NCBI GenBank assembly: GCA_025642075.2
Contig: JAODUO010001380.1
Span: 1-64,000, forward strand
DNA: 64,000 nucleotides
Origin: Ridgeia piscesae
Lineage: Eukaryota; Annelida; Polychaeta; Sabellida; Siboglinidae
Direction: 5' to 3'
In this document: piece after piece, positions 1 to 64,000 of the stretch
Layout of the letters: each line of letters begins with the position of its first letter
Position numbering within the stretch: position 1 is the stretch's first letter
Translations under genes and position numbers: made by a program
Notes under the pieces: generated by a model
What the model was told of the DNA's origin: nothing
The model's input: the letters and a program-made list of their open reading frames with translations, nothing else
Database searches by the model: none

Positions 1-185
1 ACTGAAGGGAACATACCGCACTGTCAACTGAAGGGAACATACCGCACTGTCAACTGAAGGGAACATACCACACTGTCAACTGAAGGGAACATACCGCACT
101 GTCAACTGAAGGGAACATACCGCACTGTCAACTGAAGGGAACATACCGCACTGTCAACTGAAGGGAACATACTGGACTGTCAGCT
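1..185 (-). repeat. 26-bp minisatellite carrying a GRAMD1 splice acceptor and exon start
   Basis: About seven tandem copies of a 26-bp unit fill the left edge of the window; the last copies are diverged. On the minus strand each unit reads GTTCCCTTCAG followed by TTGACAGTGCG. The first part is a good 3' splice site; the second, in phase 0, encodes Leu-Thr-Val-Arg. The upstream GRAMD1 exon (669-772) ends in phase 0 after ...FRWETV, and vertebrate GRAMD1B continues with L-T-V-R at that point (from memory). I infer that the array arose from the acceptor of the next GRAMD1 exon, which would then begin at or just left of base 1. The copies would be decoy acceptors in the intron. Confidence 0.8.
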
Positions 186-668
186 GAAGGTAATAGGGGA
201 AGGTCTTACGATTTTACATGCTTTTGTAATTTTACACTGAATTTTGACCAGATCCAGTCAAAGAAATGTAATAGCTGGGCCGACGATTTTAACACAAAAA
301 TTTAGAAATGCGCACACATCTCATGTTGAATACAAGGATTTATTTCTTAAATGATTCAATGAGTTTCATGTTGTAGTGCATAACTACATAATCATTTTAA
401 TGTACATAAGTTTATTTATATAAACTAGGATTCTGTCTTCTTTACTTTTCAATCCTTAATTTATTAAGCTCTCTTGTTTTTTAGATTTATACAAAACTTG
501 AACGAGGCATCTGCACTGTTTTTGATGGTGCATAAATAAAGTTTATTATTATAACAGAGAGCTCAAATTGTCACAAATGAATGTGAAATTAATGCTATGG
601 GAAACCTGAATTGTGATGAAAGTTTTATACAAGAGCAAGTGATCGGATGGAGGCAGAAAGGGACTTAC
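186..668 (-). other. GRAMD1 intron, short AT-rich stretch
   Basis: Intron between the GRAM-domain exon at 669-772 and the acceptor array at 1-185. The donor GTAAGT directly follows the exon (bases 668-663 on the minus strand). Nothing else is recognisable; an open frame here merely runs on from the exon into the intron. Confidence 0.6.
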
Positions 669-772
669 GACTGTTTCCCAGCGGAAGATGTTTGCGTAGA
701 AGCAGACGTGGTTCTGTGCGATGTACAGTCGACCCTGCACAAGAATATCCTTCTGGAGGGCACAGGAATAGT
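669..772 (-). CDS. GRAMD1: GRAMD1/Aster exon, first part of the GRAM domain
   Basis: Exon of 104 nt, entered in phase 1 and left in phase 0. With the G from the previous exon it starts D-YSCALQKDILVQGRLY and ends NHVCFYANIFRWETV, which is the beta-strand core of the GRAM domain of GRAMD1 proteins and very close to vertebrate GRAMD1B. Acceptor GTTTCAG and donor GTAAGT are both canonical. In the family this domain senses phosphatidylserine and cholesterol at the plasma membrane while the protein is anchored in the ER; the sterol-carrying ASTER (VASt) domain and the membrane anchor lie further downstream and are outside the window. The acceptor is also the first unit of the 40-bp minisatellite to its right, so the true splice site has to be chosen among about 24 near-copies. 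Confidence 0.93.
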
Positions 773-1720
773 CTGAAACAACACCACCAGGACATGATCA
801 CACAGGAATAGTCTGAAACAACACCACCAGGACATGATCACACAGGAATAGTCTGAAACAACACCACCAGGACATGATCACACAGGAATAGTCTGAAACA
901 ACACCACCAGGACATGATCACACAGGAATAGTCTGAAACAACATCACCAGGACATGATCACACAGAGATAGTCTGAAACAACACCACCAGGACATGATCA
1001 CACAGGAATAGTCTGAAACAACACCACCGGGACATGATCACACAGGAATAGTCTGAAACAACACCACCAGGACATGATCACACAGGAATAGTCTGAAACA
1101 ACACCACCAGGACATGATCACACAGGAATAGTCTGAAACAACACCACCAGGACATGATCACACAGGAATAGTCTGAAACAACACCACCAGGACATGATCA
1201 CACAGGAATAGTCTGAAACAACACCACCAGGACATGATCACACAGGTAGTCTGAAACAACACCACCAGGACATGATCACACAGAATAGTCTGAAACAACA
1301 CCACCAGGACATGATCACACAGGAATAGTCTGAAACAACATCACATCACCAGGACATGGTCACACAGAGGTAGTCTGAAACAACACCACCAGGACATGAT
1401 CACACAGGAATAGTCTGAAACAACACCACCAGGACATGATCACACAGGAATAGTCTGAAACAACACCATCAGAACATGATCACACAGAGGTAGTCTGAAA
1501 CAACACCACCAGGACATGATCACACAGGAATAGTCTGAAACAACACCACCAGGACATGATCACACAGGAATAGTCTGAAACAACACCATCAGAACATGAT
1601 CACACAGAGGTAGTCTGAAACAACACCACCAGGACATGATCACACAGGAATAGTCTGAAATAACACCACCGGGACGTGATCACACAGGAATAGTCTGAAA
1701 CAACACCACCAGGACATGAT
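761..1720 (-). repeat. 40-bp minisatellite copying the acceptor of the GRAM-domain exon
   Basis: About 24 tandem copies of a 40-bp unit, most nearly identical, a few with small indels (near 1246, 1282 and 1341) or A-to-G changes. On the minus strand each unit contains TGGTGTTGTTTCAG followed by ACTATTCCTGTG, the pyrimidine-rich acceptor and the first 12 nt of the exon at 669-772. The exon-proximal copy is the real junction; the others lie upstream in the intron. Use of an upstream copy would extend the exon by multiples of 40 nt and usually shift the frame. The strong similarity between copies points to recent or ongoing expansion. Confidence 0.95.
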
Positions 1721-2078
1721 TATATCCCTCTGAAAGATCCTCTTTAATAGTAGTTTAACAATTAAACTTTTATATTGAGGTACACATTGTGTTATGTATA
1801 GTTTATTTTCTGCAATGAATACAGCATAGTTATCACACTTATTTGTGAGGTATACTTATATGCTTCAGATACATATTTGTATTAAATTGTGCAGAAAGCA
1901 AGAAGTGGCATGCTAAATAGTTCAAAGGAAACTAAAATAAAAGCCAACTGTTGAAAAATAGGCTATTTAAAAATTGGGTACTGACAATAAGCATATTATA
2001 GTGGAAATGTGTACACTAGAGTGTGATACTGTTGACACAGTTGTACACCAGGTGACATGACAGTCTTCAAATCACACA

Positions 2079-2151
2079 TGCAGTGCAAATGCAGTGCAAA
2101 TGCAGTGCAAATGCACACATGCATGCACGCACGCACGCATGCACGCACACA

Positions 2152-2187
<36 letters not shown>

Positions 2188-2196
2188 CGTACACAC
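2079..2196. repeat. 11-bp triplet repeat and ACGC/GCAC microsatellite
   Basis: Three copies of an 11-bp unit (CAGTGCAAATG-like) run into a long run of the tetranucleotide GCAC/ACGC with a few GCAT interruptions. The open frames on both strands here (Cys-Val-Arg-Ala-type and His-Ala-Arg-Thr-type peptides) are products of the microsatellite. Confidence 0.9.
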
Positions 2197-2874
2197 CTTA
2201 TATTCTGCCAGATTTGGTGCGTTTCATATTACTTTAATGATCATCTTTCTGCTCCGTAGACTTTTCAGTTGGCTCTTTTTCTTCCTCCTTTCTGACTCAT
2301 TTGATGAGCTACTGATCTGTTTATTGGCTGTTGTAACAGGTCGTTGCATGGGCTGACCCATCTCTCAATATCCGGGCGATTGCGTGCATGCTAGATTGGT
2401 GGTTGATGGTTGTGAGTTAAGTGATAGATGTCAGCTTGGAGATGTGTAGAGAGGACGCTGTCATGACCATTTAACTCACTGGGAAATGCATTCATGTTTG
2501 ACACACTGCATTGATCATACTTATATTGGCAGATCAATTCTGTAAATGTGTACTTTTACAACCTGACCTTGGCTTGCTTTCATTCTGCCTACGCTCAAGT
2601 AATGCTGGAAATAATCTATATTCCAAGAATTTCAGTCATGTCCGTATGCAAAGTTGTTTGAATTTAAATGCAGTCGTGACATTTTTACCAGTGGATTTGT
2701 TTTGTACATAGGAATTATAAATACTTTTGTGATGTAACTGAGTGTGATTAGAATTACCTGTCTAGCCCTGTTGACAGTGTCATTTGAGTGCAAAGAGTGA
2801 TTAATTGTTATTAGAAACTATTAATGAATACACTGCTTATGTTTACTGATGCAATCCTACAGGGTGCCTGAATG

Positions 2875-3390
2875 AAACAGGGACCGAACTGTACAAGGAC
2901 TGGTCTAACGTGGAACTGAACTAAATGAGGACTGAACTAAAGTGGGATTGAACTAAATAGGATTTTATCTAAATGAGGACTGAAATAAAGGAGGACTGAA
3001 CTAAATATTGACTGAATCAAAGAGAACTTGTCTAAAGAATGAACAGAACCTTCAAGGTACCAAACTAAGCATATACATTATTAAATGCAGACTGAACAAA
3101 ATGAGGATTGAACTAAAAAAAACATCTCATATAGACTACCCCGTTAAGCAAGGACTTGTATTGGCAGTGACTTAATTAAACAATGACTGAACAAAAATAA
3201 GGAATAAACTAAGTAAGGAATTTAATAAAAGATAAATTAACAAAACATGATACAACTGAATTAATGAGGACTTAACTAAATAAGGAATGAACTAAACGAG
3301 GACAAATAAACATGAACTGAACTAAACAAGGAATGAACTAAATTAGGATTATTAAATTAAATCTGGACTGAACTAAATGCACTGGAACTG
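2875..3390. repeat. Degenerate tandem repeat, ACTGAACTAAATGAGG-like
   Basis: Irregular copies of a unit of roughly 14-17 bp with the core GACTGAACTAAA, diverged by substitutions and indels. It looks like an old satellite that no longer expands. Confidence 0.75.
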
Positions 3391-4799
3391 ACAATGACAC
3401 AACAGTTTGACACTCTGCCAACATGCGGACTTAATCAGATGAGATGATGCTAAATATTGGCATTAATCCATCAGTCCATTAATCCCTAAGCGAGATGCAG
3501 AGATTGCGTGTTTAATGTTGTGTGGCATCCATTGATGTCCAGGCACAGTTACATAGTTCTCACTATCTAGTTATCGATCACACCAATAAGAAAGTTGTCG
3601 GAGTACGTAGACGTCATTTGTCAATGTTCAGTCACACTTCCTGTGAAGTTACACTCTCGTGGCATTTTATTATTTTTAATGATCATTCATATTATTACTT
3701 CTTCATGTTATTTTTCTCCCAACAATCTGCATGATCACATCTATATGTGAACACTAAACTGTCATTAACATACACTTAACCTGTAGAGTTAAATGATGAA
3801 CAGAAATAAGTTTACCAATATACGTGTACATGGTTTACTGACTGATCAATCAGTTGAACTTAACTAACCACATTACTGGATAAGTAACCGATTGAGGTTG
3901 TCATTTGGTTCAGTGAAATGTTTGTCATGTACAGACATGTAGATCAACAGATTTATCTGAGGTGAACAGAGAGGATAATAAATAATTAATCCCTTCACAC
4001 GCATGTCACAACAGAGATCACATGTGACCATTTAATCTAATGTGACCTTGTGACATTGTGTGACCTTCCATTTGGTGTGGGGCTGTAATTAGCCTACTGC
4101 CGTCCCACACAATAACGTCAACATCACCAATATCCTGTGTGGGTCGTGATATATGTTATAGTTGCCATCACAATATGAGCCCAAGATAACCTCTAAGAAC
4201 AAGCTAGACATTGAATGAATAGATGGATCAATGGATGAATGGAATGAAGGATTATTTATTGGACAACCTGAAAGAGCTAGCTACACATTTATCATTTGAG
4301 TGAATGATAGAAAGCTTACTTAAAAATAAATATTGGATACAGAATATAGAAATAATATCAAAATAATTCTATAATGCCCCTATCCTCTGGAATTGGATAA
4401 AAAAGCAAATATATTTAACTATAATAATACATGTGAACATGTAAGAAACACGTGAACAACCCCAACATAAGAACGTAACATATGACCATGATTTGACGAG
4501 CATGGAGCCATGATATATTTTAAATAATTTTCCAAACTTGGATATATTTGACCAAACTCTGACCATTTAACTTTTTATTTCAAAAACGCATAATAAGGAT
4601 TTCTTGATGTATATAATGCCTACCATATTATGTAATATGACACCGTATTCTTGTTTTTTGCCCAGAAATGTCTACTGATGACGTAAATCAGAAAACAAAA
4701 TGAGAATTTACATTGGTTAGACAGGAGCTAGTGAAACCAACCAGCTTGACTGTAGATATGGCGGCCACCAGTGGTCAATGATACACAAGTTTGAAAACA

Positions 4800-4920
4800 T
4801 TATTTAAATGCACCGTGGCTCTACGTTCATCAAATGATGGTCACAGATCCTCTGACTGGTATGTTGGTATGTTTGGGCAATGGTTGTTCAAGCGTTTCAG
4901 CTCTTCTTTAAGACACTGAT
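4800..4920. repeat. Dispersed repeat, copy 1 (second copy at 18970-19090)
   Basis: The stretch containing CCGTGGCTCTACGTTC and AATGATGGTCACAGATCCTC recurs in the same orientation at 18970-19090 with moderate divergence. No coding content or terminal repeats are visible; it is an unclassified interspersed repeat. Confidence 0.65.
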
Positions 4921-5451
4921 TTGTTTAACGAACTTTCCATTTCTCTAGATCTGAATGACAGCGTAACAACCATAACTGACATAATGCTGTGGTGCCTGTG
5001 GAATACAAAAGTCATGATGTTTACTGAGCCACTTGTGATGTTCAAAGCATAATAAGCATGCATGTTAACACATGCGGTAGTTATACTTTCACGTACGGAG
5101 CTGAACAACAAAGAATCGACGACTAAACGCAATCATAATGCACACAATTACACACAGCTGAACATATGCAATTGGGTCAACATGCATGCAGAGAGACCTA
5201 CAGTTGTGTAGGGGTGTGGTAAGATCTATGAGAAAATACCATGCCATATCTGTCAGAGGCTATTTAAGTCAGGCCCATTTTAGCCATATGCTATATTAGC
5301 CACACCCATTTCAATCATGCCCAGAGAGACTATTTTTATCGTTTTCTTTTCAGCCAGAGTTGATTTCTGTTGTGCCCATTTCTGCCAATGTAAGGTTAAG
5401 TGAATTTGTTGGCAGTTAGAAGCCAGGTCAAGGCTGAATAATGACACTTAC

Positions 5452-5536
5452 CAACAATTAGGCGTTCATCGTTGGAAACACCCTTGAAGATTCTCTTGAA
5501 ATCTTCACTCCTCGACTTGTACGTTGGACTCAACAC
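5452..5536 (-). CDS. GRAMD1: GRAMD1/Aster exon, entry to the GRAM domain
   Basis: Exon of 85 nt, 28 codons plus one base, entered in phase 0 and left in phase 1. It encodes VLSPTYKSRSEDFKRIF then KGVSNDERLIV. Vertebrate GRAMD1B has the same order (VLSPTYKQRNEDFRKLF, then ...ERLIV), so the match is nearly residue by residue. Acceptor TTATGCAG and donor GTAAGT fit. The phase-1 G joins AC of the next exon to make the Asp of D-YSCAL. No repeat flanks this exon, unlike the next two junctions of the gene. Confidence 0.95.
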
Positions 5537-5779
5537 CTGCATAAGTCCAATAATAAACCGTATGATTGACAATTAGTATTAGTTAAGTATAAATTTATGT
5601 TGCCCTGCTCCTAATATAATTCTGAAAAGAGTGCATATATAACATTCACAAACCTACGTTCACGTGAAGTCTTAATGAATTTGGTTAATACTATTTCCTG
5701 TTTACAATAAACATACATTTATATAGCAATTTCATAATATTATTCATAATACTTTATTTTAATGACTGAGTATTCAGAC

Positions 5780-6060
5780 ACCTGCTATTCTTGGATACTA
5801 CAGATATATATCATACTACTGTAATACTGTCATACTACCTGGATACCATCATACTACCATGATACTATCATACTACTTACAAAGTAACTACATTTGTGTA
5901 GCTGGCTTAAGTTGTAGCCATGAGTGCCACCACGTGACAGATACCGGCGCTATAAAAACTGCCATTATAAATATAAATAAATAAACTATGATAGTATCAT
6001 AACAGTTTCAGCACTATCACAACAGTATTTTAATACTTATCACAATTGTACCCTGATACC
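5780..6060. repeat. Degenerate ATACTATCATACTAC-type tandem repeat
   Basis: The stretch 5790-5880 holds irregular repeats of ATACTGTCATACTACC-like words; related words (ACTATCACAACAGT) recur at 5985-6060. It lies in the 578-bp intron between the exons at 5452-5536 and 6115-6382. Between the repeat blocks I see nothing else. Confidence 0.5.
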
Positions 6061-6114
6061 CTAAAACTATTCCCAACAGTCACCTGTAAAAGTAACACCC
6101 TAAAACTGACTTAC

Positions 6115-6382
6115 GTTATACCACGATGATCCCTTCTTCTTTTTATCCGATCCCGACTTTGAGATCTTGTTATTTGGCGTAGTCACATGACTCGTGTCAC
6201 TCGCTGATCCCTTCATGCTGCTTGTGCTACTCGTTGACTTGAGCCCCTCCCTTCCTGGGGGTGTCACATCGGGAGCGAGGGAGTAGGTGCTCTCAGTGGT
6301 GCCTCCCTGGTAGTCAGGGGGGGTTGACACATCGGAACATTCTGGTGGAATGCCACACTCCTGGTAGTCAGAGGAGGAACTT
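6115..6382 (-). CDS. GRAMD1: GRAMD1/Aster exon, disordered Ser/Thr-rich N-terminal region
   Basis: Exon of 268 nt. Its first base completes an Arg codon begun in the exon at 14695-14790, and it ends in phase 0 with ...DKKKKGSSWYN. The Ser-Trp-Tyr-Asn end directly precedes V-L-S-P-T-Y in the next exon, exactly as SWYN/VLSPTY in vertebrate GRAMD1B. The rest is low-complexity (SSSSDYQECG..., then Thr, Pro and Ser rich, then a Lys run) and probably disordered, as is usual for this part of the family. Acceptor GTTTCAG, donor GTAAGT. A Met in the middle (M-K-G-S-A-S-D) could serve as a start in a shorter isoform, but nothing shows that it does. Confidence 0.9.
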
Positions 6383-7216
6383 CTGAAACACACGGCATCG
6401 AATCGATTAAAACTGGATGAAACATGAACACGCAAAGGCAGCTTAAGTTGTAATGTTTTATTAAATCTCATAGGGTTAAAGTAGTTTTTTTAATTCAATG
6501 ACTGCAGAAACATACCATTGCTTGTGCTAACTGCAGTAGCCATTTAGTCAATGGCTAAATAAATGTACAGTTTGGCTAAATTAAACCTTCCGGCAATTTG
6601 GTGAATCATATGTTACAGAGGATCTGTGAGCCCAGGATAGTATTTAATGACAGTGTTTTCTTTGCAATGAAAGTAACATACAACATATGTAAAAGATTTA
6701 TCATCCTTCCACAGAAAGATACTATTTGACGGTGGAATTTTCTCTCTTGCTAACTGATAATTAATTTTAATTTGTGATACACTATACAGCATATATTGTT
6801 TGCAATGCATGCAGCATACTTAGCATGTAAAATTTACAAGATAGGATTTTGCACATAAATACACTGAAAATGCAAGTATGGAACAAGCAATTTGTGCGGA
6901 AAAAGCAAGAAATGTCGAAGCTAAAACTGGCATGCCTCATGGTTAATACATTTCAGGTAAACATCAATAATGCGTTTAAATAGCATAGCACTAACGTTGC
7001 CCATTCAAACATGTTTATGCACATCACAACTTGTGTTCTTTGTCAGTTCTATCCAATATGTGCGCGGAAAGTATTCAGCTATGTCAATACACAAAACCTG
7101 TTCATTCACAGCCATGTAATACAACTGGAAGTATGCTCCAACATCGAGGAAACAAATGTAAAAATTATCAACGTAACTTTTCATTTATATATAGCATTTA
7201 GGACTGCACTAATCAT

Positions 7217-7370
7217 TTGACATTTCAATCCCTGGCAGACCTGTTCATTCAAACACCACTACAACTTCTCTGGGAGGCATTCACCCATGTTGTGCTTATT
7301 GTGAACATATCTACACTGTCTCTAACAGGGTGCTCATTTATACAGTGGAGTGAACTGAAGCAACGTGGAG
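7217..7370. repeat. Dispersed repeat, copy 1 (related copy at 9180-9360)
   Basis: Shares with 9180-9360 the ordered words CCTGGCA, CTTCTCTGGGA, GCATTCA, CACTGTCT and GAGTGAACTG(A/G)AGCAA over about 150 bp, in the same orientation. It looks like an old interspersed element, possibly SINE-like. No RNA polymerase III promoter could be assigned with confidence. Confidence 0.65.
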
Positions 7371-9179
7371 TGAACAAAATAACCAAACTTCAAAGCAGCA
7401 ATAGGAGGATTCAAAGTCACTGAGAGTCCAGTGCTATTACCGTGACGCCATTATGCCCCAAACATTTTCAGGGTTCAAAATGTGAGCTTTAGGCAAATGT
7501 TGCAGAGTTTGTACATAACAAGTAGTAAAGACAACACATGGCAATTGACAAGCACAGTGCACAAGCTCACCATTGGAGACTCTTTGAAAACATCAATCAG
7601 TCACTTCGATCGCATCATTTCAATTGATTAGTACTGAGAAAGTGACAAACTACCACTTGGAACGACTGCAGATATAGTAATTGAACTATATATGTGATGT
7701 TGCCATGACAACCCTATCGAACAAAGTACAGCCGTGTGCGGCTCAATAATTCCCAATTAGCTGCATTAGGATCACTCGAATAACGGTGATTCCGTGTCCA
7801 ATTAGCCGTGGTACTGTGACGTTTCATCGAGTTGTTGACCTCTGAACCCACAGATTTACACGACAATAATCTACTAAGTACAGGTGAATCGCAGGTATTA
7901 CGGGAAAAGAAGATCAAAGTGCCTATTAATCAAGCAAGCCTTGGCTTAATCACTGGGACATTTTGTGGTTAAATTTTGATAACATATTAATATTAAGCCA
8001 TATTACCATAATGACTACATTTTCAAACACCCGAAAAAATTCTTTTTGGTGTCTGAAAACATAAGATAACTTAAAATATTATCTCTGGACATTGTCCTAA
8101 TGTTTGTGATGTATATATTGTTCACACAGCTAAAAAATTACATACTGTTAAATTATTAGAGGTACAAAAGTATATTGACTAATGTTTCCATTTTGTATGT
8201 AGGGTTCTTGGTTCAACAACCGGGCTGGACATGGTCTCAACATTTGGGCTCGTCATAGGTTACCCTAAACATATTAATGTTGGTATAGTATAGCTAATTG
8301 GGGATATAAAAGTCACACAGATAACAAGAGGCACTGTGGACAATCCCGAGTGCCAGGACAGCAGTTAACTTGGAGAAAATCTTCTGAAAAATGCTGACTT
8401 AAAGTTTAATATGGTCAGTTGTTTCAAGTCAATATACCACACCGGTCCTGCTGACATAATATAAACTGACACGAATAAACAAAACCTTATTTCATATATA
8501 TACTGAGCAAACCATTAGAAAAAATCTTTTGAAATGTATAAAACTGCATTATGCATGGCAAGACTCTGGTGACATTTGATAAGCAGGCAATCAGCTTTTA
8601 TTTTAAAATCTTAATCGTAGATCTGTTCCAAGTCGTATTATATATCACAGACATTGTTACCAACCTCATTGTTGATGCAGTTTAACCGCACAAAATACTC
8701 CCTCTTTCTTCCTTTCCTCCTTCTATATTTCTATGCGTACATAAACGTGTGCAACGGGAGATCTAGTGAAACAGTAATGACGCAGGTTTTGTTGCGCAGT
8801 GGAACCTGCTGGACAGACGTAACCATAGCGATCAATGAGACACGGGAACATTAGAAACAACCAAGGTGTAGAAGAACCAGAAGAATGGTTCCATTCTCCC
8901 CACTCGTCCAGGTCTGGTTGTTTACTGTTACTGATAACACTTGATACATTTGTTCTTCGTTAATTTGTTCCTCTGTTGGACAATACTGGAAGGTCATTGT
9001 GACATTGTGGGACGTCTACGACATCTGCTGAGGTGCCACTTAATGACAGTGACATAATAGGACAGGTCGACGTGACACCGTGACAGCAGTTTTAAATGTC
9101 AGAGGCTTGTTTGGCTAAAGAAACTTTTAAAAGGTAAGTTTGTATATACCGCAGTAGCCTGTCCTCAGAAATGCTCAAT

Positions 9180-9360
9180 GCGCTTTAAACTTTACTCCCT
9201 GGCAAACCTTTTCAATCGAACTTCATCTCGGCTTCTCTGGGAAGCATTCAGCCATGCTGCAATTAACACGCGAAAGCTGCTCATATAAATATCCACCACT
9301 GTCTACAGCCAGGTACTCATTCATACAGCTGAGTGAACTGGAGCAATGTAGGGTGAAACA
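9180..9360. repeat. Dispersed repeat, copy 2 (related copy at 7217-7370)
   Basis: Same family and orientation as 7217-7370, with small insertions. Nothing coding. Confidence 0.65.
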
Positions 9361-9660
9361 CTGTGCCTAGTCATTTACAAGACGAGATCACAGGAATCTG
9401 TTTATTTATTAATGTGCTAATTGTGAATCATCGTAAGTGCATCCCCTCCCCGGTGTCGAGCTACACTTGTCTCTTTATATACTGACCACTTTTGCACCAA
9501 TCAATTGTGTAGTGCAGTAATGCTATTTATATCTACGTTGGATTCGGACAAATCTCTTACAATTATTTCCAAACTTAACTTTCTGTAAGCTTTTTATTCT
9601 TTTCGTCGGCCATTCCCTCTGTCCACTGTCATAAATTATCGTTAAGATAAGTTACCTTAT

Positions 9661-9713
9661 GCACACACACGCACGCACGCACGCGCACGCGCCGCACGCA
9701 CGCACGCACGCCA
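9661..9713. repeat. ACGC/CGCA microsatellite
   Basis: Short run of CACGCACG-type tetranucleotides with one interruption (GCGCCG). Same motif as the array near 2.1 kb. Confidence 0.9.
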
Positions 9714-11149
9714 CACCATATTTTTTGTATCAGAGGAAGATCGCATCAAACATGCAGCACAACATTTTAAAACTGCTTTGTGTCTATGTTCATGCTGTTA
9801 ATTATTTTTGCAAAATATTGTTTTTATTTTGCGTTATTTGTTATGTATTTTAGAATTAACAAGATGACAGCTATGTAGTTAGTCATTATGCATTGCTACA
9901 GTAGACTTTTCTGGGGGAAGGGGGATTTGTCTTACATGAGAACCCTGATTGATGACCAAATCAGCAGTTGGTGCAACTACAGACGGTATGCAGACAAGTG
10001 ATCAAAGGGTTGAGAAACAAGAAGCAACAGGCCCAGTGAGAGACACCTGTAACCGCTATAGATGAACCACAACCATAACGACTGCGAATCTTTTGATCTG
10101 AAGTTTTTTCTGCTTTCATCGTCAAACCGTCAATTGATTTCATGCATATTTAACAATATGCTTTACGATTATTGATTGTACCCGAGTGAGTCGAGGCCTC
10201 CAAATGCTACTGCCTTTAGGCAATGGCCATGTTGTTGGTCACGATTATTTACATTTGGCAGAACAACGTTTTTCTCACCCAGGTTTTTTTCAACAGGAAA
10301 ACGCTGCTCAGGCTAACAGGAAGTTATCATGATCTGTGCATGTCAATCATTTCCCATGAAAGTCACGACTAATCCAAAACTATAATAGGCATGCCTTCCT
10401 TGGCCAGAAACACGGGCACTACCATATATCAGAGTCAGACATCTGCTGAACTTAATAAGCATGCTATATGCATTTTCACCATGACTGATTTATGTCAAGT
10501 GACAAAATATGACTATCATGTGACTAATCATGTGATTAATCTATTCTTTCACCAAGTACTGTATGACTAACTATCTTCTAACTAAATTCTAGTCGCAACT
10601 TACCTGATGCGCCTTGCTGAATGTCACAACTTACTGCGTCAACAAACACAACAGTACCCATTAAAGTAGAGGTCTGTCTTTGTGCCTGTCACCGTCACTG
10701 CCTGAGACACAAAGGTTTGGTACCTGTCACTAACTGTCACCTAGCCCAGTGACAAGTCTTAAAACCCTCCGATTGTCACCACAATACAACTGTCTACAAC
10801 TCACCAGTGGGGTTTGAGAATACAGAATCCAGTTGTGTTTACTTCGTAAACTTTAACAAGACGCTGTGTTGATGACGCCATGTTGTATACATGCTACAGT
10901 GGCCCGTCCCAGTTGACACGTAGAGCTTCACTGGCCATTCATGGGGTGAATCAGACCATATCGGGGGTGCTCAATTGACCAGCGTCAGAGAGAGGCATTA
11001 TCTTTAGCTCACAACTATTCTTAGTTTCCACTTGCTTTCTTGTGACAGGGCCACTTAGATCAAGGAGCTATCAGTGCAGGATCTTTCTCATTGTGAAGGA
11101 GTAGTTCAAGGAATGAAGTTATATAAAACCCTTTGACAGGTGCCTGGAT

Positions 11150-11660
11150 TACTCGATTTGACCAACTGACCAACTGACCAAGTGATCATTTGACAACGTG
11201 GTAAACTGACCAAGTGACCAACTGATCATCAGGCCTGTTATTGCGGTTTGCAAGACTGGGGTGGTCGCTGCCCCCTTGGCAAGTCTGAAAGCTAAATCCA
11301 TGTTTTTACATGGACCGATGATCTGACCAACTGACCATTTGACATCATGGCCAACTGACCAAGTGACCTTGAACCTATCATCGGGCCTGTTTTTGCAAGA
11401 CTAGGCTGGTAGTTGCCCCTTGGCAAATCTGAGAGAGAAAACCATGTTTCTACAAGTCAACATGAGTCTCTAATCCCCTGACATGCAACATCTGGCCAAT
11501 TGACCATTTTACAATCTGATCTAAATCACATGACTGACTGACCACCAACTGATCAACTGACCACCTGACCTGATCAACTGACTACCTGATTACCTTACCT
11601 GACAGACCGACCTCCTTACAAGATATCTATTTGACAAGAAGACTCCCTGACCATGTCACC
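11150..11660. repeat. Degenerate CTGACCA-rich satellite with a nested duplication
   Basis: Many copies of CTGACCAA/GTGACCAA words at irregular spacing. Inside, a segment with TTGCAAGACT and CCCCTTGGCAA(A/G)TCTGA occurs twice (about 11228-11310 and 11375-11450), a local duplication within the satellite. Confidence 0.7.
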
Positions 11661-14600
11661 ATCTGACCAGCACACTCTACAGAACTGTGCAGTGATCAAA
11701 GAAACCAGGTATGATCACGTCTATCATAAAGTAATCAATATCATGTTAAATAACATCCTAAATAATCTCTATTTTATAATGCAAATAAAAACTAATATCT
11801 ACTGACTTGAAGTTTGCACAATCTAATAGCTAAATACAAACAGTTTTCATTCTATGTAGATATTGTCTCCACAGTAAGTCGCAGTGACAGGCATTTATAA
11901 ACTGAATGCTGTCTTTACAATTCATTTGTAAAACTTTCAAACTGCAAACTGTTTCAGACTATTAATGAGAATTGATGGACAACGTAAAAAGTTATATATC
12001 TTCAATAAATTTCTTCTAGAACAAAACCATAAATGCGAGGAACAGACATATGTTAATTGATCATCTCCATCATCCCAAATGCTTATGGGATCAATTTGGT
12101 TTATTTAACAGTTATATGAACCATGCGTCTCACATGAGCATGGCAATGATGACATTCACGGGTCATGTGTCATGCATGGGCAAAATATCCTAGTTGCCAT
12201 GGTAAAACAACATGGCATTTCTGAGGCACCAGTGCACCTGTCTAGTGAGAGCTTTGTGGCAAGACAAATAGTCCCGTATTCCTCCCCGGAGCATCCCATC
12301 AGCAGCACATAAAAAGCGATCAATAAAAACAAAACCCTGCGTAGTAGCACATGGAGCGATCAATCACAAATCTTGTTTGCAAGCACTTAAACATTAATGA
12401 GGCGGACATATTAAGACAAATCAATGAGTGGAACGACCTCATCTAAGCCCACAATTTACGTGCTATGGCTACAGTAAAATGTTGCTCCAAATGACCCGGG
12501 AAGTGGCAGCTTTATGAGGCATGCAGAATTTTTGCTGTTTTTTTTCTCCAGTGTATCTCAGAAATAAATAATTGAATATAGATAACATACTAACAGAGCG
12601 TTTATCTGGAATGAACATATGCACGCGTGCAATGTGAGCATTGAACACACGCTTCTCTGAGTGCAGAAGTATGACAGGACAAACTATGAGTAAATCTCTT
12701 AATATGGGTCTGTTGGTATTTTACACTTCTACCTTAATAGAAATTTGTAGGTCTTAATTTAAGTGACGTGTCTAGTTATCTTAATTGTGCTAAAATCACC
12801 AAAAGAATTATCTTGTGAATGTCAACACATCGCAATAGTGGATTGATCTCCCGAACTAGTCTACAGTACTAATAATAAACTTAGCTGTGGACAGTTGCCA
12901 TTTACAACACAGACTGAGACAGTCCAGACAGTACAGTGAACTACCAACTGTGATGACAGCTGGCAAAACTAACAAAGAATGTTATTACACTACTGTTTAC
13001 AAACACAATGTTCTCCTTTACCTTGTAATAGTACTTATTTACTAAGATTTCATCAACAAGTCATCAATTTAAATCAACTCTTTCATAGCCACATGCTGGT
13101 GCCACCCATTCAATTATGATTTTGGATTGATTTCCTCGTTATTAGCTTTCCTGCGATATTTTATAATACTAAGACTAACACAACAGTCAGGAAACTATCA
13201 CAGTAATTTTGCAAGAACAGTTCTATCGCTCTCGCACTACTGTTGTTTCAGAAAAATTGTCTCGAATACATACCAACCATAACCATACAAACAACAGGAG
13301 GGAAAATTACGGTGGGAGACTATTACAGGGAACACACCTCGGGTGGGGTCAGCCTGCTGTGTAATGTAGACCACTGACCAACAGAATCAGTCACGCCCTG
13401 TGTCTGCCAGATGTTTACCAGGCATACAGCAGATCAAATAAGCAACACATACCCATATTAAGACAGCTGACATTTGCTCCAGCTGCAAGCAATGTGGTTA
13501 AAAACCCCGGCGCAACAACAAAACACTGCAAAACCTTCACATTAAGCTACACATGAAACGTTCGGTGCTTCGGCGAGCTGAGGAAAGGTTGCGTGTGCGT
13601 GGTGCATTAAAGGAAGCGAGTTCTGTCACCGACCACATCCATACTCACTTCAGGCATACGTGCTAGACCGTACTATGCGAACTGGTGGAATCGCAGGAAA
13701 AATGCACATCAGATAAGAATCGGATTCCATCATGTAATTGAGGCAGGCTGGTTTAGTACTAAGTATGCTGTATCTATGATGTCCCTATGAAACTGCTGCC
13801 ACGGCAGCTGTAGAATAGGAATTTCTTCAGTGAGCCCTGTAGTTTGATATATTGACCTTAATAATATTATAGATATCTAACTTGACATGGTTATGATGTA
13901 ACACACAGCAATCATTTATCCATAATAGTTGTTATTTAGCATAAATACTAAACAACACATAATTTCAAAATGTTCAGGACATCAAATATACAATAGTAGA
14001 ATTAATCAAAGACGTAAGGTAGACAAACACGGCACAAAATGCACTACCTGTGCCTGGTACAGTAATAACTGTTCTTGCTTAGTGGTCAAACACAGCATGA
14101 TTGGATGTAATTTGGTTTTAACTATTTCTCACCTGTCCAATAATACTGACATGGTAAACTCTTAGGTGTACTAGTACTTATTTCTGTTTAGCCAAACATC
14201 AAATGCCACTGCCGATTTATATTAATTTACAATGAGAGTTGTTTTTATTGATATGACATAATGATTTATTCTAGGATCTTAAACTTAAGCATTAGTAAAT
14301 GCTTCAATCCTTCAAGTTCAATCTACGTAATCAAATGGGACATCTCACATGTTACAACAGGGTACAGACTTCATGGAAAATATGGTGATAAACCCAATTT
14401 CTTTGACATTTTAGTCTGGGCAAAATTTCTGAAATTATAAATACAAAAAAGCCAACTGTTGCTATTAGAATTTTGTATTCTTCGTTAAGATAATATACAA
14501 ACATCTCAGGACAAACCACAGAGTTTAGATTTTGTCCAAAAAAACCAGATATATTGCAATTTTGCCTATAACCTTTTGTTTCACTTGTCTGCATTTGACA

Positions 14601-14694
14601 TTTTTATAATCGCTAGTAAACTTCTTATTATCAGGACACAGACACATGGCCCATGGAGATATACTGCTTATGAGGCCAACATAAGATGTCTTAC

Positions 14695-14790
14695 CTTGGC
14701 GTCCCATCACTGATCTGACTGCCGCTGCGATCCTTCGGCGGTAAGAAATTCACCGATTCTTGACTGGAGGATCCACCATTGACTCTCTTC
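14695..14790 (-). CDS. GRAMD1: GRAMD1 candidate exon, N-terminal region
   Basis: Open stretch of 96 nt between the acceptor TTGGTTGCAG and the donor GTAAGA on the minus strand. Only one frame is open: after one base it reads KRVNGGSSSQESVNFL, then PPKDRSGSQISDGTP, and it ends on AG, which together with the A at 6382 makes Arg in frame with the next exon. The composition (Ser, Lys/Arg) resembles the N-terminal tail of GRAMD1 proteins, which is poorly conserved, so the assignment rests on splice sites and phase rather than on similarity. It must be preceded by an exon ending in phase 2, which I did not find. Confidence 0.7.
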
Positions 14791-14892
14791 CTGCAACCAA
14801 GACAGTACCGCAAGTTCATGAATAAATATTTGACATAAGTCACACATGGGCAGTACAATCAATGTCTAAACAAGGATACAGAAAGCAAGAAT

Positions 14893-15353
14893 AGCATTCA
14901 CTATGTTGAGAAAAATCTGGAAGGCAAAACAAATCAAGGTTAACACCAAACTGAGGATATTCCACTTAAATACCAAGGCAGTGTTGCTCTGTGGCTCGGA
15001 GACATAGCAAAGTACAGACATTCATCAAGAAATCCCTGCCCAAAATCCTACACCTGAAGTGGTCAGACATGGTAACCAACACTACACTCTGGAAATGGAC
15101 CAAACAACTACCAACAGCACATGAAATAAAGAAGAAACATGGGGGTCCAGGAGCTGGACAGGACACAGGCTTAGGACATCTCCACCAACTATCACCTGTC
15201 AAGCTATCACATGGAGCGCACCAGGGAGTGGCACGGGAAGGCCACAGAACACCTGGCAGATACATGGAAGCAGAATCAAGGAGACAGGATACACCAGGAG
15301 AGAGATGGTGACAAACAGACAACAGTGGCATGTCATGGTAAACACTAGATAGC
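14893..15353 (+). mobile_element. Non-LTR retrotransposon remnant, 3' end of the reverse-transcriptase ORF
   Basis: The plus strand reads AFTMLRKIWKAKQIK and KAVLLCGSET, then after a frameshift KVQTFIKKSLPKILHLKWSD and ITWSAPGSGTGRPQNTW in a further frame, and ETGYTRREM. These are the C-terminal blocks after the RT domain of a common LINE type (AFSMLKKIW..., LLYG.ETW, KVQTFINKCLRKIL..W.D, RGRPRNTWRRDLE). At least two frameshifts and a stop make it a dead fragment. It lies antisense to GRAMD1, about 100 bp upstream of the exon at 14695-14790. Confidence 0.85.
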
Positions 15354-16259
15354 CTACGGTCCTAGCAAAATAATGTCGTTCTAATCCTAATTCATGGTTC
15401 AGGTTGCCTGTGTTTCAATTCTTTGGTCTTTCATTTCGATCTTCCCTTTTTTTCTCATGTTTCTTGCATATGAAGTAAAATGTGAAATACATTAATTTGC
15501 TACAATCATTATTGATTAATATGTAAATATAAGGGCAACAAAAGACACCTCTGCACTACACAACCTGATGATCATCTTCAATGGTTGGAGGAGTAGCACA
15601 AACAATTGCATGCAATCTACAGAACAGGTCTGCCAATCACCCGAGGAGTAGTGTAAGGAGTCTTGAGCAGTCCTTACAATTATTCACTGCATTTTAAGAA
15701 CTCAACTATACTTGTTTACGTCATTGTTCAATTATCTGCGCTACTCCACCACTGTCTCAAACGATTCACGAGCAAACACTTCATACAGGCTCTGCCCTGT
15801 TTAAGTCAGTTGTACTAAAACATGCAAATCAAGAAATGAAAGGCACACTCTAGAATGTGCTGTCACGTATGGTAATGGTACTCACATGGACCAAGCATTA
15901 AGTATTCTACATATGAAACAGGAGAAACAACCGGTGGGTGATTCTGACATTTCCACTGTGTGATTTTACAGGTGTGTTTGTTGGTGAGACACAAGCAGAC
16001 TGACCAATGACCAAGTACGGGGTATATATATATATATATACCAGTGACATTATGTTAAACCCAATGACACCGTATGCTAAAATACCACCTACACAAGAAT
16101 GTGGCCACACTCGCCTGAACAAAACAGTGACGACATTGCTAAGCAGTTACTGAGAAATTTGCCCCTTCATTAAGACATCATCCCTGCAATATGACCTTTG
16201 CTGACATCATACTGATTACGTAGCTAAAAATGACAAGAATAGATGTCAATCAAAATATC

Positions 16260-16540
16260 ATGATGAAACTGCCACTAGTCAGAATGCCCCTCTACTACAA
16301 TGCACTCTGTGATACTGGCATTGGTCACAATGCACCACTAGTGGTCACAATGCACTAGTGGCAGTTACAATGCACTATGGATGTTCGCAATGCACCAGTG
16401 CCAGTCACAATGCACCACTGGTGGTCACAATAGACTTATTGACAGTCATAATACACCACTGATGGGCACTGATTGAAACAACACACCATTAATGGTCATA
16501 CCACTCAACTGACAGTCACAATACACCACCCATGGTCAGT
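16260..16540. repeat. Degenerate satellite, GGTCACAATGCACCACT-like
   Basis: A dozen or so diverged copies of a unit of about 20 bp with the core GTCACAATGCAC, alternating with CACTAGTGG/CACTGGTGG. Old and irregular. Confidence 0.75.
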
Positions 16541-16779
16541 AAAGAACTGACGTCAGTGAAGGTTTCAGATATTCAGTTACCACACAATATGGACAGGGAG
16601 AGATACTCATTACCAAACTGAAAGAGCAGACAGAAGTATAGTGATGATCAGATGAGTACCCTAATTCACCTGTAGACACATCGTGTCATTGCTGTCACCC
16701 GATGCCAAATACCAAAAGATCCATCACCAGAATATGGCTGTCAAATATATTCATATAATTGACCCTTCAGACATTTAAT

Positions 16780-16930
16780 CGTATACTTTGCTGAAATTCT
16801 GACCCAAAATGATTTTATTCATGTCAAAAATAAAAAGCAATGTACTGTATATGTGAAGTGTCAACTGTATGCGAAAATATTTGATCTAGCGAATATCGTG
16901 CCACCTTAATAATTAAATTCTCATGTACAA
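16780..16930. repeat. Dispersed repeat, copy 1 (direct copy at 17400-17520)
   Basis: Shares with 17400-17520 GTGCCACCTTAATAATTAAA / ACGCCACCTTCATAATTTAA, AGTG(T/A)CAACTGTA and CTTGTGCACAA-like words, in the same orientation, about 600 bp apart. Confidence 0.55.
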
Positions 16931-17399
16931 GCGCAATCTGCTGACTGGTGCCTGTGATTCTAGTGATCATTCTACCTTGTTCAAACCATCTTCAACCTTC
17001 TGGAGGTTCACTACCTGGCCAGTGCAAGACTTGCCAGGGTGAAACCTGCCAGCTCCGAGAACTGGGTGCTGTTCAACAATGGGGAGAGATGATTCAGTAT
17101 TAGCTGCTCATTATGACTTCATCAAGTCCAGCCGCTTTACCTTTCTTCAGTTGTCTTAGTAGATTAGAACATTATGTGTAACTTATGTTGTCAGTTTGTG
17201 TGTACATCTTGTCAGATACAAGCAGTCATAGATAGAGATGGTGGTACCTTCCTCACAGGTGACCTGAATGGACAGGTGACCATATAAGGACTAATTTACT
17301 GTTGCAAAAGTTAGCTAGCTGAGAGTGACTTTAACTGCAATGTTGCAATTAGAAGTTACCATAATCAATGAAAAATAACATCATTTGTTGAAATACACT

Positions 17400-17520
17400 C
17401 AAACGTCAAATATGCATGGTGCAATGTTATTGAAGTGACAACTGTAAACAGAAACATTTTATCCCACAAATATCACGCCACCTTCATAATTTAATTCTTG
17501 TGCACAATCTTGATGTGGCC
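17400..17520. repeat. Dispersed repeat, copy 2 (direct copy at 16780-16930)
   Basis: Second member of the pair described at 16780-16930. Confidence 0.55.
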
Positions 17521-18249
17521 GGCAGACTGTGATGGCTGATTCTGCTACCAACTACTTCACATGAACGCCTGTACCACACAGTGCGCGGACAGAATGTCTG
17601 CCTGTGAATAACATAAACACAAACTATACCCAGCATCCGAAGAACGCAACAAATCAGATCCAGGAAACCAACTCGGTTAACTTTTTACGCAGGCACATGA
17701 GGATGATTACTGATGCAAGATGGATAGGTTTTTCATTTCGCCCGACATGTGCAAAGTCAATTTGTCAAGTGTTTAGTAAGCAGCCTACTGCGGACACTGA
17801 TCTTCTAAATGAGAATACTATGCATATACGCAAGTCCCTCCATCACTCACATTCCAAGCAGATATACCATGTCTCGTCTACAAGTTGTTCCTAACTCTAT
17901 GGACCATACGACCAGTGCGCATTTTCACACATGCAGTACCGAGTATTTAGATTTTAACAGCCATTTATCATACTAATATTAAATTACTGAACACTCTCTG
18001 CTCTTTCAACTCAGAAACATTTAAAAACACATCTCTTCAGGCTGGTGTATGACTGAGTCAACGTCTGTTCCTTCCCTTGGGTTCTGACTTCTTCACTGAC
18101 AATCCAGAGAGCATTTAAAAAAATTGAAATTCTAGTTTTTGTGTTTGCCATCTACTATACTCTCCTAAAGGCCCTTTCTCCTTCCTGAGAGAACTGATGT
18201 CTGATCAACTCCTCAGATGGCACCATTGTAGATGAACATAAAATCCATA

Positions 18250-18335
18250 GCTTTATGTAGAGACCCGTCCACCCGTCATTTGGACGGGCAAAAAATGAGG
18301 GTGGACGGGTAAAAAAATGAAGGAGCAAAAAAAGT
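18250..18335. repeat. Dispersed repeat with CCCGTCCACCCGTCATTTGG, inverted partner at 22150-22240
   Basis: GAGACCCGTCCACCCGTCAT, then GGTGGACGGGTAAAAAAATG and GGAGCAAAA recur in reverse complement at 22150-22240 with about 10-15% divergence. Two inverted copies of one element, 3.9 kb apart. Confidence 0.75.
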
Positions 18336-18969
18336 CTTCCAAAACCATAGATATTGTTAGTTATGCCTTGAAAGTGAGTGTAAATGGTGTCACATGTGTA
18401 TTTGTAGTCCATTTCAGGTCATCAGACATATTTAAAAGTTTGTAAACTGGCTTAACAATTAATATCCATGTGTCCACCAAAACATGTGACTGGCAATAAT
18501 TTTATCCTGCATACAGCCCTGATAAAATGCCAATATGGTAATGATGAATGATGATAATCAATGCCTTTGGCTGTCGGCCTGTCGCTCTGTGGGTGGATGT
18601 TACTGATGGAAGCCAGGGTGTGACCTGAATTGACTGTGGGGTCAGACTCCTGTTCCCTGGAGGTAAACTTGCGCTAGTTGTCAGTTATCAAGGCAGGATG
18701 AGGTGGACAGTTAATGCAGGAAGTAGTGTCACCAGTCAGCACATCCCGCGTGTCATACAGGTCTACCTTTATCATGTGAACACTCCTATAATGTGTGTAA
18801 GCCTGAGGAGATCTTGTGGGAAGGTGTTCGGGAACTTGCAGAAAGAAGCAGTCTCAACAGACAATCTCAGCTAGAGATAAGGGGAGCCACGGGGGTTAAG
18901 GGAAGGTTTAAAATTTTTCTGGTGTGATTTTAAAAAATTTTATGAAATTGTACCAAAAATTTGTTCATA

Positions 18970-19090
18970 CAAGCTATTTAAATGATAAACCGTGGCTCTG
19001 TGCTCTTCAAATAATGGTCACATATCCTCTAAATGGCATGATCTTATGTTTGTGCAATTGTTATTTAAACATTCAGCCACATTTAACTTA
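18970..19090. repeat. Dispersed repeat, copy 2 (first copy at 4800-4920)
   Basis: Contains ACCGTGGCTCTGTGCTCTTC and ATGGTCACATATCCTCTAAA, same orientation as the copy at 4800-4920. Confidence 0.65.
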
Positions 19091-22000
19091 GTAGGAAATG
19101 ACTTAGGTAATTTAATTTTTATTCTCAAATCTTTTATTTGTCATGATTCAGATCATGCATGAACACTGTGATGTAATGCATCAGCCACAACATTTGTATA
19201 ACACTTTAATTTGTATTAAAAATTTAAAATTTTATCAGTACGAAACAGGTGAGTTATGGTTCAGCATAAGAAACACAAAGGCATTGAGGACAGACATGGA
19301 AATGGTGGTCATCAATGATGTCATCGATGATGTAATCATGCTCACACAGCTGGGTCACACATCTGCTCATTTAAAGGGCTAAACTACATGGGAACAGGAA
19401 GTATGACTCAGTCATTTAATGGAAGTTCAAACCAGGACATGTAACAGTGTCAAAAGCAAACTTTTCCTGTGAGGACTTTCGGAATACATTATTCCCGGTT
19501 ACCCAAAACAACATTGCCATCCTCAGAAATTGTTACAATATGAAAAGGGAATATGTTATTTATTTGTGACGCTGTATAATCTAATCCCAAGCCCAGTTCA
19601 ATGGACACATATCCAACAGCTGCACGGATTGGATCAAAATGGACTTCCATCATTTACTAAGCCACAATATGAGGGTCACTGGATTGGATTGTTAGCCAGC
19701 TATGTAGAGGATATAAACAGCAAAAACGTGATGACGCATTAAGGGTGGAAATACACGACATTAATTAAATCGATCAGTCATCTACAGAGGTCTGTGACAT
19801 CAACATTGAGTATGCAGTGAAAACATTCCATTTCTGTCGAGGGAGTTGCTGGGCTATGCGAGGACAGTGTAATCAACTGGAGCAAAAATCAAGTCCCTGA
19901 CACTAGACGAAGTGTTGAGTAACAGGCTAAAACAAAACTCCACACCATAAAGATCTATTAAAAGTGTCACTAAAACGTCAAAATACATTCGCCAGGGCGA
20001 GAGCATATTTTTTTGGCATTTTTAGACATGTTAAACAATAATTATTCTATCAGTTTGAATAATCCAATCTGAAATTATTGAGAATTTTTTTATTCATGGA
20101 TTGAATGGTATGTGATTTGACAGACGTAATACTAGACTTTGAAATTTGTCGGAAAACTTCCTCTGCACATATTATTTCAACAATCCATAATTTTGCACTA
20201 AACTGTCTTCCACAGTTAACACTTGGCATCAGTGTGATGTAAAATGGAAACATCGGCTTTTAACACATCAATTTTTGATCATAATTCCACACACCCAAAA
20301 TATACTTTAAGATCTGAAAATCTGAATATGTCACATAGGTCAGGTTCATATATATAATTGCATTTATCAATACCTATTTTACCCATAATCCTAACCTGCG
20401 CTATAGGTGCAAACACTTCCTGGTTTATTGTCTTATCTAAGTTGACTTGTAATGCCCATTAGACGATCAGTGCGCTTGGGAAGGGTTAGTAGGAACAATA
20501 TAAATAGCAAACTAATCTGCAGATGTGACTGTGGTGAAGTTGTAGTAATGCATGGTCTTGCACATGATAAGTACTTCTAATCCTGCAGCAGGCCACCACA
20601 TGTAAGAGGGTTGCACTAAAGTGTTCAATTCCTTCCAAGGTTAGTATGACCTCCGCTCACACAATGAGACCACCCTACCAACTATCTACAAACAAGTAAC
20701 TCCTTCATAAAACAGTCCCTATGATTGGCTGCTTTATCTATGTTTACAGATACATAAATATAACAAAAATTTCATCTGATTTAAAAGGAGTTGTATGTTC
20801 TGTTGCCTAGAATCATTCTGAGTTGAAATTATTAGTAGGAAGATGAGTAGGAAGATGACTGAATAATTTTTCTTAACATGAGAATGCCACAGCATCATTG
20901 AACACCAGAGAGTTAGCAGTTTTACTGTCAACCATCCGTAATATAGCTCCGGTAGAGTTGTTTATAAAGTTTTGGTTACATCTCATGTAAGAAAAACTCA
21001 AATTTAAAAATATACATTCCTGTTTCAAGAAGACTACAATAATTAATAACTACACATAGAACAAAAGCACATCAGAAGCTTCAAAGACACAGCCAAACGT
21101 TGACCTACCAGTACTTCACTTTTCTTAGGCAACCGTGCTATATTTAACCAACCACCTTCCTCGTAGATTTAAATGGGCAATTACCCAGTAACACACCTCT
21201 GAAGAACCAAACAACTAGCACCTGTTAAAGTTACATAAATAACGGAAACTTGCACCAGCGTCATTGAAGCTTGCCCTGCAAGCTAGGTATACCAGTCATG
21301 GTTGACTGCACAAGTAAACCAATTTCACCTTGTATGCTCTACGGATTGAATAATACTCATATACATAAATAAATGATGCTATTTATAGAACTAGAGCCCA
21401 TAAAGAAACTGCTGGGGGGTGCTAACACGAGGCTAATGTACAGGTCAGAAACAGGGCATACAATCGAATGTGCACTTAAGTCTACTGTCCCATTGCAATT
21501 TGTTTTCATTTTCTGCTAAATGTACAGATAATTTTTTATTGCACATTTTTACAGATGAATTAATATATATTATCGTGTACAATTTATACTGTTTGTTAGG
21601 GTGATTAATTTGTGTTTTCTCACTGAATAAATAAACTTATCATTATCCTACTTTGTGGGAATATGGAAAAAACCATGGATGAGCTAAGTGGATGGAGAGA
21701 TGGTAAAAGCTGAATGTAGATGGAACCAACGGGAAACATAACCCCAAAACTGCACCAGGGGAAGGGGTCATAAATGTGTTACGATCTGCCAGGGCTTAGG
21801 GCTAGTCAAAAGGCTTACATCAAGTATCTATTTGCATTGCTCATTGGTACAAATTACCAGCTAATAGAAATACATAAAACAGAGCATGTAACTTAGTCAA
21901 TATCTCATATTCATGCATTGTACAGGAAACATCAAATAAACCTTCCCGAGTGACCAATCAGCCTACTAAACTGTTACAGCAAAACAAATAGTTTCAGCAA

Positions 22001-22149
22001 ACAAACACGGTTTCGAGAACTTTCCACTATGTTTACAAACACATCTCAAGGCAAACATTCAAATCAGAAGTAACTCAAGGACAGTAAACACGTAACTGAA
22101 CTCTGTACTCGCTGATCCAGCATGTCTGTAGGTTAATGATTTTTGAAGA

Positions 22150-22240
22150 CATTTTGCTCCTTATTTTTTTACCCGTCCACCACCAATCCCATAATATTTC
22201 TACCCATCCAAATGACGGGTGGATGGGTCTCTGCTTAAAC
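22150..22240. repeat. Dispersed repeat, inverted copy of 18250-18335
   Basis: Reads TTTTTTACCCGTCCACC and AAATGACGGGTGGATGGGTC, the reverse complement of the copy at 18250-18335, with a short extra stretch in the middle. Confidence 0.75.
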
Positions 22241-25200
22241 CTATGCTAATTTAAAACCGCATTAAACTGACATTGCAACTGATCGTCCTTAAAACTGTTC
22301 AACCAGGCATATCAGCTGACAAAAAACAACAAAGGTGAAACACCAGTGAAACATCAATGACAACTACAGACAGTCTCCAGTACGATGTGTCATCGTTTCT
22401 GACTGTGAAAACATTGATTAGACGACATGGTGACACACGTTGTACGAATACCGGAATACACACGCATTTGTTCATAATTCATCCAGATTGATTTATCAAT
22501 CAATGACGTGTTAAAATCAAACCTGGGCAGAACTACATGACAGGCAAACAAGAACGGGTTGCAGTAAAATGGCGGTACTTCGATGGTGCGATGTGCGACG
22601 ATTATTCCAATTAGTCCTCGCAGCTGGACTGTGGGTTATCCAAACAGTTGAACTTGCGTGTTCTCTCACCATATGGACAGAAACTTTTCCCACAGTTTAC
22701 AGAATCTGATACTCTGGGTACAAGCTGTGAGACTGAATGTGCTGCAGTAACCAGGTACTCACTGTCAGCAGAGTATTACTCATTATCTGTCATCACAGAA
22801 TGTTACTCACTAGCTGTCACAGCCACTCTGAGTCTGTGGTGGCTGCTGACATAGTTGGAGTAATTGCACTCTCGATTCACTGATGATATTTCAGTAGCAA
22901 TACGTTTTTCCATATTGTGGTCAAAAAGGCAACGTGATCCTTTAATCATTCATAATTGTATTCGAGTCCACTGCCAATGTAATCATGATTATAAACACAG
23001 ACACAGTTTGTATGTGCATTATGTTTCTGTTGCCCACATTCCAACAAGGATGAAAATAGACAGATATTGGTAATCCAAACTGGGAAATGGAGTCTCAATA
23101 CTAAGCAAGCCTAATACAAAAGTATATAACATAATCATTTCTATGCTAATTTTTAAAAGCAACTAACCATTTAAAGATGGGAAAAAATAATTAGCAACTG
23201 TAATGCAACTACCAAGGGGTAATGCAATTTTTTTTAGTCAAGCATCACTGCACAACATCGTGAAATATGTGTCAATATGGCAAGACAGCAAAAATATATT
23301 TGCATATGTTCTAGAACATCTGTTAATCATGTAATCATGTTTACATGCAATAGAAACCACAATCAATTAAAGGCCTCTTCTACATAATCACACTTGTAAT
23401 CATAACATCGTAACAGTAATCATAACTGATTACACAATACACACGTGATGTCATCCTCTGATGGTTTGGGGTTCCTATGTCAGTCGACTGATATGTTCCT
23501 GTGCTCATATTCAGTGACAGAATTATGAGCAGTTATCGCACAGAATCAACAGTGACCTAAAAGTCCTAAAGGCACTTTGTACGGCAAACCACGTTTGATG
23601 GCAACAAACCTGTTGTCTATGGTGGCAGCACATGTACTAATACAAAGCACAGGGCAGTTATCGGAGCAGGTAAATCTCCACAGAAACTCGTAGACTGGCC
23701 TAGTGATGATGTCTGTCTTGCCATATGGGCCAGAACCATCAGCTATTTCAAGATGACAGCCATAAATTTCTCCTCCAACATTTCATCCAGCTGGTGTTTC
23801 TGCAAATCTATTGATGACTAGCGCTGATAACAGGCTCACAAGCTGTCTCCATGTCACGACACACTTTCATTGGATACAGAAAAGCATTACAATCGAGTAC
23901 CGTGACATTGCCATGCTTCAGTGACCACAGTCAATTTAAAACAACACGACAGAGGTTCTTTTGCCGTAACATGTTTTAAAATCACACATTCAGTGCATGT
24001 GGGTCACGCCATGTAACAAACGAGATTGTAATGCTGTTTTGGATAGTGTAGCATGTTTTGAAGTTCCACAAAGCACTGCTCGCCCTTTGAAATTCCATAC
24101 CAAGTTGCTCTTCAATATAGAGTGTACCACAACTCACACCCACATAAAACGTAACTGGGAATGGTAACTGGAGGTTACCAAACTCTCATAATTTGATGTT
24201 GGCATGGACAATTTCTTGCACGTTTTTCGCATATTTAATCAGACATTACACAATACAGCTGCAAGGGTGTTCAACTGAAATGTGTTTTCAAGTTTTTGTT
24301 ATGCTAACCGCACTCCTACCAACCAATCAACTTCGCCCAAAAAATAGGCTTTAGCTGACAGGAGTGCCCTGTGCCAAAGTGACTGCCCTGTTTTTCAAAG
24401 ATTCAAACTTTGAATCTGCAATCAGAATAAACAGCTGTAGTTGATTGTAAGTTGGCCAATCACAGTGCATGGTTTGATCATGTGATATATCTCTAAAATG
24501 TTATATGGATGGATGTTTAACATTGACATTCAGCTACCATGACTGGATAAACCAGAACACACACAGATGATGAAATTGTCAGCTGTCCTAACACATGACA
24601 TGCATAAAAAATAGTGTTTTACTGTTCGAAACCACTTAGTGACCATGTACTGTGTACATCAGAACATATATAAATGACACATGCCTGAAAACATTCAGTA
24701 TATTGTATAAAATATTCCTTTTGTAAACTTTTATGGTATCTGAAAACACAGCATTATGTGCCTTCATGCTTTAGCTGTGGCCCAAACACATGCACCCAAG
24801 TGCCTTTGCAGGCCCTGAAGTAAACCCGGTTGGTCCATGCGGGGGGCTCCAGTGCCTGGGACAAGACATTCACTTATCACAACTTCGCAACCAGCTGCGT
24901 CACCCTGAGTTGACAAACATTTCAGAGAGTCCATTGAACTCCATTCATCAAAAAATTATTATGAATATTTCCTCTGTTGTGCAGTAATAATACACAAATT
25001 ACCGATTAGCCAGATATAAGATAGGACAGAAGCACTACACAGTTATGGGTCATGATGTGGACAGGTAAAAATAAAAGTCATCCAGATTAAATATATACAA
25101 TCAAATCTCAATAATCCAATCTCTACCCAGATTTAATTATATCCTTTGGAACCTTGTTAATCCAGACCCTATCCAGACTGAATTATACACACTGAAATCT

Positions 25201-26636
25201 GGTTAATAAGATTTTAAACAAATACAACCTAACGAGACTTTTCAGCCGATGGTAAACAGCAGTCTGTGACTATAACCCTTAAGCCTAAGCTGCGTGACTT
25301 CCGCCTATACCACAGGTCTACATATTTGACAGGCATGTGACAAGTGTACCATGTACGTCACCAAAACATACAGACGGACATCATTAAATACTGGGCCTGG
25401 AGCTGCAGTCATTATAGACATGTTGCCATTGTGTTTCCTAGTTGCTTTCTTTTCACGATCACAATCACAATCACCGGACATGAACCTTGCCCAGCGTATA
25501 GATCTAGGCTCTGGTAGTTTCCCAACAAAACAAATACACAATGGGACACCCGGTAGTGAAAGGAAAAGATGACAACCCCATTAGGTAAACAGTGACTGAT
25601 TACAACACCTACACAGCAATCATGTGTTAGCCCAATAAGTCAGTGCCGTTTTGTTGCCGAAAATAAAACATCAACAATGAAGAAGCTTCTTTGGAAACGT
25701 AATACCCCAAGGGCAAGCTACAGAGGGTGAGGGTGTTGAGTACTACCTGTGGGGTGACAGATTCCCACGGCAGAGACAGGGTAAACTGTGAGAGTGGCTC
25801 ACCAAGTGGTCATGTAGATCTACAAGTCTAGACAAGTTTATAAACTATACTCAAACTCTTGACTGCATAGCCTTAATCAGGAAGGGACCGAAGGGTACGT
25901 ACCACACACGCCAGGGTGAAGGACTGCTAATGTTGGCACTAATCAGATTAGGACAGGGTTTAAGGGGTTTATGGGTTCGCTGTCCACATCCGTGTAGAGC
26001 CACACACACTGGGCTTGGTCCATAGCTGGGTCAGCAGGAAACAAAAACAACTGCCCTAGATCTGGGTATTTACCCTGCAAATCCCTCCAAGTCACCGTAT
26101 TGTGCTGCTCTGGCTTATTTCACCGTATGCTTCCCTAGGGATATTTTACTTGTCAAATGTTCAATGCCCGTATAATTGCAGGCACCAATTAAAGGTATTA
26201 ATGGGACCATTGTGTCACCTGCCATAGTGCTACTGCCGTGGCTTTAATTCCTTTGGTCGGTGCACACAATGCAAATATTAGTACAATCTGCCTTGATTAT
26301 GTCATTAGCGGCCAAAGTATTAGTATGTATTATTCCTTTGTTATTGTAATAAGTTTCACAAATCATAGTATTATTTGCGTCTTAGTTGCAAGTTCAAAAA
26401 TCAGGCTGATAAAACTAACGTATGGCCCGTGGATATGCTGTGACATGATGCTGCACCTATGGGGCTCCAGTTTGCTCCCAGATCTGGATTAGCATGGTCG
26501 CAGTATCCACGGTGCACATCATGGAGGTTAGGTTAGGGTGTTGTCTGTGTAGAAGCTATAAGGGAGTTAGCTGATGGCTGCAGCTGAAGACGAGTGTGTG
26601 AAGTGCAGGCATTACAAACTACTCACTACACCACAG

Positions 26637-26740
26637 CACAGGACACACCACACAGCCATGTTAACACACCACACAGCCATGTTAACACACCACACAGCCA
26701 TGTTAACACACCACACAGCCATGTTAACACACCACACATG
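26637..26740. repeat. 21-bp tandem repeat, about 5 copies
   Basis: Perfect or near-perfect copies of CACAGCCATGTTAACACACC plus A. Short and homogeneous, so probably recent. Confidence 0.9.
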
Positions 26741-26769
26741 ATGTCACCAGATGGATGAACCTTCAACCA

Positions 26770-27465
26770 GACAGACTACATTCTTTTCCAGAACAAATTA
26801 AAAGGACAACAAAAGAACTGTAGAAAGTCACGATCAAAGGAACTAGGATCAGATCACTTCCTTGTCATTACACATCTATACATCAAAGCCTGTACTTCAC
26901 AGCCACATAGGAACGTGGCCAAAAGATATGATGTGGACAAGCTTCTTAACACAGAAACCAACAATTTGTTCCAGTTACAAATTGGTGGAGCCTTTGAGCC
27001 ACTGTAAACCATGGTAGACCAGTAGAAAACCTATGGTTAGACTTCAAAGTAACAAACTAACAACCAATCAAATCACAGAGAAGGTTGTTGGGTTCAGACA
27101 CAGGAAACAGACTCCCTAACTAACAAAACTGGCTAAAGTAGAAACTGGAGTGAATAGAAGAATAGAGTTAGCATCAGCTGCCTTTGGTAGCGTCAGAGAC
27201 AACATATTCTCAAACAGAGGCATCTCAATGAGAGTCCAGACTGTATTGAACCCTCATAGCTATCTTTGGTGCTGAAATATGGACATAATGATCCCACCAG
27301 ATACAGGCCCTTGAAGATTTCGAGATGCATTATCTGCGGGCTATAAGAGGTATTACATTGGCAGACAGAATGTGAAACAGCCAGGTCAGGAACCTATATA
27401 AGATGTCATCAGACAGACTCTCGTGGTTTGGACACGTCTGATATGCATAACACCTACATTAGAAC
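26770..27465 (+). mobile_element. Internally deleted non-LTR retrotransposon remnant
   Basis: The plus strand carries the end of an endonuclease domain (GSDHFLVITHLYIKA, then RYDVDKL), followed after a linker by blocks from the C-terminal part of the RT ORF: KVVGFRHRKQTP, RIELASAAFGSVRDN, IFGAEIWT and IQALEDFEMHYLRAIRGITL, ending near LSWFGHV. The central RT domain that should lie between is missing, and there are stops and frameshifts. It is different in sequence from the copy at 14893-15353. Confidence 0.8.
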
Positions 27466-27699
27466 ATTATGATATCTCAGAGAATAAAGTATAACAGAGC
27501 AGTTGTTGTCAATATCATATATCTCGATAAGTAACACCTGTGCATATATTATAAACAGTGCAACATGATGAAAAAAACACAGATCCTACTTCAATGTGCA
27601 TTAGAAGTTACTGCAGGTGAACCATGGGTGTAGCCCTGTACTCGACCAGACCCTGCAGACATATAGGCAAACAAACCAGAGTGGCGTATTGACATTACG

Positions 27700-28460
27700 A
27701 TGACACTGATCACTGATACGCGGAAGAAAAACATCACCCCACCTGGAGAACAACCGTTTCATTGTCGCGATGTCTGGCATAACTGTGCATAAGCTAGGCG
27801 ACGTCGGCGATCCCTGCTGACATCGTACACACGTTCATTCATTCGCGAAGGCCGCTACTATGTAAACGGCATAGTCACACCACCGACAGACCGTCACACG
27901 TCGTTACAGCGTTGTTGACGCGCGTCTGTCACGATACACGTAGCGGCGCGCGCCCGATTCGACCCGGCCGTGACAGAGACAGCGTCCGCCTCTCGCCCCG
28001 GCGGCTAACGGACCCCGGCGCGCGAGGTGAGTCGAATCGAAGTCGTCCGCTGCACTGTAGCGATGTTTTTTCTCACCGTGTCGGCGTCCAATCGTGATCA
28101 CCCGACGGCGTAAATAAACAGCACACGTACGCACTCCGCTGCGGGATATCGACGCAGGCGACCGTTGTCGTGTCGGCTGGCACCGTAAGTAGAGAAACAC
28201 GAGTATGTTCGATATTTGCCCTGTGAATGATCGACGGTCGATGACGGATGCGATCGCCTGATCCGTTCGGCCAGCGCCGCCCAATGAGCGCGCTGCGGCG
28301 GCGAGACGGTCACTCAACGAGAACGGCCTGTTCCGGCTCCGACACACGACGGCTACCCTTGAATGGTTTCATCACGTCGCCGATTAATTAACGCCGGAAT
28401 GAAAGGCGACGTTGCAGACCGGCAATTGCGTATTGTTCGCTCGTCGAAAGTCGTACAGTT
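27700..28460. promoter_or_regulatory. CpG-dense block, candidate promoter/first exon of GRAMD1
   Basis: This is the only sustained GC- and CpG-rich stretch in the window (for example GCGGCGCGCGCCCG near 27943). On the minus strand a good donor (GACACG followed by GTGAGA, exon side ending at 28077) fits a first non-coding exon: the frame that would leave in phase 2, as the exon at 14695-14790 needs, has no ATG. On the plus strand GCGCGAG followed by GTGAGT near 28026 is also a good donor. The long open frame on the minus strand (27904-28347) is arginine-rich, as expected of random GC-rich DNA, and I do not call it a gene. Promoter function is inferred from composition and position only. Confidence 0.5.
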
Positions 28461-29515
28461 TTCGCAATAGTAGAGTAATTACTCACGGATTGATTTAGTA
28501 TGCGTTTGTTTTGTAGGCGTTATGAAATAACTAGTGTATTTTAAAAGTATTTTGCCGTCTTTTTGTGTTTGTACTTGCGAAAACAAAACAAAAAGAAACT
28601 TCGAAATCGACCAGGCCCAAGCGTTACCGTAGCGCGAAACCGATAGAACCGGAGTAGCACATTGCCATTGGTCTGCTAGTCGATTGGCAAGAACCAAACT
28701 CTGTAATATGAATTGGTATATAACAAGTTCAAGTATATGTGCACAATTAGTTTGCATAAATAAATAAAACATTATATATAACTTTCACGAAATAAATGTG
28801 CCTGTTGCGTTGTAGCCAACTGACGCAAGTGAAAACGCCAAAACGATGTTCGTTCCTATGACATGTCTGCTTCTCAAACGTTTCGGTCGTATAAATCACC
28901 ATAGCTTGTTCTCGGGTGTCGGACGATGTGGGAAACTTGCGTACATACACGTATGCCGTGAAACGTTTATAGAACAGAGGGTTCACTGACCAGTGGGCAG
29001 TGGCACGGCATCGTATATCTATTTCCACAACTGGAAGGGTCGCTATTATTTCAACCAATGTTCCTGCCTACTGACACGTACCATTAAAAACGACAAATAT
29101 TGCCTCGGGCAGTGCAGCCCGAATCCACACAATTAGGGTATCCCTGTAATAATTTCTTAATGCTTCTCAAGTTTTAAAATGACACATTTCCCATTGTATA
29201 TTCGACGATGGCAACACGGCCTAAATACTAACCTGTCAGTGCCTGAGCCTGAGGTATAATTTAATTATTAATATTTTGCCAACTTGTCACATCCATTGTA
29301 ATTGTTAATGAGCACTCTTTGTTCTGGCGACAATGGTACTACAACATCGATTTTGATTTTCGTCCCATCAGCATGACATTGCAACATCCAGTAGGATTGG
29401 CCCCACTGGTGCTTGCCCTGTACGATGACCATTTTGGCTTTATTTGGTGAAAGATGGTAGTTGCTCAGTCTGCTACTATGCCTCTTTCTGAGTGTAAGTG
29501 TTATCTCGCCGCAAG
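28461..29515. other. Intergenic stretch, nothing recognised
   Basis: AT-rich sequence right of the CpG block. Two overlapping minus-strand open frames (28479-28772 and 28747-29058) have no similarity, domain or splice context that I recognise and are probably chance. Confidence 0.5.
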
Positions 29516-29946
29516 GTCTCTGAGGGTTGACACCAGTTCTGGGGTTCTGAGGGTTGACACCAGTTCTAGGGTTCTGAGGGTTGACACCAGTTGTAGGGTT
29601 CTGAGGGTTGACACCAGTTCTAGGGTTCTGAGGGTTGACACCAGTGCTAGGGTTCTGAGGGTTGACACCAGTTGTAGGGTTCTGATGGTTGACACCAGTT
29701 CTGGGGTTCTGAGGGTTGACACCAGTTCTGGGGTTCTGAGGGTTGACACCAGTTCTAGGGTTCTGAGGGTTGACACCAGTGCTAGGGTTTTGAGGGTTGA
29801 CACCAGTTCTAGGGTTCTGAGGGTTGACACCAGTTCTAGGGTTCTGAGGGTTGACACCAGTTCTGGGGTTCTGAGGGTTGACACCAGTTCTAGGGTTCTG
29901 AGGGTTGACACCAGTTCTAGGGTTCTGAGGGTTGACACCAGTTCTA
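29516..29946. repeat. 27-bp minisatellite, about 16 copies
   Basis: Tandem copies of a 27-bp unit containing GAGGGTTGACACCAGTTCT. Variants are mostly C/T and G/A changes at the same positions (GTTCTAGGG, GTTCTGGGG, GTGCTAGGG, GTTGTAGGG). Because 27 is a multiple of three and the unit lacks stops in some frames, long open frames run through on both strands (repeating LRVDTSSRV and ELVSTLRTL). No splice or start evidence supports translation. Confidence 0.95.
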
Positions 29947-31870
29947 CATGCAACAAACCAAAAGCAATAGCATTGTGTTCTTCCAGAGACTTGGTGTTAA
30001 TGAGTACATGCTCTAGATTTACTTAGAAACCACTAGTGCTTCCTCTAGCCACAGCAAAGGGAAGTGGTCTTAGACTACCCATTTTTTGGCAGTGAGCAGT
30101 CACCAGACAACATCCTAATTTGAATTAAACCATGTTCAGAATATGACAGAGAAGCGACACACAAGAACATTAGAAAGAACCAATAGCTCACTTTCAACCA
30201 GGACATCTACTGCACTCCCTGGAGATTGAACATCAGTTACCTAAATCACCCAGTGATCTCCCAAATGCCCATTATCTCCTCCCTTGCATGCTGGGTGTTT
30301 GTGTCTAGGGTGAACTGTTGCATGCTGGGTGTTTGTGTTTAGGGTGTACTGTCCCATGATGCAGATGTCCACTGGTTCTTACTTACTGTTCTTTCTGTGT
30401 CTGTATGATGGCTACATCAATGTGTTCATGCAAGCTCTCGTCTCCCGTCCTATTCCAGTTGTCCATGCGAAATTAAATTTATTCTGGAAAAAACATCCTG
30501 CGAGGCTGGCTTCAAAGGGTAGCAGAGACTGTTTTGATGCGATTTGCAAAAGTATCGCTGGCTGAGGCAGGTCCTTGCAAACCTGCAAATCAGCTGTTCG
30601 CCGTGGGAGACACAGCGTAAACTGCCTGGAGGACAGAGTTTGTGCAAGGAGCTCTCTGTGACATGACCTTGACCTTAGTGGCATTGACACATGCTAAAGC
30701 ATTGTGCACGGTATGGAAAAAAACATGATAAGAGTCATACGACTGGTGATAAGAGTCATAAGACTGACAATTTGCTGTAATCTATAAGATAAGAATTACA
30801 TAAATAATGCAACTGTGTGGAACTATCAGGAACTAGGAGTATGAGTAGGGTAATATTTTTTCCAGTCGTGACATCGTCATCGTGTGCCCTGACATGTTAC
30901 CAGTCCAAATAGTTTGTACAAGAAAAACCTTTACCATTAGGCATAATATTGCAGTGACATTCTCCTCAATTTCTTACCCATGGTCCAAATAACAGGTTGA
31001 CACAATTCTTGTCCCCTCCCCACTTCAGCCTGTCACAATTATGGTGTGACAGGTTTCTGAATTATTCTATGCGAACCACCAGTCAAAAAATCCTTCTTAG
31101 AAGCCTGGACAGGAAATGAATTCACTGCATAACAAATGAGCAAACACTGACTGCCCCTCAGACTACTAAGCATCTAGGCAGATGGCTAGATATGATGTAA
31201 CAGCAAAAACTGCAGCTGATGTGGTGATGTCACCCAGCCCATGCGAAACCAGTTCAACTTCTCCCACAGTCCCTGCACTTGGCTGACAGGCTCAGCCGTC
31301 CCCGGGGTGATTCCTACACTAAGCAGCCACTTTAGCAGTACTCACATAGTCAGCCCAGCCAGATGCTTCCATACCAAAACACAACTCCACGGACGGAGGT
31401 CACTGCACTGAATATGCAGCAAAACACCATATGCATAACAGAGAAGATGAATTAGCATTGCAGCAACTATGGTTCCTCTTCCGGGTAAGCTCACGTATCA
31501 GATGAAATCCTACCCTACATTGATCAGTGAAGCTCTGCACTGTTAATCAAGTGGACCAAGGTTCACCTAGTGCTGTTTCAAAACACAGGCTATTGGGCAA
31601 TTTGGTTTGCAATTTTTTTTGGAGGAGACAATGTTTGCAGACTGTGAAGCAACGTCAATGCCAAGTGAAGTAATAGACAGGAAGGATGAGTTAATTAAAC
31701 ACAATTTCATGGATCTGTTGAACTAATGGTCTTCATGTAAACAGGGAGTGTTTTGTGTCTATACTTCCCCATTCTTAGACACAAGGCGGGGACCAACAAC
31801 TTAACAGACTTATCTTTGAAAACACACAGGCAACATGGGGGTGAACAAAATTGCCCCAATTTCAAACAGT

Positions 31871-31990
31871 GATGGGTGGGATTCATAGATATAACTCTGT
31901 GGTGGGATTCATAGATATAACTCTGTGGTGGGATTCATAGATATAACTCTGTGGTGGGATTCATAGATATAACTCTGTGGTGGGATTCAA
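31871..31990. repeat. 27-bp tandem repeat, about 4.5 copies
   Basis: Near-perfect copies of GGGATTCATAGATATAACTC plus TGTGGTG. Homogeneous and short. Confidence 0.92.
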
Positions 31991-33075
31991 ACTCCGACTG
32001 ACAATCTGCAGTTCTTCCACTCGACTTCCCCCCATGGCCCCATATGACATTGAAGTATATGATCAGTTGATTGCAACAGCAGCCGTTAATCACTGAGAGG
32101 AGTAGCACAACGCGTACACAAAGTGACAGTCGCTATTCATTTCGACATGCAACGCTGATCAATTATTTACGATCAATACTACGATTATATGTTGTTGTGT
32201 GCTGTCCGTGTGATGGCCATCCTACAGATTGGTGTTGGCATATTCAACCCGGAACCATGTTAACTGGGTACGTGTTAAAAATGTATGTTTAATTTTGTTA
32301 CAGTATTGGTTGATGACTCATTCACCAGGTGGCAGCACTGACTGGACCAACCCATATTGAATGGCTGTGTTCTGACAAGGATAAAATTTGCTAACTTGTG
32401 AAAACCTAACTAGAAATGTTAATGTTTCTTGAGAACTACATGTTTGGTTAGAGTTCCATACAATGTATATCTATGTTTTTGTACTGGCAAAATGTCAAAA
32501 CTGCCAATGGTGGCTGATTTGGTTTATTTTCAGATGCTGGATTAGATTAATTTGGAATAAATTGACTGATTTACATGACAAAATGCTTGGAGGTAGAGAA
32601 TTCTATTGTTTTATAGTGGTTGTGAAGAACCTATTTCCAACAGAATTTCGATGTACATTTTATAGTACCGAGGTTCAGCACTGCATGTATTGTGCCATCT
32701 CGTTTTTTTATTTTTCATTGAAAAACAAAAAAATGCAACTTACTTTGACAATATGCCTGTTTCTGTAGATCGCTTAATTTAACTAGTAGCTCACTAAGTT
32801 ACATAAAGACGTGAGTTTATTTGTGAGGTCTATGGATTACGTAATTATACAGGAATAACAATCCGCCCAAGGTATGGCAGTTAAATTCACAAAGAAATAT
32901 GACATTTTGCTTATACAACTTTACCATATCGCATATCTTGGCTATTTTTATTGTAATGTACTAGTTCTAATATATCAGTTACTTAAAATAACGATTCTGA
33001 ATATGTAAGTAAAGACGACGCCACATTAGCGAATCACACAACTAAATATGCATCCCATATTCACCGGATCAAAAT

Positions 33076-33108
33076 CCCATTTTACCCGTATATGTGGGTA
33101 AAATGGGA
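33076..33108. repeat. Perfect hairpin, CCCATTTTACCC stem
   Basis: CCCATTTTACCC and GGGTAAAATGGG form a 12-bp perfect stem around the loop GTATATGT. A further AAGGGTAAAACGGGA follows. No flanking gene gives it a role. Confidence 0.8.
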
Positions 33109-34902
33109 ATTTTAAGGGTAAAACGGGATAGTGCATAATTATCAAAAAATTATTATGTCAACAAAAAAAGAATATCATGTCCTGTTGTGTTTTGTAGTGT
33201 TTGGCCGATACACAACAAACTGTTACCCTCGTGAACAAATTGTGGGTGCGACGAACAGCAGAACGTTAAAACTCTCCCATATTGCCCTGGGTTTCCCCTA
33301 TATGACTTAGCGATGTCAGTACTGTATTCCCAATGAGGATGTAAGTGAACGTGTTTCATATCTTACATAATTAAAAGTTTCAGCTCATAGAGAGATTTAA
33401 CTACCTGGTAAACACAATTTGGTGGACACCTAAAAATATCTGCGGAATGCTGGACGAAGGTCAACACAACTTTATTACTCAGGATATTAGAAATTGGTTT
33501 CATCCAACAAAACCACCTCTATTCACACGTATGTAAGTGTAATGTATTAAGACGCCAGAGTCTGGACTTACCAGTAGCCATTCTGGCATGTGCCTGCGGC
33601 TAAATTTACAGATCAGTTATTTCAATTAACAGCAAGCACCTGTGGTAACATATACATCATCCGGGCATGTGCTGGTGCTACGTGGTTGATAGATGATTAC
33701 GACAAATTGTGACTGCTGGCTTTATGCAGGTGCTAACTCCAAATCGTGAACACCTGTAACTTTTGTAATAGAAACCTATACGATTACCAGCACTAGGTAG
33801 ACAAGATTAGGTAGGCTGTGTTGCTTGCAGTGCATGAATTAAACAAGTTAATTACAGATAATAACGTAATGAGAACAATAAGGGAAGAACACTATATTAT
33901 GTTATATTCCCTAAATGTTACATTGTATGTGTGGTTGCTTTTATGCAGAATTTGTCGAGGAACCATCAACAATTTGGCTCTGACACTGACAGCAATACTA
34001 TGGCTGCTCAGTCTAGATTATGTTGTACCTTCAGTTTCTAGTCACACACATCTTGGACAGATAACATTGTTCTCATGCAATTTCAGAAACAGGCCAACAA
34101 AATGTATAATCCTTGCTCGGAAACCACATCTGGTTTGTCTACTACACCCGTATTAAAGACCACACATAACATTTAAGAAAATGCATGACTTTGGTACGGC
34201 AGCTGGTAACTTCATCTGGTAAACAACAACACTGTCAACAGTTAGCAGCTATGATTACGCACAGTTTGCGAGTGCACAAATTAAACCGTTGGAATTACTT
34301 CAAATTAGCAGATGGCGCTAGCGTTTAATAAACACGTATCTGTCGTAAGCTGTCAGTGTGACAGGTGATTGTAAGCCCTAACGTCACATGACATCTATGA
34401 TGCTGATCAATAATGCTACACGTGGTACAAGTATCGCAGCAGTCAGCCCTTGTTTTTCAGCTTAGCATACAGCTTGGAGGATCTTCTGCGGCCAAACGAC
34501 ACAATTAGTGTTGGCTTGCACTGTGCGCATCATATAATACCACCAGCAATGCTTCTGATGCTTAATTAGTGATTTCAGTGGAGCATTATATCCACTTGTA
34601 TACAATTACAAGTGAGAATACACCTGATTCCCTGTCATCAGTGTCATCTTCTTATTCATTATAAATCATAAAGACGTAAATCGTAATGTAATATTAGTAA
34701 GTCATCGCAGTTCTTTCAATGACAACTTAAATGTACTACTATTACATTTAGTATCATACTAGTTCTAACTTCTAAGTAGAAGTTAAACAAAATGTTTAAA
34801 CAATTCCTATCTCTCGTTCCGAGAACCTATATTTTTGCAGATCATCATGTAAATATACGGTTATACCTAATAAGTAATAACAATTAAACATGAAATAATA
34901 AA

Positions 34903-34953
34903 ATGATATATATATATATATAATATAAAAAATTATATATATATATATATATC
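34903..34953. repeat. TA microsatellite, interrupted
   Basis: Two TA runs separated by a short AT-rich spacer (AATATAAAAAAT-like). Similar shorter runs occur at 16022-16042 and 46453-46470. Confidence 0.9.
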
Positions 34954-35462
34954 TGAATAGGGTACGTCGCTATAAGCCAATATTGGATATTGTATTATAA
35001 TGAGGAGTGTGCATGCATATTATTGAGTCTGTGAGCCGCAAGTCAGGCGGCTGAAATCAGTTATACTTATGGTATCAACCTGAACTTGCGACTTGCTAAG
35101 TTTATTCCAGTCAACTATTGTTTTTACAAAAACTGTATTCTGTTTGCCGTTTATTGGACATGTCTGTATATTAATTTTCATCTTAGGAAACCAAGTGTTC
35201 TGTTTGCTATGTTAGTTATTGTTGCGATATGGGAATGCCACACTAGGTCGACTGTAACTATTGCAGGAGGATCTCAGCCTTCTCCTTGCTGTCATACACC
35301 AGTGATCCGTTCTTTTTTGGGGGGCTACTTTAATGTTGTCATGTTATCTTCTCTTTATGCATCTTCAGTGTCGCGTGTGCAGAACCAAATAATTATGTAT
35401 CCCTGACATTAGCTATGCTCGAATTAATAACTGCTCCCTGGAGTGCTGATGAAGCAATAATA

Positions 35463-35980
35463 GTGAGCCAAGACAATGTAGTGAACCAAGACAATGTGGT
35501 GAACCAAGACAATGTGGTGAACCAAGACAATGTCGGTGAACCAAGACAATGCGGTGAACCAAGACAATGTCAGTGAACCAAGACAATGTGGTGAACCAAG
35601 ACAATGTGGTGAACCAAGACAATGCGGTGAACCAAGACAATGCGGTGAACCAAGACAATGCGGTGAACCAAGACAATGCGGTGAACCAAGACAATGCGGT
35701 GAACCAAGACAATGTGATGAACCAAGACAATGTGGTGAACCAAGACAATGTGGTGAACCAAGACAATGTGGTGAACCAAGACAATGTGGTGAACCAAGAC
35801 AATGTGAAAGTGAACCAAGACAATGTGGTGAACCAAGACAATGTGGTGAACCAAGACAATGTGGTGAACCAAGACAATGTGGTGAACCAAGACAATGTGG
35901 TGAACCAAGACAATGTGAACCAAGACAATGTGGTGAACCAAGACAATGTGGTGAACCAAGACAATGTGGTGAACCAAGAT
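35463..35980. repeat. 18-bp minisatellite, about 29 copies
   Basis: Copies of GTGAACCAAGACAATGTG, with TGCGG variants clustered at the left (35537-35700) and TGTGG variants elsewhere, plus a few insertions or deletions (near 35811 and 35910). The period is a multiple of three and the unit has no stop in most frames, so five overlapping open frames appear; none is supported as a gene. The array directly abuts the 3'-truncated end of the LINE at 36235-38115. Confidence 0.95.
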
Positions 35981-36234
35981 CATATCTCGTGCAGACTTCC
36001 ATAAGGAGGAAAAGAAGACATCTATACCTTGTGCCAAAGGCAGCGTCTCACCAGCCATTGGTAAATGACATACCAACACCTAATTGAGGACGGACTTAGA
36101 TGGACCAGTTGTTACTACGAATCCTCCTAAAACACTGGACACAACCAGTACTGCCAGCTGCAACATTCCCAATTGGCAGTAACCACTGAATGTTTTCTAA
36201 GCTAATAAACATCCATTAAACACACACATACCTC

Positions 36235-38115
36235 TGGTTGTATTAACGAGACATCCAGAAGGGTTTTGAATTGCTTGTCTGGAGTCTTGGATTATGGTAC
36301 AGTTGATATATTTACATTTGGCCTTGCGCATACTTCCCCATCATGTTTTTGTATCAATTTTGTGATTTGTCCAGTTGGTCGTTTCCTCAGCTTTTTTATT
36401 GCGCCATCTCTTGCGTTAGTAGTCGATTCAGCTTCCTATTTAACCATGGGAGTTTGATCGGCTGGAGCTCAGTTTTTATGGGACATGTTTGTCAACAGAT
36501 TTCAAGAGGGTATTCCTGAAGGTTGACCACAGTGATTTGGTGCATGCACCTGTTATGTGTTGGGTCTTAATTTTGTTTGATAAGGTTCTGAAGTCAGCAC
36601 CATTGAGGCTTTCCCAGTCAGCGCAAGCTAACGGGTAGATTTGCCTGTGTTGTTTGTTATGGTGTTGAATTTGTACATCGGAATGTGTGACAATGATATT
36701 GTGGTCAGATATAAGTGGTACAGGTGTAGCGTTTGCTACTATTGTTGTGAAGACCAGGCATATCAACTTGCTGTCTCTAGTGGAACTGTGGGCTTACATC
36801 AGCTGGCCACTTTCTGTTGTGTCAATGAGGGATTACTGGGTGGATCAGTCGGAACCACAGGTTTTCACAGTTCCTGGGTCAGGCTCTGTCCCGTGATATA
36901 TCGGGACAGTTGAAATCTCTGCAGAGGATTATCTGTTTTTGGTGTAAGTTTCTTGTGGTCTTTGTCAGGGTCAGATTTATTCAGTTCTTGTGTGGTTTCG
37001 TCTCATCGATGCAGCATGTAGAATGAGCCTATTAACAGGTTACTTTTGTTTTGGAGTTGTATTTTGACCCTCACAATTTCACAGTCGCCGTTGAGGTTTG
37101 GTTCAACGGAGGATGTGAGCTTCTATAAGCACAAGACCACCTCCTGCTGTGTTGCGGTCTTTCCGGTAAGCAGTGTAGTAATCTCGGACCACTTCACTGC
37201 TCTTTATGTTGTTGTTAAGCCAGGATATACAACCACAGATAACACCTGATTTTATGTAATTTGTGGATGTTTCAAGGTTGGCTCTTTTATTCACCACACT
37301 GCGACAATTTACTGTAGTGACATGCATGGACATCGAACTATCATCTGCACTATAGTCACTGAAGAGGTTAATGCTGATCAACTTACTGAAGACTACAGTA
37401 ACTGTAAGCATATACTCAGTAACAGAAGTACTTCGAAGAGCATGATGAGTTATTGAATGTTCTTGTTGGTTCTTTCAATTTCTCTTATATTTGTTGATCT
37501 GTTTATTTGGGACTGCTAGTGAAGAGTGGGTTGACGGTTGGAGAGACTGATTCAAGAGTGATGTTTGTATCAGCAATTGGTTCGTAGAAGCCAGGAGAGA
37601 TTTCAAAGCTTCAGAAGGTGAAGCTTCATATATGAAGTGTTTGGTTCCTACAGCACAGCCACTGTATGTTTGAGCGTTGTAACAAGCTACAATCTTTGGT
37701 GCACATTTCAAGACCTGACTGGTGGTACCATGTGCTGCATTCATCGCAACTTCTTCCGTGGGTGACTATGAGACAGCAACCTTGCAAAAGCCACATGTGT
37801 AACACAGGTAGATGCCTTGGACTGGGGTTGGTTTGAGTGTTTCCCGAAAGGAAGAGGGTAATAATTGCCAGTGTCTTGTTACTGTTTGGACTTGGTCACG
37901 TAAATTGCGCTGAGTTGAAGGAATGGCGTGAGAAGACTACAGGCAAATATTTCGTTTATCGAGTTAGTTTCAGGAGCATCGAAGGATGTGAAAAGAATCT
38001 ATTGGCAGCTAGTACACATACAACTGTATGATCAAAAGCACAAACAGGAATCCTTGGAACATCGTTGTGCACTGGTGGATGATGAGAGACTGGCGACTGG
38101 TGACTGGTGGTTATA
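36235..38115 (-). mobile_element. Non-LTR retrotransposon, 5' part with endonuclease domain (copy 1)
   Basis: Minus strand. From 5' to 3': an upstream region with CGFCKLAVSW and VACYNAQTYSGC (37475-37800), possibly a decayed zinc-finger of the PHD type found before the endonuclease in this LINE group; then the endonuclease N-terminus TTVNCRSVVNKRANLE, VICGCISWLNNNIKSSEV and YRKDRNTAGGGLVLI (about 37340-37103); then CLVFTTIVANATP, VPLISDHNIIVTHSD (36766-36660); then the linker KSVDKHVP, LPWLNRKLNRLL and MRKAKCKYINCTI (down to about 36250). The ...SDH... and GGG motifs are those of AP-type endonucleases of the CR1/L2/Jockey group. Stops and frameshifts make it inactive. It is truncated before the RT domain. 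Compared with copy 2 it lacks about 125 bp near 37430. Confidence 0.85.
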
Positions 38116-39796
38116 GATAGTTGTGACCCCCATACTGTGAGGGTAATTGTGACCCCTATACTGTGAGGGTAATTGTGACCCCTATACTGTGAGGGTAATT
38201 GTGACCCCTATACTGTGAGGGTAATTGTGATCCCTATACTGTGAGGGTAATTGTGACCCCTATACTGTGAGGGTAATTGTGACCCCTATACTGTGAGGGT
38301 AATTGTGTCCCCATACTGTGAGGGTAATTGTGACCCCTATACTGTGAGGGTAATTGTGACCCCTATACTGTGAGGGTAATTGTGATCCCTATAATGTGAG
38401 GGTAATTGTGACCCCTATACTGTGAGGGTTATTGTGGTCCCTATACTGTGAGGGTAATTGTGATACCTATAATGTGAGGGTAATTGTGATCCCCATACTG
38501 TGAGGGTAATTGTGATCCCCATACTGTGAGGGTAATTGTGATCCCTATACTGTGAGGGTAATTGTGACCCCTATACTGTGAGGGTTATTGTGGTCCCTAT
38601 ACTGTGAGGGTAATTGTGATCCCCATACTGTGAGGGTAATTGTGACCCCTATATTGTGAGGGTAATTGTGACCCCTATACTGGGTGGGTAATTGTGACCC
38701 CTATACTGTGAGGGTAATTGTGATCCCCATACTGTGAGGGTAATTGTGATCCCTATACTGTGAGGGTAATTGTGATCCCCATACTGTGAGGGTAATTGTG
38801 ATCCCTATACTGTGAGGGTAATTGTGATCCCTATACTGTGAGGGTAATTGTGATCCCCATACTGTGAGGGTAATTGTGATCCCTATACTGTGAGGGTAAT
38901 TGTGATCCCCATACTGTGAGGGTAATTGTGATCCCTATACTGTGAGGGTAATTGTGACCCCTATACTGTGAGGGTAATTGTGATCCCCATACTGTGAGGG
39001 TAATTGTGATCCCTATACTGTGAGGGTAATTGTGACCCCTATACTGTGAGGGTCATTGTGATACCTATACTGTGAGGGTAATTGTGATACCTATACTGTG
39101 AGGGTAATTGTGATCTCCATACTGTGAGGGTAATTGTGACCCCTATACTGTGAGGGTAATTGTGATCCCCATACTGTGAGGGTAATTGTGATCCCCATAC
39201 TGTGAGGGTAATTGTGATCCCTATACTGTGAGGGTAATTGTGACCCCTATACTGTGGGGGTAATTTTGATACCTATACTGTGAGGGTAATTGTGATCCCC
39301 ATACTGTGAGGGTAATTGTGATCCCCATACTGTGAGGGTAATTGTGATCCCTATACTTTGAGGGTAATTGTGATCCCCATACTGTGAGGGTAATTGTGAT
39401 CCATATATTGTGAGGGTAATTGTGATACCTATACTGTGAGGGTAATTGTGATACCCATACTGTGAGGGTAATTGAATTCCCTATACTGCGAGGGTAATTG
39501 TGATCCCTATACTGCGAGGGTAATTGTGATCCCTATACTACGAGGATAATTGTGATCCCTATACTGTGAGGGTAATTGTGATCCCTATACTGTGAGGGTA
39601 ATTGTGATCCCTATACTGTGAGGGTAATTGTGATCCCTATACTGTGAGGGTAATTGTGATCCCCATACTGTGAGGGTAATTGTGGCCCTTATACTGTGGG
39701 TCCAAAGATAGACTGCAGTACTGTTGAACTGTTTATAGGTGTGTGAGTATCGAGACGCTAGTGCGGAGCAAAAAGAAAATGTTAGTCTTCACCCAA
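36885..39796. repeat. Tandem segmental duplication, left unit (2.9 kb)
   Basis: The unit starts at CTCTGTCCCGTGATATATCG and ends at CTTCACCCAAA just before 39797, where CTCTGTCCTGTGATATATCG starts the second unit. Each unit consists of the 5' half of the LINE, a 26-bp array and a unique tail containing AAAGATAGACTGCAGTACTG. The LINE continues leftward only in this copy, so the right unit is the duplicate cut by the breakpoint. Confidence 0.88.
38125..39705. repeat. 26-bp minisatellite at the LINE 5' end, about 60 copies
   Basis: Copies of CTGTGAGGGTAATTGTGA followed by CCCCTATA or TCCCCATA. The two variant types are interleaved. On the minus strand, the coding direction of the adjacent LINE, the array lies immediately 5' of the element, in the position of a repeated promoter/5' UTR region. 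Whether it has promoter function cannot be read from sequence. Confidence 0.95.
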
Positions 39797-41160
39797 AGCT
39801 CTGTCCTGTGATATATCGGGACAGTTGAAATCTCTGCAGAGGATTATCTGTTTTTGGTTTAAGTTTCTTGTGATCTTTGTCAGTGTCAGATTTATTCAGT
39901 TCTTGTGTGGTTTCGTCTCATCGATGCAGCATGTAGAATGAGCCTATTAACAGGTTACTTTTGTTTTGGAGTTGTATTTTGACCCTCACAATTTCACAGT
40001 CGCCGTTGAGGTTTGGTTCAACGGAGGATGTGAGGTTCTATAAGCACAAGACCACCTCCTGCTATGTTACAGTCTTTCTGGTAAGCAGTGTAGTAATCTC
40101 GGACCACTTCACTGCTCTTTATGTTTTTGTTAAGCCAGGATATACAACCACAGATAACACCTGATTTTATGTAATTTGTGGATGTTTCAAGGTTGGCTCT
40201 TTTATTCACCACACTGCGACAATTTACTGTAGTGACATGCATGGACATCGAACTATCATCTGCACTATAGTCACTGAAGAGGTTAATGCTGATCAACTTA
40301 CTGAAGACTACAGTAACTGTAAGCATATACTCAGTAACAGAAGTACGTACGCACATATGTGCTGACAACCCCATGTACAAAACAGTCATTTTGAAACTCG
40401 ATTGACCCTTTAGGGTTTTTCAGTGGAAGGCCAAATAGAGATGAGCTTGCTCTGGAGTTGGTGGGTTTAGCTTTCTTGGAAGAGGATGATGAGTTATTGA
40501 ATGTTCTTGTTGGGGTTCTTTCAATTTCTCTGACATTTGTTGATCTGTTTATTTGGGACTGCTAGTGAAGAGTGGGTTGACGGTTGGAGAGACTGATTCA
40601 AGAGTGATGTTGGTATCAGCAATTGGTTCGTAGAAGCCAGGAGAGATTTCAAAGCTTCAGAAGGTGAAGCTTCATATATGAAGTGTTTGGTTCCTACAGC
40701 ACAGCCACTGTATGTTTGAGCGTTGTAACAAGCTACAATCTTTGGTGCACATTTCAAGACCTGACTGGTGGTACCATGTGCTGCATTCATCACAGCTTCT
40801 TCGGTGGGTGACCATGAGACAGCGAGCTTGCAAAAGCCACATGTGTAACACAGGTAGATGCCTTGGACTGGGGTTGGTTTGAGTGTTTCCCGAAAGGAAG
40901 AGGGTAATAATTGCCAGTGTCTTGTTACTGTTTGGACTTGGTCACGTAAATTGCGCTGAGTTGAAGGAATGGCGTGAGAAGACTACAGGACAAATATTGC
41001 CTTTACCGAGTTAGTTTCAGGAGCATCGAAGGATGTGAAAAGAATCTATTGGAGGCTAGTACACATACAACTGTATGATCAAAAGCACAAACAGGAATCC
41101 TTGGAACATCGTTGTGCACTGGTGGATGATGAGAGACTGGCGACTGGTGACTGGTAGTTA
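39797..41160 (-). mobile_element. Non-LTR retrotransposon, 5' part (copy 2, cut by duplication breakpoint)
   Basis: Nearly identical to 36885-38115 and part of the right duplication unit. It includes the upstream open stretch (40521-40793, with ASPSEALKSLLASTNQLL) and the endonuclease N-terminus (40018-40270, SVVNKRANLETS and SSEVVRDYYTAYQKD). It retains about 125 bp at 40347-40480 that copy 1 has lost. It ends abruptly at 39797, where the tail of the left duplication unit begins. Confidence 0.85.
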
Positions 41161-41189
41161 TTGATAGTTGTGACACCCAACAGGAAATT

Positions 41190-42778
41190 TCCTATGGAGG
41201 GTAATTGTGACCCCTTTATACTGTGAGGGTAATTGTGACCCCTATACTGTGAGGGTAATTGTGATCCCTATACTGTGAGGGTAATTGTGATCCCTATACT
41301 GTGAGGGTAATTGTGATCCCATACTGTGAGGGTAATTGTGATCCCCATACTGTGAGGGTAATTGTGATCCCCATACTGTGAGGGTAATTGTGATCCCCTA
41401 TTAGTTTTGTAAAAGGGTAATTGTGATCCCCTATACTGTGAGGGTAATTGTGACCCCTATACTGTGAGGGTAATTGTGACCCCTATACTGTGAGGGTAAT
41501 TGTGACCCCTATACTGTGAGGGTAATTGTGACCCCTATACTGTGAGGGTAATTGTGACCCCTATACTGTGAGGGTAATTGTGACCCCTATACTGTGAGGG
41601 TAATTGTGATCCCTATACTGTGAGGGTAATTGTGATCCCTATACTGTGAGGGTAATTGTGATCCCTATACTGTGAGGGTAATTGTGATCCCCATACTGTG
41701 AGGGTAATTGTGATCCCCTATACTGTGAGGGTAATTGTGACCCCTATACTGTGAGGGTAATTGTGACCCCTATACTGTGAGGGTAATTGTGACCCCTATA
41801 CTGTGAGGGTAATTGTGATCCCCTATACTGTGAGGGTAATTGTGATCCCCATACTGTGAGGGTAATTGTGATCCCTATACTGTGAGGGTAATTGTGATCC
41901 CTATACTGTGAGGGTAATTGTGATCCCTATACTGTGAGGGTAATTGTGATCCCCTATACTGTGAGGGTAATTGTGATCCCTATACTGTGAGGGTAATTGT
42001 GACCCCTATACTGTGAGGGTAATTGTGACCCCTATACTGTGAGGGTAATTGTGACCCCTATACTGTGAGGGTAATTGTGAATCTGGTAATTGTGACCCCT
42101 ATACTGTGAGGGTAATTGTGACCCCTATACTGTGAGGGTAATTGTGATCCCCTATACTGTGAGGGTAATTGTGATCCCTATACTGTGAGGGTAATTGTGA
42201 TCCCTATACTGTGAGGGTAATTGTGATCCCCATACTGTGAGGGTAATTGTGATCCCCATACTGTGAGGGTAATTGTGATCCCCATACTGTGAGGGTAATT
42301 GTGACCCCTATACTGTGAGGGTAATTGTGACCCCTATACTGTGAGGGTAATTGTGACCCCTATACTGTGAGGGTAATTGTGACCCCTATACTGTGAGGGT
42401 AATTGTGACCCCTATACTGTGAGGGTAATTGTGATCCCTATACTGTGAGGGTAATTGTGACCCCTATACTGTGAGGGTAATTGTGATCCCCTATACTGTG
42501 AGGGTAATTGTGATCCCCATATGAGGGTATGTGACCCTATGTGAGGGTAATTGTGATCCCCATACTGTGAGGGTAATTGTGATCCCCATACTGTGAGGGT
42601 AATTGTGACCCCTATACTGTGAGGGTAATTGTGACCCCTATACTGTGAGGGTAATTGTGACCCCTATACTGTGAGGGTAATTGTGACCCCTATACTGTGA
42701 GGGTAATTGTGATCCCCATATACTGAGGGTAATTGTGACCCCTATACTGTGAGGGTAATTGTGATCCCTATACTGTAG
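41190..42778. repeat. 26-bp minisatellite at the LINE 5' end, second array, about 60 copies
   Basis: Same unit as 38125-39705. Homogeneous, with irregular units near 41398 and 42085, and a shortened stretch near 42520-42540. The similar size and content of the two arrays fit duplication of the whole block followed by separate drift. Confidence 0.95.
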
Positions 42779-42859
42779 GTCTAAAGATAGACTGCAGTAC
42801 TGTTGAACTGTATATAGGTGAGTATCAAGATGCAAAAAAAGTCGGTCTTCACCCAAACT

Positions 42860-43473
42860 GGGCCCCAGGGCGGCACTGGGAATACGACTGACAAGGGGCC
42901 TGTTAGTTGAAAGGTTACTGTGTTTATTTGGTGTGGAATTTATTTAATTTCTATTGGTACTAGCAGCATATTAACACAATGGACCTCAGCTGTTGAGTAA
43001 TGTGACAAAGGGCACCTTGATCTATATTGTGTATGTTTTAATTTCAGATTACAGGTGCAATTTAATGTACCCAGGTAGTTTGTGTTTGTTTCGTTCACAT
43101 TTCATTGTGAAGGAACATGCTTTTGTTTGAGTTGTGTTTTGTGAGCTTATAGTTGTTGTTTACATTTTGGCAAAATGTAATTTATGGTAAATCAGCTGGA
43201 AGTGTTATTGAAGGGTTATGTTCTAAACATGATAGTGCTGAACATCTGTGAATTTTTTTGTAAGAGCTGATAGATTGTGTGATGTTAACGATAACAATAG
43301 AGCCATACAAAATATTGCATCTGACATATGTGCACATGACCAATATATATAAATATATTATACTTGTAGTAATCAACTGCACTTATTATACAGGGCTCTG
43401 CTAAATTGGCAGGTGACACCAGTATTTTTAACTAACCATACGTCCCGAGTGGCAATGTATGCGCTGTACTTAC
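42860..43473. other. Unique AT-rich stretch without recognised feature
   Basis: Lies between the duplication and the candidate membrane exon at 43474-43671. The minus-strand open frame at 43182-43382 has no supporting evidence. Confidence 0.5.
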
Positions 43474-43671
43474 TGTGATATGAAGGCAAATAATCTTATC
43501 AAACAGTGGAGCTATTTGCCTCACCCCAGCTGTTATTATCACCACTTCCAATGTACACAAGATAGTTAGAATCACAGCAGAGAGAAACCATGTAAGCAGC
43601 ACAGCCAACACACTGGGCCAGTAACATGTAAAGCACATATACAGGTGTGCCCGAACCCGCTGACATTTGAC
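43474..43671 (-). CDS. Candidate exon of an unidentified membrane protein gene
   Basis: Open stretch of exactly 66 codons, phase 0 at both ends, between the acceptor AAACAACCAG and the donor GTAAGT on the minus strand (an alternative acceptor, ATGTCAG, lies 12 nt further in, also phase 0). It encodes VKCQRVRAHLYMCFTCYW, then the hydrophobic SVLAVLLTWFLSAVILTI, then LCTLEVVIITAGVRQ and IAPLFDKIICLHIT. One long or two short membrane segments are likely. I do not recognise the family. The phase matches the exon at 46711-46839, so the two may belong to one gene. Confidence 0.5.
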
Positions 43672-44703
43672 CTGGTTGTTTATAAACGTCACATCTTGTC
43701 CTAGCTAGTCGCAGTCCCAGCCACACACCTTAATCAAGTATTCACTCAACACACCCAAGTTATTTCGCAACCAGCTGGCACTACATTCATTCATGGGTGA
43801 AATGCCGATGAAAAATTTGTCTCTTTTTTCATAGAATTCCTACTGCCCTGTCAAAACCGATTTGATTTTTGGTTTCATCAGACGTACCCTGTAAGAGACT
43901 CATGAATGTTAAGTGTAATAATAATAACTTTATTATTTAGATATTCATTTGCGGAAGGAACTCTATGTTGCACTAATGCTGGATGGTGGGCAGAGATGAG
44001 GCTATTGTATGAAAATAATAATTAAAAATTTGTATAGCTCTCAATTAAAAATTCCTCTCTGGCATTTTACAAATACACAAATGATAATTAATATGCAACA
44101 GTTTATATATAATTGATGTGTAAATTTAATTTTTGCCACATTCAGTAGTCAAGCCCAGATATGTGAATTCTCACTGACCCTTTAAACCAGTACATATTTG
44201 TATGGCTGGTATCGGTAACGATATGCTGCAAAGCACCACCAAAAAGAAAGCTGCAAACTGTGTTCACAGCATTGTGAACAAGTTTACTAATCAATATTCA
44301 ATAATAATTTATTTTGAATATATGTTTATTCCTGAATAATCAATAATGTTGACTGAAATGTTCAGATTCTAAACAAACATTCCATCATAAATTCAATCAA
44401 CTTGTGATTTAATGAATACCTACCGATTTTACTAGACGGTTGTCAGGGTTCCTAAATTCAAGATTACCAATTGCTTTTATATTCAATGAACTTCATGCTA
44501 ATGATTAAGACCCTGAAGAATGCTGGGTAATAGAACTTGTTTTCAGATTTCTTGTTGTCAACTTGTGACAATGTATTATTAAGTATATTACATACAAATA
44601 GTATGATTTAACACAACCTGCTGCCCTGGCTGCTGGTAATTAACATGTACCTCAGGCTCCAACACTGATATTTAGCATCATCAAAATAGGCTTTCAGCAG
44701 CAC
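43672..44703. other. Probable intron, AT-rich, no recognised feature
   Basis: Between the candidate membrane exon and the TIR element. No repeats, exons or transposon domains recognised. Confidence 0.4.
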
Positions 44704-46155
44704 CTAAAGCCTGGCACACGAGCGGATCGGTCGCACCATGCCAGCTCACAAGGCCAGCGGCTGAGCTAGATTCCTTATCACTGCTGCCTGCATACGAGTC
44801 AATCTAGCTGAGCTGCCAACTCAGCCCTCATTGCTTTGTGCAGCATCCTTCCTGGAAAGATGACATCCATTGCCACAGATAGATACCCTGTAATTATAGC
44901 ACGGAACAGGAAAACTTGTGCGGTCATCGATACCACGATTTGCGCCGACAAGTTTGATATCAATGAAGCCCACAGTCATAAGGTAGCCAACTACAACCAA
45001 CCCGCCATTCATAAATGGCGGGAGAATGTATAATTCATGGTGCGAGAATTTATTATACTTTTATCCCACTAGCAAATAAAATGCAATATTGCAAAATATA
45101 AGAACTAGATCAATTAAGTGCAAGAAATCCACGAAAACAACTATGTCTACGTGAAATATGTGCGTTATTACATAATTGGTCATACATTATTACTTTAACA
45201 GGCAGGAGCACATCATCACATTATCAGTCAAAAATTATGACATTATCGGGCAGCAAGTTAATTTCATTATCGGATGATTTTATTACATTATTGGGTGTTT
45301 TTATTACACTATGAAGCACTCATTATATCAACTGGCGATTATTATATTATCGGTTGTAACAAACGTCGGCAACCTTTTACTTTCTGATCTAACCACGAAA
45401 ACGACCTCCTACAGCCGCCAAACTTCTCATAAAAAAGCATATCTTCTAAAATCATTATAATTTCACATAAAGAATAAAATTAACAAATTAAATTTGTGCA
45501 AAACTCTACATCATTTGTAACGCCTACCGTAACATTAGTAATTTATCACGCTGTTGCTATATAAATGACCTTTAAAAATTCAAATTTTATCCTAAACCCT
45601 AAAGTAACCTTTACCCTAAGCTAACTTTATAACTACAGTGTAATCCTAAACTTACACTAAATCTCAAAACGAACACTGCTAGTGCTAGCAAAACATCCCT
45701 CAACACAGTACGGATGTTATGGTAATCATAGAGCTAGCGTAGCCACCGCCGATGATGTAAAGTTGCCGGCAAGTTTTGCATGAGTTTGTTTCGTGAATTT
45801 ATTTGTTTCAGTAACTGTAAGTTTTTTTTTATAAAAACAGAAATTGTCTCACACATGAATGTGTTTGTCGCTGCCATTTTTTGATCGTGATCATCGCGAC
45901 ATGTGATCACAGTACGTGATATCATTGTCTGGATTACTTTCGCAGCTGCGCTGATAGAACATGTTACCCGCAGACAAGAGAATCGGGCTTACGCGATGCT
46001 GATAAAAACACATCGGATAATCTTTCCCCCGCCTCGCAAGGCCAGCTACTGAGCTAGATCGCCCACACACGAGAAGATCGGCTGGAGAAAGTTCCGAGAA
46101 ACGCATCATGAGCTGGTGCCGCACGGCCAATCCACTCGTATGTGCTGGGCTTTAG
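44704..46155. mobile_element. Candidate non-autonomous DNA transposon with terminal inverted repeats
   Basis: The left end CTAAAGCCTGGCACACGAGC and the reverse complement of the right end, CTAAAGCCCAGCACATACGA, are related terminal inverted repeats; similarity continues through (C/T)GGAT(C/T)GG(T/C)CG. Subterminal AAGGCCAGC..CTGAGCTAGAT occurs near both ends (44751 and 46039) in direct orientation. The interior has no transposase. It contains a run of ACATTATCGG-like words (45190-45360). A target-site duplication could not be defined because the ends themselves read TAAAG...CTTTA. Confidence 0.7.
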
Positions 46156-46710
46156 AATTAAAGGTTACCTGTACCAATTAGTGACAAAGTGACAATAGAT
46201 GAGTGCATTGTACTGCACAACAATATTTATTAGGTATGAATACTAACAATATATGGAGATCCACTGTGTTTACATAGAATCCCACTGCACATCCGCAGAT
46301 GAAGTGCCGGAGCTATAGCTCATTTAATATACATCCGGATCAGGACCAATAGCAACAGCCTTTATCAATTATTGCAAATAAATGGCTCTTCTGTTGTCAC
46401 ATTGTTGTATCGAATGCCTTGTTGTATTGGTTCCCTATTAATATAATTAATAATATATATATATATATATAAGTGGTTATTTAAAAGAAAATATATTTCA
46501 ATGTTTACATTACTTGTGAAATAGCATATAGTTACACAACAGTTGGTTACATTTTCTGATTTATTTTGTTTTTATACCGTATTTAACAAAGTAACCACAA
46601 CAAAATGTATTTCTGAATAAACAGAATATCCCAAAGACGTGCAAGACTAAGTACAATTACATTTTTTTGTTCCCATTTATATTGTTTTCATTGTTGTAAG
46701 TATCACTGAC

Positions 46711-46839
46711 CGCAATCTCATAGAACAAATCGTCCACAAACATTGAAAGGTTCATTGTGTATTGCGCCACAGGCCGATTATGTTTATACCAAAATAATAA
46801 CAAGTCGATGTTGCTGCCTGACGTCAACCAGGACAGTGA
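46711..46839 (-). CDS. Candidate exon 2 of an unidentified gene head-to-head with IFT46
   Basis: Open stretch of exactly 43 codons, phase 0 at both ends, between the acceptor ATTTCTCCAG and a donor GTCAGT on the minus strand. It encodes SLSWLTSGSNIDLLLFWY, KHNRPVAQYTMNL and SMFVDDLFYEIA. The 75-bp intron to the previous exon begins with a strong GTAAGT (46914-46909). The symmetric phase and the clean splice signals argue for a real exon. I cannot assign a family. Confidence 0.5.
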
Positions 46840-46914
46840 CTGGAGAAATCTATCACTTTGCGAGGGTAAAACATCACACGATATGATGGCCATGCAAGAT
46901 GAAATATTACTTAC

Positions 46915-47111
46915 GTTGTCGAATAGTGTACGCAAGACATTCCCCCAAGACTGGGAGCAGAAGCGGAATCTGTAGCCAGTTCAGGGAGAGAATTCATTTC
47001 TTCGGTTTCATCGATAAGTCCGATCGCATCTTCCAAACAGACGTCATCAACAACACCGGCGGGTGGAGAAGCAGAGTCGGTTGCCTCATCCTTCTTGCTT
47101 ACGTAACTCAT
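46915..47111 (-). CDS. Candidate first exon of an unidentified gene head-to-head with IFT46
   Basis: Starts at an ATG with A at -3 (TTAAAATGA). It encodes an acidic N-terminus, MSYVSKKDEATDSAS, then PPAGVVDDVCLEDAIGLIDE and LPELATDSASAPSLGG. As written, this frame leaves the exon at the GTAAGT donor in phase 2, which does not fit the next exon (phase 0). In the frame that fits, the end of this exon reads NVLRTLFDN. The change of frame would occur exactly at the run GGGGG (46942-46946 region). A missing G in the sequence, a polymorphism, or a different downstream exon could each explain this. The gene runs leftward, opposite to IFT46, with about 400 bp between the two ATGs. Confidence 0.5.
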
Positions 47112-47509
47112 TTTAACGGCGCCTTTAAGATATGTTGATGTACAGCCTGCTTTAAAATGTGTACATCATAATGCACATATGTTGTAATAGACAGTCCATT
47201 GGTGATTATTCACAAATTTAATCTGCATTAATGTTGATGTTGCGGCCAGCGCCAATCAGTCACCAGCTGTCGTATGGTTTCGCATTGTCTATTATTATGG
47301 CGTGTTATCACAACAACGAATATTGATAAATTGTTAGCATAATTAAATAACTTTATTGCCATAATAAATATCCAGTAATAGATGTATTTTTAAATGTATT
47401 ATTAGTGTAAATACGATAATTTGTGAAAGAGGCCAGCTTCACGTGAACGGTTTACCCATAATTCCACAGCCCGGCGACATTCCTTCCTGCAACAAAACTC
47501 CTTGGATCG
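47112..47509. promoter_or_regulatory. Candidate shared promoter between IFT46 and the divergent gene
   Basis: About 400 bp separate the IFT46 ATG (47510) from the ATG of the divergent candidate gene (47111). A CCAAT word (GCGCCAATCAG, near 47248) lies inside. No convincing RFX X-box, the usual ciliary gene motif, was found. Bidirectional activity is inferred from the layout. Confidence 0.4.
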
Positions 47510-47542
47510 ATGGACGAAGTGTCAGAAGAAGATCGCCAAAAA
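47510..47542 (+). CDS. IFT46: IFT46 exon 1, start of coding
   Basis: ATG at 47510 gives MDEVSEEDRQK and ends in phase 0 at the donor GTACGC. IFT46 is a core subunit of intraflagellar transport complex B, needed for cilium assembly. In Chlamydomonas its N-terminal region binds ODA16, the adaptor for outer dynein arms, while the conserved C-terminal part contacts IFT52 in the complex. The exon itself is too short for similarity; it is assigned because the next exons start in phase 0 and no other in-frame ATG precedes them. The frame upstream of the ATG is open for a short distance, so an earlier start is not excluded. Confidence 0.75.
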
Positions 47543-49702
47543 GTACGCGTTTTACATAGTGTATAGTTACTATCCATGTCCATGTTGTTACAAGTAATGT
47601 TACTGTGTTGATAAATCACGGATGTTTACAACTGGTGTAAATTGTTGTTGTGAAATTATATCTTGACGCGGTTGTCACAACAACGACGACGCCAAGACCC
47701 AAACCAGTGGCAGTGCAGTGGTCCTGTGGCCGTGTTCTAGTTGTTTCCAATACTCGGCTGGGTTCTATTAATTGACTAGTCTGTATCTATTTTGGTTACA
47801 ATGTTATCATCTGATGAGATCGTGTTGAAGTAGACAGTCTTTTTCGAGAATATTTACGCCAAGTCAATCTGTCTATATATGCATATACTATGGGCTATGG
47901 CTATGCTGACACTGACTGACTGAGAGTGACTCAGTGAGGCTGAACCTGAGGGGCCGACTTCGATTGAGCTACTCGAGTTACTCGCGTAACCCCAATGTGG
48001 TTTATGATAATTTACACTGAGCGCGCAGTACTACGCATGTAATCCAACTGAACAGCGATGATCGTGATAAAAAAAACTTATGTAAATAAATAAAATAAAG
48101 TAATCAGTTGTTTAGTGTGTAAATTGTGACGTTCATCTTCTTGGTCTTAAATTATAATTCATAGAATGTGGTGACTTTAATCCATATTTACATGATTGTG
48201 TCATGTAATGTTTAATTAATTTCTTGTGCAGTAGGGGCCTACGTACCCTATTGGTTGTCACTGCTAATGACGTCAATTACTCGAGTGAATCCTGTACAAC
48301 TTGCGATTGTCTCGAGTAGCGGTCTTGAAGACTCACCTTGCTAATCTAGGTCAAAAATGGTCACATGCTCGACTGTTTGATTGGGACTCTGGTTACGCGA
48401 GTTACTCGCGTAGCTCAGTCGAAGTCAGCCAGGGTGTTCACTGCCAGGGACCAGGCCCAATGCACTTGTCGTCCTCAGAACTCAGTTCTTCTTTTACATC
48501 CCAAATTGAGATAGGACCGGCATTAACATGATTCTCCAATTCACAAGTGATACACAGTCCCCCATGTTGAGAGCCTGGTTTTAACATCAAATATATGAGG
48601 CACACTAAAAGTCTTCTAGTCTTAGATAAGTTGAACATATCTTTAAATTCTGCCGTCATTTTAAAACATACCTTTATAACCTTGCCTATCCACCACAGCT
48701 CCCTGGCATAACAATCAATCTGATGACAAATTTTGACAACTGGAATTGTTAACTCAGTTAACTGTTTTAGATTGATGCGTCTCTGAGCTTGGTTTGTAAG
48801 GAATTAGACACTATAGACTTTACCTTATTATTATTATTATTATTTCAGAAAAGAATTGATACAGACAGGCTTATTTTAATGCACATATACATAAGACTAA
48901 GTCTTAATTGTAGCATGTTATCATTTGTCATATTTATTAATATGCATCTGTGTAATTACACAAAGTGTCAACACATATTTTGCTAGGTTATTCGTTATCA
49001 CTGTCGTGTATATAATGTTTTTTCTTGAAAATTGTAATAACTGAAGGTGCTGCCACTTAGCATACTGTTGATACATTATATTGTCATATTGTGTTGGGAA
49101 ATAACCCAATAACACTGACATATCCAAACATCGCTAACTGACTCTAACTGACAGGCAAATAGTTAAGTAAATATTTCTGTTTAATCAACTTGAGTACTGT
49201 GACATCAGCATAATACAGAATAACATTGAAAATGGGTCAATATAATGAGAGTTTGCCCTAGACATATGTAGTTTACTGGCTTACCTAACCATAAACATGC
49301 CAGGGGACATAAGATCTTACTAGGGACAGAATGCTTCATCAGAGGCTAGATCCATTGCTAATTTAACTTGCTGGCATTTCACAGAACGTTCATTTTGTTT
49401 TTAATTTCTGTTATAGCAGCGTCAGTGTATGGACTTACTGTAAAACTCATGTTGTGATTGGTTGGCATGGATCTCAATTATATGGTAGGTGATAAAATGG
49501 GTCTTGGAGCTGTTGCGTCAAGATAAACAAATTCTCTGGCTCTGTAAGCTAGGGGTCTTTGAGCATAATTTGCATTAGTTAATGGTGTAAAATAAAAATA
49601 TTATTTTGCAAAGTGCATATGTACACTAGGTCCTCACAATGTTTTGGGAATGTGCATGAGGACGTGTGTTGTAAACAGTTGTAGTGCATGTTGCATTTTC
49701 AG
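47543..49702 (+). other. IFT46 intron 1
   Basis: Holds the TIR element at 47952-48430 and a short TTA run at 48823-48845. Open frames here (48301-48531, 48438-48659, 48789-48986) lack support. Confidence 0.6.
47952..48430. mobile_element. MITE-like element with 40-bp terminal inverted repeats
   Basis: The left end GGCCGACTTCGATTGAGCTA, continuing CTCGAGTTACTCGCGTAACC, matches the reverse complement of the right end with 4 mismatches in 40 bp. The repeats contain CTCGAGTTACTCGCG-type near-palindromes, also present inside at about 48280-48320. Total length 479 bp with no coding capacity. No clear target-site duplication. It sits in intron 1 of IFT46. Confidence 0.8.
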
Positions 49703-49802
49703 GGCAGCCTCCATCAGAACCAACCCTATGACGAGTCCCTTGATGTTCCTGATGCTGAAAGTCAGTGTACTCCCTCTCCCAGGGTATTGAACCCCCTCAA
49801 AG
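49703..49802 (+). CDS. IFT46: IFT46 alternative exon 2a
   Basis: Exon of 100 nt, acceptor CATTTTCAG, donor GTACCA, entered in phase 0 and left in phase 1. It encodes GSLHQNQPYDESLDVPDAES and then QCTPSPRVLNPLK. The core NQPYDESLDV is repeated exactly in exons 2b and 2c and resembles the N-Q-P-H-D-E-E motif near the N-terminus of Chlamydomonas IFT46 (from memory). The tail differs from the other two versions. A second possible donor (CCCAGG/GTATTG) would leave in phase 0 and break the frame into exon 3, so I chose the donor at 49803. Confidence 0.85.
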
Positions 49803-51142
49803 GTACCAGGGTAGCGCTGCAAGCAGTTAGGGCATCGGTCAGCATGCCACCCACAAACTGCGGCCACCCCACCTCTGTCCTGCCTGCATACTGGACTCAC
49901 ATATGCCGCACATTTCATTCTGTTTTTGTTTATTTTGTGACCTCCGACCTCTTATGTTTCAGCTGTGTAAATGTGAATCAGAGTGAGGGTTAGGGAACAC
50001 CAGGGTCTGTTGTATGTGTATTCACATATACCGTAAATTCTCCATTTAAATCCCCACCTGTAATTAAAGCCTCACCCCAGCTTTTTACATAAACTCTGAC
50101 TTTTCTCGGCTGCACATAGACAAACAAAATCGCAAGTGAAGACATGCAGAATTTATGGAATATAATCACAATAAGAAGTTACTCTCCCTGTGAGCAGGAT
50201 ATACATGTCTCATTTGTACCATTTACTGTGTGACTAAACAGTGCTTGAATTAAGTTGTAATGAAAGAACAAGTTGTAGGACAATTGTTTTTTAAACACAG
50301 TATGAGCACCGCACAAAGACGAACATTTGAATTTCAACCCTTGTTGATATTGTTTTTATAAATTACAAGGCCCCCCATTCCCTACCCTCCAGTTGAAGGA
50401 TTGATTGATTTTGTGGCATTTGAATATATATACCGGTACTTCCTTCATCTTTCCTCTCAATCAAAGCCAACCTGAACTCTCCAACAGTGTTCATTTAGCA
50501 AAGTAAACACTATTTTCGAATGTCATATTTTTGTGCACATAGCTTGGCATTTAATCTGTGTAATTGTTTACCGAAAGAAAGACACTTGTTTTTGTTTTCC
50601 GTATATTTTGGCTGCATCTTGCAACCTTCAGTAGTGGACTGATTTTCATGTTGTGTCATGTAACCTGCATCATGTGGCCTGTAAAAAGACAAAAAGGAAA
50701 TGTTTACTGTGGAAAGTTTCAGGTTGGAAAATGTTTCCATTGACGATTCTGTTCATGCGAGACAGAATAGTTCCCGGGTCTTTATTTTAAAACTTTGATT
50801 GTCCTGGGGGAGCAAATCTTCGGTTGTTGACTCAACTCTCTCAGTTCATCACTATTTCAGTGATCTGAAATTTTATGTTGCTTGTTTAAAAAATTAATAT
50901 AAACAAAACTTGCAAAATTTAATTCAACTTAAAAGGTAGTGCATTTTGTGAATGTTGTAAGATGGAACTATACTTGTAAATACACACTGCTGCAGATTAG
51001 CCCCGGGAACTATACTTGTATATACACACTGCTGCAGATTAGCCCCACGGGGGAACTATACTTGTACATACACATTGCTGCAGATTAGCACGTGCTGGTT
51101 GCAGTTTGACAGGCACCTGGCACATTCACGTCTTTGTTGCAG
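49803..51142 (+). other. IFT46 intron between exons 2a and 2b
   Basis: Contains the three-copy repeat at 50963-51095 just before the exon 2b acceptor. The minus-strand open frame at 50510-50740 is unsupported. Confidence 0.6.
50963..51095. repeat. Three-copy repeat of about 45 bp next to the exon 2b acceptor
   Basis: Each copy contains GGAACTATACTTGTA and ACACTGCTGCAGATTAG. The pyrimidine-containing CTGCTGCAG could act as a weak acceptor. The array ends about 45 bp upstream of the true acceptor (51142). Confidence 0.85.
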
Positions 51143-51251
51143 GCCCGTGTTTACAATAACCAACCCTATGATGAGTCTTTAGACGTGGGTGACACAGAAG
51201 AGGTCGCTAGTTTATACACCCCCACCCCCCGGGTGCCCCGTCACACAGGAG
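51143..51251 (+). CDS. IFT46: IFT46 alternative exon 2b
   Basis: Exon of 109 nt, acceptor TTTGTTGCAG, donor GTAGAC, entered in phase 0 and left in phase 1. It encodes ARVYNNQPYDESLDVGDTEE and then VASLYTPTPRVPRHTG minus its last two bases. It shares the core with 2a and 2c, the V-A-S-L stretch with 2c, and T-P-(T/S)-P-R-V with 2a, so it is intermediate between them. The ten core codons differ from 2a only at synonymous positions (GAC/GAT, TCC/TCT, CTT/TTA, GAT/GAC, GTT/GTG), a sign of purifying selection on an old duplicate. Confidence 0.88.
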
Positions 51252-52083
51252 GTAGACCGTCATCAATAGTTTCCACCATCCTCTCGCTTCTCTGGGAATT
51301 TGGGTTTTCATACATGATGCAATCACCCTGTAGTGTTTTTGTCTAGACTTGACTTACATCACTTTGTGTCAAACTGCTGATTTATATTCTTATCAGGTGG
51401 TATGGGTTAATAGTTTAAGGTGGTATAAGTATTTATTTAGTGTCAGGTCAGATGGGGTACTAACAATAACATCAGGTGACATAAGGTATTAGTGTCTGGT
51501 GGTATGGGTTATTGGTGTTAGGTGGTATATGGTATTTATCTAGTGTCAATTGGTATGAGACCTGTACTGGCACCAAGCGGTATGGACTCACATTGGTTGT
51601 TTCAGTCAGCCATAGTGTAGAGCCTGCAGTAGTGTTACTGTTACTCACATCGTATGAACTTGTCTACGATGTGAGCACTATTTGGATAGTACAGCTATCC
51701 ACCTGTACACATACTTGTCCAGGTACTAACACTATACTTACGGAATCCCATTTGTTCTGGTGACTGACCAGTTTTTGTTCCACACATCCTGTGGTGTCAT
51801 TTTTCCGAGACATGTATCTCTAACTTTGACTGACGAACACATCTGTGACATGATTGGCTATTCCAGCCACACAGGTAAGCAGGTACGACATCGTGAGTAA
51901 CCATGATTGTTTACCATATCAACACGTGAACTCGGAAGACACGACCACCAGACGAAGATGTCCTGATCCGTTCAGCGGTCTGTTACACCGCGTCATTGCC
52001 AACTCTTCCCTCTTGACACTCAAGCTTGTCTTGTGTTGTGAGACACACTGGGGGCATGTTGGTTACTCGGCGTGTCGTTGCAG
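51252..52083 (+). other. IFT46 intron between exons 2b and 2c
   Basis: Contains degenerate GGTGGTATGGGTTA-like words (51400-51580). Nothing else recognised. Confidence 0.6.
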
Positions 52084-52225
52084 GCAACCAAGGTGTACCA
52101 TAACCAGCCATACGACGAGTCGCTAGACGTACCTGACTCAGAGGACGTGGCAAGTCTGTCTGCCTCGAGCCCTCCGCCGGATGCTGTTGTGTCTGCCCGG
52201 CCTGCGGACGCACGCAAGGCTGCAG
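52084..52225 (+). CDS. IFT46: IFT46 alternative exon 2c
   Basis: Exon of 142 nt, acceptor TCGTTGCAG, donor GTAGTG, entered in phase 0 and left in phase 1. It encodes ATKVYHNQPYDESLDVPDSE, then DVASLSASSPPPDAVVSARP and ADARKAA. It is the longest version, with an Ala/Pro-rich tail. The core codons differ from 2a at seven third positions, all synonymous. Joined to exon 3, the phase-1 G makes Asp (G+AC), as with 2a and 2b. Confidence 0.88.
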
Positions 52226-52747
52226 GTAGTGGTCACTTAGACATACTGGACACTCAGGGTCAAATAGGTTTCTTTGTGTCAGATATATCGCATTGCAAAA
52301 TGCAGATACATATTTTTTAAATGTCAATAAGACTTAAAATTGAAGAAAAAAATAGGCATAAAATATATACCCAGTAAATATATATAAAATAAAAAATATG
52401 ATTTCTCCATCGGCTGTGCATTTCATAATGTACAATGGCAATATGGAATATGTTGTTCACTGCTCCAAGATATGGTTATGTTGTAAGAAATTTACATCCC
52501 TTGGAGCAAATCTTTGTGAAACATAACGTTTCGACCCATCAGCTCTAGGTCTTGGTCACGAAACCTGAGCCCACACACATGACACCAGTATGTGACCAAA
52601 ACCTGTAGCTGATGTGTCATAATGTCGCATGTTTCACAAAGATGCTGCAGAGTAAATTTATTTCTTACAACATTATGTTCAATTGAATGTAGGAATTAAG
52701 TCTTTTGTGTAATTTTATTTGCAAATCAGTTGTTTCTAGTGGTAAAT

Positions 52748-53287
52748 ATGCAATGGTGACAGCAGACATAATTTTATATGCAATGGTGACAGCAGACATA
52801 ATTTTATATGCAATGGTGACAGCAGACATAATTTTATATGCAATGGTGACAGCAGACATAATTTTATATGCAATGGTGACAGCAGACATAATTTTATATG
52901 CAATGGTGACAGCAGACATAATTTTATATGCAATGGTGACAGCAGACATAATTTTATATGCAATGGTGACAGCAGACATAATTTTATATGCAATGGTGAC
53001 AGCAGACATAATTTTATATGCAATGGTGACAGCAGACATAATTTTATATGCAATGGTGACAGCAGACATAATTTTATATGCAATGGTGACAGCAGACATA
53101 ATTTTATATGCAATGGTGACAGCAGACATAATTTTATATGCAATGGTGACAGCAGACATAATTTTATATGCAATGATGACAGCAGACATAATTTTATATG
53201 CAATGGTGACAGCAGACATAATTTTATGTGCAATGGTGACAGCAGACATAATTTTATATGCAATGGTGACAGCAGATGTAACTTTAA
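52748..53287. repeat. 30-bp minisatellite, 18 nearly identical copies
   Basis: Copies of ATGCAATGGTGACAGCAGAC plus ATAATTTTAT. Only a few point changes are seen (for example GATGAC at about 53175 and GTGCAATG at 53228), so the array is very homogeneous and young. The period is a multiple of three; the resulting open frames on both strands (AMVTADIILY, KIMSAVTIAY, LCLLSPLHIK repeats) are by-products. Confidence 0.97.
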
Positions 53288-54479
53288 AGGAAGTCTGTAG
53301 TCAGTGTTTAGGTTGCAATTCACTGTTCTGTTTTCTAATTAAGTGCCATCTCAAAGCATTGAGGTTTGTTACTTAAACATTTATTTGGGTTTATGAGGAG
53401 GTTACCAGGTAGTTGAAGTTTTGTTCAGCCTAATTTATCAATGCTTTTTTATTTTCCAATCATATTTGATAAGACTACTGGCTTTGGCCACATAAAAGCA
53501 GTTTTGTGTTATGTCATTAATATGAGATGGTGAACGATATTTAGGTGTCTATGATAAATCTTTTACAGTGATGTTGAGTCTTCATCCATTAGATATGTGC
53601 ACTTTGGACCATGATAAATTGCACAGTTGGGATCAGCAGAGTTAAATGTGATTTGTTTTGTTTAATCAATGTAACAGTATCAAACATTAAAGTTTTGTGA
53701 TGGCACCTGATCAACTACACGTTAAACATACTTACGTATTTGTTGTTACAAAATTTGTACTTACAATTTGTACTTACCCTGATTTATATTTGAGTGTGAC
53801 ATCTGCAGATCTCACCAGACAGGCTGGGCTCACACTAACTATTAACCAACCATTTAACATATTATGAATTAGACCAAGCGGGGCAATTATAAGTTGGCAA
53901 AAACGAGCAATTGCTTTGCTAATTGACTACCGGGTATACAAAAATCTGACAGAGTGAGTCCAGGCAGATAGTTTGTTATTAGACCACCAGATGTCAGTGT
54001 GGTTCAACAAACGTTCTGAAGATGCACATGGAGCAGTCAAGATGGTTAATTACCTTTGTGTATAGTGTGCATAAGTAAATTGTGTTCAGTGTGTACCCAG
54101 TGTGTACAAGTGCGTGCATGCATGCATGTTTGACTTGAGACATACAGTTATGTCTAATTCATACATGTGTTTCATTTACAAGCACTGTTGTTTGAGAAAT
54201 AATACTGTCTTGTTAAAGGTGAATGGAACCAGTTTTAACAAAACATACTTATTATGGTTGTGACTAACCTAGATAATTAATTCTTTTTTTAAATCTGCTT
54301 TTTAAAGCCTAACAAGAGACTTCAAAATTTACTTTTGGCCCAAGTTTCTATACATTCCAACCTCGTATAGCAACATTTTGCTAGCTCTTGTAGTGTCTAT
54401 GCAGTCAGAATTATCACTGTGAGGTCAGTTGACAATGCTCTGTGACTTCTATGACTGACCTGAAGAAGTTACAATATTG

Positions 54480-54546
54480 CAACATTATCATTTCACCCAT
54501 GCCAAAGTCATTTTATTTACAATAAACTATGAATAAAATACTACAT

Positions 54547-54602
<56 letters not shown>

Positions 54603-54678
54603 GTAGTATTTTATAATCATAGTTTATTGTAAATAAAATGACTTTGGCATGGGATAGAATATTATGTTGTAATATATA

Positions 54679-54731
<53 letters not shown>

Positions 54732-54802
54732 TATATTTATTATCATAGTTTATTGTAAATAAAATGACTTTGGCATGGGTGAAATGATAATGTTGCAATA
54801 TT

Positions 54803-54845
<43 letters not shown>
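54480..54845. repeat. AT-rich palindrome with TA-repeat centres
   Basis: A segment with CCATGCCAAAGTCATTTTAT and TTACAATAAACTATGA (about 54496-54535) is followed by a long TA run, then its inverted copy (about 54605-54650), a second TA run, and a third copy in the same orientation as the second (about 54738-54795), then a third TA run. Copies one and two can form a long hairpin. Confidence 0.85.
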
Positions 54846-54848
<3 letters not shown>

Positions 54849-56500
54849 TTTTTGTTGAACAATGTCATGCTATTTTTATATGGGTTCCATTTACCTTTAA
54901 ATATGTTATTGTTTTGACTTATTAACATAACCATGTTATGTGACTGGTTTGTTGACATGTATTGTTTTAGTTTAAAGGAATTGAACTTGTACAATGGTTT
55001 TCATTGGTTAACTCATATAGAACTAGTTGACAGTTTTGCATAATATTTTGCCAAATACCCTATTTCTTGATTTCATATTTAATTTCGAAGACAATAAAAT
55101 GATAAACAGATTAATCAGCTAAGTAAGATTCTAACTCAGCAATGAATTGTGTTTTAATGGAAAAGTATATTAGTGTGAACAATCAGAAAATGGTCAACCA
55201 GTAAAAATCATGGTACATTCCCTGTTATTTACTCAACTTGTGTGACATGACTTGTTTTTCTCTGCGGAGTGAAGGTTTCGATAAATTAAAACATGGTTTA
55301 AATATATTTTCAAAAAATTGAACTGCTGTGGAGTTATGTATTATTTTTTAGTAGTGTGTATTTAAATATTTTTATTTTACATATTCTCATGGAAACTAGC
55401 TGTACATTTTGTCACATTTTGACCTCTCCCGGTGTGTACCAACAATGTGCCATGTCACACAGTGATAAATACCGTTTGATTCACCAGCTGTTTTCTTGTT
55501 ACTGGGCAGCTATATATATCATGGTTTTGGTTTGTACTTGCCATGTACCAGTGCAGCTGTGTCTGCTTAATAAAAGGCAGTTATTTATGTTGACTTTCTG
55601 TGAAATCATAACCATTTGTTATGTTGCTGCCATGCTCCAATTCACAATTCAGCAAAGGTCGAGCTAAATGTTGAACTGTTGAATGAAGGAGTAATTGCTC
55701 ACTGAAGGTGTTTGTAAAACGGTACATTGAATAATTATGCAAACCAATATTGTAATGTCTGTTTTGTGGTGTTTGTGACATACTAAACATTCTGATGTGT
55801 TTAAAAAGGTTGTGTCTGTCTGCTTGGAAAGCCAGTAAACTTTGGGGATTGACCAGTTTATAAAAAAGCCCATACATTTGTGTGTATTTGTTAATATGGG
55901 AACTTATTACAGGTGTAAAATAGTACAAGATTGATGTTCAACATTCCCTTACTTTAAGCTTTGTTTTCCATCAAAATTGGCCACGTATGTCAGGATTAAT
56001 ATAGAAATAGGTTATCAGTGTTGGGATTAAAGGCAGCAGTCAGTATTGACATAATCCAGTAGATTGGTTTCTAGCTTCCTCTCCATCTTTCACCTGTCCC
56101 ACCAACTTGACTCTGTTTTCATTTTATTTATACAACCTTGTTTCGTTTTCACTTTGTATCACTTTGCAAGTGCATGTGGATTGCACTGAAGAACACTGCA
56201 ACCCAGATAAACTAATTTAAGTTGCACACTAATTATCACCATTCTGCCTTGTATATGTATGATGTCAGTTTAAAATATGTTGCTAAATCTTATTTAGTTT
56301 ACATATGTAATTGCAGTGTATCATGTAATCTTCACATGAAATCTTCTTACATCTGTATCTGTTTATTAATTTAAATTTTACTTGACATGGATGTAATAAA
56401 AACAATTGTAGCCAATCTTACCTATTAAACATGTTATGCGTATTTAAAATAGAAACATAATTTTGAGTGCAATTTTTAAATAATGCTTTTTGACTGACAG

Positions 56501-56700
56501 ACCCGAGGCGGAGCCGAGGCAATACTCCCCCCGACTCAAGAATGTCCAACCAATCGGATGATGAGTTTGAGACAGGAGATGCTGGGGGTCCCAGTGGTGG
56601 GGGTGGTCCTGGGGAAATGAGCGCCCCAGGAGGGGTCAGTGGCCCCAGAGGACTGGGCGCCCCAGCAGGGTTAGATGGTGGACAGATACCCCCAGGCAAG
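56501..56700 (+). CDS. IFT46: IFT46 exon 3
   Basis: Exon of 200 nt, acceptor TGACTGACAG, donor GTAAGG. Entered in phase 1 (AC completes Asp), left in phase 0. It encodes PRRSRGNTPPDSRMSNQSDD, EFETGDAGGPSGGGG and a Gly/Pro-rich stretch ending ...GQIPPGK. The phase fits each of the three exon 2 versions and does not fit exon 1 directly. The region is low-complexity and probably disordered. The internal Met (M-S-N-Q-S) could start a shorter product similar to the vertebrate protein, which lacks the NQPYDE part. Confidence 0.85.
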
Positions 56701-57253
56701 GTAAGGCAAATATGGTCCACTTTGGCTGTAGTGTGTCAGTTTAGAAAAAATATTTGGTTGGTTACATTTTTTTATTGAGATCAGTTGTTAACAATGGGTA
56801 TGCCTGCTTGGGTTCATTTAAAAACTTGATGTAAAATACAAGGACCAATCGTTTTCTTGTGTTAATTCGTCAGGTCTGCAGTTGGTCAGTATTTTTGGCA
56901 ACTGGTAAAACAGTGCTGTCAACACTCCACTTTTTTAATGCATTGCACATACATAGATGTCAGAATTGTGTATTATTACCTATATATATGTCCATGTTAT
57001 CAATGGGTGTTTTGTCTTTTTGAAATTGTAATGTGCAAAGACAAATATGACTGCCATGGTACTTTAATGTGCCTGTAGCCTATGACATAGCCGCAGAGTT
57101 ACTAACTATTATTTTGCTTATATATAATAATAAATTACATGGAACTCCCCTGCTAGCACATGGGCATGATTTTATAAATACAGCTGACCTGGTTAAAGAC
57201 TTCCAATGAGGTTTAACCTGTGATTTAGCAATTTGTGTATTTCTCAACTCTAG
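56701..57253 (+). other. IFT46 intron 3
   Basis: 553 bp, AT-rich, ends in CAACTCTAG. Nothing else recognised. Confidence 0.7.
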
Positions 57254-57378
57254 AAACATCCGAGTCAACCCACAAAGTTATATGCAAATGATGATGAAGA
57301 TGAAGATGCATCAGATTCCTCAGATGAAGATGATGAAGATGATGATGACGATGATGATAACGCCCAAACTGTTGAAGG
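57254..57378 (+). CDS. IFT46: IFT46 exon 4, acidic stretch
   Basis: Exon of 125 nt, phase 0 in, phase 2 out, acceptor CAACTCTAG, donor GTAAGT. It encodes KHPSQPTKLYANDDEDEDAS, then a run of Asp, Glu and Ser, and ends DNAQTVEG with the Gly codon split. Vertebrate IFT46 has a comparable acidic run followed by LEG-AYDPADYEHLP, so the boundary is at the expected place. The last bases, CTGTTGAAGG, and the following donor are the founding unit of the 47-bp array that fills the next intron. Confidence 0.9.
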
Positions 57379-60300
57379 GTAAGTGAGTGTCGAGGTGGAG
57401 TGCTGTTGTTGTCTACTGTTGGAGGGTAAGTGAGTGTCGAGGTGGAGTGCTGTTGTTGTCTACTGTTGGAGGGTAAGTGAGTGTCGAGGTGGAGTGCTGT
57501 TGTTTGCTGTTGGAGGGTGAGTGTTGAGGTGGAGTGCTGTTGGAGGGTGAGTGTTGAGGTGGAGTGCTGTTGGAGGGTGAGTGTTGAGGTGGAGTGCTTT
57601 TTTGTCTGCTGTTGGAGGATAAGTGAGTGTCGAGGTGGAGTGCTTTTGTTGTCTGCTGTTGGAGGATAAGTGAGTGTCGAGGTGGAGTCTGTTGGAGGGT
57701 GAGTGTCGAGGTGGAGTGTTGTTGTTGTCGGCTGTTGGAGGGTAAGTGAGTGTCGAGGTGGAGTGTTGTTGTTGTCTGCTGTTGGAGGGTAAGTGAGTGT
57801 CGAGGTGGAGTCTGTTGGAGGGTGAGTGTCGAGGTGGAGTGTTGTTGTTGTCGGCTGTTGGAGGGTAAGTGAGTGTCGAGGTGGAGTGTTGTTGTTATCT
57901 GCTGTTGGAGGATAAGTGAGTGTCGAGGTGGAGTCTGTTGGAGGGTGAGTGTCGAGGTGGAGTGTTGTTGTTGTCGGCTGTTGGAGGGTAAGTGAGTGTC
58001 GAGGTGGAGTGTTGTTGTTGTCTGCTGTTGGAGGGTAAGTGAGTGTCGAGGTGGAGTGCTGTTGTTGTCTGCTGTTGGAGGGTGAATGAGTGTTGAGGTG
58101 GAGTGCTGTTGTTGTCTGCTGTTGGAGGATAAGTGAGTGTCGAGGTGGAGTGCTGTTGTTATCTGCTGTTGGAGGATAAGTGAGTGTCGAGGTGGAGTGC
58201 TGTTGTTGTCTGCTGTTGGAGGGTGAATGAGTGTTGAGGTGGAGTGCTGTTGTTGTCTGCTGTTGGAGGATAAGTGAGTGTCGAGGTGGAGTGCTGTTGT
58301 TGTCGGCTGTTGGAGGGTGAATGAGTGTTGAGGTGGAGTGCTGTTGTTGTCTGCTGTTGGAGGGTGAATGAGTGTTGAGGTGGAGTGCTGTTGTTGTCTG
58401 CTGTTGGAGGATAAGTGAGTGTCGAGGTGGAGTGCTGTTGTTGTCGGCTGTTGGAGGATAAGTGAGTGTCAAGGTGGAGTGCTGTTGTTATCTGCTGTTG
58501 GAGGATAAGTGAGTGTCGAGGTGGAGTGCTGTTGTTATCTGCTGTTGGAGGGTAAGTGAGTGTCGAGGTGGAGTGCTGTTGTTATCTGCTGTTGGAGGGT
58601 AAGTGAATGTCAAGGTGGAGTGCTGTTGTTGTCTCCTGTTGGAGGGTAAGTGAGTGTTGAAGTGGAGTGCTGTTGTTGTCTGCTGTTGGAGGATAAGTGA
58701 GTGTTGAGGTGGAGTGCTGTTGGAGGGTGAGTGTCGAGGTGGAGTGCTGTTGTCTGCTGTTGGAGGGTAAGTGAGTGTCAAGGTGGAGTGCTGTTGTTGT
58801 CGGCTGTTGGAGGGTAAGTGAGTGTCGAGGTGGAGTGCTGTTGTTGTCGGCTGTTGGAGGGTAAGTGAGTGTCGAGGTGGAGTGCTGTTGTTGTCTGCTG
58901 TTGGAGGGTAAGTGAGTGTCGAGGTGGAGTGTTGTTGTTGTCTGCTGTTGGAGGATAAGTGAGTGTCGAGGTGGAGTGCTGTTGTTGTCTGCTGTTGGAG
59001 GGTAAGTGAGTGTCGAGGTGGAGTGCTGTTGTTGTCTGCTGTTGGAGGTAAGTGAGTGTCGAGGTGGAGTGCTGTTGTTGTCTGCTGTTGGAGGATAAGT
59101 GAGTGTCGAGGTGGAGTGCTGTTGTTGTCTGCTGTTGGAGGATAAGTGAGTGTCGAGGTGGAGTGCTGTTGTTGTCTGCTGTTGGAGGATAAGTGAGTGT
59201 CGAGGTGGAGTGCTGTTGTTGTCTGCTGTTGGAGGATAAGTGAGTGTCGAGGTGGAGTGCTGTTGTTGTCTGCTGTTGGAGGGTAAGTGAGTGTCGAGGT
59301 GGAGTGCTGTTGTTGTCGGCTGTTGGAGGGTAAGTGAGTGTCGAGGTGGAGTGCTGTTGTTGTCTGCTGTTGGAGGGTAAGTGAGTGTCAAGGTGGAGTG
59401 CTGTTGGAGGGTGAGTGTCGAGGTGGAGGGTGAGTGTCGAGGTGGAGTGCTGTTGTTGTCTGCTGTTGGAGGGTAAGTGGGTGTCAAGGTGGAGTGCTGT
59501 TGTTGTCGGCTGTTGAAGGGTAAGTGAGTGTCGAGGTGGAGTGCTGTTGTTGTCTGCTGTTGGAGGGTGAATGAGTGTTGAGGTGGAGTGCTGTTGTTGT
59601 CTGCTGTTGGAGGGTGAATGAGTGTTGAGGTGGAGTGCTGTTGTTGTCTGCTGTTGAAGGGTGAGTGAGTGTCGAGGTGGAGTGCTGTTGTTGTCTGCTG
59701 TTGGAGGGTAAGTGAGTGTTGAGGTGGAGTGCTGTTGTTGTCTGCTATTGATTGGAGGGTGAATGGGTGTTGAGGTGGAGTGCTGTTGTTGTCTGCTGTT
59801 GAAGGGTAAGTGAGTGTCGAGGTGGAGTGCTGTTGTTGTCTGCTGTTGGAGGGTGAATGAGTGTTGAGGTGGAGTGCTGTTGTTGTCTGCTGTTGGAGGG
59901 TAAGTGAGTGTCGAGGTGGAGTGCTGTTGTTGTCTGCTGTTGGAGGGTAAGTGAGTGTCGAGGTGGAGTGCTGTTGTTGTCTGCTGTTGGAGGGTAAGTG
60001 AGTGTCGAGGTGGAGTGCTGTTGTTGTCTGCTGTTGGAGGGTAAGTGAGTGTCGAGGTGGAGTGCTGTTGTTGTCTGCTGTTGGAGGGTGAATGGGTGTT
60101 GAGGTGGAGTGCTGTTGTTGTCTGCTGTTGGAGGGTGAATGTGTTGTTGTCGGTGGATGTGGGTGTGTGTTGTCTGCTGTTGAAGGGTAAGTGAGTGTCG
60201 AGGTGGAGTGCTGTTGTTGTCTGCTGTTGGAGGGTAAGTGAGTGTTGAGGTGGAGTGCTGTTGTTGTCTGCTGTTGGAGGGTAAGTGAGTGTCGAGGTGG

Positions 60301-62045
60301 AGTGCTGTTGTTGTCTGCTGTTGGAGGGTAGAGTGAGTGTCGAGGTGGAGTGCTGTTGTTGTCTGCTGTTGGAGGGTAAGTGAGTGTCGAGGTGGAGTGC
60401 TGTTGTTGTCTGCTGTTGGAGGGTAAGTGAGTGTCGAGGTGGAGTGCTGTTGTTGTCTGCTGTTGAAGGGTAAGTGAGTGTCGAGGTGGAGTGCTGTTGT
60501 TGTCTGCTGTTGAAGGGTAAGTGAGTGTCGAGGTGGAGTGCTGTTGTTGTCTGCTTTTGATTGGAGGGTGAATGGGTGTCGAGGTGGAGTGCTGTTGTTG
60601 TCTGCTGTTGAAGGGTAAGTGAGTGTCGAGGTGGAGTGCTGTTGTCTGCTGTTGGAGGGTAAGTGGGTGTCGAGGTGGAGTGCTGTTGTTGTCTGCTGTT
60701 GAGGGTAAGTGAGTGTCGAGGTGGAGTGCTGTTGTTGTCTGCTGTTGGAGGGTAAGTGAGTGTCGAGGTGGAGTGCTGTTGTTGTCTGCTGTTGGAGGGT
60801 AAGTGGGTGTCGAGGTGGAGTGCTGTTGTTGTCTGCTGTTGGAGGGTAAGTGAGTGTCGAGGTGGAGTGCTGTTGTTGTCTGCTGTTGAAGGGTAAGTGA
60901 GTGTCGAGGTGGAGTGCTGTTGTTGTCGCTGTTGGAAGGGTAAGTGAGTGTCGAGGTGGAGTGCTGTTGTTGTCTGCTGTTGGAGGGTAAGTGAGTGTCG
61001 AGGTGGAGTGCTGTTGTTGTCTGCTGTTGGAGGGTAAGTGAGTGTCGAGGTGGAGTGCTGTTGTTGTCTGCTGTTGAAGGGTAAGTGAGTGTCGAGGTGG
61101 AGTGCTGTTGTTGTCTGCTGTTGGAGGGTAATGAGTGTCGAGGTGGAGTGCTGTTGTTGTCTGCTGTTGGAGGGTAAGTGAGTGTGAGGTGGAGTGCTGT
61201 TGTTGTCTGCTGTTGGAGGGTAAGTGAGTGTCGAGGTGGAGTGCTGTTGTTGTCTGCTGTTGGAGGGTAAGTGGTGTCGAGGTGGAGTGCTGTTGTTGTC
61301 TGCTGTTGGAGGGTAAGTGAGTGTCGAGGTGGAGAGCTGTTGTTGTCTGCTGTTGGAGGGTAAGTGGTGTGAGGTGGAGTGCTGTTGTTGTCTGCTGTTG
61401 GAGGGTAAGTGAGTGTCGAGGTGGAGTGCTGTTGTTGTCTGCTGTTGAAGGGTAAGTGAGTGTTGAGGTGGAGTGCTGTTGTTGTCTGCTGTTGGAGGGT
61501 GAGAGGCATTTTTGGTGTTGGAGGGAGGAGTGTTGATCTGTTTCTGCTGTTGAAAGGGTAACGTGAGTGTCGAGGTGGAGTGCTGTTGTTGTCTGCTGTT
61601 GGAGGGTGAATGAGTGTTGAGGTGGAGTGCTGTTGTTGTCTGCTGTTGGAGGGTAAGTGAGTGTCGAGGTGGAGTGCTGTTGTTGTCTGCTGTTGGAGGG
61701 TAATGAGTGTGAGGTGGAGTGCTGTTGTTGTCTGCTGTTGGAGGGTAAATGGGTGTTGAGGTGGAGTGCTGTTGTTGTCTGCTGTTGAAGGGTAAGTGAG
61801 TGTCGAGGTGGAGTGCTGTTGTTGTCTGCTGTTGGAGGGTGAATGAGTGTTGAGGTGGAGTGCTGTTGTTGTCTGCTGTTGAAGGGTAAGTGAGTGTTGA
61901 GGTGGAGTGCTGTTGTTGTCTGCTGTTGAAGGGTAAGTGAGTGTCGAGGTGGAGTGCTGTTGTTGTCTGCTGTTGAAGGGTAAGTGAGTGTCGAGGTGGA
62001 GTGCTGTTGTTGTCTGCTGTTGGAGGGTGAGTGGGTGTCAAGGAG
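57369..62045 (+). repeat. 47-bp minisatellite copying the IFT46 exon 4 donor, about 100 copies
   Basis: The array starts inside exon 4 and runs for about 4.7 kb. Each unit contains the exon end CTGTTGGAGG (or CTGTTGAAGG, identical to the real exon) followed by the donor GTAAGTGAGTGTCGAGGTGG. Some units have GTGAGTG or GATAAGTGAG in place of the consensus donor, and shorter units of about 30 bp lie at 57500-57600. Mixed higher-order patterns suggest unequal exchange or gene-conversion-like events. An irregular interruption at 61501-61560 and a rearranged unit near 60135-60175 stand out. The reverse strand has no stop codon in any frame over most of the array; the resulting open frames (up to about 1,090 codons, rich in Thr, Pro, Gln, Asn, Ser and His) are not called as genes. 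Confidence 0.97.
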
Positions 62046-62488
62046 GAGGCACCTCTTCTTTTTAAATTGAAGAAAAAATTGCAATTTCTGCAGCTATTGT
62101 CTAGCCATGTTAGTGCCTGAATACAGACAACGTTACAGACAATGATATTGTAACTTATATTACCGGTAGTTGTTCATATTTGTGGATTTATTAAGTTCAC
62201 CTTACATTACCTTTTGAAAATTTTGTGAAATTGTTGATGAAAATGATTACCATCTCCCTACAGTAAACAGTTATGGCTTGTTTATCGGCACACTTTGGTT
62301 CCAAGGGTTTGGTCGATTAAAAAAATTGTAGATTAGCGAGACACCCTATTATACATGGTACCAAGATGATTCCCACACAGTAAGTGTGGATCACAAACAA
62401 CTGAATTTTTGAAAATTGATAAACGAAACATAATTAGCATTGTACTTCAGGCAAACATTTTATATGTAGAGGTGATTTTTATTTTCAG

Positions 62489-62563
62489 AGCCTATGATCC
62501 TGCGGAGTATGAGCACTTACCTGCAAGTACAGAGATCAAAGAACTCTTCCAGTACATTACCAG
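62489..62563 (+). CDS. IFT46: IFT46 exon 5, start of the conserved core
   Basis: Exon of 75 nt, acceptor ATTTTCAG, donor GTAAGT, phase 2 in and phase 2 out. With the split Gly it reads G-AYDPAEYEHLPASTEIKELF and QYITR (Arg codon split). Vertebrate IFT46 has AYDPADYEHLPVSAEIKELF followed by QYISR, so the match is almost complete and identifies the gene. The following exons (expected to begin Y-T-P-Q) lie beyond the window. The donor is duplicated 25 bp downstream (CCAGGTAAGTG at 62585-62595). Confidence 0.97.
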
Positions 62564-64000
62564 GTAAGTGTGTGTGTGTGTTGACCAGGTAAGTGCCTCT
62601 CTGTTGTTGAACAGAGCCCCTCATCTCCACAGTGAATACCTTTGTACTGTGTATGTGTCTTATTCTCAGCTGAAAAAGACTGCCAGGTTCATAATGAATT
62701 AACATTCCACATGAATATCGAGCTTCTGAGTGGCTGAATTGATAAATAATCAATCCTAGTATAATATCTATAGTTTTAGTTATAACACACAACTGATAAA
62801 TATAGTTCAGTTTTAGTTTTAAACATATTAACACTAATAGCACCTTCAAAATAAGCAAATACTCTGTTCCATTAATTTACTGTACTTTGTGAAAATTTGA
62901 ATTTTCAAATGTCTAGTCTACACTGCTTCTTTGCTAATATATTTCTGTCAATATTTTCATATACATTCAATATTTTAAACACTTCTATCTGATCTCCTCT
63001 CAATCTCTTGGTCTCTCGTGTTGTTAAACCACATTCTCTTAAATGGAGTTCCTAACTAATATCCCTCAGTTTTTGTATGATATTAGTTGCTCTCCTTTGT
63101 ACACTTTCTAGCATATCTATATCCTTCATGTGATATTGCCTCTATGCCTGTATACCATATTCTAAACGAGGCCTAACTATTGTTTTGTACAGCAGTATTA
63201 TTAGTTCTTTTCCTTGTACACTATATTTTGACTAATTAGTCCTTAAGTCCTTTTCTTTTACGGTAGTATTTAGTACAGTACCACCCATTGTATATTGTAC
63301 ATTTTTTTCCCATGTCCTGTGTGAAGGCACTTATATTTTCCCAAAAATAAACAATATTTGGCATATCTCAGACGGATCAACTTATTAAGATCTTTTGTTA
63401 ATGCTGTCTATCTGCATCACTTTTAATTCTTCTAAACAGTTTTGTGTCATCTGCAAACTTCAAAACTTTGCTTGTTATATCATCATACTAATAAGTATAT
63501 ATATAGTAAGAATAAAATAGGTCCAAATACTGATTCGTGTCAATACTCGATATGTTATGCTTTAATCATTTGCTAAATATAATTTTTCCACAGTAAATCG
63601 TTGATTAGAACATCAAAATCTCGGTCAAGGGAACCTAGGTTCAGATAATTTTGCTACTATGCCCAGTGCTTAGGCAGGTAGAGTAAGTATCTAAGCATAA
63701 TAAGTGCAGAACATATGGATGAATGCATTTGATGAAAGTCCACATGATCATATCACATAAAAGCTTATCTAAACAGTGTGTCTTAAGTAGTGTTATGAAC
63801 TGTGGCTGTGTCTTGGCTGTCCTCAGACTGTTCCTTCGTGTACATCTGCAGGAATAGTTTTCTAGTGGCATGTATGCAGTTGTTGCTGTATGTTTGAGTT
63901 AATCCCAGAATGACCAAATTATATGTCAAATGAACTGTTCTGCCAGGCAGTGGAATGTAAAGTACTTTGCGAGGTTCAGTAAACCTGTGTTCTGTGGCCC
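62564..64000 (+). other. IFT46 intron 5 (continues beyond the window)
   Basis: Holds the duplicated donor, a short TG run and an antisense LINE fragment (62950-63545). From 63546 to the end I see no exon; the open frame at 63641-63871 is unsupported. Confidence 0.6.
62950..63545 (-). mobile_element. Non-LTR retrotransposon remnant, RT domain (CR1/Jockey type)
   Basis: On the minus strand, from 63545 down, broken frames give ESVFGPILFLLYI (normally GPLLFLLYINDL), VLKFADDTKLFRRIKSDAD with the catalytic F-A-D-D box, then EKDLGL-, LYKTIVRP-, LEYG.QAW- and MLE.VQRRATKII-like blocks and finally ECGLTT..TRRLRGDQIE. The order of motifs is that of the RT and C-terminal part of CR1/Jockey LINEs. Many frameshifts and stops show a dead copy. 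It lies antisense in IFT46 intron 5 and is a different family from the copies at 14.9 and 26.8 kb. Confidence 0.88.

Follow-up and report, generated by a model that had tools for sequence, protein, structure and literature searches.

Results

The IFT46 gene and its three copies of exon 2

The window (the whole stretch of 64,000 nucleotides of Ridgeia piscesae DNA that was analysed) contains the first part of a gene, the remainder of which was read from the 30 kb of contig that follow the window (Table 1). The complete gene has 12 exons per message, and its frame is open with exon 2a, 2b or 2c, giving proteins of 392, 395 and 406 aa, respectively. The gene carrying the three exon 2 copies is IFT46, as an earlier note on this DNA had named it: the full-length 2b form matches PF12317 (IFT46_B_C) with 334.6 bits, against a cut-off of 22.2, and with the 2c form as query the top full-length relative among the matches listed comes from the nemertean Lineus (IFT46, 59% identity, E 9.5e-147). 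When the part within the window was taken by itself, the three forms scored 20.7, 20.7 and 20.6 bits, under the PF12317 cut-off, and it had no PDB match up to E 0.001. The window held 0 tRNA genes. An open frame starting MSYVSKKDEATDSASPP lies on the minus strand at about 46900-47111, ~400 bp ahead of where IFT46 translation starts, and is probably a head-to-head gene.

Table 1. Features of the IFT46 locus. Positions are those of the window except where the contig is named.
Feature	Position	Strand	Remarks
IFT46 exon 1, coding part	47510..47542	+	MDEVSEEDRQK; ends in phase 0
Exon 2a	49703..49802	+	GSLHQNQPYDESLDVPDAESQCTPSPRVLNPLK; core and TPSPR kept, without EVAS; profile 43.0 bits
Three tandem copies, ~42 nt	50964..51089	+	2a-2b intron; CTGCAG in each
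Exon 2b	51143..51251	+	ARVYNNQPYDESLDVGDTEEVASLYTPTPRVPRHTG; form nearest to other bilaterians; profile 65.7 bits
Exon 2c	52084..52225	+	ATKVYHNQPYDESLDVPDSEDVASLSASSPPP and Ala/Pro-rich tail; without YTPTPR; profile 46.3 bits
Exon 3	56501..56700	+	entered in phase 1
Exon 4, acidic linker	57254..57378	+	
Exon 5, IFT46 C-terminal domain begins	62489..62563	+	
Exons 6-12	contig 64043-68203, beyond window		stop ends at contig position 68203

Published criteria for mutually exclusive exons concern length (a difference of up to 20 aa), compatible splice sites and frame, homology, a neighbouring position with exons flanking the cluster, and the inclusion of exactly one copy per transcript (PMC3228551). 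The three copies of exon 2 are 100, 109 and 142 nt long, each 1 modulo 3, and hold 33, 36 and 47 whole codons. Each has an AG acceptor and a GT donor, is entered in phase 0 and left in phase 1, and sits between exon 1 and exon 3. A ten-residue core beginning NQPYDE is identical in 2a, 2b and 2c, and all three match the IFT46 profile. The coordinates, lengths and phases given in the earlier note hold. The eight possible combinations of the copies were translated, and only the three single-exon forms stay open; a message with no exon 2, with 2a+2b, 2a+2c, 2b+2c or with all three meets stops. This confirms the rule that one copy keeps the frame and that none, two or three destroy it.

The profile was made from 150 IFT46 N-termini. 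From a starting set of 172 proteins, 152 matched a motif expression within their first 120 residues, while 20 did not, some of these being without the N-terminus or having a variant; P0001 and one row starting too near the motif were not used. Because N and Q were fixed in the expression and the choice of letters at the remaining core columns was restricted, the invariance of the core is partly by construction; at core positions 5 and 6, however, where more than one letter was allowed, D and E occur in 150 of 150. A search of 94 kb on both strands with this profile found the three exon 2 places, with the next best place at 7.1 bits, and no fourth copy. A DNA pattern for the core, which leaves out some codon choices, matched the 628-Mb genome three times forward, always at this cluster, and 0 times in reverse; the control, the pattern read backwards, gave 1 match.

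Age and constraint of the copies

Within the ten core codons, 2a and 2b differ at 6 nucleotides, 2a and 2c at 7, and 2b and 2c at 7, with 0 amino-acid differences. When substitutions were placed at random in the core, the outcome was all-synonymous in 8 of 200,000 trials for 2a to 2b (6 changes) and in 1 of 200,000 for 2b to 2c (7 changes); the 2a to 2c simulation, which used 6 changes against the real 7, gave 16 of 200,000. The core had been chosen for its conservation, so this test is post hoc; the comparison of pS and pN is less so. As uncorrected proportions over the alignable codons, pS and pN were 0.93 and 0.096 for 2b-2c (22 codons), 0.89 and 0.196 for 2a-2b (17 codons) and 1.14 and 0.099 for 2a-2c (17 codons), and these values cover the alignable parts, since the tails beyond cannot be aligned. 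Synonymous sites are saturated and protein changes few, indicating that the copies of exon 2 are old and constrained. The core counts and the pS/pN values agree on the claim that the core codons differ only synonymously and that all three copies are constrained. Differences that saturate the synonymous sites speak against an assembly artefact, and this reading was rejected.

Splicing signals and introns

G at +5 is found at 0 of the 3 exon 2 donors and at 9 of the 10 remaining IFT46 donors (p 0.014 in a post hoc Fisher test). A donor matrix gave a marginal contrast for the exon 2 donors (p 0.056), and one other IFT46 donor scored below any of the three. Some known exclusive clusters have intron pairing, whereas here, for six intron pairs with 20 shuffles each, no base-pairing that would enforce the choice rose above the shuffled maximum; the last intron entered this test without its repeats at 52701-53289 and 54501-54899. 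The tandem copies in the 2a-2b intron are possible decoy acceptors, judged by their sequence. Other repeats lie further along the gene. At 52746-53276, in the intron 3' of exon 2c, a 30-nt unit is repeated 17.7 times with 99% matching. From the end of exon 4 onwards runs a minisatellite of ~4.7 kb with a unit of ~47 nt (57369-62048), in which the exon 4 donor recurs; with 51 exact copies of GGTAAGTGAG at 57379-62050, it presents a long series of strong decoy 5' splice sites.

Relatives of the exon 2 copies

The top match of the first protein search, among the best 120 of 331, was P0001, a 146-aa gene model of Lamellibrachia satsuma, a siboglinid annelid (E 1.1e-35). It begins MDEVSDEDRHK, close to exon 1 of the worm, and continues with a 2c-type exon, sharing with 2c the loss of YTPTPR. 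In a tree of exon 2 peptides, built on 33 columns and with few resolved forks, 2c and P0001 group at 100/99 and this group joins 2b at 96/74; the 2a branch is long and poorly placed. The other readable IFT46 proteins have one exon 2 peptide, of the 2b type, in clusters of 90% identity that could hide isoforms. This peptide carries NQPYDESLEV, EEVAS and [ST]P[ST]PR and so resembles that of the worm; one version is present per listed protein, however, against three in the worm gene. The third protein search also returned P0174, a two-sequence cluster that is the window's own 2a reading frame, and P0182, the frame of exon 3 in a close relative. The single reading frames P0185, P0187, P0189 and P0192 suggest the same exon boundaries as in the worm gene. 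No full-length siboglinid IFT46 was present among 120 listed of 1414 matches, and a search of the genome contig and viral contig collections for DNA of relatives gave 0 matches. Among gastropod proteins, P0024 and P0050 of Pomacea and P0042 and P0064 of two Haliotis species vary in an additional segment directly after the exon 2 peptide, suggestive of a cassette exon at this position.

The predicted ODA16-docking peptide

The N-terminus of IFT46 has reportedly been studied by Hou and Witman in 2017. According to a published study, the Chlamydomonas IFT46 peptide 23-44 binds ODA16 with a Kd of 1.0 uM, contact is made through 29-Nxxx(D/E)E-34 and the D33K change abolishes binding; the motif is conserved in Xenopus laevis IFT46, and no direct binding was reported for the human IFT46-ODA16 pair (PMC11879689). 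The X. laevis motif (P0104) reads NQPYDES. In Chlamydomonas chain 8bd7_D, QNQPHDEE at residues 28-35 aligns with the worm core, and NQPYDE of 2a, 2b and 2c fits Nxxx(D/E)E near the N-terminus, aligned with Chlamydomonas 29-34. By this alignment, Chlamydomonas 23-44 corresponds to worm residues 11-32, that is, the last residue of exon 1 followed by exon 2; the alignment of the N-termini is weak (5.8 bits, i-Evalue 59) and is carried by position and motif. Each exon 2 version is thus predicted to encode nearly the whole ODA16-docking peptide. The link to ODA16 comes out stronger than the earlier note had claimed, since the alignment places almost the entire mapped binding peptide within exon 2. 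The Chlamydomonas protein shares the motif near its N-terminus with all three worm exons, but its solved chain has one docking peptide, whereas the worm would have three to select from.

Among mammalian IFT46 proteins (P0166, P0152, P0164, P0012, P0027, P0034, P0041), some carry an ODA16-type motif upstream of MADNSSDE, a stretch that we take to be the start of the usual human IFT46 protein. The motif reads NQTYDE in pika isoform X1, Prionailurus and one further sequence, and NQPYDE in platypus and marsupials. The published account gives the motif as absent from human, mouse and cattle IFT46 though the human ODA16 cleft is conserved (PMC11879689), and a longer mammalian isoform may explain this reported absence. 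In the worm, an internal Met of exon 3 opens the stretch MSNQSDDE, which lines up with vertebrate MADNSSDE; a loose expression for an internal Met followed by such an acidic Ser-rich stretch matches 112 of 158 IFT46 proteins. Because the two stretches align, a short form of IFT46 without the docking peptide may be old.

Differences between 2a, 2b and 2c after the core

In the 150 profiled proteins the consensus after the core is xDxEEVASxY[ST]P[ST]PR. Exon 2b has all of it (EEVASLYTPTPR, with T before EEV), keeping both EEVAS and YTPTPR. Exon 2a is three residues shorter by alignment and reads AESQCTPSPR. Exon 2c keeps EDVAS, and in place of YTPTPR it has SASSPPP and an Ala/Pro-rich tail. From these differences we infer that 2a would shorten the stretch that completes the beta-sheet of ODA16 in the Chlamydomonas model, and that 2c would remove a possible proline-directed phosphorylation site. 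Since all three copies have the same core, it is unlikely that ODA16 binding is switched on and off through it, and docking is not expected to be simply present or absent.

Discussion

We propose, with a probability of about 0.6, that the three copies are mutually exclusive versions of IFT46 exon 2 that would supply three ODA16/DAW1 docking peptides. Mutually exclusive use as such, judged by the architecture, is highly probable. It is suggested by frame arithmetic, as one copy keeps the message open, and the rarity of look-alikes points the same way: of 16,180 non-exclusive exons on the X chromosome of Drosophila, 90 share length, frame and similarity with a neighbour (PMC3228551), so that clusters of this appearance are usually truly exclusive. 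Splicing would place a single copy, 2a, 2b or 2c, between exons 1 and 3, whereas including none or more than one would shift the frame and lead to an early stop. A cell would then fit its IFT trains with one of three docking peptides, alike in the binding core but unlike in what comes after it (EVAS gone in 2a) and in the Ser/Thr-Pro module (YTPTPR gone in 2c). The versions would be expected to differ in the strength or release of docking, not in its plain presence.

Mutually exclusive exons are already known as a kind. The clusters of muscle myosin heavy chain (PMC3912159) and NALCN (PMC3557258) are likewise reported to have neighbouring homologous internal exons with the same phases, similar length and one open choice per message. 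The IFT46 cluster differs from them in that it would supply a protein of the ciliary trains with a short docking peptide, and in that its exclusive use is proposed from the DNA. The earlier note knew of no report of such a cluster in IFT46, and our search of open-licence full texts likewise found none; an oyster paper names IFT46 as more highly expressed, separately from its exclusive-exon counts (PMC6611504).

Other explanations were weighed. The cell might use one version, most likely 2b, which is nearest other bilaterians, with the other two being relics of old duplications. The loss from 2a and 2c of parts conserved in other animals would fit this, but relics old enough for their synonymous sites to be saturated should carry stops or broken splice sites, whereas sites and frames are intact and protein changes are few in every pair; a 2c-type exon is moreover present in the L. 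satsuma gene model. We consider this explanation unlikely. Still less should be expected of alternative first exons with their own promoters, in place of internal exclusive exons. An in-frame ATG at 49688 (49688-49702), five codons upstream of the 2a acceptor, would allow such a start for 2a, but for 2b and 2c the stretch from the preceding stop up to the exon holds no in-frame ATG, acceptors are present at all three copies and in the L. satsuma model exon 1 is spliced to the 2c-type exon; on this evidence first exons are very improbable. Messages with none or two of the copies might instead often be made and then destroyed, so that splicing would set the level of IFT46 and not its peptide. 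Every wrong combination does give early stops, and in a study of orthologous genes with validated exclusive exons, 20 of 28 had incompatible frames leading to decay if both exons were included (PMC5740500). Such a brake would leave the kept core and different tails of three versions unexplained, however, where one would do, and we rate it as quite unlikely.

A further explanation accepts an exclusive cluster but lets the choice act through another partner, or through phosphorylation of the YTPTPR module, and not through ODA16. The core for ODA16 is identical in the three versions, and the differences fall in EEVAS and YTPTPR, two elements that show strong conservation across the 150 proteins of the profile; we know of no function assigned to either. 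Against this, the Chlamydomonas peptide reaches residue 44, which is aligned into EEV, so that 2a at least should touch the ODA16 interface. We regard action through another partner as possible but doubtful.

Our preferred reading, three exclusive docking peptides for ODA16/DAW1, leads to a further and more tentative proposal, that of a cargo code set by splicing. Here 2a might alter the strength of docking and 2c might lose Ser/Thr-Pro control, with different types of cilium or life stages loading or releasing dynein arms differently. The choice between motile and sensory cilia that the earlier note suggested is speculative. The cluster bears on how IFT trains choose their cargo: one gene of this worm offers three natural versions, kept by long selection, of the peptide predicted to couple trains to dynein arms, and these variants could be used directly to learn what the residues flanking the core do. 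If the reading is true, splicing controls ciliary cargo loading.
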